This document shows positions 1 to 64,000 of a DNA stretch of 64,000 nt, one piece after another. Both the position numbers and the translations under genes were made by a program. Every line of letters begins with the position of its first letter. Position 1 is the first letter of the stretch. Under the pieces are notes generated by a model. It was not told the origin of the DNA and did not search any database. It worked only from the letters and a program-made list of their open reading frames with translations. The DNA comes from Planctomycetota bacterium (lineage in GTDB: Bacteria; Planctomycetota; Phycisphaerae; UBA1845; UTPLA1): assembly GCA_015654675.1 (NCBI GenBank), contig JAATGM010000017.1:124001-188000 (forward strand), read 5' to 3'.

Positions 1-1
1 C

Positions 2-1144
2 GAAAGGGCCGCCGTCCGCGTCCTGTCCTACCAGGATCGCCAGAGCTTCTGGGCCTACTCCGCCATGCCCGGCACCAACTCCTCGCTCCTCGTCATTCTC
101 CCCCACGACGTCGTCGCCTCGCCGGCCATCAACGCCGACCGAAATCTCCGCGTCATCATCGACGCCCAGCGGACCTGGATCGCCATTCTGCTGGCCGGCG
201 TCATCGTCGTGATCGCCGCGCTCGCCCTCTCCGCCTCGCGTTACGTAACGGAACCGATTCGCGAACTCGCGGCCGCCGCCCAGCGCATCGCCTCCGGAGA
301 TCTCGATACGCCCGTTCGCGTCCGCTCGCGCGACGAACTCGGACAGCTCAGCCGCACCATGAACGCCATGCTGCCCCAGCTTCGCGATCGCCTCCGCATG
401 CGCGAAGGCCTCGCCATCGCCCAGGCCGTTCAGAAGAGTCTGCTCCCCGACGCACCGCCGACCGTTCCCGGCTGGGATATCGCCGGACTCAGTCAGTTTT
501 GCGACGAAACCGGCGGCGACTATTACGATTTCCTCGATCTCTCGGCCGACGCACCCGGTCGCTTCGGCGTCGCCGTCGGCGACGTCACCGGCCACGGCAT
601 CGGCGCCGCCCTCATGATGGCCACCGTCCGCGCGCTGCTCCGCGCCGAGGCCCACGGCGCGACCTCGCTCGGCGAAGTCCTGGCGCGCGCCAATGTGGAG
701 CTTCAGGACACCTCAGCCCGCACCATGCAGATCATGACCGTCGGCTGCCTTGTCTTTGACGCCGCCACCCGCAGCGTCCGCTGGTCTTCCGCCGGCCACG
801 ACCCCGCCCTGCTGTTTGACCCCGCATCGCGCGCGTTCAGCGAGCTAGCCAGCACCGGCGTCCCGCTCGGCGTTGACCCCGGCTGGAAATACGAAGAGTC
901 CGGCCCCGAAGAGATCCGGCCCGGCCAGATCGTCGTAATCGGCACCGATGGTATCTGGGAAGCCCGCAACCCGGCCGGCGAGTTCTTCGGCAAGGACCGG
1001 TTGAAGGAAACCGTCGCGACCGCCACCGGCCAAACAGCCGCCGAGATCTGCAAGGCCGTGACTGAAGCCGTGGCGGCGTTTCGCGGATCGCGTACGCAGG
1101 ACGACGATATCACCATTGTGGTCGTCCGAGCCGCGTTTGCTTAG
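2..1144 (+). CDS. SpoIIE/RsbU-type PP2C phosphatase with HAMP domain (5' end missing)
   Basis: The reading frame is open to the left edge of the window, so the N-terminus is missing; what remains before the membrane segment looks like the end of an extracytoplasmic sensor domain. A hydrophobic helix (IAILLAGVIVVIAALAL) is followed by a HAMP linker (VTEPIRELAAAAQRIASGDL) and a PPM/SpoIIE phosphatase domain. Metal-binding aspartates are visible in GGDYYDF, VGDVTGHG, GTDGIWEA and QDDDITIVVV. Enzymes of this build dephosphorylate anti-sigma-factor antagonists in partner-switching pathways, so a membrane-bound stress or signal sensor is likely. No partner STAS or anti-sigma gene lies in the visible part. 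A 12-base palindrome (1152-1163) follows the stop codon. Confidence 0.88.
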   Translation, partial: ERAAVRVLSYQDRQSFWAYSAMPGTNSSLLVILPHDVVASPAINADRNLRVIIDAQRTWIAILLAGVIVVIAALALSASRYVTEPIRELAAAAQRIASGDLDTPVRVRSRDELGQLSRTMNAMLPQLRDRLRMREGLAIAQAVQKSLLPDAPPTVPGWDIAGLSQFCDETGGDYYDFLDLSADAPGRFGVAVGDVTGHGIGAALMMATVRALLRAEAHGATSLGEVLARANVELQDTSARTMQIMTVGCLVFDAATRSVRWSSAGHDPALLFDPASRAFSELASTGVPLGVDPGWKYEESGPEEIRPGQIVVIGTDGIWEARNPAGEFFGKDRLKETVATATGQTAAEICKAVTEAVAAFRGSRTQDDDITIVVVRAAFA

Positions 1145-1284
1145 CCCGCAAGGCCGATCGGCCAAAATTGCCCCAGATTTGCCGTTCGGCCAATCGATAC
1201 ACTTAGTCTGGAAATCGTGCTTTCCGGCGGATATACCGCGCCGTAGTGTGGTCCGCTGGCGAGTTTGTCTTAAGGAGTTTCTGT

Positions 1285-1965
1285 ATGCGTCGTATCGTCC
1301 TCGCAATGTGTTTCGCAGGCCTCCTTGCCGGTTGCGAAGCACCCAAGACCGGCATGATGGACATGAGTCCGCCCAAGCCCGGTCCCGAAGTGGCCAAGCT
1401 CAATCGCTTCGTCGGAACCTGGGCCGGAACGGCCGAGATCGTGAAGCCCTCCCGCGAAGAAATGATGAAGATGATGCCCAAGGGCACGCCCATGCCGCCG
1501 CAACAGATGCAGGGCGGCGGGACCTATTCCTGGATGCCCGGCGGCCTCGTCCTGAAAATGGACGGATGGCACGAGATGGCCCCCGGCCAGCGAATGACCA
1601 TGGTTGAATACATGGGTTGGGATCCGCGCGAGCACGAATACTGGTCGGGCTACATCGGCGACACCGGCGAGCGCGGCCGCAGCGAGATCAAGATGGATGG
1701 CAACACCATGCACGTCGAGGCCAAGGGTTGCGACGCCAAAGGCAATCACGTGAGCGGCAAGGGCACCATGACCTGGGTCGACGACAACACGATCAACTGG
1801 ACCTGGACCGAATGCGGCGCGATGGGCGAAATGCAAATGAAGGGCACCAGCCGCCGCGTCGGCGCAACGCCACCGGCCCAGTCGATGCAACCAATGAACC
1901 AGATGGCGCCCTCAGCCGCGCCGTCCGGAAACGCCCCGCAGGAAGTCCAAGTCTCCCCCGGCTGA
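1285..1965 (+). CDS. DUF1579-like lipoprotein
   Basis: The ATG at 1285 is chosen because an AAGGAG motif sits 7 bases upstream (1272-1277) and the product then begins with a lipoprotein signal, MRRIVLAMCFAGLLAGC, with a good lipobox (LAGC) placing the lipid Cys at residue 17. The mature part has the pattern of DUF1579 proteins: an early VGTWAG motif, a central MVEYMGWDPREHEYW stretch and a late beta-rich W-containing region. The family has no established biochemical role. The sequence is rich in Met and Gly, with a Met/Gln/Pro-rich tail. It is a single-gene unit ending in a clear terminator. Assignment to DUF1579 is by pattern only. Confidence 0.75.
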   Translation: MRRIVLAMCFAGLLAGCEAPKTGMMDMSPPKPGPEVAKLNRFVGTWAGTAEIVKPSREEMMKMMPKGTPMPPQQMQGGGTYSWMPGGLVLKMDGWHEMAPGQRMTMVEYMGWDPREHEYWSGYIGDTGERGRSEIKMDGNTMHVEAKGCDAKGNHVSGKGTMTWVDDNTINWTWTECGAMGEMQMKGTSRRVGATPPAQSMQPMNQMAPSAAPSGNAPQEVQVSPG

Positions 1966-1993
1966 TCTCAACTTAGCGATTTTAGGTAACCCA

Positions 1994-2030
1994 ACGCCCG
2001 GGCCACTTGGTCCGGGCGTATTGCATTTTT
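1994..2030 (+). terminator. Rho-independent terminator of the DUF1579-like lipoprotein gene
   Basis: The arm ACGCCCGGGCC (1994-2004) pairs with GGTCCGGGCGT (2009-2019) around a 4-base loop, with one G-U pair, and is followed by ATTGCATTTTT. The T-run is on the plus-strand side, so it ends plus-strand transcription and separates this gene from the converging hutU. Confidence 0.85.
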
Positions 2031-2038
2031 GGATTGCA

Positions 2039-3715
2039 CTAGCGCGGAATCTTGGCCCCACGCTCCCCCGCCACCTGCTTCGCCTTCTCGTAGCCAGCGT
2101 CCACGTGCCGAAACAGCCCGAACGCCGGATCACTCGTCAACACGCGCTCCAGCCGCCGCGCCGCCTCAGGCGTGCCATCGGCGACAATCACCATACCCGC
2201 ATGCAGCGAATAGCCGATGCCCACGCCGCCGCCGTGGTGGTAGCTCACCCAGCTCGCCCCGCATGCCGTGTTCGCCAGTGCATTCAGGATCGGCCAGTCG
2301 GCGATCGCGTCCGACCCATCCAGCATGCCCTCGGTCTCGCGATTCGGCGACGCTACCGAGCCGCAATCGAGATGATCGCGCCCGATCACGATCGGCGCCT
2401 TCACCTTCCCCGTCCGCACCAACTCATTGAAGGCAAGACCGGCCTTCGCGCGCTCGCCATAACCCAGCCAGCAAATCCGCGCCGGCAATCCCTGGAACGC
2501 CACGCGCTCGCCGGCGAGTTTGATCCATCGCGCCAAGTGCGCCTTCTCAGGAAACAACTCCAGAATCGTCCGGTCCGTCACGGCGATATCCGCCGGATCG
2601 CCCGAGAGCGCCACCCACCGAAACGGCCCGCTTCCCTCGCAGAATAACGGCCGGATGAACTCGGGCACGAAGCCCGGGATATCAAACGCATTCTTGACGC
2701 CCGCCTCTTGCGCCCGCGCCCGAATGTTATTTCCGTAGTCGAACGTGACCGCCCCCGCCTTCTTCAAATCCAGCATCGCCTGCACATGCCGCGCCATCGA
2801 CTCAAACGCCAGCTTGGTGTATCGCTCCGGGTCGCTCATTCGCAGTTGCAACGCCGCGTCATACGAAATCTGGTGCGGAACGTAGCCATTGAGCGGGTCG
2901 TGCGCGCTCGTCTGGTCGGTGACGATGTCGGGCGCGATCTTGCGCTTGACCAGCTCCGGCAAGACATCGGCCGCGTTTCCAAGCAGCCCGACCGATAGCC
3001 CGCGCCGCGCCTTGCGCGCTTCATCGAGCCAGCGCAGCGCCTCATCCAGCGATTCGCTCGCCTTATCGAGATACTTCGTCTCCAGCCGCCGCTCGATCCG
3101 CCGCCGATCGACCTCAACGCACAGGCAGGCCGCGTTGTTCATCGTCGCCGCCAGCGGCTGCGCCCCGCCCATGCCGCCCAGCCCGCCCGTCACGATCAGC
3201 CGTCCGGCCAGGTCGCCGCCAAAGTGCTTGTCGCCCGCCGCCGCAAACGTCTCGTAAGTCCCCTGCAGAATCCCCTGCGTCCCGATGTAGATCCAGCTGC
3301 CGGCCGTCATCTGGCCGTACATCGTCAGCCCCAGCGCCTCCAGCCGGCTGAACTCGTCAAAGGTCGCCCACTTGGGAACGAGATTCGAGTTCGCAATCAG
3401 CACGCGTGGCGCATCGGCATGCGTCCGCAACACCCCCACTGCCCTACCAGACTGCACCAGCAGAGTCTCGTCGTTCCCGAGCTCGCGAAGTGCCCGCACG
3501 ATCCGATCAAAATCGGGCCACGATCGCGCCGCCTTCCCGCGCCCGCCATAGACAATTAGCTCGTCGGGCTTCTCGGCCACATCCGGGTCGAGGTTGTTGT
3601 GCAGCATCCGCAATGCCGCTTCCTGCAACCAACCCTTGCACGAAAGTTGCAGCCCACGCGGAGCGTGAACCACCCGCGCCCCCGCCGATTTCAAAACCGG
3701 TTCAGTAATAGCCAT
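2039..3715 (-). CDS. hutU: Urocanate hydratase (urocanase)
   Basis: The protein is 558 residues, the normal length. It converts urocanate to 4-imidazolone-5-propionate, the second step of histidine breakdown, with tightly bound NAD+ used as an electrophile. Visible signatures are the glycine-rich [10 protein letters not shown] (177-186), the family motif [10 protein letters not shown] whose Cys415 is the family's active-site cysteine, and the C-terminal [18 protein letters not shown] and [13 protein letters not shown] blocks. No hutH, hutI or hutG lies nearby, so the rest of the pathway must be elsewhere. It lies 66 bases downstream of the SelW-like selenoprotein gene on the same strand, with a hairpin between them. 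Confidence 0.97.
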
Positions 3716-3753
3716 GAATCTCCGCCGGTCGCCGAGCGTTGTTGAGTCGGTCC

Positions 3754-3775
3754 CCGAGCCCGTCGAAGGGCCCGG
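3754..3775 (-). terminator. Hairpin between the selenoprotein gene and hutU
   Basis: On the minus strand CCGGGCCC and GGGCTCGG form an 8-bp stem (one G-U pair) around a 6-base loop, starting 6 bases after the stop codon of the upstream gene. There is no T-run, so it could be a processing or weak termination site rather than a strong terminator. Confidence 0.35.
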
Positions 3776-3781
3776 TTCTCG

Positions 3782-4018
3782 TTACGAATTGATAATCTTC
3801 TTCTCAATGATCCCGACGATCTCGCGATACTGCGGAAACCGCCCGGACTCGTGCTTGCTGTAGATCTTCGTTCCATCGACGACGACGTCAAAAATCCCGC
3901 CACCGCCCTTGATCAGCTCCACCTGCACCTTGTCCTTGCCAAAGTGCTCCACCAATTCGGCCGCCAGACCGGTGGCCTGAGGGGTGTAGTTTCACTGTAC
4001 GCAGTAGGTGATCTGCAC
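3782..4018 (-). CDS. SelW-like Rdx family selenoprotein (CVQU redox motif, in-frame UGA)
   Basis: Reading the TGA at 3992-3994 as selenocysteine gives a 78-residue Rdx (SelT/SelW/SelH) protein: MQITYCVQU near the N-terminus, then a helix (GLAAELVEHFG), a beta region ending GGGGIFDVVVDGTKIYSKHESGRFPQ, and a last helix ending IINS before TAA. The C-x-x-U pair replaces the usual C-x-x-C and the remaining fold pattern (GxFEV..DGxxI..K...G.FP) is intact beyond the UGA, which argues against a pseudogene. The family are small thioredoxin-fold redox proteins of uncertain substrate. A SECIS-like hairpin follows the UGA. The start is uncertain: GTG 4018 is the only in-frame start after an upstream stop, while an ATG at 4025 with a good GGAG site is one base out of frame. 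No sel genes are in the window. Confidence 0.8.
3959..3977 (-). promoter_or_regulatory. Candidate bacterial SECIS element
   Basis: Starting 15 bases after the UGA, GGCC pairs with GGCC, then an A.C mismatch, then CC pairs with GG, closing a GGUCU loop. Length, position and the GGUCU apex resemble the classic E. coli fdhF element that binds SelB. It lies inside the coding sequence, as expected for bacteria. The fold was drawn by eye. Confidence 0.6.
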
Positions 4019-4204
4019 CTTCATTGCACTCTCCATTTATTCGCGTTCTGCACGGCCGACCCTGACCGCCGCTCGTTCTGATCGTAGCGAACGCCCGCAG
4101 GCGTCGCAACGCGGGCCGCACTGGAGCGGCGGGCCGATCGACCCGATAATACTCGCGGGCCGCACCGCGCGGATTTCACCGCCGTCGCCCATCGGAGCGC
4201 ATGC

Positions 4205-5521
4205 ATGAAACTCGCGGTAGTAGGCACCGGCTACGTCGGCCTCGTCACCGGAGTCTGTCTCGCCGACACCGGCAACGACGTCCATTGCGTCGACATCGAC
4301 CGCGCCAAGCTCGAAAAGCTCAAGCGCGGCGAATCCACCATCTTCGAGCCCGGCCTCGCCGACCTGCTCGCCTACAACCTCGCCGCCAAGCGGCTCACCT
4401 TCACCGACGACATCGCCGCCGCTGTTCGACACGCCGATGTCATCTTCGTCGCCGTCGGCACGCCGCCGAGCGACGACGGATCGGCCGATCTCTCCCAAGT
4501 CGAAGCCACCTGCCGCGCCATCGCCCAGCACGCCCCCGGCCCACGCATCGTCGTCACCAAATCCACCGTTCCCGTCGGCACCGGCGCCTGGGCCGAGAAG
4601 CTCATGGCCGGCCTCTCGAAGCACAAGCTCACCGTCCTCAGCAACCCCGAGTTCCTCAAAGAGGGCTCGGCCGTCGACGACTTCCAGCGACCCGACCGCA
4701 TCGTCATCGGCAGCGAAGACCCGGCCGCGTCCGCCGTCATGAAAGAGCTCTACGAGCCCTTCGTCCGAAACAAGCGGCCCATTCTCATCGTCCGCCGCGC
4801 CGCGTCGGAAATGATCAAGTACGCCGCCAACTGCTACCTCGCCACGCGCATCAGCTTCATCAACCAGATGGCCGAGCTGTGTGGCCGCACCAGCGTCGAT
4901 ATCGACGAGGTCCGCGTCGGCATCGGCTACGACGAGCGCATCGGCTTCCAGTTCCTCTACCCCGGCATCGGCTACGGCGGAAGCTGCTTCCCCAAGGACA
5001 TTCCGGCGATGATTGCCGTCGGCCGCGAGGCGGGCGTCGAGATGTCCATCCTCGACGCGGTGCACAAACTCAACCAGCGCCTGCCCACCATCCTTCTCGA
5101 AGACGCGAAGAGCTACTTCAAGGGCTCGCTCTCGGGCCGCACGTTCGCCGTCTGGGGCGTCGCCTTCAAGCCGCGCACCGACGACATCCGCGAAGCCCCC
5201 GCCATCAAAATCATTGACGGACTGCTCGCGGCCGGCGCGACAGTCCGCGTCCACGACCCTAAGGCCCTGCCCCACGCCCGCGCGAAATACGGCAGCCGCA
5301 TCCAATGCCTCGACGACGGCTACGCCGCCCTCGATCGCGCCGACGGACTCTTCATCTGCACCGAGTGGAACGAATTCCGCTCCCCCGACTTCGCGAGAAT
5401 CCGATCGTCGCTCAAGCAGCCCGTCATCTTCGACGGCCGCAACGTCTTCTCCGGCGAACTGATGCGCCGCCACAACTTCGACTATTACTCCATCGGCCGC
5501 CCCCCCATCCTCCGCGCCTGA
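4205..5521 (+). CDS. ugd: UDP-glucose 6-dehydrogenase
   Basis: The protein is 438 residues. It oxidises UDP-glucose to UDP-glucuronate in two NAD+-dependent steps, feeding extracellular polysaccharide or lipid sugar synthesis in the cytoplasm. Visible features are the N-terminal Rossmann motif GTGYVG (7-12), the SNPEFLKEGSAVDDF block (146-160), the central helix with Lys205, and the catalytic cysteine C261 in GYGGSCFPKD, followed by the C-terminal UDP-binding domain (WGVAFKPRTDDIREAPA). The ATG at 4205 is preferred over the one at 4201 because it starts MKLAVVGTGYVG directly. It is divergent from the selenoprotein gene. No linked glycan cluster is visible here. Confidence 0.96.
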   Translation: MKLAVVGTGYVGLVTGVCLADTGNDVHCVDIDRAKLEKLKRGESTIFEPGLADLLAYNLAAKRLTFTDDIAAAVRHADVIFVAVGTPPSDDGSADLSQVEATCRAIAQHAPGPRIVVTKSTVPVGTGAWAEKLMAGLSKHKLTVLSNPEFLKEGSAVDDFQRPDRIVIGSEDPAASAVMKELYEPFVRNKRPILIVRRAASEMIKYAANCYLATRISFINQMAELCGRTSVDIDEVRVGIGYDERIGFQFLYPGIGYGGSCFPKDIPAMIAVGREAGVEMSILDAVHKLNQRLPTILLEDAKSYFKGSLSGRTFAVWGVAFKPRTDDIREAPAIKIIDGLLAAGATVRVHDPKALPHARAKYGSRIQCLDDGYAALDRADGLFICTEWNEFRSPDFARIRSSLKQPVIFDGRNVFSGELMRRHNFDYYSIGRPPILRA

Positions 5522-5654
5522 CCAAAACCATTGCCGCCGCCGCAAGAGGCGCCCTGACGCTCGCAATGGCGTGGCTTCGCAAAGGGTTTGAGGAGCGAGC
5601 ATAGCGGCGGCACCATTCGACAAAGGCGGTGATTTGCTACGACGCGAGGGACAT

Positions 5655-5867
5655 ATGGAAATTAGAGTCACATTCGACGCCAACGCGGATGCAGGAATGA
5701 TCTATCTCGCGGACATAGATCCGGGTGGCGTGGCCCGGACAGTGGAAGCGGTGCCCGGATCCATCATGTTGGATTTTGATCCTGACGGCCGCCTGATCGG
5801 CATCGAAGTGCTGGATGCGAAGCGGCGATTGCCGAAACAGCTCTTGAATCAAGCCGAGCGAATTTGA
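5655..5867 (+). CDS. DUF2283 family small protein
   Basis: A 70-residue protein starting at the ATG at 5655, which has GAGG five bases upstream. The sequence follows the DUF2283 pattern: MEIRVTFDANADAGMIYL near the start, then VPGSIMLDFDPDGRLIGIEVLDA near the end. The family is small and beta-rich; some members are paired with short toxin-like genes, but no partner gene lies upstream here. Its stop codon is immediately followed, in the same frame, by the remnant of a transposase, so it sits at the edge of a rearranged stretch. Function is unknown. Confidence 0.75.
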   Translation: MEIRVTFDANADAGMIYLADIDPGGVARTVEAVPGSIMLDFDPDGRLIGIEVLDAKRRLPKQLLNQAERI

Positions 5868-5882
5868 ACACTCCGATCGCAT

Positions 5883-6107
5883 CGACGCTCCCGTGATCCC
5901 CGCACCGTTCCAATTGACCTCCCGCGAGATTGTATCTCGAGCGTCAACCGCCCCGAATCCTCGGCCGAGTTCGAGGCCCTGCGACACTTCATCTTCCGCG
6001 AAACACCCAACGGCGCCCCAACTTGGGCGGTGCGCATCGCCAACCGCCTCGGCCCACAATTCACCTTCAATCCGAGAGACCGACCAAGAAAGGATCCTGA
6101 AAAGTAG
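5883..6107 (+). pseudogene. 3' remnant of an IS200/REP-associated tyrosine transposase
   Basis: In this frame the DNA encodes about 74 residues ending KDPEK and TAG, with no start region. The core pattern VNRPESSAEFEALRHFI, then W..RIANRLG, then RPRK near the end is the typical C-terminal tail of REP-associated Y1 transposases (family tails read roughly LEALR...G.P.G...W...TA.RLGL.ST.RPRGRPRK). The catalytic HUH and Tyr part is missing. The remnant abuts the cut end of an oppositely oriented sigma gene, so it is best read as the scar of an old insertion followed by deletion. Identification is by pattern recognition only. Confidence 0.6.
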
Positions 6108-6122
6108 AACGTCTCCGGTAAT

Positions 6123-6410
6123 CCGCTTGTCGCGCTCCAAAGTCCGAATAGCGTCGCGCAGGTTGTTCTCCGCAATCCGTCGGATCCAGTTTCGGAAAGA
6201 CCCGCTTCCCCCGGGGTCGATTGTGTCGGCGTGCAGTAGGACCTCCAGAAATGTGACCTGCAGAATGTCGGCGGCGTCAAACTGGTTATGGTAGCGATCC
6301 CCAATCTGCCGCTCGATCTCGCCGCGAAGATCGAGCCCGACCCGCTCGAACAGCGCAGCCAGGGCCTGCTCGTTGCCACGTGGGGCCGATTCCTGCAACC
6401 GGGTCATCAT
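6123..6410 (-). pseudogene. Truncated ECF sigma factor (region 2 only)
   Basis: The first 96 residues from the ATG at 6410 read as region 2 of a planctomycete-type ECF sigma factor: FERVGLDLRGEIERQIG, then FDAADILQVTFLEVLLH, then GSFRNWIRRIAENNLRDAIR and LERDKR. Region 4, needed to bind the -35 element, should follow, but none of the three frames beyond about 6123 contains it; the frame simply runs on through the transposase remnant and the DUF2283 gene. The gene has therefore lost its 3' half. It could still make a short protein, but it should not work as a sigma factor. Confidence 0.72.
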
Positions 6411-6431
6411 CTCTGAATATCAGAGCTTGAA

Positions 6432-6947
6432 ATGCCTGAGGTGCCGGCCGAACACTGCCTGACGCGAGAGCGGGTTGACCCGCTCGTTCTGAACTACGCC
6501 GGGAGTCTCGCGCGGCCGGCGTGGCTCCCGAACGGCCGGGTGACGGTGGTCGCGATCGTCGGCCTCGTCGTCGTCGCATGTGGGATGCTGGTGGTGGCGG
6601 CCATTGTACGCCATACGCCGTCTCCGCGGCCGCTGCTGGCCAGCACGGGGCCGTCGCGCGTTCCTGTTATCGCAAAGCAAATCCATGCATTCCGCTATGA
6701 CATGGGCCGACTGCCGACCGATCTCGAAGAACTTTTCACGTCGCCGCGCGGCGCCGAGGCTGCTCGCCGTTGGATGGGCCCCTACCTCGAAAGCCGGGAA
6801 GCGCTGATCGCCCCCGACGACTCTCGCGTTCGGTATCACCTCTACCGCAGCACGGATGATGGAGAACTCCATTTCCGCGTGACGGTCGGATCGTCAATCC
6901 GAACTCATCAATTGATCGATGACTGCAAGGGGCGATACGCGCGATGA
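6432..6947 (+). CDS. GspG-like (type II secretion pseudopilin-like) membrane protein
   Basis: A 171-residue protein with a hydrophilic N-terminus of about 35 residues, one transmembrane helix (VTVVAIVGLVVVACGMLVVAAIV) and a C-terminal domain resembling the globular part of the major pseudopilin GspG: QIHAFRYDMGRLPTDLEEL, then RWMGPYLES, then YHLYRS. It lacks the normal prepilin leader (K/R-G-F-T-x-x-E), so it is unlikely to be processed and assembled like a true pseudopilin; an anchored relative is more likely. It is divergent from the sigma-factor fragment (21-base gap). Start codon and function are uncertain. Confidence 0.6.
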   Translation: MPEVPAEHCLTRERVDPLVLNYAGSLARPAWLPNGRVTVVAIVGLVVVACGMLVVAAIVRHTPSPRPLLASTGPSRVPVIAKQIHAFRYDMGRLPTDLEELFTSPRGAEAARRWMGPYLESREALIAPDDSRVRYHLYRSTDDGELHFRVTVGSSIRTHQLIDDCKGRYAR

Positions 6948-7032
6948 TCACCCCGTCTTCGGAAATCGCCTGCGATTGTCGAACGCATACTCGGCCAGAC
7001 AATAGTGCATAGAAGCTCCCCCCCACCCCCGC

Positions 7033-7038
7033 TATACT
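7033..7038 (+). promoter_or_regulatory. Candidate -10 element for ssrA
   Basis: TATACT lies 30 bases before the mature 5' end of tmRNA. Seventeen bases upstream is only a weak -35 (TAGAAG, 7010-7015). A GACGGG/CCCGTC hairpin lies in the leader that RNase P would remove. Confidence 0.4.
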
Positions 7039-7068
7039 CCAGCCCGACGGGTCTTCCAGCCCGTCCCC

Positions 7069-7415
7069 GGGGGCGAAATGGTTTCGACCGGGCAAGTTGA
7101 CGGAGATGTGGCGTGCCGAGGTTGTCAGGAGGCCTCGTTAAACCCCTGGCAAATTGCTAAGTGGCAACACTTACGCCCTTGCTGCCTAACTAGCGCAGCA
7201 CGTCGAACCGCCAACGCCTGCTAGGTGGTAAGACGCAATTAGCAGGCTGGTTTCCAAGCGCCGCCCGGCCGCAAGGGAACGAGAAAACAGCTGGGCTGGT
7301 CCCGCCAGGAGCTTGTCGACCGGCGCCCGGCGGGATGACGACAAACGATCGACTATGCACGTAGAGGCCTCTCCTGAAATGCCTTGGGACGCGGGTTCGA
7401 TTCCCGCCGCCTCCA
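7069..7415 (+). ncRNA. ssrA: Transfer-messenger RNA (tmRNA)
   Basis: The 5' end GGGGGCGAAATGGTTTCGAC and the 3' end GCGGGTTCGATTCCCGC plus CGCCTCC-A are the standard tRNA-like ends; GGGGGCG pairs with CGCCTCC with one G-U pair. The CCA tail is not encoded. The tag reading frame ends GGC AAC ACT TAC GCC CTT GCT GCC TAA (7163-7189), giving a proteolysis tag ending NTYALAA; the resume codon is probably the GGC at 7163. tmRNA with SmpB frees ribosomes stalled on broken messages and tags the product for proteases. smpB is not in the window. The gene stands alone between unrelated genes. Confidence 0.95.
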
Positions 7416-7429
7416 TTCTCGAACACCGC

Positions 7430-7459
7430 GCGGCCGCAACAGCCGTCATTATCGGCCGC
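7430..7459 (+). terminator. Hairpin downstream of ssrA
   Basis: GCGGCCG (7430-7436) pairs exactly with CGGCCGC (7453-7459), 14 bases after the tmRNA 3' end. No T-run follows, so this is a weak candidate terminator. Confidence 0.3.
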
Positions 7460-7535
7460 CATTGACTCGCCACGTCCGAATTCGTACGCTTCCAGAAGTC
7501 CTCGCCAGTTTCCCCCTCCTCGCGGAGTCTCAAGA

Positions 7536-8204
7536 ATGATGCGGAATCTCAGGTGCTCTCTCCTCGCCTGTTTGATCCTTCCCATCGCCATGGGAACCGG
7601 CGGTTGCACCGGCGGCAGCTTTCCTGCCCCCGACTTCGCCAAGCTGGCCGGCCTCTACGACATCACCCGCGGCGCGGTAAAAGTCACCCTCGGCGGCGCC
7701 GCGACTGACGGCTCCGACGTCCAGTCCGGCGGCGGCTCAAGCACCCTCGAACCCATCGACCTCGCCACCGTGGCCGACCCGCTCAAGCCCGTGGCCCAGG
7801 CGTGGAACGACAACCTCGCCGCCCTGAACGATTCGCTCGACAAGTCCTTCCCCGATCAGGTCATCGTCGAGTTCCCCAGCCCCTACGTCATGCGCATTAC
7901 GAATGCCGCCGACGCAAGCAATACCGGCGACGGGCTGATCAACGCCGACGCCAAATACCTCTTCGCCGGCGATCTCTCCGGCTCAGGTCAGGGAAGCGAC
8001 GAGGGCGGCGGCGCGCTACTCCAGGTGGCGACGATCGACGGTTCGTTCAACACGCAGGACAAGACAACCGAGGGCAAAGTCGCCCGAACCCTGATCCTGA
8101 CTGTCTGGAATGGCCAGGCCTTCGTCGCGATCACGTTCCAGATCAGCGTGGATTACACCGGCCAGCGAACCGGCGACGTGCCGACCACTCAGCCGGCCCC
8201 CTGA
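7536..8204 (+). CDS. Putative lipoprotein of unknown function
   Basis: A 222-residue protein that I do not recognise. The N-terminus MMRNLRCSLLACLILPIAMGTGGC is a signal peptide with a poor lipobox, the likely lipid Cys being residue 24. The mature part has a Gly/Ser-rich stretch (SGGGSS and GSGQGSDEGGG), helical segments around AWNDNLAALNDSLDKSF and a beta-rich C-terminal third, ending in a Thr/Pro tail. It converges on recG with a 12-base gap, so it is its own transcription unit. The stretch between tmRNA and this start (7416-7535) holds only the hairpin noted separately. Confidence 0.7.
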   Translation: MMRNLRCSLLACLILPIAMGTGGCTGGSFPAPDFAKLAGLYDITRGAVKVTLGGAATDGSDVQSGGGSSTLEPIDLATVADPLKPVAQAWNDNLAALNDSLDKSFPDQVIVEFPSPYVMRITNAADASNTGDGLINADAKYLFAGDLSGSGQGSDEGGGALLQVATIDGSFNTQDKTTEGKVARTLILTVWNGQAFVAITFQISVDYTGQRTGDVPTTQPAP

Positions 8205-8216
8205 AGCCAGCGACGA

Positions 8217-10349
8217 TCAGCCCGTGGCGGCCAGCTCCAGCCGGTCGCCATATCGTTGCCAGATGGATTCGCGCAACCGCCGGAACTCCGCGCTCGCCAG
8301 CGCCGGGTCGTTTTCGAGAATGGACTTCGCGTCGCGCTGCGCCATGTTCAGCAGCGAGACGTCGGTCAGCAGATCGGCGACGCGGAGTTCCGGCAGGCCG
8401 TGTTGCCGTGTACCCAACACTTCGCCCGGTCCGCGCAGCCGCAGGTCCTCCTCGGCAATGCGGAAACCGTCTGACTCTTTCACCAACGCGCCAAGCCGCG
8501 CGTTCATGGCGTCTTCCGCGCTGTCAGCGACCAGCAGACAGTGCGCCGGCCGATCACCGCGCCCGACCCGCCCGCGTAGTTGGTGAAGCTGCGACAGCCC
8601 GTAACGATTCGCGTGCTGAATGACCATCACCGTCGCCGCCGGCACATCGATGCCGACCTCGATCACGGTGGTTGCAACGAGAATCGGCGTTCGCCCCGCA
8701 ATAAAGTCGCCCATGGTTCGATCGCGAACATCGCCGCGCATCTGACCGTGGACCAAACCCACACGAATGCCCGCGAATTCCTCGGCTGCAAGCCGCTCCG
8801 CCTCCTGCGTCGCGGCCTTGAGCTGCACCGCGTCCGACGCCTCAACCAGCGGATAGACGATGAACGCCTGTTCGCCAGCAGCAACGCGCTCGCGAACCAG
8901 CTTCCACGCTGCGTCGATCTGTCGCGGCAGCACGATTCGAGTCCCGATCGGGCTGCGACCGGGTGGCATCCCGTGCACGGTCGTCACATCCAGATCGCCA
9001 AACACGGTCATCGCCAAAGTCCGCGGAATCGGCGTGGCGGTCATCACCAGGTAATGCGGCGAAGGCCCCTTGCAGCGGATGGTCATTCGCTGGCGCACCC
9101 CAAACCTGTGCTGCTCGTCCACAATCACCAGCCCCAGGCGCGCGAATTCAACGCCATCCTGCACCAGTGCCTGCGTCCCGACAACCAGGTCCAACTCACC
9201 CTCCGCGATTTCCGCTCGGAGCTGCCTTCGCCGGCTCGCGCTGGCGGCGCCGGTGAGCAACGCTCGCCGCACCCGGCTGCCGGCCAGGTATCGGTCCGCA
9301 TTCCGGAATAGCTGCTCCGCCAGCAGCTCCGTCGGAGCCATGATGGCAACCTGCGCCCGGTTGGCGATGGCCACCAGCGCCGCGTAGATCGCCACCAGCG
9401 TCTTGCCGCTACCGACGTCGCCCTGCAGCAGCCGGTGCATGGGGCGATCCGCCGCGAGGTCAGTTGAAATCTCGCGGACCGCCGCTTCCTGCCCGCGCGT
9501 CAGCGCAAAAGGCAATCGCCGGCGAATGCGTCGATCGATCTCTCGCGAAACGCGCAAAGGACGCGACGATTCGACATATCGCCTCCGACGTCGCGCCATC
9601 CCTACGACAATCTGCATGGCAAGCAGCTCGTCGTAAGCAAGTCGCTTGCGCGCCGCGTCGCCCTCCAAGACATTGGCCGGCCGGTGCATTCGAACAACGG
9701 CATCGCGCCGCGGCGTTAGTCCGCGCTGGGTGATGAATGCCTCCGGATAGAGCTCTTCGACCTGCGGCGTCAACCGATCCAGGTTCAGGCGAATTAGTCG
9801 TGAAATTGCCGACGAGGGCAGGTCGGCCGATGCGTGATAGACCGGCTCCAGGAATGCGCCCGTCTGCTCATCTACGGGTTGCGCGTCCGCCTCGAGCACT
9901 TCCAACCGTGGATTCACGAGCTGCGGCTCACGCTCATACTCTCCGACCTTCCCGCTGAGGCGCACGACGGACCCCGCGCAAATTCGATCCGAGATATATG
10001 GCGAATTGAACCATCGCGCGGTGCATTGAGCCGAATTGTCAACGATGGTGGCGCTCACCGACTGTCGACCCCGTCCGGCGCTCAAGCGCACCCGCACCAC
10101 GCGTCCTACAACGGTGACGGTCTGACCGGGTTCAAGGTGTCGGATAAGCGTGGGCTGAAATTGATCATGCCGAAATGGGAAGTAAACCAGCAGATCGCCG
10201 GCCGTCGTCACGCCAAGCTGTGCCAATGCCCGCGCGCGTTGTGGCCCGACGCCGGGCAGGAATTGCACCGGGTCACCCAGGGAAACGGTACGATCACTTG
10301 AACTCGCGGATGAGCGTTCGGTGCGGGCCGCCGCGGATTGCGTGCTCAT
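8217..10349 (-). CDS. recG: ATP-dependent DNA helicase RecG
   Basis: The protein is 710 residues, normal for RecG. It remodels stalled replication forks and Holliday junctions by driving fork regression. The N-terminal part has the helix-hairpin segment FLPGVGPQRARALAQLGV and an OB-fold wedge domain that contacts the junction. The SF2 motor follows: Walker A GDVGSGKT, Walker B DEQHRFG, motif III ATPIPRTL, and the VIEVGIDVPAAT and QLRGRVGRG motifs near the C-terminus. The upstream LysM lipoprotein gene overlaps its ATG by four bases, so the two are probably translationally coupled, although their roles look unrelated. Confidence 0.97.
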   Translation of the reverse strand: MSTQSAAARTERSSASSSDRTVSLGDPVQFLPGVGPQRARALAQLGVTTAGDLLVYFPFRHDQFQPTLIRHLEPGQTVTVVGRVVRVRLSAGRGRQSVSATIVDNSAQCTARWFNSPYISDRICAGSVVRLSGKVGEYEREPQLVNPRLEVLEADAQPVDEQTGAFLEPVYHASADLPSSAISRLIRLNLDRLTPQVEELYPEAFITQRGLTPRRDAVVRMHRPANVLEGDAARKRLAYDELLAMQIVVGMARRRRRYVESSRPLRVSREIDRRIRRRLPFALTRGQEAAVREISTDLAADRPMHRLLQGDVGSGKTLVAIYAALVAIANRAQVAIMAPTELLAEQLFRNADRYLAGSRVRRALLTGAASASRRRQLRAEIAEGELDLVVGTQALVQDGVEFARLGLVIVDEQHRFGVRQRMTIRCKGPSPHYLVMTATPIPRTLAMTVFGDLDVTTVHGMPPGRSPIGTRIVLPRQIDAAWKLVRERVAAGEQAFIVYPLVEASDAVQLKAATQEAERLAAEEFAGIRVGLVHGQMRGDVRDRTMGDFIAGRTPILVATTVIEVGIDVPAATVMVIQHANRYGLSQLHQLRGRVGRGDRPAHCLLVADSAEDAMNARLGALVKESDGFRIAEEDLRLRGPGEVLGTRQHGLPELRVADLLTDVSLLNMAQRDAKSILENDPALASAEFRRLRESIWQRYGDRLELAATG

Positions 10350-10894
10350 GGAATGACAAGCTTTGTTCCGATCGGGACATCGCTCGGGTCGCTGATTCTC
10401 CCGCGATTCGCGTTGTAGATCTTACGCCATGCCCGGCCATCGCCGTATTGCTTCTGCGCGATCTTCCAGAGAGAGTCCCCGCGCTGCACGACGTATGTCT
10501 TCTGCCCCTTCGCGGCGGGCTTGGTCGCTTTGGGCTTCGGATTCTCCGGCTTAGCGATCGGCTTTTCCGCGACGACCGGAGGTTCGGGCTTCGGCTGTAT
10601 CTGCGGTGCCGGTTGGGCCTGATATTGCGGGCGAACTTCCGATGCGGCCAGGCGATCGTCCGTCACCATGTCTTCGTCGGCAAATCTGGCTGTCCCTGCC
10701 GTGCTCGCCGAACCGGACGCCGCATCCTCGCCTTCGCGCGCACCGCCAACTCCTTCGAGTCGTTTCGCGCCGTCCGCGGAGACAGCCGCGCCATTGGAGT
10801 TCTTCGATTGCTGGCTGCATGCCGAGAGAAATAGCGCTGCGACGATGATCGGAATGAGTCGCACAGAGATCGCGGTCTTTGACGGGACACGCAC
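10346..10894 (-). CDS. LysM domain lipoprotein
   Basis: A 182-residue exported protein. A GTG start at 10894 gives a signal peptide with lipobox LSAC (Cys26). A long low-complexity linker rich in Pro, Lys and Ala follows, and a single LysM domain occupies roughly residues 132-182 (TYVVQRGDSLWKIAQKQYG...IYNANRG...IGTKLVIP). LysM binds N-acetylglucosamine chains, so this is probably a cell-envelope protein holding onto peptidoglycan. The stop codon overlaps the recG start by four bases. A second in-frame GTG 11 codons further in would give a shorter signal peptide, so the exact start is open. Confidence 0.85.
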   Translation of the reverse strand: MRVPSKTAISVRLIPIIVAALFLSACSQQSKNSNGAAVSADGAKRLEGVGGAREGEDAASGSASTAGTARFADEDMVTDDRLAASEVRPQYQAQPAPQIQPKPEPPVVAEKPIAKPENPKPKATKPAAKGQKTYVVQRGDSLWKIAQKQYGDGRAWRKIYNANRGRISDPSDVPIGTKLVIP

Positions 10895-10998
10895 GGCGTT
10901 CCAACTCCACGAGCGTCCGATACGTTAGTCGGCGGCCAAGTTGGCGTCAAACCAGACCAGCTGGAGCCACGCGGAGATTTGTCAATCTGAACTGAAGT

Positions 10999-11016
10999 CG
11001 CCTGCCCGAACAGGCG
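10999..11016. other. Perfect hairpin in the divergent intergenic region
   Basis: CGCCTG (10999-11004) and CAGGCG (11011-11016) form a 6-bp stem with a 6-base loop. It lies between the divergent LysM-recG unit and the ACT-domain gene, upstream of the candidate promoter of the latter. It might be an operator or a 5' leader hairpin. Confidence 0.3.
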
Positions 11017-11036
11017 ATAAAACAGCAAAGTTTCAC

Positions 11037-11064
11037 TTGGGTTAGAGTTAGGCACCGGTAGAAT
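11037..11064 (+). promoter_or_regulatory. Candidate promoter of the ACT-domain gene
   Basis: TTGGGT (11037-11042) and TAGAAT (11059-11064) are separated by 16 bases. The ATG follows only 8 bases later, so a transcript from here would be nearly leaderless. Confidence 0.4.
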
Positions 11065-11072
11065 ACCGCTTC

Positions 11073-11552
11073 ATGGCATCCAGACCTTTCGACATTTCCG
11101 AGCGGCCGACATCAACGTCGGTGCGGCAGATCTCAGTCTTCCTCGAAAATCGAGTCGGTCAGCTCCTGCGCCTTTTGCAGGTACTTCATGGCACGACCGT
11201 CAAGGTGCGAGCCCTCAACATCGTCCATGCCACCGACTGCGCCATCGTCCGCCTTATTTGCGATGACACGGACACCGCCAAACGAATGCTTCGCGATGAG
11301 AGTTTTGCCTTGAGTGAGACCGAAGTGGTCGTGGTCGAGCTGCCCGCATCGTCAAGTCTGCTCATGGTCTGTGCCGCGTTGCTCTCGGCAGAGATCAACA
11401 TCAGCTACGTTTACCCGATCCTGGAGCAACCCTCGGGACACATGGGCATCGCCATCCAATGCGACGACATTCAGACGGCGGCAACCGTCCTAAAGCAGCG
11501 AAAATTCCAGATCATCACCGAAGAGGATTTGGGCCCCGGACCGATTCGCTGA
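11073..11552 (+). CDS. Two-ACT-domain protein
   Basis: A 159-residue protein made of two ACT-like repeats, roughly residues 17-85 (ISVFLENRVGQLLRLLQVLHGTTVKVRALNIVHATDCAIVRLICDD) and 90-155 (VVVELPASSSLLMVCAALLSAEINISYVYPI). ACT domains usually bind amino acids and sense them for a linked enzyme; stand-alone double-ACT proteins are common and mostly uncharacterised. There is no fused catalytic domain. It converges on the CARDB/NHL protein with a 3-base gap. No Shine-Dalgarno site is visible before the ATG. Confidence 0.8.
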   Translation: MASRPFDISERPTSTSVRQISVFLENRVGQLLRLLQVLHGTTVKVRALNIVHATDCAIVRLICDDTDTAKRMLRDESFALSETEVVVVELPASSSLLMVCAALLSAEINISYVYPILEQPSGHMGIAIQCDDIQTAATVLKQRKFQIITEEDLGPGPIR

Positions 11553-11555
11553 TAT

Positions 11556-14267
11556 TCATTCCAACATAAATCGCTGCACAACAAACGGAAACATCGTCAC
11601 ATAGAAACCGAATTCGGTTCCGTCCGGGTACTTGCACGGCGAAAACCCGCGCGGTCCCCGAAGCGCCCCCTGCGCAACGGCCGGGACAGTACGCTCCGGT
11701 CGCTCAACCCCTCGGACGAGATCTGGCTGGATCGGATAGATCAACATTGCGTCGTGCCCCTGCTCATCCTTCGCAGGTACATAGACCCGGCCCGATTTGC
11801 CCACCAGCGCGCGATCGGCTTCGCGAACATCGCGGAGAACCCGCACGCGCTTCGGACTCTTACCCGTAACGTCAAAAATCTGAATGCGCTCGCCGTCGAG
11901 ATCCGTGACGCACAGCTTGCCGAACGAAAACCCAAGTGACTTGGGATGCGTGAACACCTCGCTGTCATCCTTCTCATCGGGCTCATGAAACATACGCACG
12001 AAGTTCCCGCGATCGTCCAATTCCTGTACGCGGTTGTTCTTGAGGTCGGCCACATAGATTCGACCGAGGTCGTCCACTGCCACATCGATCGGCGTGTTGA
12101 AGAACCCCGGCTTGGAAGATGCTGATTCGGGATTCCGACCGGGGCCCCCGGTGAGCTGCACGAGCTTGGCCTGTTCATACCAGCCGACCTGGTGGTTGTG
12201 CGGGTCGGTCATGACCATTCGCTTCTTCGCGTCGAACGCCAGGCCGCCGCCCCAAGGCGCGTAACCCGGGTACGAATTGGTCCGGATGCCATAATCATCA
12301 TGAAAGGAATTCAGATTGCTTCGAACGAGGCCGCCGCCGACCGGCCCGACCTGTGAAAAGACAACCGTTGGTGATTTGGCGTCAGGAAACACCGCGAGCG
12401 AGAGCGACTCGGCCGCCGCAAGCGGAGCATACCTCGGCGGTGACAACGGACCTCTCAGCCCCTGTGCATTCGCTTTTCCAACAGCAAAGGTCGTCCCGCG
12501 CGAACTCCCATCCCAGGATGGTGTCTGGATCGGCGCCAGCGGGACCGGGACTGTCGCGACCGGCACCGTGCTCGCTGCGTCCGGCTGAAATGTGGCGAAA
12601 AGCATCCAGTCCGCGGATCGATCGGGCTGCGCGAACAGCCGATACTCGAGCAAATCTGTTGCCTTACCGGCTGGAAACATCGCGAAACCCTTCGAGAAGG
12701 TTGGATCGTCCATGTCATATTTGACCCGCGTATATCGCGGCGCATCCGGCGTGGTGACGGGCGCGAGTTGCGTCGCCACCTTCAGGTCAAACCGTTCGCG
12801 TGATCCCCGAACTGCCGCCAACACAAAGTCGATAACTGATGCGAAGTGATACTCGTCGGCACCACTTCGCCCGACGCGGATCAGGGTAACACCATTTGAA
12901 CCGTCTCTTGCAATTTCACCGAAGGGTCCGCCCTGACGCCCTTTCAGCTCAAATCTCCCAGTCGCGTCGCTCGCTCCAATGAAGATCGGCTGCGCGCCGA
13001 TCTCCCAGCCCTCGCGACCGGCATCCGACCGCTGATAGACGGCGACCTCGGCCGCCGGCAGCGGACGGCCCGCATAATCCAGAATCATTAGCGCGCACAG
13101 TTCGGGCAGCGGTGAAAAGTAGGATCCGCTCGCCGGCGACCCGGTCCGATTGAGCACTGCCGCATCGAGTTCGCTGAAGGCGCGCGGGCCCGGCACGTCC
13201 ATCATGGTGGGCGGCCCCGACACGCGGAACTCGCGCTGCACGAAATCCTCCATGCCGTCGCGTACGAGGCACTGTCCGACCGGCGCGTTCAGTCTGCTCA
13301 AATCGAACAGCCCCAGCTCCAGCCCGATGTCACGAAGCAGTGCCCAGTCCACCAGCTCGGCCGCCTGCGAGCCGGTTGGGCCCTTCGCCAGGCGCGGCAG
13401 CACGATCGCCGGCCGGCTCGCATCCTCTTTTCGTAGTTTCTCGCGCTGCCCCGGCGCGTCGCTGATATCGAATTGAACGACAATTCGATTGATACTGACG
13501 CGCTTCAAAATTCCGCGTGGCGCCGTCGGATAGACCGACCGTGAAAACAGCTCGTTGAGCGTTCGAATGTGAAACTGAATCCAATCCTCGAAGCAAAACG
13601 TATCGAGCATGCTCCGGGACGCCTTGAACGCGTCGTAGCGGTCTTTCGAGACGACCACGTTCAGCCCTACTGTCTCGCCCGGCTCAACGAATGTGTTGTT
13701 CCATTGCGCGATTTCGGCGTTTTCATGCTTCGTGTCGAGCTCCACCCTGATCGGCCCCACCCCGAGTCCGATGGCCGCGTCGATCACCTGCTCCCCCCCG
13801 GGCGGAAGCGCCGCCGCAACCCGCCCCGTTACCGGCGGCCCGCCCGGCGTCGAAACGCGATAGTCAAACGCCTTGGCCGCTGCGCTCCCCGCATTCAGGA
13901 CGTGAATTGCGATTGCTTTCTCGCTCTTGCGCTCGATGTAAGCCGTCGTGAGATCGGCCAGATTAGGCTTCGTGGCCAGCACCGGGTCGCGTCGCATGTC
14001 GAGCGACCGCAGATGCGCCGCGTCCAGGCGGCGCGCGTTCCCCGCTCCGTCAAAAAGCAATACATCCGTTGCCCACTCAAGCGCCTTGCCAATGAGCTTT
14101 TCATTGGTGTCGAGCGTGACAACGTCGCGATAGCCGGCTCCGGGCTTTTCGCAGACATAGAGCAGCGGCGTGCCGGACTCCACTACTGCGGGCGCCGTCG
14201 TCTGACCGTAGCCAATACTCGCAATAGATAGAGTTAGGGCGGCGACGCACGTCGGACAGAGTCGCAT
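11556..14267 (-). CDS. Exported protein with CARDB-like and NHL-repeat domains
   Basis: The ATG at 14267 is chosen because it has an AAGGA motif 8 bases upstream and begins a signal peptide, MRLCPTCVAALTLSIASIGYGQ. The roughly 900-residue protein has a CARDB-like adhesion domain near residues 90-200 (IHVLNAGSAAAKAFDYRV...LPPGGEQVIDA), a long middle region I cannot assign, and NHL-type beta-propeller repeats in the last third (FNTPIDVAVDDLGRIYVAD, then HPKSLGFSFGKLCVTDLDGERIQIF). Such proteins are usually secreted or periplasmic and bind proteins or sugars; no catalytic residues are evident. It lies downstream of the HIT gene on the same strand with a 75-base gap. Function is unknown. Confidence 0.75.
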   Translation of the reverse strand: MRLCPTCVAALTLSIASIGYGQTTAPAVVESGTPLLYVCEKPGAGYRDVVTLDTNEKLIGKALEWATDVLLFDGAGNARRLDAAHLRSLDMRRDPVLATKPNLADLTTAYIERKSEKAIAIHVLNAGSAAAKAFDYRVSTPGGPPVTGRVAAALPPGGEQVIDAAIGLGVGPIRVELDTKHENAEIAQWNNTFVEPGETVGLNVVVSKDRYDAFKASRSMLDTFCFEDWIQFHIRTLNELFSRSVYPTAPRGILKRVSINRIVVQFDISDAPGQREKLRKEDASRPAIVLPRLAKGPTGSQAAELVDWALLRDIGLELGLFDLSRLNAPVGQCLVRDGMEDFVQREFRVSGPPTMMDVPGPRAFSELDAAVLNRTGSPASGSYFSPLPELCALMILDYAGRPLPAAEVAVYQRSDAGREGWEIGAQPIFIGASDATGRFELKGRQGGPFGEIARDGSNGVTLIRVGRSGADEYHFASVIDFVLAAVRGSRERFDLKVATQLAPVTTPDAPRYTRVKYDMDDPTFSKGFAMFPAGKATDLLEYRLFAQPDRSADWMLFATFQPDAASTVPVATVPVPLAPIQTPSWDGSSRGTTFAVGKANAQGLRGPLSPPRYAPLAAAESLSLAVFPDAKSPTVVFSQVGPVGGGLVRSNLNSFHDDYGIRTNSYPGYAPWGGGLAFDAKKRMVMTDPHNHQVGWYEQAKLVQLTGGPGRNPESASSKPGFFNTPIDVAVDDLGRIYVADLKNNRVQELDDRGNFVRMFHEPDEKDDSEVFTHPKSLGFSFGKLCVTDLDGERIQIFDVTGKSPKRVRVLRDVREADRALVGKSGRVYVPAKDEQGHDAMLIYPIQPDLVRGVERPERTVPAVAQGALRGPRGFSPCKYPDGTEFGFYVTMFPFVVQRFMLE

Positions 14268-14342
14268 CGTAGTTCCTTTCAAGGAACCGCGCCGCGATCG
14301 GGCCCACGATCGGCCGCAAACGCGTCGCGTGTTCTTCCTCAA

Positions 14343-14759
14343 TCAGGATAACACGGCGCGAAGCCGCCGGGTAAGTTCGTCGGCGCGGCCGACCGCGTAG
14401 CTGCCGGCGTTCCAGCGAAACCCGAGCCCGTCACCTTCTCGGCGGGGAATGAGGTGCACATGAACATGATCGACAACCTGTCCGGCGGCGCGACCATTGT
14501 TTTGAAGGATATTCAATCCAGCCGCGCCCGTCACCGCGAGAACGGCAGACGCCAGTCGCGGAAGAACGGCCGCCATCGCGGCGGACAACTCGGCAGGCAG
14601 GTCCGTGATCTGTGCGTAATGGGCCCGCGGAATGAGCAGCAGATGCCCTTCAGCGAGCGGCCCTATATCGAGGAATGCGATGGTTTGCTTGTCTTCAAAA
14701 ACCTTTGCCGCCGGAATCACGCCAGCGACGATTTTGCAGAAAATGCAATCGGCGCCCAT
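14343..14759 (-). CDS. HIT family hydrolase
   Basis: A 138-residue histidine-triad protein. The catalytic triad motif HVHVHLIP has its histidines at residues 98, 100 and 102, and the N-terminal Cys-x-x-Cys (C5, C8) with a later His (H47) is the zinc site found in many members. Bacterial HIT proteins hydrolyse adenosine 5'-phosphoramidates or similar AMP-lysine compounds. It lies 21 bases downstream of rplQ and may be transcribed with the ribosomal block, a position not shared by the classic alpha operon. Confidence 0.93.
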   Translation of the reverse strand: MGADCIFCKIVAGVIPAAKVFEDKQTIAFLDIGPLAEGHLLLIPRAHYAQITDLPAELSAAMAAVLPRLASAVLAVTGAAGLNILQNNGRAAGQVVDHVHVHLIPRREGDGLGFRWNAGSYAVGRADELTRRLRAVLS

Positions 14760-14780
14760 CGTCGAGCGATGCCTCGCGCC

Positions 14781-15464
14781 TTAGGACTTTTCGGCCTTCG
14801 GTGCCTTCTTCTCGGCCGCGGGCTTCTCGCTGGACGGTTGCGGCGCCGTGCGATCCTTGTCGAGCCGTTTTCCGGTCTTCAACATTCGAATGCGCTTCTC
14901 GACTCGCTTGCGGCGAATGCCAGCCGATCGGCGGACGTCGCCCTTGGATGCCTCTTCCGTGCCCACCAGCTGCAGGATGGCCCAGGCGCCGTTGTCGCCG
15001 ATGCGATGGTTGGCGAGATGGATGATTCGCGTGTAGCCACCCGGCCGATCGGCATATCGCGGCGCAACATCCGTCATCAACTTGTGAACCACAGAGGTCG
15101 CGACGAACGAAAACTTCTTCTTGTTGTACGCGGCGGGAACGACGCCAGTGCGGTGTCGACGACCACTGCGATTGAAGAGCACCTTTTCCCGGGCCGCGCG
15201 GCCCATTCCGTCGTAGGCCTCCTGTTGGTCGTTCGGGATGACCGCTCGGTCGCCGAGCATAGCAATCACGCGCTGCCGCGATCGCAGATCACCCTTCCGA
15301 GCAAGTGTGATGACGCGCTCGACGAAGCGCCGGATTTCCTTGGCTTTCGGCAACGTCGTGCGAATCTCACCGTGCTCGATCAAACTCTGCGCCATGTTGC
15401 GGCGCATGGCGATATTGTGTGACGACGTCCGCGTAAGTCCGCGGCCCGACAAGCGATGTCTCAT
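14781..15464 (-). CDS. rplQ: 50S ribosomal protein L17, with insertion and tail
   Basis: The N-terminus MRHRLSGRGLTRTSSHNIAMRRNMAQSLIEH and the block ADRPGGYTRIIHLANHRIGDNGAWA are plainly bL17. The protein is 227 residues against about 120-130 in most bacteria. The extra length is an insertion of about 50 residues between those two blocks (roughly residues 70-120, including GMGRAAREKVLFNRSGRRHRT) and a C-terminal tail rich in Lys, Ala and Pro. bL17 sits at the bottom of the 50S subunit near the tunnel exit. It is the last ribosomal gene of the block, 28 bases after rpoA. Confidence 0.96.
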   Translation of the reverse strand: MRHRLSGRGLTRTSSHNIAMRRNMAQSLIEHGEIRTTLPKAKEIRRFVERVITLARKGDLRSRQRVIAMLGDRAVIPNDQQEAYDGMGRAAREKVLFNRSGRRHRTGVVPAAYNKKKFSFVATSVVHKLMTDVAPRYADRPGGYTRIIHLANHRIGDNGAWAILQLVGTEEASKGDVRRSAGIRRKRVEKRIRMLKTGKRLDKDRTAPQPSSEKPAAEKKAPKAEKS

Positions 15465-15492
15465 GTGACGTACTCCAGGGTGCTATCTGCGA

Positions 15493-16566
15493 TTAGACGA
15501 CTTCGCCGTCGGGCTCCAGGTCTTCTTCGTCGCCGTCGGCCAATTCGGCCCCGCTCGCCTCGGCCCGCCCGCTCGACGTTCCGCCCAGCGAGAGACCAAT
15601 GTCGGCCAGCTTCCGCTTCACTTCACGCAGTGAGGTCTTTCCAAAACTACGAAGCTTCAACAGCTCCGCCTCGCTCCAGACAACCAACTCGCCAACGGTC
15701 GTGATCTTGGCCGAGTCGAGACAGTTGGTGGCCCGAACCGAAAGATCCAGTTCTGAGATCGGCATGGCGAGCTTCGCAGCCATGCTCTCATCGACGACCG
15801 GTGCAATTTCCACCGGACGCACGTCCTGCTTGACCGCCATGGCCTCGCCGGCGTCTGAATATTGAACGAACGGATTCAGGTGCTTGCGGAGAATCTTGGC
15901 GGCTTCGACTAGCGCCATTTCAGGCGTGACCGTGCCTTTGGTCCAGATTTCCATGACAAGTCGATCGTAATTCGTCCGCTGTCCGACGCGCGTATCCTCG
16001 ACGCGATATCGCACGCGTGTAACCGGCGAAAACGCCGAATCGACCGCGATAACGCCGATTACCTGCTCGGCCGTCTTGTTTTCCTCGGCGGTTCGATAGC
16101 CGCGACCCTTATCCACCGTCAGCTCGATGTCGAGCTTTTCGCCGGACGTCAGCGTCGCAATCAATTGATCCTTGTTGACGATTTCGACCGATGCATCGCC
16201 CTCAAAGCGATCCGCCCGGGCCTCGATCGTTTCACCCTTCTTGCCCTGCACCGAAAGATTGAGCGTTCGCGGTCCATCGCCCTCGATCTGAACCACAAGC
16301 GACTTGATGTTCAGGATGATCGCGGTGACGTCTTCAAGAACACCGCTGATGCTGGAAAACTCGTGATCAACGCCCGCGATTCGCACGGCCGTCACCGACG
16401 CGCCTTCCAGACTGGAAAGCAGAATTCTGCGAAGGCTGTTGCCGACTGTCGTACCGAAGCCGCGCTCGAACGGCTCAATGTAAAACCGCCCGTACTTCGG
16501 ACTGCTCTGGGACGCGTCGCGCAACACGCGCGACGGCAACTCCAGCCCACGCCACCGAATACGCAT
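15493..16566 (-). CDS. rpoA: DNA-directed RNA polymerase subunit alpha
   Basis: Alpha dimerises to start RNA polymerase assembly and its C-terminal domain contacts upstream promoter DNA and activators. The N-terminal domain is complete (EPFERGFGTTVGNSLRRILLSSLEGASVTAV), and the C-terminal helix-hairpin domain is present (ELDLSVRATNCLDSAKITTVGELV...LRSFGKTSLREVKRKL), followed by an acidic tail. I start at the ATG at 16566 because GGGAGG lies 8 bases upstream and the product then begins MRIRWRGLELPS, like its relatives. A second ATG at 16689 overlaps the rpsD stop codon (ATGA) and would add 41 residues. Confidence 0.95.
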   Translation of the reverse strand: MRIRWRGLELPSRVLRDASQSSPKYGRFYIEPFERGFGTTVGNSLRRILLSSLEGASVTAVRIAGVDHEFSSISGVLEDVTAIILNIKSLVVQIEGDGPRTLNLSVQGKKGETIEARADRFEGDASVEIVNKDQLIATLTSGEKLDIELTVDKGRGYRTAEENKTAEQVIGVIAVDSAFSPVTRVRYRVEDTRVGQRTNYDRLVMEIWTKGTVTPEMALVEAAKILRKHLNPFVQYSDAGEAMAVKQDVRPVEIAPVVDESMAAKLAMPISELDLSVRATNCLDSAKITTVGELVVWSEAELLKLRSFGKTSLREVKRKLADIGLSLGGTSSGRAEASGAELADGDEEDLEPDGEVV

Positions 16567-16685
16567 CGGATTTGCCTCCCGTAAAACCGCGCCACGAATA
16601 TCCGCGACATCATCCCCCGAATGTCGCGGGGCCGACTCGTCCGACCAGCGGGATTCCGCCGGCCGGGTTGTATCCAAAACGCTTG

Positions 16686-17318
16686 TCATCTACTGCAAAG
16701 CTCCACTATCAGGTTTTCTTCGACCGGAATCTGAACATCGTCACGGCTCGGGAGCGCATCAACGGTCCCTTCGAGATTCGCGACATCAACCCGCAGCCAT
16801 TTCTGGACGGGCCGATTCGGATCGGCCTCAATCCAGGCCCGTACGAGCTTCTTGCTGCGTTCGTGCGCGGCCACGGTCACCTTGTCTCCGGCCTTCACTG
16901 CAAACGATGGACTGCTGACGGTCTGGCCGTTCACCTTGATGTGGCCATGCAGAATTGCCTGCCGGGCCGACTTTCGCGACGCCGCAAGATTCATCTTGCA
17001 GACGACGTTGTCCAGGCGGCGCTCCAACAGAAGCAGCAACGCGACGCCGGTGTTCTCAGGCGAACCAGACGCGATCTCGAAAATCCGCCGGAACTGGGCC
17101 TCGAGCACGCCGTAGTAGCGTTTGACCTTCTGCTTCTCGCGCAGACGTCGCCCATACTCCGTGCCCTTGGTCCGGCGAAACTGATGCATGCCTGGCGGGA
17201 AGTTCCGCCACTGCTTTTCCATCGGGCACTTCGCTGTTTCGCAGCGATGTCCCTTGAGCATCAGCTTGATGCCTTCTCGCCGGCAGCGCCGACAGGCGGG
17301 TCCTAACAATCGTCCCAT
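16686..17318 (-). CDS. rpsD: 30S ribosomal protein S4
   Basis: A 210-residue uS4, one of the primary 16S rRNA binders and, in other bacteria, a translational repressor of the alpha operon. It is the zinc form: four cysteines are near the N-terminus (C9 and C12 in GPACRRC, then C26 and C31). The S4 RNA-binding domain is visible at LERRLDNVVCKMNLAASRKSARQAILHGHIKVNG. It lies between rpsK and rpoA in the usual order. Its TGA stop overlaps an ATG that could extend rpoA. Confidence 0.97.
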   Translation of the reverse strand: MGRLLGPACRRCRREGIKLMLKGHRCETAKCPMEKQWRNFPPGMHQFRRTKGTEYGRRLREKQKVKRYYGVLEAQFRRIFEIASGSPENTGVALLLLLERRLDNVVCKMNLAASRKSARQAILHGHIKVNGQTVSSPSFAVKAGDKVTVAAHERSKKLVRAWIEADPNRPVQKWLRVDVANLEGTVDALPSRDDVQIPVEENLIVELCSR

Positions 17319-17367
17319 GTCTCTGGCCTTCCTTCAGCGATTCTCGCGCGTTCCTCTTGAGCCCGTC

Positions 17368-17751
17368 CTACACTCGCCGCTTGCGACGCGGCCGGCAGCC
17401 GTTATGCGGCAGCGGAGTGACGTCTTCAACCGATTGGATCCGCAGTCCACCGGCTTGCAGTGCCGATACTGCCGATTCGCGTCCCGGGCCCGGGCCCTTC
17501 ACGCGAACGTCGATCTCCTGGATGCCGAACTTCCGCGCCGCCGATGCAGCCGTTTCGGCCGCCCGTTGTGCGGCGAAGGGCGTGCTCTTGCGCGTGCCCT
17601 TGAAACCCACCGTCCCGGCTGACGCCCAGCAAAGCGTGGCGCCGTTTGTGTCGGTGATGGTGATCATCGTGTTGTTGAAGGTCGCATGAACGTGAACGAT
17701 CGCCTTCGATACGCTCCGTCTCTGCTTCCGCTTGCCAACTGTCTTGCCCAA
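17368..17751 (-). CDS. rpsK: 30S ribosomal protein S11
   Basis: A 127-residue uS11, a platform protein of the 30S subunit that interacts with the mRNA exit region. The core [15 protein letters not shown] and the C-terminal [10 protein letters not shown] are typical. The reading frame has only a TTG start (17751) before the conserved core, preceded by a GGGAGGAC site, so this core gene uses a rare start codon. It sits between rpsM and rpsD as usual. Confidence 0.96.
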
Positions 17752-17796
17752 CGCAAGTCCTCCCGTTCGTTCGCGTGGCCCTTCGGCCCGCGAAAA

Positions 17797-18183
17797 TTAA
17801 TGCCGCAGTTCCTTGACGCCCTTCTTCCCGGCAACCGTCTTCTTGGGGCCCTTCCGTGTTCGGGCGTTCGTCTTGGTTCGTTGTCCACGCACCGGCAGGC
17901 CGCGCCGATGTCGCGTGCCGCGGTAACACTGGATGTCCCGCAATCGGGCTATGTTCTGTTGAATCTGGCGCCGCAACTGGCCTTCGACCACATACGAACG
18001 GTCGATCACGCCCGCGATTCGGCTGACTTCGTCCTCGGTCAGGTTCTTCGCCCGAACGCTTGGATCGATGCCCGCCTCTTTGAGGATGTCCTGCGCGTTC
18101 GACGGGCCAACGCCGTAGATGTAGCGCAGCGCAATCTCAATGCGCTTGTCATTCGGAATCTCAACACCCGCGATACGAGGCAT
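17797..18183 (-). CDS. rpsM: 30S ribosomal protein S13
   Basis: A 128-residue uS13, a head protein of the 30S subunit that bridges to the 50S subunit and contacts the P-site t[29 protein letters not shown] and the C-terminal [20 protein letters not shown] are characteristic. It starts at an ATG at 18183 and follows rpmJ, in the order seen in most bacteria except that infA is missing upstream. Confidence 0.97.
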
Positions 18184-18222
18184 TCGCCATCCTCCGCACC
18201 GGCCCGCTCTCGGGCCGCGAAA

Positions 18223-18336
18223 CTATCCCTGCTTCTGCTTGTGCCGCGGATTCGAGCAGATCACCCGCACGATTCCGCGCCGCTTCACAATCTTGCAATT
18301 CTCGCAAATACGCTTCACGCTGCTGCGCACCTTCAT
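18223..18336 (-). CDS. rpmJ: 50S ribosomal protein L36
   Basis: A 37-residue protein reading [20 protein letters not shown], then [17 protein letters not shown]. It is the zinc form, with C11, C14, C27 and H32 as ligands. It starts at the ATG at 18336, only 17 bases after the map stop codon, so there is no room for infA between them. bL36 is a small 50S protein near the GTPase-associated region. Confidence 0.96.
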
Positions 18337-18353
18337 CGCCGCGCTCCCGCCGT

Positions 18354-19187
18354 CTACCGGCCGTCCGTCAAAATGTCCACGCCGCTCTCGGTCACGGCCA
18401 CCGTATGTTCAAAATGCGCGGCCCAGCGGCCGTCCTTCGTCACTTGCGGCCAGCCGGTCGAGTCGCCGTGCCGCACGCCCGGGGCGCCCATCGCGACCAT
18501 TGGCTCGACCGCCAGCACCATTCCCGGGCGAAGCTCAAAATCGCTCTTGAGCTGCTCTCGGTCGGTGTAGTTCGGCACCTTCGGGTCCTCGTGCATCGAG
18601 CGTCCGATTCCGTGGCCCACGAACTCGCGGATGACCGAAAAACCATGGTCCTCCACGAACTCCTGGATCAAGCCGGCGATCTCACTCCACCGCCGACCTG
18701 GCTTCATCTCGCGAATTGCCAGGTCCAGCGATGCCGATGTCGCATCCAGCAATCGCTGCACATCCGGGGCAATCGTTCCGACCGGCAGTGTCGTGGCCGA
18801 GTCGCCACAATAACCCTTCAGCCGGACGCCGCAGTCGATGCTGATGATTTCGCCCGGCTTCAACTCGCGTGGGCCCGGAATTCCGTGCACCACCTCTTCA
18901 TTGACGCTGGCGCAAATCGCCGCGGGGAACGCCATCTTGACGTTCGGCACGCGTACGCCGCGAAACAACGCCTCGCCGCCATGCTCGACGATAATCCGGT
19001 CCGCCGCGTCGCCTAATACTGAAGTCCGCAGGCCCGGCTTCACCAGCCGCCGCATCTCTCGCAGGACTTCGACCACGACGCGCCCAGCGGCGCGCATAAG
19101 CTCGATCTCTCGCGCGCTCTTGAGCTCGATCCGGCCGGAGGCCACCGGCTTCGTCTTGGAACCGAACCAGCCGCTCACGCGCTTCAT
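18354..19187 (-). CDS. map: Methionine aminopeptidase type I
   Basis: Removes the initiator methionine from new proteins. The pita-bread fold's metal ligands are visible: two Asp in [18 protein letters not shown], His in [13 protein letters not shown], Glu in MVLAVEPM and Glu in FEHTVAVT. The ATG at 19187 overlaps the adk stop codon (ATGA), suggesting coupled translation; a start five codons upstream is possible but has less support. It is about 277 residues, close to the usual 250-260, with a short basic N-terminal lead. It sits in the normal secY-adk-map order. Confidence 0.96.
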
Positions 19188-19834
19188 CCGTTGCCTCTGC
19201 ACGCGGCGACGATTCGGGCGTACACGTCATCGATCTCGGCATTTCCGTCGATAGACGTCAGGACGCCACGTCCGCGGTAATAATCGATCAACGGCCGGGT
19301 CTCGGCGTGATACGTCGTCAACCGCTGCGATACCACCTGCGGCTCGTCGTCTTTTCGCCGAACCAGTGCCGTTCCACACAAATCGCACACGCCGGCCCGC
19401 CGTGGCGGCGAATACGATTCGTTAAACACGCTACTGTCCTTCGGACATGTCCATCGCCCCGTCAGTCGGCGGGATACAACGGAGTCGTCCGCATTAATGC
19501 TCACTACGCGATCGATCGGCCGCTTCAACATCGCGAGCCGTTCGTCGAGGCCTTCGGCCTGCGGAATTGTTCGCGGAAAACCGTCGAGAACAAATCCGCC
19601 ACTCGCCTCGGGGCCGCTGATCCGGCAGATCATCATCCGCAGGATCAGGTCGTCGGGGACCAGTGATCCCGCGTCCATGAATGTCTGGGCCAGCTTGCCC
19701 AGTTCCGTCTGGGACTTTCGCTCAGCCCTCAAAATGTCGCCGCTCGACAGGTGGACCGCTCTGAGTTCGGTCGCCAGCCGGCTGGACTGGGTTCCCTTCC
19801 CGGCGCCCGGGGGCCCGAGCAGGACCAGTCTCAC
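19184..19834 (-). CDS. adk: Adenylate kinase
   Basis: Interconverts ATP plus AMP and two ADP, keeping adenylate balance. The P-loop GPPGAGKG is at residues 7-14. The LID domain has a zinc-type layout with C in TCPKD and C-x-x-C in GVCDLCG; the second ligand position of the first pair is Asp instead of Cys, as in some relatives. The GTG start at 19834 overlaps the secY stop codon (GTGA), so the two are coupled. At 216 residues it has the usual long-form length. Confidence 0.97.
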   Translation of the reverse strand: MRLVLLGPPGAGKGTQSSRLATELRAVHLSSGDILRAERKSQTELGKLAQTFMDAGSLVPDDLILRMMICRISGPEASGGFVLDGFPRTIPQAEGLDERLAMLKRPIDRVVSINADDSVVSRRLTGRWTCPKDSSVFNESYSPPRRAGVCDLCGTALVRRKDDEPQVVSQRLTTYHAETRPLIDYYRGRGVLTSIDGNAEIDDVYARIVAACRGNG

Positions 19835-21207
19835 GTGTACGCTCCCTTGATTCGCGGACCTCCGCCTTCGCCGCCGTCGAGGAAACCGGCATAGTTCCGC
19901 ATGATCAGGTTAGCTTCGATTCGTTGCACAAGATCCAGTGCCACACTCACCACGATGAGGAGACCGGTTCCGCCGAGGAACGAGGTCACCAGCATTGGAA
20001 TGTTCAGCAATTCGCCGATGAGCTGAGGCACCAGGGCAATCAACGCGAGAAAACCCGCGCCGACATAGGTGATGCGCGTCATTACGGTCTCAAGGTAGTC
20101 TGCAGTCCGGCGACCTGGACGAAGACCGGGAATAAAGCTTCCGTAATCGCGAAGCTGATTGGCCATTTCCTTCGGCTGGAACTGCACGGTGGTCCAGAAG
20201 TACGCGAAGAAGTAAACCAACGCGATATAGCAGGCCGCATAGACGAAACTCGTCAGGTCGAACGAATCAGCCAGGACGCTGAAGAACGATCCACCGAACG
20301 CGCCGGCCAGATATCGGAACAGCATGGCCGGGAAAAGCAGAAGCGAACTGGCAAAGATGATCGGCATGACGCCGCCATGATTGACCCGCAGCGGCAGGTA
20401 CTGCCGCGCTCCGCCGTACACGCGCCGGCCGCGAGTCTGCTTGGCCTGTTGAATCGGAATGCGCCGCTGTGCCTGCGTAATAAGGATGGATCCCGCGACC
20501 ACTCCGACGAACGCAAGGATCAGGAACACGATCTTCGCTGGCCCAATCTTGCCCTCGCCGCTTCCACCGACGCTTGTAGTCGAATTCTGCCAGACGTAGA
20601 GAATCGCGTTTGGCATGCGTGAGACGATGCCGGCCATGATGATCAAACTGATACCGTTGCCGATGCCGTATTCGTCGATCTGCTCGCCAAGCCACATCAG
20701 GAACAAGCAGCCGGCCGTCATTCCGGTCAGGCCCATGGCCCAGAACTTGAACGTTCCGCTGAACTCGGGATAGACCAACCGGGTCTGCTGCATGTAGCGC
20801 AGCCAGAAGACGCCCTGAATCAGGCACAACCCGACCGTCGCGTAACGGGTGTATTCCTGGATCTTCTTCCGCCCCGCGTCGCCTTCTTTCTGCAGCTTCT
20901 CAAGCGACGGAACGACGGTCGCCAGAAGCTGAAAAATGATTGACGCCGAAATGTACGGCATGATTCCGAGACCAAACAACGTGCTCTGCTGCAGGTTGCC
21001 GCCCGTGAACATCGCGAAGTATTCGCTGAGCTGGTTCAAGCTCGATTCTTCGGGCGCGGTCTGGAAGTGCTGTCGCAACTGGTCCTGGTCCACGCAAGGT
21101 AGCGGCACGTAGAACCCGATGCGGTACACGCACAGCAACCCAACCGTGAACAGAACCTTGTTGCGCAGGTCCCGAATCTTGAAGATGTTGAGAAACGCTC
21201 GAAACAT
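19831..21207 (-). CDS. secY: Protein translocase subunit SecY
   Basis: The 458-residue channel protein of the Sec translocon, with about ten hydrophobic segments. The N-terminus MFRAFLNIFKIRDLRNKVLFTVGLLCVYRIGFYVPLP and the plug and gate regions (GIMPYISASIIFQL, VNHGGVMPIIFASSLL) are typical. It works in the inner membrane with SecE (at about 62.4-63.0 kb in this window) and SecG. It lies between rplO and adk as in the classic spc operon. Confidence 0.97.
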   Translation of the reverse strand: MFRAFLNIFKIRDLRNKVLFTVGLLCVYRIGFYVPLPCVDQDQLRQHFQTAPEESSLNQLSEYFAMFTGGNLQQSTLFGLGIMPYISASIIFQLLATVVPSLEKLQKEGDAGRKKIQEYTRYATVGLCLIQGVFWLRYMQQTRLVYPEFSGTFKFWAMGLTGMTAGCLFLMWLGEQIDEYGIGNGISLIIMAGIVSRMPNAILYVWQNSTTSVGGSGEGKIGPAKIVFLILAFVGVVAGSILITQAQRRIPIQQAKQTRGRRVYGGARQYLPLRVNHGGVMPIIFASSLLLFPAMLFRYLAGAFGGSFFSVLADSFDLTSFVYAACYIALVYFFAYFWTTVQFQPKEMANQLRDYGSFIPGLRPGRRTADYLETVMTRITYVGAGFLALIALVPQLIGELLNIPMLVTSFLGGTGLLIVVSVALDLVQRIEANLIMRNYAGFLDGGEGGGPRIKGAYT

Positions 21208-21234
21208 CTGACGTCCTCGCCGTTCGCGCCGGCG

Positions 21235-21876
21235 TTATTCCTTGTTTTTTCCGGAGTCCGGCTTCGCGTCGCCCTTCGGCTTCGCACCTTCCGGTTTCTT
21301 CTTTGGCTTGGCCTCGCCCTGCGTGTCGGCCTCTTCCGCCTTCTTGCCCTTGACCTTGCCGCCTTCCGCAGGCGCGTCCTTCGCCTTCGGCGCCGGAGGC
21401 CGCGGGATGAATTTCTTCTTGGGCTGCGGCCCGAGCTTCTTCACGGCCCCGCCAGCCGACTCAAGCTTCTTGACTGCCTGTCCGCTGAACCGTTGCGCTT
21501 CGACGGTCAGCTTCTTTGAGACCGTTCCATCGCCCAGAATCTTCACCGACCCATCGGCGTCATGGATCAGGCCGGCCGTCTTCAGCGTAGCCGCGGTGAC
21601 GTGGCTGTTCGGCTCAAACGTCGCATCCAGATCGCCGACGTTGACGACCTGATACTCGGTGCGGAAGTTGAAGTTCGAAAAGCCGCGCTTCGGCAGGCGT
21701 CGGAAAATCGGCAGCGATCCACCTTCGAATAGCAAGCGCTGCTTCGCGCCAGTTCGAGCGCCGGCGCCCTTCGTTCCGCGCCCGCTCGTCTTGCCGTGTC
21801 CGCTGGCCTCGCCTCGACCGACGCGCTTGCGTCGTCGATGGGCGCCCGCCGCCTTCGTGATTTCTGTGATATTCAT
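21235..21876 (-). CDS. rplO: 50S ribosomal protein L15, with charged tail
   Basis: The first 145 residues are uL15 (MNITEITKAAGAHRRRKRVGRGEASGHGKTSGRGTKG, then RRLPKRGFSNFNFRTEYQVVNVGDL). The remaining 65 or so residues form a low-complexity tail rich in Lys, Pro, Ala and Glu, making the protein 213 residues against about 145 normally. uL15 is assembled late in the 50S subunit. The 59-base gap to rpsE is where rpmD (uL30) normally sits; there is no gene there. Confidence 0.95.
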   Translation of the reverse strand: MNITEITKAAGAHRRRKRVGRGEASGHGKTSGRGTKGAGARTGAKQRLLFEGGSLPIFRRLPKRGFSNFNFRTEYQVVNVGDLDATFEPNSHVTAATLKTAGLIHDADGSVKILGDGTVSKKLTVEAQRFSGQAVKKLESAGGAVKKLGPQPKKKFIPRPPAPKAKDAPAEGGKVKGKKAEEADTQGEAKPKKKPEGAKPKGDAKPDSGKNKE

Positions 21877-21935
21877 CTCAACAACCCAGTCACGTATCTG
21901 GACCGGTATTCGGCCCTGTTCAAACTCTTGGCCGA

Positions 21936-22460
21936 TCAGCTCGCCAACGCCACGCCGCGTAATGCTTCAACTGTCTCGCGGCTGCGCAGCCGGGTGAAGC
22001 CATCTATGACCGCCTTGGCCACATTCTTTGGACTCGAAGATCCATAGACCTTGGTCAGGCAATCCTTGATGCCCGCCAGCTCCAGAATCGCGCGTACACT
22101 CTCACCCGCGATAAGGCCGGTTCCTTCAGACGCCGGAATTAACCGAACCTTGCTCGCTCCAAATCGACCCATGACTTCATGCGGAAGCGAAGAGCCGACG
22201 ATCGTGACGCGCATCAGATTTGCCGAAGCGCGCTTTCGCGCCTTTTCCACCGCCGGCGGAACTTCGCGTGCCTTTGCATAGCCGATGCCGACCCGGCCGC
22301 GCCGGTCACCCACGGCGACCAAAGCGCCGAAGCTGAACCGTCGACCGCCCTTCACGACAGCCGAACAGCGATAGACTCGGATGACATTTTCATCCAGCCC
22401 GCCGGAGTCATCGCGATCGCGATCACGTCCGCCCGATCTTTGTGAGTTCATTCGCGACAT
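21936..22460 (-). CDS. rpsE: 30S ribosomal protein S5
   Basis: A 174-residue uS5. The RNA-binding domain (NVIRVYRCSAVVKGGRRFSFGALVAVGD) and the GRVGIGYAKAREVPPAVEKARKRA block are typical. It helps decode accurately and, in E. coli, contributes to spectinomycin sensitivity. Its N-terminal 20 residues are unusually rich in Arg, Asp and Ser. The ATG at 22460 has a GAGG site six bases upstream. Confidence 0.96.
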   Translation of the reverse strand: MSRMNSQRSGGRDRDRDDSGGLDENVIRVYRCSAVVKGGRRFSFGALVAVGDRRGRVGIGYAKAREVPPAVEKARKRASANLMRVTIVGSSLPHEVMGRFGASKVRLIPASEGTGLIAGESVRAILELAGIKDCLTKVYGSSSPKNVAKAVIDGFTRLRSRETVEALRGVALAS

Positions 22461-22496
22461 GCTTTACCTCGATCCGTCAGCCGGATCGCGTGGCTC

Positions 22497-22865
22497 CTAA
22501 AACTGCAATCCGGACTCGCGCGCCGCATCAGCGAGCGCCTTGAGCCGGCCGTGATATCGATAGCCGTTTCGATCGAACGCCGCTTGGCGGATGCCCTTCA
22601 TTCGGGCTCGAGCCGCCAGCGTGCGACCGACGATCGCCGCCGCGTTCTTGTTGCTTCCGATCTTGAGCTCGGCCGCGAGATCCTTGTCGCGCGAGCTTGC
22701 GGCGCAAATCGTCTTGCCGCCCGCGTCGTCGATGAGCTGGGCGTAGATGTGCTGATTGCTCCGGAAGACCGATAGCCGCGGTCGCTCCGTACTTCCGGAT
22801 ACGCTCGAGCGCACCCGCGCCTTGCGCTTCTGCCGACGATTCTTTTTCTGTTCCAGCGTATTCAT
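22497..22865 (-). CDS. rplR: 50S ribosomal protein L18
   Basis: A 122-residue uL18, which binds 5S rRNA together with L5. The signature stretches are [23 protein letters not shown] and [22 protein letters not shown] at the C-terminus. It lies between rplF and rpsE in the usual spc order. Confidence 0.96.
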
Positions 22866-22888
22866 GGACTTTAAACCATCCGTTCGCG

Positions 22889-23476
22889 TCAGGATCCGGC
22901 CCCGCCGGCGCCGGCGAATGCCTTGCCCGCCTTGCGGCGAATCTGCTCGCCTGCATAGCGGATACCCTTGCCCTGATATGGCTCGGGCGGACGCACGTCC
23001 TTGATCGTTCGACAGAACTGCCCGACCACCTGTCGATCAATGCCGGTCACGGCGAACTTGGCGGGAGTCTCGTTGCCCTTCGTGGCCGGAATTTCGATTT
23101 CGACTTTTACCCCGGTCGGAATCTGAAGACCTACGGCGTGCGCGAAACCGACCGTCAGCTCAAACTTGGCGCCTGCCACCTTGCAGCTATAGCCGGTGCC
23201 ATAGATTTCCATCTTGGTCGAGTAGCCCTCGCTGACTCCCTTGACCATGTTGTTGACCAGGGCCCGCGTCGTTCCGTGTAAAGCGCGCAACTGACGCGTG
23301 TCACCGTCCCGCGTGACCTTGATCGACTTGTCCTTGTCGAGCACTTCGATCTTCACGCCCGACGGGAAATTCCAGGTCAGGTTGCCCTTCGGGCCGCCGA
23401 CCTTGACGAGTCGCTGCTGCACCTCGATCTTTACGCCCGAGGGGATGGCAATTGCTTTTTTTCCGATTCGAGACAT
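22889..23476 (-). CDS. rplF: 50S ribosomal protein L6
   Basis: A 195-residue uL6 built of two similar domains. [19 protein letters not shown] at the start and [24 protein letters not shown] near the end are family hallmarks. It sits next to the sarcin-ricin loop and factor-binding site. A short Gly/Ala tail follows the usual end. Confidence 0.97.
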
Positions 23477-23486
23477 TGCTGTCGCC

Positions 23487-23882
23487 TTAGTAGACTGTGC
23501 ACATCAGCTCGCCGCCGACCTTTTGCTCGCGGCACTGCCGATCACTCAACACACCGCGGTTCGTCGAGACAATCGAAATACCCATGCCATTGCGGACGCG
23601 CGGAAGCTTGTCGACGCTCACATAGAGCCGACGGCCGCTGCGTGATTGCCGGGTCAGGTCAGTAATGACCTTCTCGCCCTTCGGGCCGTATTTCAGCTCG
23701 ACGCGAATGACGCCCTGCGGCTTACCTTCAACGACGTCGAATCCCTTGATGTAACCTTCGTCCTTCAAGACCTTGCAGATATTTGCGGCGGTCTTGCTTT
23801 GACGGAGCTTCACTTCTTTCGAGCCGTTTCGGACGCCGTTGCGGATCCGCGTCAATGCATCTGCGATCGTATCACTCCACAT
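23487..23882 (-). CDS. rpsH: 30S ribosomal protein S8
   Basis: A 131-residue uS8, a primary 16S rRNA binder and, in E. coli, the translational repressor of the spc operon. MWSDTIADALTRIRNGVRNGSKEV and the C-terminal GMGISIVSTNRGVLSDRQCREQKVGGELMC are typical. Its position after rpsN is standard. I looked no further for an S8-binding site in the mRNA. Confidence 0.97.
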   Translation of the reverse strand: MWSDTIADALTRIRNGVRNGSKEVKLRQSKTAANICKVLKDEGYIKGFDVVEGKPQGVIRVELKYGPKGEKVITDLTRQSRSGRRLYVSVDKLPRVRNGMGISIVSTNRGVLSDRQCREQKVGGELMCTVY

Positions 23883-23921
23883 GCCGTCTGCCTCAAATCC
23901 TTGTGAGCGTCGCCGCGCTCG

Positions 23922-24107
23922 CTACCAACTGGCCTTCCGAACGCCCGGCAACATTCCCGCATGGGCCATGTTGCGGAAACAGATCCGACACAGACGAAAC
24001 TTGCGGTATACGGCTCGCGACCGCCCGCACTGCGAACACCGCGTGTAAGCCCGCACTTTGAATTTGGGCGTCGCCTTTGACTTGTTTACCCACGCCTTGG
24101 TCGCCAT
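23922..24107 (-). CDS. rpsN: 30S ribosomal protein S14, type Z
   Basis: A 61-residue uS14 of the short zinc-binding form, with CSQC and CRIC as the two pairs of ligands, and ending [10 protein letters not shown]. It sits in the 30S head. Position after rplE is standard. Confidence 0.97.
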
Positions 24108-24131
24108 CCGCCTTCGTCTCCTCGCTACGTT

Positions 24132-24671
24132 CTATTGCCGGAAAGGCATCCCGAGATACTTCAGGAGCGAAAGACTCTCCTGATCATTCAGGGCCGTCGT
24201 GACAAATGTGATGTTCATTCCCTGCTGGAATTCCACTTTGTCCGCGTCGACTTCCGGAAAAACTGTCTGTTCGGTCAGGCCCATATTGAAATTGCCGCGC
24301 CCGTCGAACCCCTTCGGATCCAGTCCGCGAAAGTCGCGAACGCGGGGCATGGCCACGCTGATGAGCCGGTCCATGAATTCGTACATCCGCTTCCCGCGGA
24401 GCGTCACCTTCAAGCCGGTGTCCATGCCCTGCCGGAGTTTGAAGTTCGACACGCTCTTCTTGGCCTTGCAGACCAGCGGCAGCTGCCCGGTGATCGAGGC
24501 CAGTTCCTTGCGGGCGCTTTCGAGTCGCTTTCGCTCCGCGATCGCCTTACCCACGCCCATCGACACCACGATCTTGTTCAGACGCGGAATCGACATCGGG
24601 TTCTTCCGCTTCAGCTCGTCTTTGAGCTTCGGCAGGACTTCGTTCTGATATTTTTCCAGCATGCGTGCCAT
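24132..24671 (-). CDS. rplE: 50S ribosomal protein L5
   Basis: A 179-residue uL5, which binds 5S rRNA and contacts the P-site tRNA. NPMSIPRLNKIVVSMGVG, then FKLRQGMDTGLKVTLRGKRMYEFMDRLISVAMPRVRDFRG, then DQESLSLLKYLGMPF are conserved. Position after rplX is standard. Confidence 0.97.
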   Translation of the reverse strand: MARMLEKYQNEVLPKLKDELKRKNPMSIPRLNKIVVSMGVGKAIAERKRLESARKELASITGQLPLVCKAKKSVSNFKLRQGMDTGLKVTLRGKRMYEFMDRLISVAMPRVRDFRGLDPKGFDGRGNFNMGLTEQTVFPEVDADKVEFQQGMNITFVTTALNDQESLSLLKYLGMPFRQ

Positions 24672-24704
24672 GGCAACGCCTCACGATTCGGCCGTTCAGG
24701 CCAC

Positions 24705-25055
24705 TCAGGCCTTCTTGGCCGACACTTCGCTCAATACTGTTCCGCTCTTCGTCACGCGACGCTTCGCCGTGATCTTGCCGGAACCATCTCGTTCAACTTC
24801 AAATCGAACTCGCGACGGCTTGCCCGACTTCGGGTCGATCGGCAACACGTTCGACGAATGGATCGGCGCTTCCTTTCGGATTCGACCGCCCTGTGGATTC
24901 TGGCGGCTCGGCCGAAGGTGTCGGTACACCAGGTTGACGCCTTCGACGAACACGACGTCGCGCTTCGGGACGACGCGCAATACCTTGCCCGTTTCGCCGC
25001 GATGATCGCCCGCGATCACCGCAACCATGTCGCCTTTTTTGACTTTCGCTGCCAT
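24705..25055 (-). CDS. rplX: 50S ribosomal protein L24
   Basis: A 116-residue uL24 with a KOW motif near the start (KKGDMVAVIAGDHRGETGKVLRV) and the typical basic HLRPSRQNPQGGRIRKEAPIHSSNV segment. It starts 50S assembly and lies near the tunnel exit. Confidence 0.96.
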   Translation of the reverse strand: MAAKVKKGDMVAVIAGDHRGETGKVLRVVPKRDVVFVEGVNLVYRHLRPSRQNPQGGRIRKEAPIHSSNVLPIDPKSGKPSRVRFEVERDGSGKITAKRRVTKSGTVLSEVSAKKA

Positions 25056-25069
25056 CGCAACCTTCCTGC

Positions 25070-25483
25070 TCAGACGACCTCGGCCGCCAGCGAAACAATC
25101 TTCATGAAGCCCCGCTCACGGAGCTCGCGTGCCACGGCGCCGAAGATGCGCGTCCCGCGTGGATTGCCTTCCGCGTCGATGATCACCGCGGCGCTTCGGT
25201 CAAACCGCACATAGCTGCCATCCGGCCGGCGAACCGGCTGGGCCGTTCTCACCACCACGCAACGAACTTTTCGACGCGTGCTCCGCTCTTTGCGGTTGTT
25301 GCCGACGTAATACTCGCTGTTCGGCAGCGCCTTCTTCACCGTTCCGATGAAGATGTCGCCCACCGTCGCCGTCTTCCGCTGAAACCGGCCGCTGGCAGTC
25401 GAGCCCTTCAGCACCTGGATCACCTGCACGACTTTGGCACCGGTGTTGTCCGCCACGTCTAATTCCGCTTCAGCATGAACCAC
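25070..25483 (-). CDS. rplN: 50S ribosomal protein L14
   Basis: A 137-residue uL14 with [22 protein letters not shown] near the start and [28 protein letters not shown] at the end. It forms part of an inter-subunit bridge. It uses a GTG start at 25483 with AAGGAG upstream that overlaps the rpsQ stop codon. It is about 15 residues longer than usual because of an internal insertion near residues 60-75. Confidence 0.96.
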
Positions 25484-25489
25484 GGCGGC

Positions 25490-25774
25490 CTACTCCTTAC
25501 CTTCGTGCCGACTGATGATCCGAACCAGTCGCCAATTCTTCGTCCTGCTGATCGGCCTGCATTCCGTGATCTCAACCCGGTCGCCGACGCGGGCTTCGTC
25601 CTTCTCGTCGTGGGCGTGCAGTCGCGTCCGCCGCTGCAGGTACTTGCCGTACTTGGCCATCTTCACGAGTCGGTCAATGCGGATCTTGATGGTCTTGTCA
25701 CGCACATCCGACTCGACGACGCCGATCAGCGTCCGCCGATGTTTCCGTTCAGTTGCTGGGGCTGTCGTGCTCAT
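25490..25774 (-). CDS. rpsQ: 30S ribosomal protein S17
   Basis: A 94-residue uS17, an early 16S rRNA binder with an OB fold. HRRTLIGVVESDVRDKTIKIRIDRLVKMAKYGKYLQRRTRLHAHDE is characteristic. The ATG at 25774 is chosen; a TTG at 25795, seven codons upstream, is the only other option. Confidence 0.95.
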   Translation of the reverse strand: MSTTAPATERKHRRTLIGVVESDVRDKTIKIRIDRLVKMAKYGKYLQRRTRLHAHDEKDEARVGDRVEITECRPISRTKNWRLVRIISRHEGKE

Positions 25775-25798
25775 GGGTCTCGCCAATCCGTCCAATTC

Positions 25799-26140
25799 TT
25801 ACTTTGTCGCCGCCTTGGTCTTCTTGGTTTTGGCCGGCTTTGCCTGGGTCGGTTCGTTCTTCGCGCTCGTCGCGGCCGGCTTCTTTGCCTTGACGGCAGC
25901 CGGCTTGGACGCCGGGGCCCGCTCAACCGGCGCGGCCGTTGCTGGTCTGCTGGAAATCTCGTGCTCGCGCATGATCGTCAACACTCGGGCGATCTCGCGT
26001 CGCGTCTTGCCGAGCTGCGTCGGGTCGGCCAGCTTTTCGGTGACGGCCTGGGCCCGCAGGTCGAACAAGTGTCGCTCGAGCCGCGAAAGCTCGCCGTGCA
26101 GCTCGTCCTTCTTCATGTGTCGCAGATCCGCGGTTTTCAT
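25799..26140 (-). CDS. rpmC: 50S ribosomal protein L29, with long tail
   Basis: The first 65 or so residues are uL29 (LRHMKKDELHGELSRLERHLFDLRAQ, then TRREIARVLTIMREHE). A Lys/Ala/Pro-rich tail brings the length to 113, against about 65 in most bacteria. uL29 is at the tunnel exit, where SRP and trigger factor dock, so an extra tail there is notable. Confidence 0.94.
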   Translation of the reverse strand: MKTADLRHMKKDELHGELSRLERHLFDLRAQAVTEKLADPTQLGKTRREIARVLTIMREHEISSRPATAAPVERAPASKPAAVKAKKPAATSAKNEPTQAKPAKTKKTKAATK

Positions 26141-26160
26141 GCTGCTGCTCCAATCGCTCC

Positions 26161-26580
26161 TTAGACCGCGTGTCGCCGCTTCAGGAAGCGGCAGCGAACG
26201 GGCATCTTGTGTGAGACGCGCGACAAAGCCATCCGCGCGATGTCTTCACCGACACCCGAAACCTCGAACATCACTGTGCCCGGCTTGACGACAGCGCACC
26301 AGAACTCCGGTTCGCCCTTGCCGCTTCCCTGCCGGACTTCCAACGGCTTTCCCGAGACCGACTTGTGCGGGAAGATCCGCACCAGCACGCGTCCTTCGCG
26401 CTGCAGGAAGTGCGACAACGCCACGCGACCCGCCTCGATCTGTCGCGCCGTGACCCAGCCCATCTCGAGCGACTGCAGTCCGTATTCGCCGAAAGCGACG
26501 TAATTGCCGCGCGAAGCCACGCCGCGCATGATGCCGCGCTGTTGCTTCCTGTACTTAACTCGTGCCGGCATCATCGCCAT
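26161..26580 (-). CDS. rplP: 50S ribosomal protein L16
   Basis: A 139-residue uL16 that shapes the A-site tRNA path. MPARVKYRKQQRGIMRGVASRGN, then GRVLVRIFPHKSVSGKPLEVRQGSGKGEPEFWCAVVKPG are conserved. The first ATG is at 26580 and another three codons in; which one is used is unclear, but both give a normal protein. Confidence 0.97.
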   Translation of the reverse strand: MAMMPARVKYRKQQRGIMRGVASRGNYVAFGEYGLQSLEMGWVTARQIEAGRVALSHFLQREGRVLVRIFPHKSVSGKPLEVRQGSGKGEPEFWCAVVKPGTVMFEVSGVGEDIARMALSRVSHKMPVRCRFLKRRHAV

Positions 26581-26604
26581 GGCCGATTTCCGTCCTTCCG
26601 TCTC

Positions 26605-27306
26605 TTACAGGCGTCGTCGCCGCTGTCCGACCAATCCAGTGCTGGGCAACTCTGCTTCCGGCATTTCTTCGCCGTAGCGACCCAGGTACAACCAGACACG
26701 AACGCCGATGGTTCCATAGGTAGTGCGGGCGATGGCGTATCCGTAGTCAACACGCGCCTGCAACGTCTGCAGCGGGATCGAACCCACTTTTTGCGTCTCG
26801 ACGCGTGCCATTTCCGATCCGCCCAGCCGTCCCTTGCTGATGATCTTGATGCCCTTTGCGCCCGCCTGAATGGCCGCATCGCATTTCTGCTTCATCACGC
26901 GTCGGAAACTTGCCCGCTTCTTGAGCTGCTCGGCGATGCTCTGCGCCACCAGCTGCGCGCTGAGATCGGGATTCTTGATTTCGAAAATATTCACCGCCAC
27001 TTTGCGGTCGATCAGGTTTTCGAGCTCTTCCTTCAGCTTGTCGACCTCGGCGCCCTTCGGACCGATCACCAGTCCCGGTCGGGCCGTGTGAATGATCAAC
27101 TTCACTTCGTTGCGAGTCCGCTCGATCTCAACCTTGGCGCATCCCGGAAATGGGGCGGTGTTGTTCAGCCGTCGCTCGATGAGCCGCCGGATCTTGAGAT
27201 CCTCGCCCAGAAACTCGCTGTAGGCCGCCTTCGGTGCGTACCAGCGTGAGCGCCATTCTTCGGTGATGCCGACGCGAAAGCCGATCGGCGAAATCTTCTG
27301 TCCCAT
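26605..27306 (-). CDS. rpsC: 30S ribosomal protein S3
   Basis: A 233-residue uS3, which lines the mRNA entry channel. MGQKISPIGFRVGITEEWRSRWYA, the KH domain near residues 40-105 (GLVIGPKGAEVDKLKEELE) and the C-terminal IGVRVWLYLGRYGEE are conserved. Position between rplV and rplP is standard. Confidence 0.97.
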   Translation of the reverse strand: MGQKISPIGFRVGITEEWRSRWYAPKAAYSEFLGEDLKIRRLIERRLNNTAPFPGCAKVEIERTRNEVKLIIHTARPGLVIGPKGAEVDKLKEELENLIDRKVAVNIFEIKNPDLSAQLVAQSIAEQLKKRASFRRVMKQKCDAAIQAGAKGIKIISKGRLGGSEMARVETQKVGSIPLQTLQARVDYGYAIARTTYGTIGVRVWLYLGRYGEEMPEAELPSTGLVGQRRRRL

Positions 27307-27309
27307 GAC

Positions 27310-27672
27310 TTACCTCGGCCCTTCGGCGACCGTCACCACGATGTGACTGGTCCGCTTGAGAATCTGGTGCGCTCGGCCGCGATCCTTCGGCTGAAACCGC
27401 TTGATCATCGGTCCGCCGTCCACGCGCGCCTCATGCACGAAAAGTTTCGAAACATTGGCTTCCTGGTCGTCGGCATCCGCCATGGCCGCCCGAAGCACCT
27501 TCTCAACAAACACGCTCGCCCGCTTCTTCGTGAACTTCAGCAGATCGAGGGCTTCGTTCACATGCCGGCCGGAGATCAATGCCGTCACCAGCCGGATTTT
27601 GCTCGGGCTCATCCGCGCGAAGCGATGCTTCGACGTGAAGTGCGTTCGAGTTTTCTTGCCTGTGTCTGCCAC
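27310..27672 (-). CDS. rplV: 50S ribosomal protein L22
   Basis: A 120-residue uL22 whose loop lines the peptide exit tunnel. RFARMSPSKIRLVTALISGRHVNEALDLLKFTKKRAS and RAHQILKRTSHIVVTVAE are typical. A GTG at 27672 is the likely start. Confidence 0.95.
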   Translation of the reverse strand: MADTGKKTRTHFTSKHRFARMSPSKIRLVTALISGRHVNEALDLLKFTKKRASVFVEKVLRAAMADADDQEANVSKLFVHEARVDGGPMIKRFQPKDRGRAHQILKRTSHIVVTVAEGPR

Positions 27673-27688
27673 GATACGTCTCCGCCGA

Positions 27689-27988
27689 TCAACCCTTCGC
27701 CGGTGCTGCGGCCGTTGCCTCTTCCTTCTTCACACCCGAGTGCCCGCGGAAAATCCGCGTCAGTGAAAACTCGCCGAGCTTGTGGCCGACCATGTCTTCG
27801 GTCACGAACACCTTGGCGAATCCCTTGCCGTTGTGCACGTCAAACGTCCGTCCGACAAACTCGGGAACGATGGTGCAGCGCCGCGCCCATGTCTTGATGA
27901 TGTCGCGTCCGCCGGTCTCCACCGCCTTCTGCACCTTGCGGAACAGCTTCGGATCGACAAACGGTCCCTTTTTTAGACTGCGGCCCAT
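27689..27988 (-). CDS. rpsS: 30S ribosomal protein S19
   Basis: A 99-residue uS19 from the 30S head. [20 protein letters not shown], then [26 protein letters not shown] and [18 protein letters not shown] are hallmarks. A short Ala-rich tail is present. Confidence 0.97.
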
Positions 27989-28000
27989 CGGCTCAACCTC

Positions 28001-28873
28001 TTACTTGTTCTTGCCCGGGATCGACACCAGACCGTACCGCACGCTCATGCGTCGCCGCATGATTCGACGGTTCGAGTTTCTTCGAGGATTTCGCGTCCGG
28101 CCGCCCTTGGCCAACTTGCCCGTCGGGCTGCAAGGATGCCGCCCGCCGCCCGATCGACCTTCGCCTCCGCCCAGCGGGTGCGCGACCGGATTCATGGCAA
28201 CTCCGCGGACATGCGGACGGCGACCCAAATAGCGTCGTCGCCCTGCCTTACCCCAGCGGATGTTGGCGTAGTCAGAATTCCCCAGAACGCCGATTGTCGC
28301 CCGGCATTCGATCCGCACTTGTCGGATTTCGCCTGACGGAAGCGTGATCGTCGCCCAGTCGCCCTCGCGAGCCATGAGCCGCGCGGCGACACCGGCCGTG
28401 CGAACCAGCTTGCCGCCCTGACCGGGTGTCATCTCGATGTTGTGGATTTCCATGCCAACCGGCACGTGCGCCAGCGGCAGTGCATTGCCGACTTTGGGTT
28501 CCGCGCGGGGTCCGTTCTCGATCTTTTCGCCGACCTTCAAACCGGCCGGGGCGAGAATGTATCGCAACTCATTGTCTGAATACCGAACCAACGCAATAAA
28601 GCAGTTTCGATTCGGATCGTACTCAATCGCCTCGACTTTGCCGGCCACATCATCCTTGTTCCGCTTGAAGTCGATCACGCGATACATTCGCTTGTGACCG
28701 CCGCCGCGGAACCGCGACGTGGTGAAGCCCTGGTTGTTGCGCCCCCCGGTCTTCGGCAGCGGCTGCAGCAGCGACTTCGTCGGCTTGCGATGCTTGTCGC
28801 TCAGCTCGGCAAAATCGTTGACGCTGCTGAAGCGGCGTCCGGCCGACGTCTTCTTGTAGATTCTGATGCCCAT
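28001..28873 (-). CDS. rplB: 50S ribosomal protein L2
   Basis: A 290-residue uL2, needed for subunit joining and peptidyl-transferase function. The key C-terminal block [26 protein letters not shown] is intact, as is [39 protein letters not shown] near the start. Position after rplW is standard. Confidence 0.98.
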
Positions 28874-28925
28874 AGCACTGCGTCCTGGCGTTTCGGTCGG
28901 GCCGCGTTCGCCCGAAAGTCACTTC

Positions 28926-29237
28926 CTAGAACAGATCAATATGGTGATCCGGGTGCAATACGACCACGGCCTTCTTCAAATCCGATGTCTGGCCGACGTG
29001 GTAGCGATATCGGCGGCTCTTGCCCGCTCGAATATTTGTCCGCACGTCCATGACCTTGACGTTGTAAATCTTCTCAACTGCCTCGCGAATCTGCGTCTTC
29101 GTTGCAGTCGGATGAACCGCAAATGCATACGAGCCGCCGCGGCCCGGACGCGTCTTTGTCTTGTCGTGCGACTGCTGCGTCTGGTGCGTCGACTTTTCGG
29201 TGATCAGTGGTCGGATGATTGTCTGGTAGATATCCAT
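28926..29237 (-). CDS. rplW: 50S ribosomal protein L23
   Basis: A 103-residue uL23, the dock for trigger factor and SRP at the tunnel exit. MDIYQTIIRPLITEKSTHQ, then YAFAVHPTATKTQIREAVEKIYNVKVMDVRT are typical. I use the ATG at 29237; a GTG two codons upstream is possible. Confidence 0.95.
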   Translation of the reverse strand: MDIYQTIIRPLITEKSTHQTQQSHDKTKTRPGRGGSYAFAVHPTATKTQIREAVEKIYNVKVMDVRTNIRAGKSRRYRYHVGQTSDLKKAVVVLHPDHHIDLF

Positions 29238-29246
29238 CGTCACACC

Positions 29247-29885
29247 TTACGCCGAGGCCTTGGCCGACACGCCGCTCATCAACGCCTTGAACGCGTCCCG
29301 GACGAACACCACCTTGCGGTTTCGCAAAACGTCGTACGCATTGATCTCGGCAACCGGCTTGATGTTCAGCGTCGCAATGTTTCGACCAGCCCGGTAGATC
29401 GTCGCGTCGCGATCCGCAACCGCCATCAGGCAGCCGGCATCGGCCTTCAGCGCCTTGAGGACGGCGAAAAACTTCTTGGTCTTCGGCTGATCCAGCTTGA
29501 ACTGATCCAGGATCATCGTGTGCCCGGATTCCATCTTGGCCAGCAATGCCGAATCACGGGCCAGTCGCCGCATCCGCTTCGGCAGATCCAGCGTGAAGTC
29601 ACTTGGGCGCCGCGGAAAAGCGCGACCGCCGCCGCGTCGCGTCGGAGTCCGGATGGGCCCGACGCGGGCGTTTCCGGTTCCCTTTTGCTTATAAAGTTTG
29701 CGATTTGCGCCGTGGGTCTCGCGCCGGTTCTTCTGCCGCACTGTCCCCTGCCGCTGCGCCGAGCGATACGCAACGATCGCCTGCTTCAGGAGGGCCGGCC
29801 GAACCTTGCCGCCGAGCTGCTCCGGATCCACTTTCTCGGATCCGATCTGCTTTCCCAACATGTCGTACACAGGTACGTCGATCAT
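29247..29885 (-). CDS. rplD: 50S ribosomal protein L4
   Basis: A 212-residue uL4 with the tunnel-lining loop segment GTVRQKNRRETHGANRKLYKQKGTGNARVGPIRTPTRRGGG. In E. coli L4 represses its own S10 operon by binding the leader RNA; whether that occurs here cannot be told. Position between rplC and rplW is standard. Confidence 0.97.
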   Translation of the reverse strand: MIDVPVYDMLGKQIGSEKVDPEQLGGKVRPALLKQAIVAYRSAQRQGTVRQKNRRETHGANRKLYKQKGTGNARVGPIRTPTRRGGGRAFPRRPSDFTLDLPKRMRRLARDSALLAKMESGHTMILDQFKLDQPKTKKFFAVLKALKADAGCLMAVADRDATIYRAGRNIATLNIKPVAEINAYDVLRNRKVVFVRDAFKALMSGVSAKASA

Positions 29886-29894
29886 GGCTGCACG

Positions 29895-30563
29895 CTAGGC
29901 TTTGGCCTTGGATTTCTTGGTTTTGCTCTCGCGGATGACGACGTACCCGCCCCTTGGTCCGGGGATGGCGCCCTCAATCGCGAGCAGATTTTTGTCTTTG
30001 TCGATCTGGATGAGCCGCTGATTTCTCGCCGTCCGGCGATCAGCCCCCATGTGCCCCGCCATCTTCTTGCCCTTCTTGATCGAACGACCGCGACCGCGAT
30101 CGCCCGCCATGGCACCGATGCCGCCTGGCGAACGGTGCTTGCGCTCCGTGCCGTGCGATCCGGGCTGTCCGCCGAAGTGATGGCGCTTCATGACGCCCTG
30201 GAAGCCGAAACCGCGCGTCATACCGATGACGTCTACATAGCCGATCCCGCGCGTCTCGAACTGCTCCACCGTCACGATGTCGCCCTGCTTGACGTCGGTC
30301 GGCTCAGTCAATCGGATTTCGCGGATGAATCTTTTCGGAGTGGTGTTGGCCTTGCGTGCGTGGCCGATGGCGGGAAGTTTCGAGCGACTGGCTTTCACCT
30401 CGTCAAAGCCCAACTGTACGCCGTCATAACGATGAACGTCTTTCGAGCGCACCGCCAGCACCGTACACGGCCCGGCTTCCACCAGCGTGACTGAAACCGA
30501 CGCACCCTTCGGATCGAAGAGCCGCGTCATGCCAACTTTTTTGCCCAGTACGGCCGCGATCAT
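29895..30563 (-). CDS. rplC: 50S ribosomal protein L3
   Basis: A 222-residue uL3 that starts 50S assembly and reaches the peptidyl-transferase centre. KKVGMTRLFDPKGASVSVTLVEAGPC, then GFQGVMKRHHFGGQPGSHGTERKHRSPGGIGA are hallmarks. A 134-base gap to rpsJ holds a perfect 7-bp inverted repeat just upstream of its ATG. Confidence 0.97.
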   Translation of the reverse strand: MIAAVLGKKVGMTRLFDPKGASVSVTLVEAGPCTVLAVRSKDVHRYDGVQLGFDEVKASRSKLPAIGHARKANTTPKRFIREIRLTEPTDVKQGDIVTVEQFETRGIGYVDVIGMTRGFGFQGVMKRHHFGGQPGSHGTERKHRSPGGIGAMAGDRGRGRSIKKGKKMAGHMGADRRTARNQRLIQIDKDKNLLAIEGAIPGPRGGYVVIRESKTKKSKAKA

Positions 30564-30580
30564 ATCGAAACCACTACCCT

Positions 30581-30597
30581 GTTCGTGTCACACGAAC
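30581..30597. other. Inverted repeat upstream of rplC
   Basis: GTTCGTG (30581-30587), TCA, CACGAAC (30591-30597) is a perfect 7-bp inverted repeat, 17 bases before the rplC start. It could be an operator or an RNA hairpin in the rpsJ-rplC spacer. Confidence 0.4.
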
Positions 30598-30697
30598 TTC
30601 GTTTGACAAATCCGCGCGATAAAAGCTCACGCGGCGAACTGTATTTGCAATTGGACGACAGCCGCAGGCGTCCGACGCCGACTTAGCGCCGCCTCGC

Positions 30698-31012
30698 CTA
30701 CGCCTTGATCTTGACGAACACGCCGGCCGGTACGACGAGGCGGTTCAACGCCTCAACCGTTCGCGCCGTCGGCTCGAAAATGTCAATCAGCCGCTTGTGC
30801 GTCCGAATCTCGAACTGCTCACGAGACTTCTTGTCAATGTGCGGCGAACGCAGAACCGTGTAGCGCTCGATGCGCGTCGGCAGCGGAATGGGGCCGCACA
30901 CCCGGGCGTTCGTCCGCTTCGCGTGATCAACGATGTCGCGCGCAGACGAGTCCAACGAGCGGAAGTCGTATGCTTCCATCCGGATGCGAATTCGATTCCC
31001 TTTCACAGCCAC
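30698..31012 (-). CDS. rpsJ: 30S ribosomal protein S10
   Basis: A 104-residue uS10, also the NusE component of antitermination complexes that binds NusG and Nus[22 protein letters not shown] and [24 protein letters not shown] are typical. A GTG at 31012 with GGAG upstream is the probable start. It is the first gene of the long ribosomal block and follows a strong promoter. Confidence 0.97.
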
Positions 31013-31068
31013 GCTGGCATCTCCAACTTCACGTCCTGCACCGGCTCCCGTTCGTAGCCGGGTCGTTG

Positions 31069-31096
31069 ACTATACCAAAGCGTCGCTGGCTGTCAA
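31069..31096 (-). promoter_or_regulatory. Strong sigma-70-type promoter of the S10-spc-alpha block
   Basis: On the minus strand TTGACA (31091-31096) and TATAGT (31069-31074) are 16 bases apart. Five to six of six bases match consensus in each box. The transcript would have a leader of about 50 bases before the rpsJ GTG. Confidence 0.75.
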
Positions 31097-31298
31097 CAAT
31101 CCTTTGTGCGGCAACGAATTGGGCACGCTGCCGCCTTCCGACTGGCGTTGGTCGCTTCGCACTAGACCACCGCAACAATATGTCATCTCAAAACTTATGA
31201 TAAAATGCCATTTCTCAGCTCGCGCCCCCTGGCCACTGACGCAATCCGGCCAAACAGAATCTTGCCTCAGTTTTTGATATCGCAGGCACAACGCTTGC

Positions 31299-31327
31299 TT
31301 GTCCGTACCCGTCCATCGCTCTATAGT
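31299..31327 (+). promoter_or_regulatory. Candidate promoter of dxr
   Basis: TTGTCC (31299-31304) and TATAGT (31322-31327) are 17 bases apart, 28 bases before the dxr ATG. The 343-base region 31013-31355 therefore holds divergent promoters for rpsJ and dxr; nothing else is recognised in it. Confidence 0.55.
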
Positions 31328-31355
31328 GCCGCGCCTGTCCTTACTGCTCGTTTCA

Positions 31356-32516
31356 ATGCCAACTGACCGCAAAAGAGTGATCATCCTTGGATCGACCGGC
31401 TCGATCGGCCGCAGCGCCCTTTCGGTCGCCGAGAATCTCAAATCCGAGATTGAAATCGTCGGCCTTGCAGCAAATTCGCAGTGGGAACGACTCGCCGAGC
31501 AGGCCCTGCAATTCCGACCAAAGGCAGTCGCAATTGCCGATGATCGCTTCGCCGGCGTTATTCGCGATCGTCTGCACGTCGATTCCGTGCGCCCCACGGT
31601 ATTCGCCGGCGGCGATGCACTCGTTCAACTCGTTCGCGAAGTCGATGCCGATTTCGTGCTCGCCGCGGTGGTCGGCGCGGCCGGCCTCCCATCGACGCTT
31701 GCCGCAGTCGAGCGCGGACTCACAATCGGACTGGCAAACAAAGAAACGCTCGTCGTGGCGGGCAGCGTGGTGGCCCCACTCGCCGCGCGCACCGGTGCAA
31801 CGCTCATCCCCGTCGACAGTGAACACTCCGCAATCTTTCAGGCCATGCACGCCGGATCCCACGCTGAAGTCGAGAAGATCGTCCTGACCGCATCCGGCGG
31901 CCCTTTTCGCACCTGGTCGACCGAGCAAATCCGCGCCGCCACCCTTGGCGACGCCCTCAAGCACCCCACCTGGCAAATGGGCCCGAAAATCACCATCGAT
32001 TCGGCCACCATGATGAACAAGGCCCTCGAAATCATCGAGGCCAAATGGCTCTTCAACATTCCGCCCGATCGGATCGAAGTCGTCATTCATCCCGAGTCGA
32101 TCATTCATTCAATGGTCCAGTTTCACGACGGCTCAATCGTCGCCCAGATGGGCGCCCCGGACATGCGAACGCCCATTCAATACGCCATGACCTATCCGCG
32201 CCGCCTGCACGGCCAGGCCGATCGCCTCAATCTCGCCGCGTTGCGCAGCATGAACTTTGAGCCGCCCGACTCGCACCGCTTTCCAGCGCTTCGGCTGGGC
32301 CACGAAGTCGCCCGGCGTGGTGGAACGGCCGGAGCTGCCTTTAACGCCGCCAACGAGGCCGCCGTAGACGCCTTCCGCGCCGGCAAGCTACGATTCACCG
32401 AGATTGTGCAGCGCGTCGAAGACGTTTTGGGCCGACACACTTTCAAGGAGTGCCCCGGCCTCGACGACCTGCTGACAGTCGACGCCTGGGCGCGGGCCGC
32501 GACTAATACGCAATGA
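31356..32516 (+). CDS. dxr: 1-deoxy-D-xylulose 5-phosphate reductoisomerase
   Basis: Catalyses the NADPH-dependent first committed step of the MEP isoprenoid pathway, DXP to MEP. Visible motifs are the NADPH-binding GSTGSIG near the N-terminus, NKETLV, the metal-binding IPVDSEHSAIFQ, the flexible-loop region ASGGPFR and HPTWQMGPKITIDSATMMNK. The ATG at 31356 begins MPTDRKRVIILGSTG, fitting other family members. It lies just upstream of the rseP-like gene, an arrangement frequent in bacteria. No clear Shine-Dalgarno site precedes it. Confidence 0.96.
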   Translation: MPTDRKRVIILGSTGSIGRSALSVAENLKSEIEIVGLAANSQWERLAEQALQFRPKAVAIADDRFAGVIRDRLHVDSVRPTVFAGGDALVQLVREVDADFVLAAVVGAAGLPSTLAAVERGLTIGLANKETLVVAGSVVAPLAARTGATLIPVDSEHSAIFQAMHAGSHAEVEKIVLTASGGPFRTWSTEQIRAATLGDALKHPTWQMGPKITIDSATMMNKALEIIEAKWLFNIPPDRIEVVIHPESIIHSMVQFHDGSIVAQMGAPDMRTPIQYAMTYPRRLHGQADRLNLAALRSMNFEPPDSHRFPALRLGHEVARRGGTAGAAFNAANEAAVDAFRAGKLRFTEIVQRVEDVLGRHTFKECPGLDDLLTVDAWARAATNTQ

Positions 32517-32523
32517 GGGATTG

Positions 32524-34995
32524 ATGCTCGAATTCATTCATACGTCGGGGCAGGCGCTGGCGCAGTCGTCCATCACTGAAACGCTGACCAGCGCGTGGTA
32601 CTTGCTGCTCGTCCTCATCGGCTTCTCGATCGTCGTTTTCTTCCACGAACTCGGGCATTTCCTCGCCGCCAAATGGGCCGGTGTGCGCGTCGAACGCTTC
32701 GCGATTGGATTCGGTCGGGAACTGGTTGGATTCACCAAAGGCGGAACACGCTATTCGATCAACCTTCTCCCGCTCGGCGGCTACGTCAAAATGCTTGGTC
32801 AGGAAGACTTCGCCGTCGACAAGGAAGGCGAGCTCAAGGTCCGCGACAATCCCGACTCGTTCACCAGTAAATCCGTCGGCAAGCGCATGGTCATCGTCTC
32901 GGCCGGCGTCGTAATGAATCTGCTTTTCGCCTGCGTGGCTTTCGCAGGCGTCATGATGCTCGGCCAGTACTCCGTGCCGGCCATCGTGGGCTATGTCGAT
33001 CCGACGTCGGCCGCCATGCGTGCTTCGATCCAGCCGGGCGACCGTATTGTGGGAGTGAACGGCGATCCGATTCGCTCCTTCGAAGACCTTTTTCACGCAG
33101 TCACACTCTCTGATCAGAATCAGGAACTCGAACTCACGATTGAACGCGACGGCAAGATTGTCGAGCCGAAGCCCCGCGTCCTGCCCGAATACAAGCCCGA
33201 GACCGCACTGCGCCAGCTCGGGCTCGCGCCTCCCATGAATCGCCGCGTCCTCGTCACTTCGATGCGTCCGTTCGGGTACTCGCCGACGGATGAGCTCCAG
33301 GCGAACGACCTGTTGGTGCGAATCGGCGCAGGCCCCGACGCTCGCCCCATTAAGCACATTGGAGAAGTCTTTCAAGCCCTTCAAGACTCGCGCGGTCTCC
33401 CGGTCGAGCTCGTCGTGGCCAGACCCACAGGCCCGGTCGATTGGAAGTCGCTCACCGCAGTCGAATCCGATCTCCCGGCACAAACCCTCAATGTGAAGTC
33501 CGTCGCCCCCGCCCGCTTCCTACCTTCCGATGGCTCTGATCCGGCCTCATCGTCGCTGCTCGGCTTGGTTCCGCGACTGCTCGTTACCTGGGTCGACATG
33601 GGGAGCGCGGCCGAGCTTGCCGGCCTTCGGCTCTACGACGTCATCGTTCGCGTCGGCAACATTTCAAATCCCACGCACGCCGACTTCAAGCGCGCCGTCG
33701 AGTCGCACGGCGACGAAGATATTCCCATCGCTGTCCGTCGCTCGAACGACGCCAACGAAACACTCAGCGCCGCCGCCGTTGCGCTGCTCGCCAACAACCG
33801 TGACGCGCTGATAGAGGACAGCTATCGCGATCCAGCCGCCGCCCGGCGCAAGCTCGATGGCTTGCTCAGCTCTGCAAAGCTGGACAAGGCCGACGCCGCC
33901 CACATCCAGGCCGTTGCCGCGTCAAAGCGCGATGGCGCAGCTTGGCGCACTTGGCTCGATTCGGTCGATGTGCATCACTTCGTTGTGCGGCCCAAGGCGC
34001 CTCGCTCGCTGACGGGCGATAGCGGCAAACCCTCAATCGGTGTTCAGTTGTGGCCCTGGGAAGACGATTGCGTCGTCGTTAGCGACGTGCAGGACACCCT
34101 TCGCGGCCGAACGTCGGCCGCCCGCCGCAGCGGCATTCCTCAGGGCGCCGTAATCATCGCCGTGGACGACCAGCCGGTCCGCCGCTGGACCGAACTGCTG
34201 GAAATCTTCCGCAAGCATGCGGGCAAATCAGTTCGTATTCGTTATCGACTCGGCGACGCCCAGGCAGACGTAGCATTCAATGTCCCGGCAAGCATCAACA
34301 CCGGAATTGATATTTCACCGGACGCGACCATTACAGAAATTGCCGGCGCAACCAGCGCCGACATTCAATCCGGCGGAAAGTCCAACACCGTCGCCCTTCC
34401 CGATTGGCAGGTCATCGAGGCCATTCTTCGTAAGCACGTGGGCGAAACCGTCACCGTGAAGTATGTCACCCGCGACGGCCAGCGGAAGGAAACCAGCTTC
34501 GCCGTCACCGAAGACAACATTGATCCCTGGCTTCAGCGGGTCGCATTTGCGCCGCCTTTTCAGTGCTACCCGCTACGCGAGTTTGTTCGCGAAACCAATC
34601 CGCTCAAGGCGCTGGTCCTTGGCTGCAAACGCGCCTACGCGGCAACCATCCAGACCTATCTCACCATCAAGCACATCGTTTTCACGCGCGAAGTAGGCGT
34701 GCAGAACATTTCCGGCCCGCTCGGAATCATCCGCCGTGGATCACAGATCGCCGAGGGCGGCATTACCCAGTTGCTCTGGTTTCTCGGCCTGATCTCCGCC
34801 AACCTGGCCGTCATCAACTTCCTGCCCATGCCGATCGTCGACGGCGGACTGTTCATCTTTCTCCTGCTCGAGAAGATTCGCGGCGAACCGGTCAGCATCA
34901 AGACGCAGGTCGTCACCCAACTCATCGGAATCGCCCTCATTATCTCGATCTTCCTGTTCGTGACCTTCCAGGACATCGCCAACTGGAATCGCTGA
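32524..34995 (+). CDS. rseP: RseP-type site-2 intramembrane metalloprotease with four PDZ-like domains
   Basis: A membrane protease of the M50 family that cleaves transmembrane substrates such as anti-sigma factors. The zinc motif HELGH is at about residues 42-46 and the second conserved motif (NFLPMPIVDGG) is near residue 765. Between them are four PDZ-like segments, roughly residues 155-215, 243-300, 353-408 and 520-590, each with the hydrophobic-GD-I-x-V-x-G pattern. At 823 residues it is almost twice the usual length (about 450, two PDZ). The ATG at 32524 is preferred over a TTG one codon earlier. It sits between dxr and recR, 7 bases and 7 bases apart. Confidence 0.93.
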   Translation: MLEFIHTSGQALAQSSITETLTSAWYLLLVLIGFSIVVFFHELGHFLAAKWAGVRVERFAIGFGRELVGFTKGGTRYSINLLPLGGYVKMLGQEDFAVDKEGELKVRDNPDSFTSKSVGKRMVIVSAGVVMNLLFACVAFAGVMMLGQYSVPAIVGYVDPTSAAMRASIQPGDRIVGVNGDPIRSFEDLFHAVTLSDQNQELELTIERDGKIVEPKPRVLPEYKPETALRQLGLAPPMNRRVLVTSMRPFGYSPTDELQANDLLVRIGAGPDARPIKHIGEVFQALQDSRGLPVELVVARPTGPVDWKSLTAVESDLPAQTLNVKSVAPARFLPSDGSDPASSSLLGLVPRLLVTWVDMGSAAELAGLRLYDVIVRVGNISNPTHADFKRAVESHGDEDIPIAVRRSNDANETLSAAAVALLANNRDALIEDSYRDPAAARRKLDGLLSSAKLDKADAAHIQAVAASKRDGAAWRTWLDSVDVHHFVVRPKAPRSLTGDSGKPSIGVQLWPWEDDCVVVSDVQDTLRGRTSAARRSGIPQGAVIIAVDDQPVRRWTELLEIFRKHAGKSVRIRYRLGDAQADVAFNVPASINTGIDISPDATITEIAGATSADIQSGGKSNTVALPDWQVIEAILRKHVGETVTVKYVTRDGQRKETSFAVTEDNIDPWLQRVAFAPPFQCYPLREFVRETNPLKALVLGCKRAYAATIQTYLTIKHIVFTREVGVQNISGPLGIIRRGSQIAEGGITQLLWFLGLISANLAVINFLPMPIVDGGLFIFLLLEKIRGEPVSIKTQVVTQLIGIALIISIFLFVTFQDIANWNR

Positions 34996-35002
34996 CGCGC
35001 CC

Positions 35003-35605
35003 ATGACCGGCAATGTCCCCGATTCCCTGCTGCGACTGACCGGCGAGCTGGAAAAACTCCCCGGCATTGGCCCGCGCTCCGCCGAACGCATCGCGTTTCA
35101 CATCCTCAAAGCCGAAAAGGAAGACGCACTCCGACTGGCCGACGCCGTTCGCGACGTAAAGGAAAACGTCCGTCATTGCCGGATCTGCTACAACCTCACC
35201 GAAGCCGATCCCTGCCCGATCTGCGCCGATCCTCGCCGAGACCAATCCCAAATCGTCGTCGTCGAGCAACCCAAGGATCTCATTCAACTTGAAGCGACCG
35301 GAATGGTGCGCGGCGTCTATCACGTGCTCTTGGGCCACATCGCCCCGCTCGACGGAATCGAGCCGGGCGACCTGACGATCGACGCACTCGTCAAGCGCGT
35401 CCGAGCCGGCGGCGTGCAGGAAGTCATCCTCGCCACCAACCCAACGCTTGAAGGCGAAGGCACTGCCCTTCACATCAAAAGCGTTCTGACGCAGCAGGGA
35501 ATCAAAATCTCTCGACTCGCGCGCGGACTACCGAGCGGCTCGCAAATTGAGTATGCAAGCAAGGCAATACTGCGCGATGCCATCGAGGGTCGCACGGAAT
35601 TTTGA
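35003..35605 (+). CDS. recR: Recombination protein RecR
   Basis: A 200-residue protein that with RecO and RecF loads RecA at gaps. The helix-hairpin-helix (LEKLPGIGPRSAERIAFHIL), the C4 zinc finger (CRIC...CPIC) and the TOPRIM domain (QIVVVEQPKDLIQLEATG) are all present. It is the last gene of the plus-strand run with rseP and converges on a glycosyltransferase with a 3-base gap. Confidence 0.97.
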   Translation: MTGNVPDSLLRLTGELEKLPGIGPRSAERIAFHILKAEKEDALRLADAVRDVKENVRHCRICYNLTEADPCPICADPRRDQSQIVVVEQPKDLIQLEATGMVRGVYHVLLGHIAPLDGIEPGDLTIDALVKRVRAGGVQEVILATNPTLEGEGTALHIKSVLTQQGIKISRLARGLPSGSQIEYASKAILRDAIEGRTEF

Positions 35606-35608
35606 GTT

Positions 35609-36853
35609 TCAGACGCTGACCGTTTCGCGCGCGGCGTTGGATGTAAGTCGCCGCACCCCGCCCTTCCCAAGAATGAGCTCAATCGTCTCACGCAGCCGCG
35701 AATCCGCGATGTGATCTGCGCGCGCAACCCGCTGCCCAGCAAGGCCAATCGATGCCCGCAGCTCGGCGTCCCGGCACAGCCGCCGCATGGCTTCAACCAG
35801 TGCTCCGGCATCGCCAGCCGGAACCATTAGTCCCGCCGCCCCGGAATGCACAAGCTCCGGCAAGCCGCCCACATCCGAAACGATGCATGGAATCGCGCGA
35901 GCCATCGCCTCCAGAACTGAATTTGAAGACGACTCGCGCCGCGACGCGGCCACCAGCACATCAATCTGAGCGTAGATTTGCTCGGCGTCGCGAACAAAGG
36001 AGTGAAACCGAATCGGCAGGCCGCTGCTCGCCGACTTCAGCGGGCCAACCAGCGCCCCGTCGCCAAAGAATGCGACTTCAAACGTCTCACCGGCCTCGGC
36101 CATTCGCCGCGCGGCCTCGACCACGACGTCGGCCCCCTTGTGCTCCGCGACCTGCCCGACACATCCAAACGTGATGACGCCGTTCGCGCGTGCGCGCTGC
36201 GGCGGCCGGCGATCAGCCCCGTTGGGGATGACGCAGCATCGCGAGCTCGGCCATCCCCACTGCTCGATGAACGAACGCCGCCCCGCATCGCAGTTGAAGA
36301 TGATTCCGTGGCAATTCCGTGCAACGCGCTGCGATCGCCAGCGAAGCTGCCGTCGCCACACTTCGAGCGAGGGTACTAAACCTAGGTACCGCTTCCCGGC
36401 CGATTGCGGAAACGGCGCCGGCGGCTGCCGAACGCTCATCACCACACGCGCGCCGGCCAGGCGCGCCCCGATCACCGCCGCTCCAAACGCCGCACCATGC
36501 GCCTGCTGAACGAAGAAAACGCTCTCGACCTTCTGTCGCTCAAACCACTCGCGACGCTCGCGGACAAGCGCCCCGCTGATGCGCCGGTCGCCCGACAGTC
36601 GCGCATCCAGCCAATCGAGCCGCTCGCAAGAGAGTCTCTCGCGCCCCCACTGCTCGCGCAAATCGCCATAGAGATCGTCACCGCAATAACCAACCCGAAC
36701 GTCAACTCCCCATTCGAGCAATCCCCCAATGATCGAAAGCAAATACTTCTCGGCGCCGCCGCCAAGCCACATCCCCGATTGGTTGACGAAGTGCGCCGCC
36801 AGTACGCAGACGCGCAGTCGCGGTTCCCCCGAATTTCCGTCATCGACCTCCAT
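35609..36853 (-). CDS. Family 4 glycosyltransferase
   Basis: A 414-residue GT-B enzyme. The donor-binding C-terminal domain shows the E-x7-E motif (ESSSNSVLE), VSDVGGLPELVHSGAAGLMVPAGD and the preceding TFGCVGQVAEHKGADVVVEAA strand. The N-terminal acceptor domain has HFVNQSGMWLGGGAEKYLLSIIGGL. It should transfer a nucleotide-activated sugar during envelope or exopolysaccharide synthesis; the actual sugar cannot be read. No neighbouring glycan genes are present, although ugd is elsewhere in the window. Confidence 0.86.
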   Translation of the reverse strand: MEVDDGNSGEPRLRVCVLAAHFVNQSGMWLGGGAEKYLLSIIGGLLEWGVDVRVGYCGDDLYGDLREQWGRERLSCERLDWLDARLSGDRRISGALVRERREWFERQKVESVFFVQQAHGAAFGAAVIGARLAGARVVMSVRQPPAPFPQSAGKRYLGLVPSLEVWRRQLRWRSQRVARNCHGIIFNCDAGRRSFIEQWGWPSSRCCVIPNGADRRPPQRARANGVITFGCVGQVAEHKGADVVVEAARRMAEAGETFEVAFFGDGALVGPLKSASSGLPIRFHSFVRDAEQIYAQIDVLVAASRRESSSNSVLEAMARAIPCIVSDVGGLPELVHSGAAGLMVPAGDAGALVEAMRRLCRDAELRASIGLAGQRVARADHIADSRLRETIELILGKGGVRRLTSNAARETVSV

Positions 36854-36902
36854 GCCAGTTTATCGACGACGAGGGGTAACCGACTGGACCCGCCCCATTG
36901 GG

Positions 36903-39605
36903 CTATGGCTGCAGTGGGTCCATCATGTCTTCTTCATCAATCGGCCAGTGTTGCCCCTCGCCCGAAAGGAGCACGTCCGCCACGACGAGAGTGCGCGAAC
37001 TGCCGCCGTCCGCCGCGACCGGAAGGTATCCAACGACGCGTCCACCGGGAGCCAGCTGCCCAAAAATGCTTTTGGCGTTTTCGGGTTCCTTGAGCAACGT
37101 CAGGTAGGCCTCCGTGGCCTCCGGCTTGAGCACAAGCAGATCATGCGGCTGTCCATCACGTTCGAAGTGAATCGCGAGTGTATCCTCCCGCGCCCAGTCG
37201 AGAACATTGTTCAGCGTGACGTCCCGGTCAGTCGCGGCATTCCACGCCGAAGGCGGAACGCGATATCCGGGGCCGTCCTTCCGGCCTTCGATCGTCAGCC
37301 CGATCATTCCGTCCGCGCCCTGAATGCTTCCAACAACCTTCAACCCGCGCAGCCCGGTCAGCTTAACCAGGTCTTCCTCCGTAAGCCGCGGCATCAGGTC
37401 GTGGTACGCATCCTCGCATCGCGACCACGCGTAGTAATATCCGGTCTCCGGCGCAACATACTCTGGAGCGAGTTGATCGGCCGGCTGACTGGTCGTCACG
37501 CGCAAACCCGGAACCGGCGATCCGTTGAATCGCGTCAGCCGAACCGAGAATCCCCAGCCCTTATTCAGCGGCGCCGGCCACCCCTCCGTAACGACCTCCA
37601 ATCGATTCCAGCCCTTTTGCAACATCGCAAACGACGGCACAGTGTCGACGAGATCCTTGTCTTCGTATTTTCCAGCCGACGCGTATTCACCCTTATGGAT
37701 GCATCGCCCGTTCAGCCACACGGCGACGGCGTCATTCTGCCCGATCCACATCTGTATCCGCTGGCTCTCCGTCGATTTGACCCAGCACACCGCCTTGGCC
37801 AGCGACCAGCCAGATGGTTTTAGCAATCGCTTCAAATCAATGAAATCGGTGGCGCTGTCGACGATGATCCCCTTCGACGCGTCCAGACTTGGCAACGCAT
37901 CCAGCGTGTGTCGCTTGGTAGGTGTGCCGCTCGCCGGCCATTGGTCGTCCACCTGATACGGACCGAATACTCGCCAATAGCGCAGGTATGTCAGCACGCC
38001 GGCGTCGTCAAAGTCGTCCTCAACTGCCTGAGACGTCGTCGGCTGTGATGTAGCGGCCTTGGCGCGCACGGGCCGAACCGTCGGCACAATCTTGGCATAC
38101 CGGAAAATCAGCGGCGTCATGTAATATCGCATCGCCGATCGAATCCCGAATCCTCGCGATGGGATCGGCCCAACGCCGCATCCGACAACGTCGTCGGGCA
38201 GCGGCGCTCCCGGCCCGCACTCGCCAACCAACAGCGACCAGCTCAATTGGCGATAAAACTGCTCAAACATCCGCTGCCAATTGGCGTCCGAACCCAGGTC
38301 CGACATCGCCGCCCCGTTTGGCCCACAGTCGCCGCCAACCGTTGTATCCGTCTCGCCGACCGCGTGCGGACGGATGCTGAAGACACTGTCAAACCAGCCG
38401 CGCACTTCAACAATGCCATCCGCCGGACCGACAATCGTGTTGCAATCCTTGATGAACGGCCGCTTCACTTCGTTGTCGATTTGATAAAACGCCGTATTGA
38501 GTTTGAACGTGCCGCGGCTCGCCCCAAAAATCAGCCCTTCGACATTAATCCACTCATCCTTGATTCGCGTGATATCGGCGTCATTGATGCTCCACGAGTC
38601 CGTGGTCGGCTTTCCGTCCTTGACCGAATCGATCTTCCGCTCACGCAGAATCGTCACCAGAACATTCCAAACCGTTGGATCGGTCACAAGCGTCTCGCGC
38701 CCGGCCCGCTCGCACCCACTGGCGACCGTTCCCATGGGGAAGCCGCACATCTCGAGCATCTCGCTCTGTCGATACCACGACGAGCCGCTGTGATCATCGA
38801 GCCGCAGGCAGGCGTTGAAATCATCCAGCGCTGACGGAAAGAAAAAACCGCACGTCTCGAGATAAACGCCCCACTTGTAGCGATCCGCAAAATTGTCCTG
38901 CTTCTTGGAGCGCTTGGGCAGCTTGAGCAAACGCAACCCGCGCCGCGCGAACATCCCAACCCGCTCATTCTTCGAGTTCTTCACCTGCGAAAACTTCTTC
39001 GTCGCCTCCTCGAACGCGGTGGCGATTTGAGCGATCACCCCCTCGAAGTAGGTCTTGACGTCGGCCTCCTTGGCCTTTTCCACAAACAGACTCAACGGGC
39101 CGTCCAGCGAATCGCCCAGGAGCAACGGGTCCGGCACACCCAGGGCGTAGATCCAAACCATGCCCGGCGGATACATCGCGACCTCAAAGTCGATCACGAT
39201 CTTCCCGTCGACGAACTTCGGGTTTGCCCGAATGGTCTGCAGATTGAGTACATACCCCCCCGCCGTTGCCGTAACGTCCCAGTCCGGCAGTCGATGTCCG
39301 CCCACACTGACCTTGACGTAAGCGTGGTTCTCGGGCGGTGCGCCGGCGGGTTGCGTATCCGGCGTAATTGCCTTGTCTCGCTCGTAAAACCCAAGCAGCA
39401 TCACGGGGTTGTTAATAATCCCGGCATAATCGTGCGGCAGGTTGAATGTGACCGGAAACTTTCCCGGCTGGAGCCGAATTGCGCCGCACGGCAGCCAGGT
39501 AAGCTCCGGCCGGCTGGCGCCCATTGCCACGCAACCCAAGCACATCCACGCGGCGACCGCGAGCGCGGCACCCCGCCGTTGAAAACGTCCTGCGAGTTCA
39601 AACAT
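36903..39605 (-). CDS. Large exported protein with a jelly-roll (GH2-like sugar-binding) domain
   Basis: The ATG at 39605 is chosen because it begins a signal peptide (MFELAGRFQRRGAALAVAAWMCLGCVAMGA); the frame remains open further upstream but overlaps a divergent gene. The precursor is about 900 residues. Residues around 245-290 look TPR-like. Residues about 543-696 resemble the beta-sandwich used as an accessory domain in planctomycete secreted proteins (WIGQNDAVAVWLNGRCIHKGEY, then LQKGWNRLEVVTEGW, then GWGFSVRLTRF). The rest has no recognisable domain and no catalytic motif I can point to. It is divergent from a radical SAM gene. Confidence 0.7.
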   Translation of the reverse strand: MFELAGRFQRRGAALAVAAWMCLGCVAMGASRPELTWLPCGAIRLQPGKFPVTFNLPHDYAGIINNPVMLLGFYERDKAITPDTQPAGAPPENHAYVKVSVGGHRLPDWDVTATAGGYVLNLQTIRANPKFVDGKIVIDFEVAMYPPGMVWIYALGVPDPLLLGDSLDGPLSLFVEKAKEADVKTYFEGVIAQIATAFEEATKKFSQVKNSKNERVGMFARRGLRLLKLPKRSKKQDNFADRYKWGVYLETCGFFFPSALDDFNACLRLDDHSGSSWYRQSEMLEMCGFPMGTVASGCERAGRETLVTDPTVWNVLVTILRERKIDSVKDGKPTTDSWSINDADITRIKDEWINVEGLIFGASRGTFKLNTAFYQIDNEVKRPFIKDCNTIVGPADGIVEVRGWFDSVFSIRPHAVGETDTTVGGDCGPNGAAMSDLGSDANWQRMFEQFYRQLSWSLLVGECGPGAPLPDDVVGCGVGPIPSRGFGIRSAMRYYMTPLIFRYAKIVPTVRPVRAKAATSQPTTSQAVEDDFDDAGVLTYLRYWRVFGPYQVDDQWPASGTPTKRHTLDALPSLDASKGIIVDSATDFIDLKRLLKPSGWSLAKAVCWVKSTESQRIQMWIGQNDAVAVWLNGRCIHKGEYASAGKYEDKDLVDTVPSFAMLQKGWNRLEVVTEGWPAPLNKGWGFSVRLTRFNGSPVPGLRVTTSQPADQLAPEYVAPETGYYYAWSRCEDAYHDLMPRLTEEDLVKLTGLRGLKVVGSIQGADGMIGLTIEGRKDGPGYRVPPSAWNAATDRDVTLNNVLDWAREDTLAIHFERDGQPHDLLVLKPEATEAYLTLLKEPENAKSIFGQLAPGGRVVGYLPVAADGGSSRTLVVADVLLSGEGQHWPIDEEDMMDPLQP

Positions 39606-39750
39606 CCGCCAACACCAACCCGTCCTGGCCGCCTTGCCGCTGTCGCACGATCGGGACAGCCGCCCTCGATATTCCGCGATGCCGCGTGGTCTTTTCGCCT
39701 TGCGGCACAGCGCTGCGCTGCGATACATTCCCGGCAGCGAAAGGGTCAAA

Positions 39751-40818
39751 GTGTCCCAGATAGCACCGGCCTTCACAAGCGATTCCCAAGCCGACGATCG
39801 GCCGACAGCCCTCGGTCCCACCAACAAAAAATGGCGGCTGCTCCGCGCCTACCTTTCGCGCAATCCAATCTGGTGCGCCTGGCAGGTCACCTACAAGTGC
39901 AATTACCGCTGCGGATTCTGCCACTACTGGCGCGACCCCATGGGCGCGCTCCCGGAACAAACCGTCGAGATGTTTGAGGAAGGCGCCGAAAAGCTTGCCC
40001 AGCTTGGCACCCTCATGATCTCCATCGCCGGCGGCGAACCCATGCTTCGCCCCGATTTTCCTGACATCGTCCGGGCCATCGGCCGTTGGCATTTTCCTTT
40101 CGTCACGACCCACGGCGGCTTTGTCACCCGCGATCTCGCCGAAGAGCTTTTCTCGGCCGGCCTGTGGGGGGCGTCGATCTCGATCGACTACGCCGATCCC
40201 GCTCGCCACAATAAGTCGCGCGGCATTCCGGACGCGTTTCAGCAGGCCGTTCGAGCCATCGAGCATTTCAGCCGCGCCCGCAAGCATTCGTGGCAGCGCG
40301 TTAATCTCATGTGTGTCCTGCTCCACGACAATATCGACCAGGTCGAAGAACTCATCAAAATCGCCGCCGATTACGACGCCTACTTCATGATCCAGCCCTA
40401 TTCGATTCGCAAGACCGGCTCGAAGCGCTTTCGTTACATCAAGGGCGATGTCTCCGAACGCCTCCTCGGTTTGCGTCGCAAACATCGCAACTTCTTGAGC
40501 AATCCCAGCTTCCTCGGAAACTTCGACCAGTTTCTCGCTGGCGGCGTGCCCGACTGCCGCGCCGGCCAGGCATTCTTTAACATCGATTCATGCGGCGACG
40601 TCGCCATCTGCGTCGAGGAACGCCATCGTCCCGTCGCCAATCTCTACCGGCAATCCGCCCGCGAAGTCGTCCGCCGCCTGCGCGAGCGCAGCGAAGGAAA
40701 CACCTGCGTCGATTGCTGGTACAACTGCCGCGGTGAGGTCGAAAGTCTTTACAAGCCGGTAGGGCTGCTCAAGTCGCTTCCTACGATCCTCCTCGACCAC
40801 GGCCGCCCAAAGAACTGA
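39751..40818 (+). CDS. Radical SAM protein with SPASM-like cysteine-rich tail
   Basis: A 355-residue enzyme with the [4Fe-4S]-SAM motif C-x3-C-x2-C (C50, C54, C57 in CNYRCGFC), the GGEP motif (IAGGEPMLRPDF) and a C-terminal cysteine cluster (CRAGQ, CGDVAIC, CVDCWYNC) typical of SPASM-type proteins that hold extra iron-sulfur clusters. Such enzymes often modify peptides or proteins, but no precursor peptide gene is seen. The GTG at 39751 is chosen because AGGG lies 6 bases before it; ATGs at 39634 and 39679 are possible. It is divergent from the large exported protein. Confidence 0.85.
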   Translation: MSQIAPAFTSDSQADDRPTALGPTNKKWRLLRAYLSRNPIWCAWQVTYKCNYRCGFCHYWRDPMGALPEQTVEMFEEGAEKLAQLGTLMISIAGGEPMLRPDFPDIVRAIGRWHFPFVTTHGGFVTRDLAEELFSAGLWGASISIDYADPARHNKSRGIPDAFQQAVRAIEHFSRARKHSWQRVNLMCVLLHDNIDQVEELIKIAADYDAYFMIQPYSIRKTGSKRFRYIKGDVSERLLGLRRKHRNFLSNPSFLGNFDQFLAGGVPDCRAGQAFFNIDSCGDVAICVEERHRPVANLYRQSAREVVRRLRERSEGNTCVDCWYNCRGEVESLYKPVGLLKSLPTILLDHGRPKN

Positions 40819-40899
40819 CCGGCAGCGATAGACGGCCCGGTCGCGCTCGTATTCAAAGAATTGAACTTCATCCCCCGTCTGCGCAGCGAAACCACTCGC

Positions 40900-41559
40900 C
40901 TAAGCCGAATTTGTTCGCTGCAACTGCATGATTCCGTCCGCTTCCCACCCCCACCGATCGTCCATCGCCCAGCGCAGCGCCGCCAGCATGCCCGCATATT
41001 CGCACGCGCACAAAAGAATCAATTCGTCCGGGATGACGCGAACGCTTTGCCCATACACCATCATCGGCGAGGAAATCGCTTCCTCGTATTCCCGTTGAAA
41101 TTCGACATCCAGCTTCGCCGTCGGCTCGAAACGAATTCGCTGTTCACAGCGCAGCCGCCACAGCCCCTTCTGAACATCGTCCAATTTTCCCTGAATATGC
41201 CCCGTGCATCGAATCGGCTGATCCGCCGCCATCGTGCTGAATTCCGGCGGCGAATGCGGATCATCATGCCCGAAGAGCCAGCATAATACGCTGAACTCGC
41301 CCCACACCTGCCGCGTCCGAAGCGCCAGCTGCTGATCGTCATACGCGACGACGATGTGTCGATCGATTAACGCCTCGCGAAATCGCCGCACTGCCCCCGG
41401 CGGAGGCGTCCGAATCTCATGCCGGTCCGACGGCATGCCCGCCCGCTTCGCCCATGCAACCTTGAGCGCCGCCACATTCGCCTGTACCGCCACCGCCATC
41501 GCCGCCACGTCCTGCGGCGGACGCGGGTTCACGTGCTCGAGTATCACCGGTGCATCCAC
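40900..41559 (-). CDS. Protein of unknown function
   Basis: A 219-residue soluble protein, start GTG at 41559 or an internal ATG. I do not recognise a family. It contains a Trp- and Cys-rich segment (VWGEFSVLCWLFGHDD), an Arg-rich middle and a helical end (LILLCACEYAGMLAALRWAMDDRWGW). Coding character fits the neighbourhood. It lies between the radical SAM gene and truD and is divergent from truD (71-base gap). Confidence 0.6.
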   Translation of the reverse strand: MDAPVILEHVNPRPPQDVAAMAVAVQANVAALKVAWAKRAGMPSDRHEIRTPPPGAVRRFREALIDRHIVVAYDDQQLALRTRQVWGEFSVLCWLFGHDDPHSPPEFSTMAADQPIRCTGHIQGKLDDVQKGLWRLRCEQRIRFEPTAKLDVEFQREYEEAISSPMMVYGQSVRVIPDELILLCACEYAGMLAALRWAMDDRWGWEADGIMQLQRTNSA

Positions 41560-41630
41560 GCCACTATTCTAGCCGCGCCGCCCGCTTTCATCGTCGCCCA
41601 CACGCCGCCCCTGCCGTATCATTTCTCGCA

Positions 41631-42884
41631 ATGCTATCAACCCAGCCCATCCACCTTCCGTTCCTCACTCCCGACACCCCCGGCGTCCCTGCGTCGATCA
41701 AGCGGGACTACACCGACTTCGTCGTCGAGGAGATCCCGGCATACGAGCCATCCGGCCACGGCGATCACGTCTACTTCACGATCGAAAAGACCGGCATCGC
41801 CACGATGCACGCAATCAACGACATCGCCCGCGCCCTGGGCGTCGCGCCGCGCGAAATCGGCGTCGCCGGCCTGAAGGACGCCCGCGCCGTCGCCCGCCAG
41901 ACCCTTAGTCTGGAACACGCCAACCCGGACCGAATCGCCGCCCTCGCCATTCCCCGCATCAAAGTCGTCTCGGTCAGCCGGCACGGCAACAAACTCCGAA
42001 TCGGCCACCTCCGCGGTAATCGTTTCGTCATCAAACTTCGCGACGTCGACCCCGACGGGCTCGCAACCGTTCGCGCTATCCTGGACGTCCTTGCCCGCCG
42101 CGGCGTACCCAACTACTTCGGCCCGCAGCGCTTCGGCCTCCGCGGCGACACCGGCCGAATCGGCGAAGCCCTCATCCGGCGCGACGATGAGGCCGTCGTG
42201 AAGCTCATGTGTGGCTCCCCCAACGAATTTGACACTGGCGATGTGTTGAAAGCCCGCCAGCTCTTCGAGCAGGGCGAATACCACGCCGCCGCCCACGCCT
42301 GGCCGCACATGTTCCGAGACTGCGCCCTGATCTGCCGCGTCATGGCCTCCAGCGGCGGCAAACCCCGCAAAGCGGTCAACGCCCTGAATCGCAACGCCAA
42401 AAAATTCTTCCTCTCGGCCTACCAATCCTGGCTGTTCAACTGCGTCCTCGCCGATCGCATTACCGAGCTCGACCGCCTCGAAAATGGCGACCTCGCCTGG
42501 AAGCACGACAACACGGCCGTGTTCAAAGTTGAAGACGCGGCCGCCGAGCAACCGCGCGCCGATCGATTCGAGATATCACCAACTGGTCCGCTCTTCGGCT
42601 ATCGGATGACCCAGCCGACAGGCCGGCCTGCCGAAATCGAATCGCGCGTACTCGCCCCCACCGGCCTGACCTGCCAAAGCTTCGGGCAACTTGGTCCGCT
42701 CAGCTCCCCTGGCGGCCGCCGCCCCCTGCGATTCCCAATTCACGACCCCAGCGCCGAGGCCCGCCACGACGACCGCAGCCCATTCATCGAGTTGCGCTTC
42801 GCGCTGCCGTCCGGCTGCTACGCGACCTCATTGCTACGCGAAATCTGCAAAATGGAATTGAGCGAAGGTCTGCTCGAAGAATGA
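41631..42884 (+). CDS. truD: tRNA pseudouridine(13) synthase TruD
   Basis: A 417-residue enzyme that makes pseudouridine at position 13 of tRNA-Glu. The catalytic Asp is D83 in GLKDARAV, the RNA-binding NYFGPQRFG motif is present, and the TruD insertion domain and the C-terminal GCYATSLLREI follow. The ATG at 41631 is chosen because the product then starts like other TruD proteins; an in-frame start 27 codons upstream overlaps the neighbouring gene. It converges on carA with a 6-base gap. Confidence 0.95.
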   Translation: MLSTQPIHLPFLTPDTPGVPASIKRDYTDFVVEEIPAYEPSGHGDHVYFTIEKTGIATMHAINDIARALGVAPREIGVAGLKDARAVARQTLSLEHANPDRIAALAIPRIKVVSVSRHGNKLRIGHLRGNRFVIKLRDVDPDGLATVRAILDVLARRGVPNYFGPQRFGLRGDTGRIGEALIRRDDEAVVKLMCGSPNEFDTGDVLKARQLFEQGEYHAAAHAWPHMFRDCALICRVMASSGGKPRKAVNALNRNAKKFFLSAYQSWLFNCVLADRITELDRLENGDLAWKHDNTAVFKVEDAAAEQPRADRFEISPTGPLFGYRMTQPTGRPAEIESRVLAPTGLTCQSFGQLGPLSSPGGRRPLRFPIHDPSAEARHDDRSPFIELRFALPSGCYATSLLREICKMELSEGLLEE

Positions 42885-42890
42885 TTGGGG

Positions 42891-44036
42891 CTATCCCAGC
42901 GATAATTTGAACGACTCATCCGTCAACGGCTTCCGCGTCCGCATCATCTCGGCGAAACACCGGAACAGATAAGCGGCATCATGCGGTCCCGGCGCCGCCT
43001 CCGGGTGATATTGCACCGAAAACAGCGGAAGCCGTTCGTGTGCATATCCTTCCAGACTTCCGTCATACAGGTTCGTGTGCGTCGCCCGCAGCCCCGCCCC
43101 CGCGAGCGATTCTCGGCTCACCGCGAACCCGTGATTCTGGCTGGTGATCTCCACGCGCCCGCTCGCATGATTCAGCACCGGATGATTCGCCCCGTGATGC
43201 CCGAACTTCAGCTTGTACGTCTGCGCTCCCAGCGCCAGTGCTAACATCTGATGCCCAAGGCAAATCCCAAAGATCGGAACGCGTGTGGACAACCCGCGCA
43301 GCGTATCAATCGTCTCTGTCACCGCTGCCGGATCGCCCGGCCCATTGCCAACCAGAACGCCGTCGGGCTTGTGCAATAGCACAGTCTCGGTTCCCGCGCT
43401 GCCCGGCACCACCGTCACTTTCGCGCCGCAATCCACCAGCATTCTCAAAATGTTCGACTTGATGCCGCAGTCCAGCGCCACGACGTGAAATTCCTGCCTG
43501 GGCGGGATCGCGATGACGCCCTGCCGCCAGTCGCGCGTCTCACCCGGCATTACCTTGCACACCAGGTCGAGCCCCGCCATGCTCGGCGCCGCCTGCGCCG
43601 TTGCGACCAATTCCGCGTCGCTCATTCCCTCGGTCGACAACACGCCGCGCATCGCCCCGGTGACCCGCAACCTCCGCGTAACGGCCCGCGTGTCGACCCC
43701 CGATATCGCAACCACGCCGTTGGTCTTCAGGTAGTCCTGCAAACTCTCGCTCGCCCGCCGATTGCTAAACCGTCGCGCGCACTCGCGCATCACGAACCCC
43801 GACAGATATGTCTTCTTCGATTCCACATCCTCGGGATTCACCCCATAGTTCCCGATATGCGGATAGGTCATCGTGACGATCTGCCCGCAGTACGACGGGT
43901 CGGTCAGAATTTCCTGATACCCCGTCATGGCCGTATTGAACACGACCTCGCCCGTGGTCGTACCGGACGCCCCCACCGACTCGCCCGTGGCGATGGTTCC
44001 ATCTTCAAGAGCCAATCTGCAGATCGCCGCCGTCAT
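42891..44036 (-). CDS. carA: Carbamoyl-phosphate synthase small subunit
   Basis: The glutaminase subunit, which supplies ammonia to CarB for arginine and pyrimidine synthesis. The class I amidotransferase triad is visible: Cys in GICLGHQM and His and Glu in QYHPEAAPG. The N-terminal domain is also intact (GEVVFNTAMTGYQEILTDPSYCGQIVTMTYPHIGNYG). The start is the ATG at 44036 (a GTG lies one codon upstream). It follows carB by 12 bases on the same strand, an inverted order compared with E. coli carAB. Confidence 0.96.
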   Translation of the reverse strand: MTAAICRLALEDGTIATGESVGASGTTTGEVVFNTAMTGYQEILTDPSYCGQIVTMTYPHIGNYGVNPEDVESKKTYLSGFVMRECARRFSNRRASESLQDYLKTNGVVAISGVDTRAVTRRLRVTGAMRGVLSTEGMSDAELVATAQAAPSMAGLDLVCKVMPGETRDWRQGVIAIPPRQEFHVVALDCGIKSNILRMLVDCGAKVTVVPGSAGTETVLLHKPDGVLVGNGPGDPAAVTETIDTLRGLSTRVPIFGICLGHQMLALALGAQTYKLKFGHHGANHPVLNHASGRVEITSQNHGFAVSRESLAGAGLRATHTNLYDGSLEGYAHERLPLFSVQYHPEAAPGPHDAAYLFRCFAEMMRTRKPLTDESFKLSLG

Positions 44037-44048
44037 CACTGCTTTCGC

Positions 44049-47618
<3,570 letters not shown>

Positions 47619-47684
47619 GGATCAATCCTTGCATCACGCCGCCGGCGCTGGCTTCGGCCGTAATCGACGCACCAAGTGGAGCGA

Positions 47685-48374
47685 TTACTGACCGGCTTTG
47701 ATCAGCTCGACGTCGAAAATCAGCGTGGCCTTGGGCGGAATCGGCGGGCGTCCATTCTCGCCATAGGCGAGCTGATACGGAATAATGAGCTTCCGCTTGC
47801 CGCCCTCTTTCATAGACCCAACACCCTCGGTCCAACCCTTGATGACCTGGTTTAGGCCGAACGTGCTCGGTTGTCCACGCTCCACCGAGCTGTCGAACGG
47901 CTTGCCGTCGACCAGCCATCCGGAGTAGTGAACGGTGACTTTGGCCGACGAATTGGCGGGTGCCGGCCCCGTACCTTGTTTGATCTCGTAATACATAAGG
48001 CCCGAAGGTGTCGTCACCGGCTCGCCCGTCACAGGGTCGCCTGGGAATTTGGGTGTCATCGGGCCCTCTTTCTTTTCAATGACCTCGCCTGTGTTCGCGT
48101 CGACGACGACGTCGAAAACCTTGTCCGCGCCAAACAACTCAAGGACAACTACCGTTTTGCCGTCGCGCTGCGTCATTTCCGCCGAACGCGCCTTCGCCTT
48201 CGTAGCCCCCTCGGCCGACTTGACCGCGTCCATTAAGCCGACTTTGGCTCCGTTGACGCACGCAGCCGCCTTTCGCGGATCCTCGGGTGCTTTGGAATAA
48301 TCAACTTGTGCAAGCAGGACGCTGGTCGCAATCAGGATCGGACCCAGAACGTAGGCCGGTTTCCAAACCCTCAT
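47685..48374 (-). CDS. Exported FKBP-type peptidyl-prolyl isomerase with PepSY-like domain
   Basis: A 229-residue protein with an N-terminal signal or anchor helix ([23 protein letters not shown]), a PepSY-like segment near residues 25-100 (ending [16 protein letters not shown]) and a C-terminal FKBP domain near residues 130-229 ([18 protein letters not shown], then [28 protein letters not shown]). It should help fold envelope proteins. The ATG at 48374 is chosen because it begins the signal peptide and has GGAG nine bases upstream. It follows rpsG where fusA normally sits. Confidence 0.87.
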
Positions 48375-48412
48375 CTCATAATCTCCACTTGGACCGTTCG
48401 GAGTTGAACCAA

Positions 48413-48889
48413 TCACCACGCGAAGTGCGCGAACGCCTTGTTGGCGTCGGCCATGCGGTGAACGTTGTCGCGCGTCGTCATCGCCGTGCCTTCACCGCGA
48501 AACGCCGACAGCAACTCTTCCGCCAGACGATCGCGCATCGGCTTGCCCTTCTTGCCGCGCGCCGCCTCCAGGATCCACCGGATTGCCAGCGATTCCTGGC
48601 GTCGCCGGTTCACCGGCATCGGCACCTGATAGTTGCTTCCGCCCACGCGCCGGCTGCGAACCTCGATGTTCGGCTTCACGTTATTCATCGCCTTCTCGAA
48701 AATCTCGATCGGCGATGCATCCGGCACTTTCTTGGAAATCTGGTCGAGCGCCCCGTAGAAGATGCCGCAGGCGACGCTCTTCTTGCCTTCCCACATCATG
48801 CAGTTGATGAACTTCGACGCCAGCTTGCTGCCGTAACGCATGTCCGGCGCGAGTCGATCCGTCGATTGTGTCCACTTCTTGAAACCCAT
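48413..48889 (-). CDS. rpsG: 30S ribosomal protein S7
   Basis: A 158-residue uS7, the assembly initiator of the 30S head and a repressor of the str operon in E. coli. [26 protein letters not shown], then [25 protein letters not shown] are conserved. The ATG at 48889 is used. It follows rpsL as usual. Confidence 0.97.
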
Positions 48890-48912
48890 CGTCAATCCTC
48901 AGTTGTCGAGCG

Positions 48913-49305
48913 TCACTTCTTCCGCTTCGTTCCGTACTTGCTCCGGCTCTTTCCGCGGCGGACGCCGAACTTGTCCTGGTCCTCGACCCCCGAGCAGTCG
49001 AGCACGCCTCGCACAATGTGATACCGAATTCCCGGCAGATCGCGAACGCGACCCCCGCGCACCAGCACGATGGAGTGCTCTTGCAGGTTGTGGCCGATTC
49101 CGGGGATGTATGCCGTGACTTCACGGCCATTCGACAAACGCACGCGCGCCACTTTCCGCAAAGCCGAGTTCGGCTTTTTAGGCGTCATGGTTTTCACAAT
49201 CAGGCATACGCCGCGCTTCTGCGGCGAACGGTCCAGATCACGGACCTTGCTCTTGCGGACTTCGGCCCGCCGAGGGCGTTTCAGTAGCTGGTTGTACGTC
49301 GGCAT
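48913..49305 (-). CDS. rpsL: 30S ribosomal protein S12
   Basis: A 130-residue uS12 that monitors decoding at the A site and sets streptomycin response. [12 protein letters not shown], then [20 protein letters not shown] and [22 protein letters not shown] are clear. Residue 43 is the usual Lys, but residue 88 is Arg rather than Lys. It leads rpsL-rpsG after rpoC. Confidence 0.97.
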
Positions 49306-49340
49306 GTCTCTCTCTTTTCGCCTCGACTCCGTCAGGACCG

Positions 49341-49365
49341 GCCCGCCCGTGGCTCCGTGGCGGGC
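49341..49365 (-). other. Hairpin between rpoC and rpsL
   Basis: GCCCGCC (49341-49347) pairs with GGCGGGC (49359-49365) in the 103-base gap between rpoC and rpsL. It may reduce read-through from rpoC or take part in regulation. Confidence 0.35.
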
Positions 49366-49408
49366 TCAATTCCGGGCCGCGTAAGATACACGCCCCGCAC
49401 CAGTTCCG

Positions 49409-53803
<4,395 letters not shown>

Positions 53804-53886
53804 GGGCGTTATTCCTCGCCTCTTCTCGTTGTCGCGTCCGCCTGCCGCGGCGCGTCTGTTTCCATCTCAATCCGATTCACGCCGTG

Positions 53887-54405
53887 TCAGTGCGTGATCG
53901 TCTTCGTCGATAGATCGCAAGTCTCCAGTGACATCGCCACCTGCCCGCTGTTCTTCTTGAAGCCCAGCTCCTCGCAGAAATCGACTTCGGTCCCGTACGC
54001 CGAAACGTCGATCCGCTCGCAGCCAAGGCCCTTCAGGGCCGTCAGCACTCGCTCGGCCATCGACCGCGCGATGCGATACTGATCGTGCTCGATGCGGCCG
54101 TCCCGACCGGTCACCGCGGCCGGACCCTGATAAGCCGGGTCCAGCTTGCACTCGGTCAGATAGCCGCGAACGCCGTCCGAGATGCCGCGGGCAATACCGA
54201 TCAACCGGCCATCCGCAGCCCGTGCCGTGACGAAGCTCACCGAGTTCTGCACCATCCGCGCCAGCTTTTCTGGCGTTTCCGGAGCTCGATGGCCTTGTGC
54301 CCGATAGAAGCCCTGCAATTCTTGCGGATCCAGCGACGTTACCGTCGCATACTGGATGTCGCTCTGCGTCGCGGCGCTTGTCTCGCTCACCATGGTCGCG
54401 GTCAT
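53887..54405 (-). CDS. GNAT-like N-acetyltransferase between rpoB and rpoC
   Basis: A 172-residue protein with a GNAT-type core: FVTARAADGRLIGIARGISDGV (beta-4 region), an alpha-3 helix (SMAERVLTALKGLGCERIDVSAYG) and the closing FCEELGFKKN. The acetyl-CoA loop is atypical: after YQG the usual Q/R-x-x-G-x-G is replaced by a 20-residue stretch. Both the enzyme activity and the substrate are therefore uncertain. It begins 12 bases after rpoB with a GGGAG site and is followed by rpoC after 83 bases, so it must be co-transcribed with the RNA polymerase genes. Confidence 0.75.
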   Translation of the reverse strand: MTATMVSETSAATQSDIQYATVTSLDPQELQGFYRAQGHRAPETPEKLARMVQNSVSFVTARAADGRLIGIARGISDGVRGYLTECKLDPAYQGPAAVTGRDGRIEHDQYRIARSMAERVLTALKGLGCERIDVSAYGTEVDFCEELGFKKNSGQVAMSLETCDLSTKTITH

Positions 54406-54417
54406 CGTCGGCTCCCG

Positions 54418-57400
54418 CTAAATCAGCTTCTTCTTCTCAAGCACGATGTTCAGACCGAGCCCGCGGATTTCGTTGCACAACACGTCAAACGAAACCGGCG
54501 TACCCGCCTCCAGCGTGTTTGAGCCCTTTACCATCGATTCGTAAATCTTCGTCCGGCCCTCGACGTCGTCCGATTTGACCGTCAGCAGCTCCTGAAGAAT
54601 GTGCGCTGCCCCGTATGCTTCGAGGCCCCACACTTCCATTTCTCCAAATCGCTGACCGCCGGTCCGGGCCTTGCCTCCCAGTGGCTGCTGCGTGATCAGC
54701 GAGTACGGACCCGTCGATCGTGCATGAATCTTGTCATCCACCAAGTGGTGCAGCTTCATCATGTAGATGTAGCCCACCGTCACTGGCTGATCGAACGGAT
54801 CGCCCGTGCGACCATCGAAGAGCTGAATCTTTCCGCCCAACGGCATCTCGACCAGAACCGTCCGCTTGTCGCCCGCCTCAATGACGGTCGGTGCATCCTC
54901 GCGCCACTTGCGAACGTGCTCGTTGGCGTTCCTCACCGCGGCATGGATCTCGTCTTCCTTGGCTCCGTCGAACACCGGCGTCACCGCCTGGAACCCAAGG
55001 ATGCGGGCCGCCCAGCCAAGGTGCGTCTCGAGAATCTGCCCGACGTTCATACGACTCGGCACGCCCAGCGGATTCAGAAGGATGTCCACCGGCGTTCCGT
55101 CCGCCATGAACGGCATGTCTTCCTCGGGCATGATCTTGGCGATGACACCCTTGTTGCCGTGTCGCCCGGCCATCTTGTCGCCCACGCTCAGCGAGCGCTT
55201 CATGGCCAGATAGATCTTGACCATCTCGAGCACACCCGACGCCAACTCATCGCCCCGCTTGAGCTGTGCGATCTTGCGCTCGCGTTCCTCAATCTGCTCG
55301 ACCAGTCGCGGCCAATAGCGATCGTAGATTTTCTGGGCCTCTTCCCGGACGGCGGCCGGCTTGATCCACTTCATGTCGAACGACCACTTGCCCGGTTCGC
55401 CGATCTGCTCCATCACGACGTCCGCGTTGTCGCTCTTACCGACCTTCTGCTTGGTGTTCGGGTCGATGATCGGCTGCGCGGTCACGTGCTCGATGTCTTC
55501 GATCATCTGCTTGAAGACGGCGATCGTCCGCATGTTGTGCTGATCGCGCACTTCCTTGATCCGCCGCTGCAGTTCCTTCTTCTGCTCCTCCGTCATTTGT
55601 GCCCGGCGGCTGAATCGCTTCGTGGCGATGACGATGCCGCTCGTTCCGCTCGGAACTTCGAGCGAGTCATTCTTCACGTCTTCGCCGGCTCGGCCGAAGA
55701 TCGCGTGCAGCAGCTTTTCCTCGGGGCTCAGCTCGCTCTTGCTCTTCGGCGAAACCTTGCCGACCAGGATGTCACCCGGCTTCACCTCCGTGCCAACGCG
55801 CACCACGCCGTACTCATCGAGGTTGCGTAGCGCCTTCTCCGACACGTTGGGAATGTCGCGCGTGAATTCCTCGCGGCCAAGCTTCGTCTCGCGAATCTCG
55901 ACCTCGAAGTCCTCGATGTGAATGCTGGTGAAAACGTCGTCCTGCACCAGCTTCTCGGAGATGAGGATGGCGTCCTCAAAGTTGTAGCCGTCGAACGGCA
56001 TGAACGCGACAAGAACGTTTCGCCCAAGGGCCAACTCGCCCTTCGAACACGCCGGCCCGTCCGCGATAATGTCCGACTTCTTCACCTTCTGCCCGAGCTT
56101 CACCAGCGGCGTCTGATTCAGACAAGTCCGCTCGTTCAACCCGTGGAACTTCCGAAGTTCGTATTCCTCGGTATTGTCCAGAACGATTCGCGTCGCATCG
56201 ACATACGTCACGGTGCCGTTCGCACGCGCCCGGATCACCATGCCGCTGTTCTGCGCAACGACTCGCTCCATGCCTGTCGCGACAACAGCCGCCTCGGTCC
56301 GCAGCAGCGGAACCGCCTGCCGCTGCATATTCGATCCCATCAACGCTCGGTTGGCGTCGTCATGCTCGAGGAAAGGAATGAGCGAGGCCGAACCGCCGAC
56401 CGTCTGCTTCGGCGAAATATCGACGTACTCAATCTCCTTCGAATCTACGGTCGCAAGTTCGCCGCGAACGCGGGATACCTGCGGCCCCTCCTTGATCTTT
56501 CCTGCATCGCCCACCGACTCGGGCGGCGCAAGGACCATCTTCATTTCTTCGTCCGCACGCAGATACTCGGTGTGGCCGTTAACCTTGTGGCTGTCCACCT
56601 TACGATATGGCGTGATCAAAAAGCCATACTCGTCCACCGACGAATAGATCGACAGCGACGCGATCAGACCGATGTTCGTGCCTTCCGGCGTCTCAATCGG
56701 ACAGATTCGGCCATAGTGCGAAATGTGAACGTCGCGAACCTCGAAGCCCGCCCGCTTGCGGTTCAAACCGCCGGGGCCAAGGGCCGACAACCGCCGCTCG
56801 TGGGTGAGCTGCGACAGCGGATTCGTCTGGTCCACCACCTGCGAAAGCTCGCTGCGGCCGAAGAAATACTCGATCGCGCTGCTCACGCTCTTGGTGTTCA
56901 CGAGGTCGACGATCTTCGGCTGCTCGGCCGGGTCCTTCATGCTCATCCGCTCCTGCACGGTGCGGCGCATCTTCAGGAAACCCTTGCGAAGCTCCTCGCT
57001 CGCCAACTCATCAATGGTCCGCAAACGACGGTTACCGAGGTGGTCGATGTCGTCCTCCTGGACGACCACGCGCGTCATGTGCCAGCCGAACTCGCGCAGC
57101 GACCCGAAAGCACCACCGGCCGGGCCAGGCGCGGCGCCCAGCACGTCGCGAATGTGCTCTTCGGTGTCAAATGCAGCATGTTTCGCCTGCCCGAATAGCT
57201 CTCGCCATTCCGACTCGATTTTGCTCGTCACCTGGCTGCTCAGCCGCTTGGCTTCCGCCTCGTCGAACGAATACACCGGCCCCAGCGTCGGATCGTAGTT
57301 CAGAAACTCGACCTGAACGCTCTCCGCCGGTCGATGCTTCAACTCGGCCAGGTACGCCTCGATCCCTTCCAGGATTCTGGCGCAACGCGTTCGAATCACC

Positions 57401-58881
57401 GACACCACATATTCTTTCGAAGCGCGCGTCACGTCCGAATCTCGATCCGTCTCCGCGCGACCCAGATGAATTCGAAGCTTTGGCAGGTCCAGCGAGTCCG
57501 GCGGAACCCATTCGCTCGGCGTATCGCTCACCTCGCGAAGCTGCCGGCGAAGTTCCTTGACGACATCGCCCTGGTCCATTCGCTTGCGACCTTCGCGAAT
57601 GGCGTCCAGCGTCCCGAGCTCGATGTTGTGCTTCGGGTCCGTCACCTTTCGGCCTTCGCGCAGATACGACTTGATCTGCGCCGCCAGGTCGCGCGTGTAA
57701 TTCAGAATGCAAAGCTCGAAGGGTGCCCGCCGAGGGACGCTGTAGGCCACTCGATTCTGGCTGCGCAGGTCGAGCAGATAGCGCAGACATGCCGTCAGAT
57801 CCACCGTCGTCAGCGTATGCACCGACGCGGGAATCGACAGTCCGAACTTCCGGTTGATTCGGAACCGACCCACCTTGCCCAGTCGATAGCGGTTCGAATC
57901 GAAAAACTTCTCGTGGAACAGCTTGACCGCCTTGTCGAGCTGCGCCGGATTTCCCGGCCGCAACCGCTGATAAATCTTCAGCAGCGCGTCTTCGTGCGAC
58001 CGGCTGTTATCTTCAACCAGCGTGTTAAGAATGAGCGGATCGACCACCTTGTCGATCACTTCCACCTGCTTGATGCCCGCGTCGACAATTCGGCTTACGC
58101 CGTCCCCGATTGGGCAGCCCGCCCGAACGATCGGCTCGCTGACCTCGCCCGGCTTGTCGTCCTCGCCGCGGATGTCCGACACGGCGTACATGTCCGGCCG
58201 CAGACTGTTCGTCCGCACGACCTTTGTCTCGTGGAACTCGCGCACGATCGAGGCGTCCGAGCTGAATCGCGGATCCATAGCCCGCAGGAACATCGTCGCC
58301 GGAATCTTGCTCGACTGGTCGATGCGAACCGCCAGAACGTCCTTCCGCGTGATCTCGATCTCAATCCAGCTTCCGCGCTCAGGAATGATGCGGCATGCGT
58401 GCAGCGCCCGATCGCCCTCGAGCGTTTCCTTGATGAAGTCCACGCCCGGCGAACGGTGCAGCTGCGACACGATGACGCGCTCGGCTCCGTTGATAATGAA
58501 TTCGCCGCCGCCGATCATCACCGGAATGTCACCCAGATAGATTCGCTCCTCGAGAATCTCGTCTGAGTCCTTCCGCACCAGCCGCAGCCCAACGCGCAGC
58601 GGCATGCCGTAAGTGAGGCGAAGCTGTCGGCACTCGTCCGGCGAATAACGCGGCTTGCCTAAGCTGTAATCCTTGTATTCGAGCATGACGTTCTCGTCAT
58701 AACTCGTGATCGGGAACACTTCGCGCAACAGCGCTTCCAGACCCTCGTTCCGCCGCTTGTCCGGCGAAATCTCGGCCATCAGAAATCGCTCGTACGACTC
58801 CGTCTGAAGCTTGATCAGGTTCGGAATCGCCTCAGCGTCGCCGAGTTTGTGGAAGTCGCGAATCTCACTGACTTGGATCAT
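54418..58881 (-). CDS. rpoB: DNA-directed RNA polymerase subunit beta
   Basis: The 1487-residue beta subunit. The fork-loop and rifampicin-site region reads [41 protein letters not shown]; the C-terminal clamp-binding end includes [29 protein letters not shown]. The ATG at 58881 ([14 protein letters not shown]) is preferred to a start eight codons upstream. It is longer than usual (1342 in E. coli), with insertions in the first half. It lies downstream of rplKAJL with a 337-base spacer. Confidence 0.98.
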
Positions 58882-59218
58882 CTGCCGGCCTCTCAGTCCC
58901 GGCACGCTGTTTGCCGGGAAAATCTGTATCTGCGCGCGAACTCGGCGTCGGAGCGCCAGTCTCTAACTGGCGACCGCCGCCGGGCTAGTTTGCCAATCTG
59001 GTGTGTTCGTCAACGACGACGCACCCGATCCATTACTGTCCTAGGACCAATCCTTCGCGGGCGCCATCGGACGGACGACCGGCCTGTCCATTGCGACCGG
59101 TCCGTTCTCGCACCCGCGCGGAAGGGAATACTAGTTTAATCACCCAATTTGAACTCGGCAAGCCAAGCTCAAATCAGGCCGCCGGCCGGCGCGATTGCCG
59201 GCCGCCTGTAGGGAAGGA
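58882..59218 (-). promoter_or_regulatory. rplL-rpoB intergenic region with hairpin and a possible promoter
   Basis: The gap carries no gene. Ten bases after the rplL stop is a large GC-rich hairpin (59175-59208: CAGGC/GCCTG outer stem, GGCCGGC/GCCGGCC inner stem), where E. coli has an attenuator and RNase III site. Further on, minus-strand TTGCCG and TAAACT are 17 bases apart and might be an internal promoter for rpoB-rpoC. Confidence 0.5.
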
Positions 59219-59605
59219 TCAATGACCCTTCATTTCGACCTTGGCGCCGGCCTCTTCCAGCTCCTTCTTGAGCTTCTCAGCGTCTTCCTTGCTGATGTTC
59301 TCCTTCACAACCTTCGGAGCTCCATCAACGAGGTCCTTGGCCTCTTTCAGGCCCAGTCCGGTGGCCGTTCGCACGACCTTGATGCAGCCGATCTTGTTCG
59401 CACCGGCCTCCTTCAAAGTCACGTCGAAAGTCGTCGGCTCCTCTGCAACCTCGGCCGCCGCAGCCGGACCGGCCATCATGACCGCGCCGCCCGCCGCCGG
59501 CTCGATGCCGTACGATTCCTTCAGGTAGTTCGCCAGCTCCTGGGCGTCCTTAAGTGTCAATCCAGCGATCTTGTCGCCCAGTTCCTTCACTGCACCTTCA
59601 GCCAT
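59219..59605 (-). CDS. rplL: 50S ribosomal protein L7/L12
   Basis: A 128-residue bL12 stalk protein that recruits translation GTPases. The N-terminal dimer part ([23 protein letters not shown]), an Ala-rich hinge and the C-terminal [28 protein letters not shown] are as expected. It follows rplJ by 151 bases. Confidence 0.97.
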
Positions 59606-59756
59606 GTCAGCTCACTCCCGTATTCGCGATACGAGCCACGCTCGTTCGCCGTTGATCCCGTTCGGTAGTCCGAGCCCCACTGGCTCGGTTTAACCCCGTC
59701 CGCCGCATTGGCGGCCGTCTCATTGGGACAACCGACTCGGAGATTTCTGTCTCTTG

Positions 59757-60296
59757 CTATGCAACTTTGGCGATCGCCTCGCCCTTTTCCAACTTGTCAA
59801 TAATCGACTTGATGCATGCCGCGACCTTGCCGCCTGGCGCCTTCACCGCGCCAGCCAACCGCCGGCCCGGCGACACCGCTAGCATGACCACATCGCCGAT
59901 CATTTCGCCGCGCGTCTTGAGCTTTGAAAGCTCGCCCACCGGCATCGGGTCATCGAGCCCCTCGACGAGGCCGATCTTCAATTCCAACTTCGGAAACGTC
60001 TCCGCGATCTTGAGGAACTCCTTCGCCATTTCCACGGCCGAAGGCCCGCCCGTCACAATCGCGCACGGTCCGGTCATCTTCTTCGCCAGCGGCGAAAGCG
60101 CGGTTCCCTCGCTCGCCCGTCGGAAGAGCCGGTTCGGAACGACGTGCATCTGCCACTTCTTCTTGTGCAGCTCGCGGCGGAGATTGTTCGCTTCGATGCC
60201 GGTCAGCCCGATCGCGTTCACGATCAGGGCCTCCTTCACGGCGCCGTAGCGAGACTTCATCTCCCCTTCGACCATTTCCTTGATCTTGCGGCTCAT
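59757..60296 (-). CDS. rplJ: 50S ribosomal protein L10
   Basis: A 179-residue uL10, the stalk base that carries L7/L12 dimers. GLTGIEANNLRRELHKKKWQMHVVPNRLFRRA and GPCAIVTG are typical. In other bacteria the L10-L12 complex represses this operon. Position between rplA and rplL is standard. Confidence 0.96.
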   Translation of the reverse strand: MSRKIKEMVEGEMKSRYGAVKEALIVNAIGLTGIEANNLRRELHKKKWQMHVVPNRLFRRASEGTALSPLAKKMTGPCAIVTGGPSAVEMAKEFLKIAETFPKLELKIGLVEGLDDPMPVGELSKLKTRGEMIGDVVMLAVSPGRRLAGAVKAPGGKVAACIKSIIDKLEKGEAIAKVA

Positions 60297-60311
60297 CGTC
60301 CGATTCCTCTC

Positions 60312-61205
60312 TTATTGCGCGACGACCAGATCGATCGACGGCGACATCGTCGCACTCACGCAAATGCGCTTGATGTAATGTCCTTTTGCCGTGGGCGGCT
60401 TCAACCGGCGAATGTTCTCGATGAACGCTTCGATGTTGTCCTTGAGGTCTCCCACGCTGAAACTGATCCGGCCGACGACGCCATGCACGTTGCCGCCCGT
60501 GTCGTTTCGAAACTCGGCCTTACCCGCCGAAAATTCCTTGACCGCCAGGCCGACATCATTCGTCACCGTGCCGTTCTTCGGCGACGGCATCTTTCCGGCC
60601 GGCCCCAGCACCTTTCCGAGCTTGCCGACCTTGCCCATCAGCCGCGAATGCGCCACCGCGACGTCGAAATCCGTCCAGCCGCCGTTGATCTTGTTGATCA
60701 AGTCGTCAACGCCGACTTCGACTGCACCGGCCGCCTTCGCCTTGTCCGCGTCCTCGCCCTCGGCGAACGCGATGACCTTGCGCGATTTGCCAATTCCCTT
60801 CGGGAGCGAAATCGCCCCGCGAATCATCTGGTCCGCGTGCTTCGGGTCAATTCCCAGGTGCATGACGATGTTGACCGACTGATCGAACTTCCGGCCCTTG
60901 CCCATCTCATGCAGCAGCTTGACGGCCTCTTCAACGCTTACCGGCTTTTCGGGTCGCTTGCCGACGTTTGCTTTTTGCTTCTTGGCCAGACCACGCATCG
61001 GCCGGCCGCGCTTCTTCTTTCGGCCGGCATCGTCCGCTGTTCCTGCCTCCGGCTTTGCCTTCTTCGGCTTCGGCGCCTTCGGAGCTGCTTCAGCACCGCC
61101 CGGCTCAGCCCCGGCCGCTTCGGCTCCTCGGCCCTTCTTCTTCTCGGCGACAGCGCCCCCGCCATGCGCCTCGGCCGCTGCTTTTTCTTTCTTCTCTTTT
61201 GCCAT
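60312..61205 (-). CDS. rplA: 50S ribosomal protein L1, with N-terminal extension
   Basis: The C-terminal 220 residues are uL1 (KFDQSVNIVMHLGIDPKHADQMIRGAISLPKGIGKSRKV, then LGPAGKMPSPKNGTV). The N-terminal 75 or so residues are a low-complexity, Lys/Ala/Pro/Gly-rich extension that most L1 proteins lack, with an inner MRGLAKKQKANV that could be an alternative start. uL1 is at the E site and removes used tRNA; in E. coli it represses its own operon. It follows rplK. Confidence 0.95.
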   Translation of the reverse strand: MAKEKKEKAAAEAHGGGAVAEKKKGRGAEAAGAEPGGAEAAPKAPKPKKAKPEAGTADDAGRKKKRGRPMRGLAKKQKANVGKRPEKPVSVEEAVKLLHEMGKGRKFDQSVNIVMHLGIDPKHADQMIRGAISLPKGIGKSRKVIAFAEGEDADKAKAAGAVEVGVDDLINKINGGWTDFDVAVAHSRLMGKVGKLGKVLGPAGKMPSPKNGTVTNDVGLAVKEFSAGKAEFRNDTGGNVHGVVGRISFSVGDLKDNIEAFIENIRRLKPPTAKGHYIKRICVSATMSPSIDLVVAQ

Positions 61206-61246
61206 CGCTCTTGCCGACCCTTCAGACCCGCGGCGGTTGCCCCGCC

Positions 61247-61681
61247 TTAGCCCTCAATTTCAATGCCCATGTTTCGTGCCGTTCCCGCGACAATTCTCGC
61301 TGCCGCCTCGACGTCAAAGCAGTTCAAATCCTTCAGCTTTGTCTTGGCGATGGTCGCAACCTGGTCCCGCGTGACCTTGCCGACCTTCTCCTTGTTCGGA
61401 GTTCCCGACCCCTTGGCCACTTTGGCCGCGTCTTTCAGCAACACAGATGCCGGCGGGCTCTTGACCTCGAACTCAAATGTTCGGTCCCCATAGACTGTTA
61501 CGACCGCCGTCACCGTCATGCCGTTCAACGATTTCGTTCGCTCGTTGAACTGCTGCACGAACTGACCGGGGTTCACGCCGTACTGACCGCAGGCCGGTCC
61601 TACTGGCGGCGCAGGCGTCGCCTGACCACCCGCCGCCTGAACCTTGAACCGTCCCGTTACTTCTTTTTTCTTCTTTGCCAC
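61247..61681 (-). CDS. rplK: 50S ribosomal protein L11
   Basis: A 144-residue uL11 of the GTPase-associated centre. FKVQAAGGQATPAPPVGPACGQYGVNPGQFVQQFNERT and the C-terminal FDVEAAARIVAGTARNMGIEIEG are typical. It uses a GTG start at 61681. Thiostrepton would bind at this site with 23S rRNA. It follows nusG. Confidence 0.97.
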   Translation of the reverse strand: MAKKKKEVTGRFKVQAAGGQATPAPPVGPACGQYGVNPGQFVQQFNERTKSLNGMTVTAVVTVYGDRTFEFEVKSPPASVLLKDAAKVAKGSGTPNKEKVGKVTRDQVATIAKTKLKDLNCFDVEAAARIVAGTARNMGIEIEG

Positions 61682-61727
61682 AGATCACCTGATTTGCGCT
61701 GGCAGCGTCACGTCGGATGCCAAATCG

Positions 61728-62384
61728 CTATGCCTTTTCGACCTGCCAGTATTCCAGCTCGATCGGTGTCGCCCGTCCGAAGATCGTCACGATCACTCGC
61801 ACCTGGCCCTTATCCGGCAACACCTCGTCGATCTCGCCTTCGTAATTCTCGAACGGCCCTTCCTTGATCTTGACCGCGTCGCCCTTCTTGAACGCCGCCA
61901 GTCCAGCCAGCGTAGGCGCTTCGGCCGACTTCTCGACCACTGATAGCATTTTTTCCACGTCGTGCGGCTTCATCTCGCTCGGCTTGCCGTCCGATCCGAT
62001 GAAGTCCCCCACGCCGCTCGTATCCTTGATCAGAAACCAGACGTCTTCCGGAACGCGGCCGTCGTCTTCGGTTTCCATCTCGATGAACACGTAGCCCGGA
62101 TAAAGCTTGCGATCATAGAGTTTGATCTGGCCGCCCTTCATCCGCTTCTCGCGCTGCATGGGGACCAGAATGCGCCCGACCCGATCCTGCAATCCTTCAA
62201 TCTTGACCTTGCGGATCAGTGCGTCGCAGACTTGCTCTTCACGGTTGCTGGCCACGCGCAGCACATACCAGCGCATGGGCTGTGCGACCACTTTCGTCGC
62301 CGCCGCCCGGCCAGGCGCTTCCGGTGCCGCCGGTGCCTCGGGCGTCTCCGTCACTTCGTTCTCTCCCGCCGGCTCAATGCTCAT
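61728..62384 (-). CDS. nusG: Transcription termination/antitermination factor NusG
   Basis: A 218-residue protein with an NGN domain (WYVLRVASNREEQVCDALIRKVKIEGLQDRVGRILVP) and a C-terminal KOW domain (FKKGDAVKIKEGPFENYEGEIDEVLPDKGQVRVIVTIFGRATPIELEYWQVEKA). A Pro/Ala-rich N-terminal lead of about 35 residues precedes the NGN domain. It links RNA polymerase to the ribosome through S10. Its ATG shares one base with the secE stop codon, so the two are coupled. Confidence 0.97.
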   Translation of the reverse strand: MSIEPAGENEVTETPEAPAAPEAPGRAAATKVVAQPMRWYVLRVASNREEQVCDALIRKVKIEGLQDRVGRILVPMQREKRMKGGQIKLYDRKLYPGYVFIEMETEDDGRVPEDVWFLIKDTSGVGDFIGSDGKPSEMKPHDVEKMLSVVEKSAEAPTLAGLAAFKKGDAVKIKEGPFENYEGEIDEVLPDKGQVRVIVTIFGRATPIELEYWQVEKA

Positions 62385-63007
62385 TAGTCGCCCGCCGCCC
62401 CAATTAGTTTGCTGAAGGTCTCAGGCATGATCCGCAGAACCTTGATTTCCGAGAAAAAGAGCATCAGCCCGACGTCCACCAGGAATAGGAAAATTCCCAA
62501 AGAAAGCACGACGAAGATGACAACCTTGGTCGAACCCGCGATCTCGCGTCGGCTCGTCCAGTGCACGCGCTTCATCTCGCCTTCGGTCGCGATCAAGAAG
62601 TCGCCCATCCGGCGGTTCAACGCCAGCAGGCGATAGACGAACAGCCCGCCCACCAGCAGGATCGCGACAGCCGCGCCCACCTGCACGTACTGGGCCGAGG
62701 GACCGGTCACAAATCCCGCGAGCTTGTTATGCACAAACACCGCCGCCCACAGCAGCATCAACCCCGCCGCCACAGCCGTGCTCATGCGCGTGTAGTAGCC
62801 CTGCGACGGTTTGTAAATCTCGAAAAAGCCGCGACGCGCCTCGGTTCGCTCCTCGGCGCGCGGCGCCGATCGCGTCTCGGCCCGTTCATCGCGATCGTCT
62901 TCTTCGTCGTCGTGATTGTCGTGCATGTCCGGCTCGTCGGTCGCGGCGGCGGTCGCCGCGCTCGGCTCATCCTTGAACCCGTTCCTGCCTTGATTGTTCT
63001 TGCCCAT
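62384..63007 (-). CDS. secE: Protein translocase subunit SecE
   Basis: A 207-residue SecE with a polar, Asp/Glu/Arg-rich N-terminal lead of about 80 residues, then three hydrophobic segments; the last and most conserved (VVIFVVLSLGIFLFLVDVGLMLFF) follows the amphipathic EMKRVHWTSRREIAGSTK signature. The ATG at 63007 is chosen; the frame runs on upstream into the tRNA gene, which is not coding. Three-membrane-segment SecE as in E. coli contrasts with the single-segment form of many bacteria. Confidence 0.93.
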   Translation of the reverse strand: MGKNNQGRNGFKDEPSAATAAATDEPDMHDNHDDEEDDRDERAETRSAPRAEERTEARRGFFEIYKPSQGYYTRMSTAVAAGLMLLWAAVFVHNKLAGFVTGPSAQYVQVGAAVAILLVGGLFVYRLLALNRRMGDFLIATEGEMKRVHWTSRREIAGSTKVVIFVVLSLGIFLFLVDVGLMLFFSEIKVLRIMPETFSKLIGAAGD

Positions 63008-63070
63008 GAAGTTTCGGTCCTTTGGTCGCGTCGGGGTTCCGTCCCCAGCGCCTTGGCGATTGACTCGCAT

Positions 63071-63143
63071 CAGGAGCGGAGGGACTCGAACCCCCAACCG
63101 CCGGTTTTGGAAACCGGTGCTCTACCAATTGAGCTACGCTCCT
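63071..63143 (-). tRNA. trnW: tRNA-Trp(CCA)
   Basis: A complete 73-base cloverleaf: acceptor AGGAGCG/CGCTCCT, D-loop AATTGGTA, anticodon stem CCGGT/ACCGG with loop TTCCAAA, T-stem GGGGG/CCCTC with TTCGAGT. The anticodon CCA reads UGG. The discriminator is G, normal for tRNA-Trp. CCA is not encoded. It sits between rpmG and secE, a common arrangement. Confidence 0.96.
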
Positions 63144-63190
63144 GGGCCCTCGCGTCTAACCATGATCAGCAGTTTGCTCACTTCTACCGA

Positions 63191-63367
63191 TCACTTCCGC
63201 TTGATCTTGTGCTTCGTGTGACGGCGGAGCTTCGGGCAGTACTTGTTCAGTCCCGCCTTCAAACTCTCAGGAATGCCCTGCTGCACGTTAATCGTCGTGC
63301 GATAATTCATATCGCCCGTCTCCGTGCACTCCAGCCACACCCATTCTCGTTTGCTGGCCTTGGCCAT
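63191..63367 (-). CDS. rpmG: 50S ribosomal protein L33
   Basis: A 58-residue bL33 (MAKASKREWVWLECTETGDMNYRTTINVQ, then LKAGLNKYCPKLRRHTKHKIKRK). In zinc-binding members both C-x-x-C pairs are present; here only the first Cys of each pair remains (C14 and C44), so zinc binding is likely lost. It lies between tuf and tRNA-Trp. Confidence 0.95.
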   Translation of the reverse strand: MAKASKREWVWLECTETGDMNYRTTINVQQGIPESLKAGLNKYCPKLRRHTKHKIKRK

Positions 63368-63399
63368 GTCTCACCTCGCGCGGCGACCCGCGTCCTCGA

Positions 63400-64000
63400 T
63401 TACTCGATGACTTTCGTCACCACGCCCGAACCGACGGTCCGGCCGCCTTCGCGAATCGCAAAGCGCACGCCCTCTTCAAGGGCCACCGGCTGAATCAGCT
63501 CAACCTCGAGCTCGACGTTGTCACCCGGCATGCACATTTCAACGCCGCCCTTCAGCTTCAAGCTGCCGGTGACGTCCGTTGTTCGCACATAAAACTGCGG
63601 CCGGTAGTTGTTGAAGAACGGCGTGTGACGGCCGCCTTCCTCTTTCGTCAACACATAAACCTGCGCGTTGAACTTCTTGTGCGGCGTGATCGATCCCGGC
63701 TTCGCCAGAACCTGCCCGCGCTCCAGGTCTTCCTTCTCGACGCCTCGCAGCAGCAGGCCCACGTTGTCGCCCGCCATGCCTGAATCCAGCGTCTTGTTGA
63801 ACATTTCGACGCCCGTGACGATCGTCTTGCGCGTCTCCGGCTTGAGGCCGATGATCTCGACTTCCTCGCCGACCTTCACCTGACCGCGCTCGATTCGGCC
63901 CGTGCCGACCGTGCCGCGGCCCTTGATGCTGAAGACGTCTTCCACCGGCATCAGGAACGGCTTGTCCTGCTGGCGAACCGGCTCCGGAATGTTGTTATCC
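63400..64000 (-). CDS. tuf: Elongation factor Tu (C-terminal part; 5' end outside window)
   Basis: About the last 200 residues of EF-Tu: the second and third beta-barrel domains, with [23 protein letters not shown], then [38 protein letters not shown], then [26 protein letters not shown]. The GTPase domain lies beyond the window edge. EF-Tu brings aminoacyl-tRNA to the ribosome. It is the first visible gene of the tuf-rpmG-trnW-secE-nusG block. Confidence 0.97.

Follow-up and report, generated by a model that had tools for sequence, protein, structure and literature searches.

An in-frame TGA in a planctomycete selW-like gene and the evidence that it encodes selenocysteine

The locus considered here raises a simple question: does a TGA within an otherwise complete minus-strand reading frame mark the end of a damaged gene, or does it specify selenocysteine (Sec)? 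The frame lies in a stretch of 64,000 nucleotides of planctomycete DNA (the window), on contig C30 of a source assembly of 4.93 Mb that is 96% complete. In the established bacterial mechanism SelB, carrying Sec-tRNA(Sec), binds a stem-loop in the message and Sec is inserted at UGA. The comparisons described below indicate that the gene, selW, is almost certainly a real bacterial selenoprotein gene in which the UGA at codon 11 is decoded as Sec.

The selW gene and its product

The features of the locus, in window coordinates, are as follows.

2039..3715, minus strand: urocanase (HutU), 558 residues, downstream of selW
3782..4024, minus strand: selW-like (Rdx family) selenoprotein gene, from translation, family matches and relatives 45-65% identical
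4024-4022 and 3784-3782, minus strand: selW start ATG and stop TAA, from translation
3959..3977, minus strand: bacterial SECIS, GGCCACC-GGUCU-GGCGGCC, with one A.C stem mismatch, from folding, conservation and covariation
3966..3970, minus strand: apical loop GGUCU, in which G 3969 is invariant and U 3968 near-invariant in relatives
3992..3994, minus strand: in-frame TGA, read as selenocysteine, supplying the second redox residue of C-V-Q-U
4030..4038, minus strand: Shine-Dalgarno-like AAATGGAGA, core GGAG, upstream of the selW start
4205..5521, plus strand: UDP-glucose/GDP-mannose dehydrogenase, 438 residues, divergent from selW

The product has 80 residues, and its single in-frame TGA is residue U11. 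With TGA written as U it reads MKVQITYCVQUNYTPQATGLAAELVEHFGKDKVQVELIKGGGGIFDVVVDGTKIYSKHESGRFPQYREIVGIIEKKIINS. The redox motif, Y-C-V-Q-U, occupies residues 7-11, and Y7, C8 and residue 11 are invariant in the alignment. When Cys was substituted for U, the protein passed the curated family cut-offs, with matches on both sides of the TGA: Pfam Rdx PF10262 (77.2 bits, cut-off 22.6), TIGR02174 (61.6 bits, cut-off 34.2) and NF041051 (90.6 bits, cut-off 88). It also belongs by sequence to the same family as the solved Cys-type Rdx proteins 2fa8, 2oka, 2ojl, 3dex, 2obk and 2p0g (E 2e-12 to 1e-7). The chains of these proteins, at 103-108 residues, are longer than SelW, and 2fa8 and 2oka, the two shown as alignments, have Cys at the Sec position of SelW. 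A preliminary description of this DNA had read the minus-strand frame as a complete Rdx protein whose second redox residue is specified by TGA and had called for alignment to SelW/Rdx proteins; translation, the three family profiles and the solved structures bear out that reading. Its coordinates, 3782-4025, are right at the stop end and wrong at the start, since the ATG begins at 4024 and position 4025 gives the wrong frame.

No second Rdx gene was found in the source genome. GGAG- or GGAGG-like sites lie 5' of the selW start in most of the relatives listed. The dehydrogenase gene also adjoins selW in five other loci (L019, L020, L024, L028 and L031), and the urocanase gene was not beside selW in the other loci examined. 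Elsewhere in the window there is a tmRNA gene (7069-7418, plus strand, 166 bits); the minus-strand open reading frames that overlap it are probably spurious.

Conservation of the TGA and of the stem-loop

SelW matches numbered 101 and were distributed over 95 of 297 related genomes. The TGA was retained in 100 of them and none had Cys at that codon. The exception is a diverged paralogue (L097, G016:C676:11399-11608), in which the redox motif reads IIYRRVPDFEQ, both Cys and Sec having been lost. A script read 58 of the selW genes past the TGA, and in these the protein stays intact. The preliminary description had named a plain stop in close relatives, with decay of the downstream sequence, as evidence against recoding; what the relatives have is the TGA followed by a preserved protein. 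The SelW protein of one relative (G003, contig C134) is encoded identically in WYBU01000140.1, from Planctomycetaceae bacterium PLA4. Five genomes (G006, G008, G011, G014 and G015) each have two Sec-type selW copies, one near the type in the window and the other near a type found elsewhere in the order.

Across phyla, selW was sought as a DNA pattern combining the C-x-x-TGA motif with the SECIS apex. This found at least 120 stretches in named bacterial genomes of many phyla, including Planctomycetota, Acidobacteria, Gemmatimonadetes, Deltaproteobacteria, Poribacteria and Verrucomicrobia, among others. Of 80 stretches read through, 78 carry on as Rdx proteins; the remaining two either enter masked bases (L116) or are ended early by a stop (L127). 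A search of contigs with a Cys-containing profile found no selW relative, since the patterns drawn from it required Cys where selW has TGA, and a search of plasmids gave no match.

The first base of the hairpin is the 15th to follow the UGA, and the loop is GGUCU, as first described. It shares with the SECIS of Escherichia coli fdhF an apical GGUCU loop not far 3' of the UGA; in selW the distance is greater by about 3 bases, and the stem has no clear counterpart to the bulged U. Among 57 distinct sequences the loop consensus is [AG]GU[CU]U, with the G present in 57 and the U in 56. Two facing wobble positions in the stem co-vary, the pair being C-G in 51 sequences, G-U in 4 and U-A in 2, without a mismatch. 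The stem pair that follows them is mostly G-C or A-U; the window and three relatives have A.C there (4 of 57), and most relatives pair. Across relatives the SECIS is retained through compensatory changes. A SECIS model built from 22 selW sequences, that of the window among them, matches the window at 3994-3953 (54.8 bits, E 1e-12). This model did not find the hairpin of selD, which differs in sequence from that of selW.

Selenocysteine decoding in the source genome

The inference that this organism decodes Sec, and the statement that absence of selB and tRNA-Sec would count against it, came with the preliminary description. The source genome has the full set: selA, selB, selC and selD. The tRNA-Sec gene (selC) is on contig C11 (67.4 bits) and is called tRNA-SeC, anticodon TCA, by ARAGORN; selB (311 bits) adjoins selA (518 bits) on C48, and selD is on C1 (376 bits). 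The encoded SelB has the C-terminal winged helix, the SECIS-binding domain. Among the matches listed, twenty genomes with SelW lack a strong tRNA-Sec match; selA was found in 16 of these, and none of the five with a completeness of 90% or more is without it. In the order as a whole, SelW and a strong tRNA-Sec match did not co-occur significantly among the matches listed (p 0.1), because most members have both; as a strong match was defined by a score cut of our choosing, this test is supportive only.

Further candidates were sought family by family, so that their count is a lower bound. The selD gene itself has an in-frame TGA (L054 1531-1533, G000:C1) at the catalytic position, A-N-C-A-G-U-A-G-K, followed by a hairpin of six pairs, and SelD is probably itself a selenoprotein in this genome. 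In a thioredoxin-like protein (L228, G000:C50:151604-151957) TGA stands at the first redox Cys, W-G-F-W-U-G-G-C. In a peroxiredoxin-like protein (L229, G000:C50:34174-34551, minus strand) it stands at the first Cys of the motif, RGHWUMSC, and is followed by a strong hairpin. The source genome is therefore likely to encode at least four selenoproteins: SelW, SelD and the thioredoxin-like and peroxiredoxin-like proteins. The best formate dehydrogenase alpha subunit (L057, G000:C44:22556-24559) has Cys at its active site, N-C-S-R-Y-C, and no tRNA selenouridine synthase exceeded the cut-off. The Sec trait thus seems to be kept without a Sec-containing formate dehydrogenase or selenouridine synthase.

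One window taken alone would not distinguish recoding from a point mutation or a sequencing error, and the TGA could on that footing be a true stop, or an error of assembly, in a Cys-type Rdx gene that is either defective or wrongly sequenced. The same codon is TGA in 100 of the 101 matches from 95 independent assemblies, with an intact protein downstream and a SECIS apex held at wobble positions, and this conservation already refutes the explanation, to which we assign next to no probability. Read-through of UGA as another amino acid, by a change of the code (to Trp, for example) or non-specifically, would likewise yield the full protein. This is extremely improbable in a genome that has a dedicated tRNA-Sec with SelA, SelB and SelD, and in which the TGA codons of the SelD, thioredoxin-like and peroxiredoxin-like genes fall exactly at redox Cys sites; the Cys found at the corresponding site of 2fa8 and 2oka also argues against it.

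Decoding as Sec could also proceed through another element, with the hairpin a by-product of GC content and of conservation of the residues A-T/A-G/S-L-A/V. The folding energy gives this some room: in the window it is unremarkable against dinucleotide shuffles (z about -1), and although it is better than 99.2% of synonymous recodings, the median p across relatives is only 0.10. Against these values, the mean z relative to synonymous recodings is -1.45 at the hairpin and -0.12 elsewhere in the same genes, and versions of the hairpin slid along the sequence as controls pair far less. In a subset of 22 sequences, none of 500 shuffles equalled the observed pairing or covariation score. The near-invariant U of the loop is a synonymous wobble position, free to change, yet the loop glycine is GGT in 22 of 22 cases and the loop serine AGT in 34 of 34, codons that in the window account for 14% of Gly and 7% of Ser, respectively. 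Amino-acid conservation is not an explanation of the covariation at the wobble positions, and a by-product origin is very unlikely. Comparison among relatives, and not folding energy in the window, identifies the stem-loop 3' of the UGA as a bacterial SECIS.

If selW is decoded in this way, SelB with Sec-tRNA(Sec) and GTP would bind the stem-loop just 3' of the UGA and deliver Sec to the ribosome, giving the full SelW of 80 residues. Without selenium or SelB, translation would terminate at the UGA, leaving only a stub of 10 residues. The product would be a small thioredoxin-fold (Rdx/SelW) oxidoreductase with a C-x-x-U selenenylsulfide centre that probably serves to reduce thiols or substrates linked to glutathione. 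We infer Sec insertion, fold and redox role alike.

Relation to known selenoproteins and significance

Abundant bacterial SelW-like proteins containing Sec have been on record since 2005 (PMC1088965, PMC2398784); among bacterial selenoproteins reported from ocean metagenomes, the SelW-like kind is the most abundant. By definition a bacterial SECIS is a stem-loop that closely follows the UGA and has G in a small apical loop, and the hairpin in the window has this form (PMC1088965). The planctomycete protein shares with the bacterial SelW-like selenoproteins (PF10262, TIGR02174, NF041051) its length, the C-x-x-U, GG-F-[DE] and FP motifs, the TGA at the second redox position, and the hairpin with a loop guanosine directly after the UGA. 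Nothing of substance sets it apart; the cited literature does not discuss the planctomycete lineage with SelW, and a search for work on selenoproteins in Planctomycetota or Phycisphaerae found nothing published on the matter.

Family, motif, SECIS and machinery were all known before, and this gene adds one more well-supported example. Gene finders that do not decode Sec would lose or truncate selW. The complete Sec trait is documented here in a planctomycete that has, besides SelW, three or more selenoprotein candidates. No exchange of Sec for Cys was seen across 95 genomes, and for that reason Sec may be strictly required for the reaction of SelW. We suggest, tentatively and as the less probable case, that the SelW of this planctomycete lineage is tied to Sec, and that in genomes like the present one, with formate dehydrogenase in the Cys form and no recognisable selenouridine synthase, SelW may contribute to retaining the Sec machinery.
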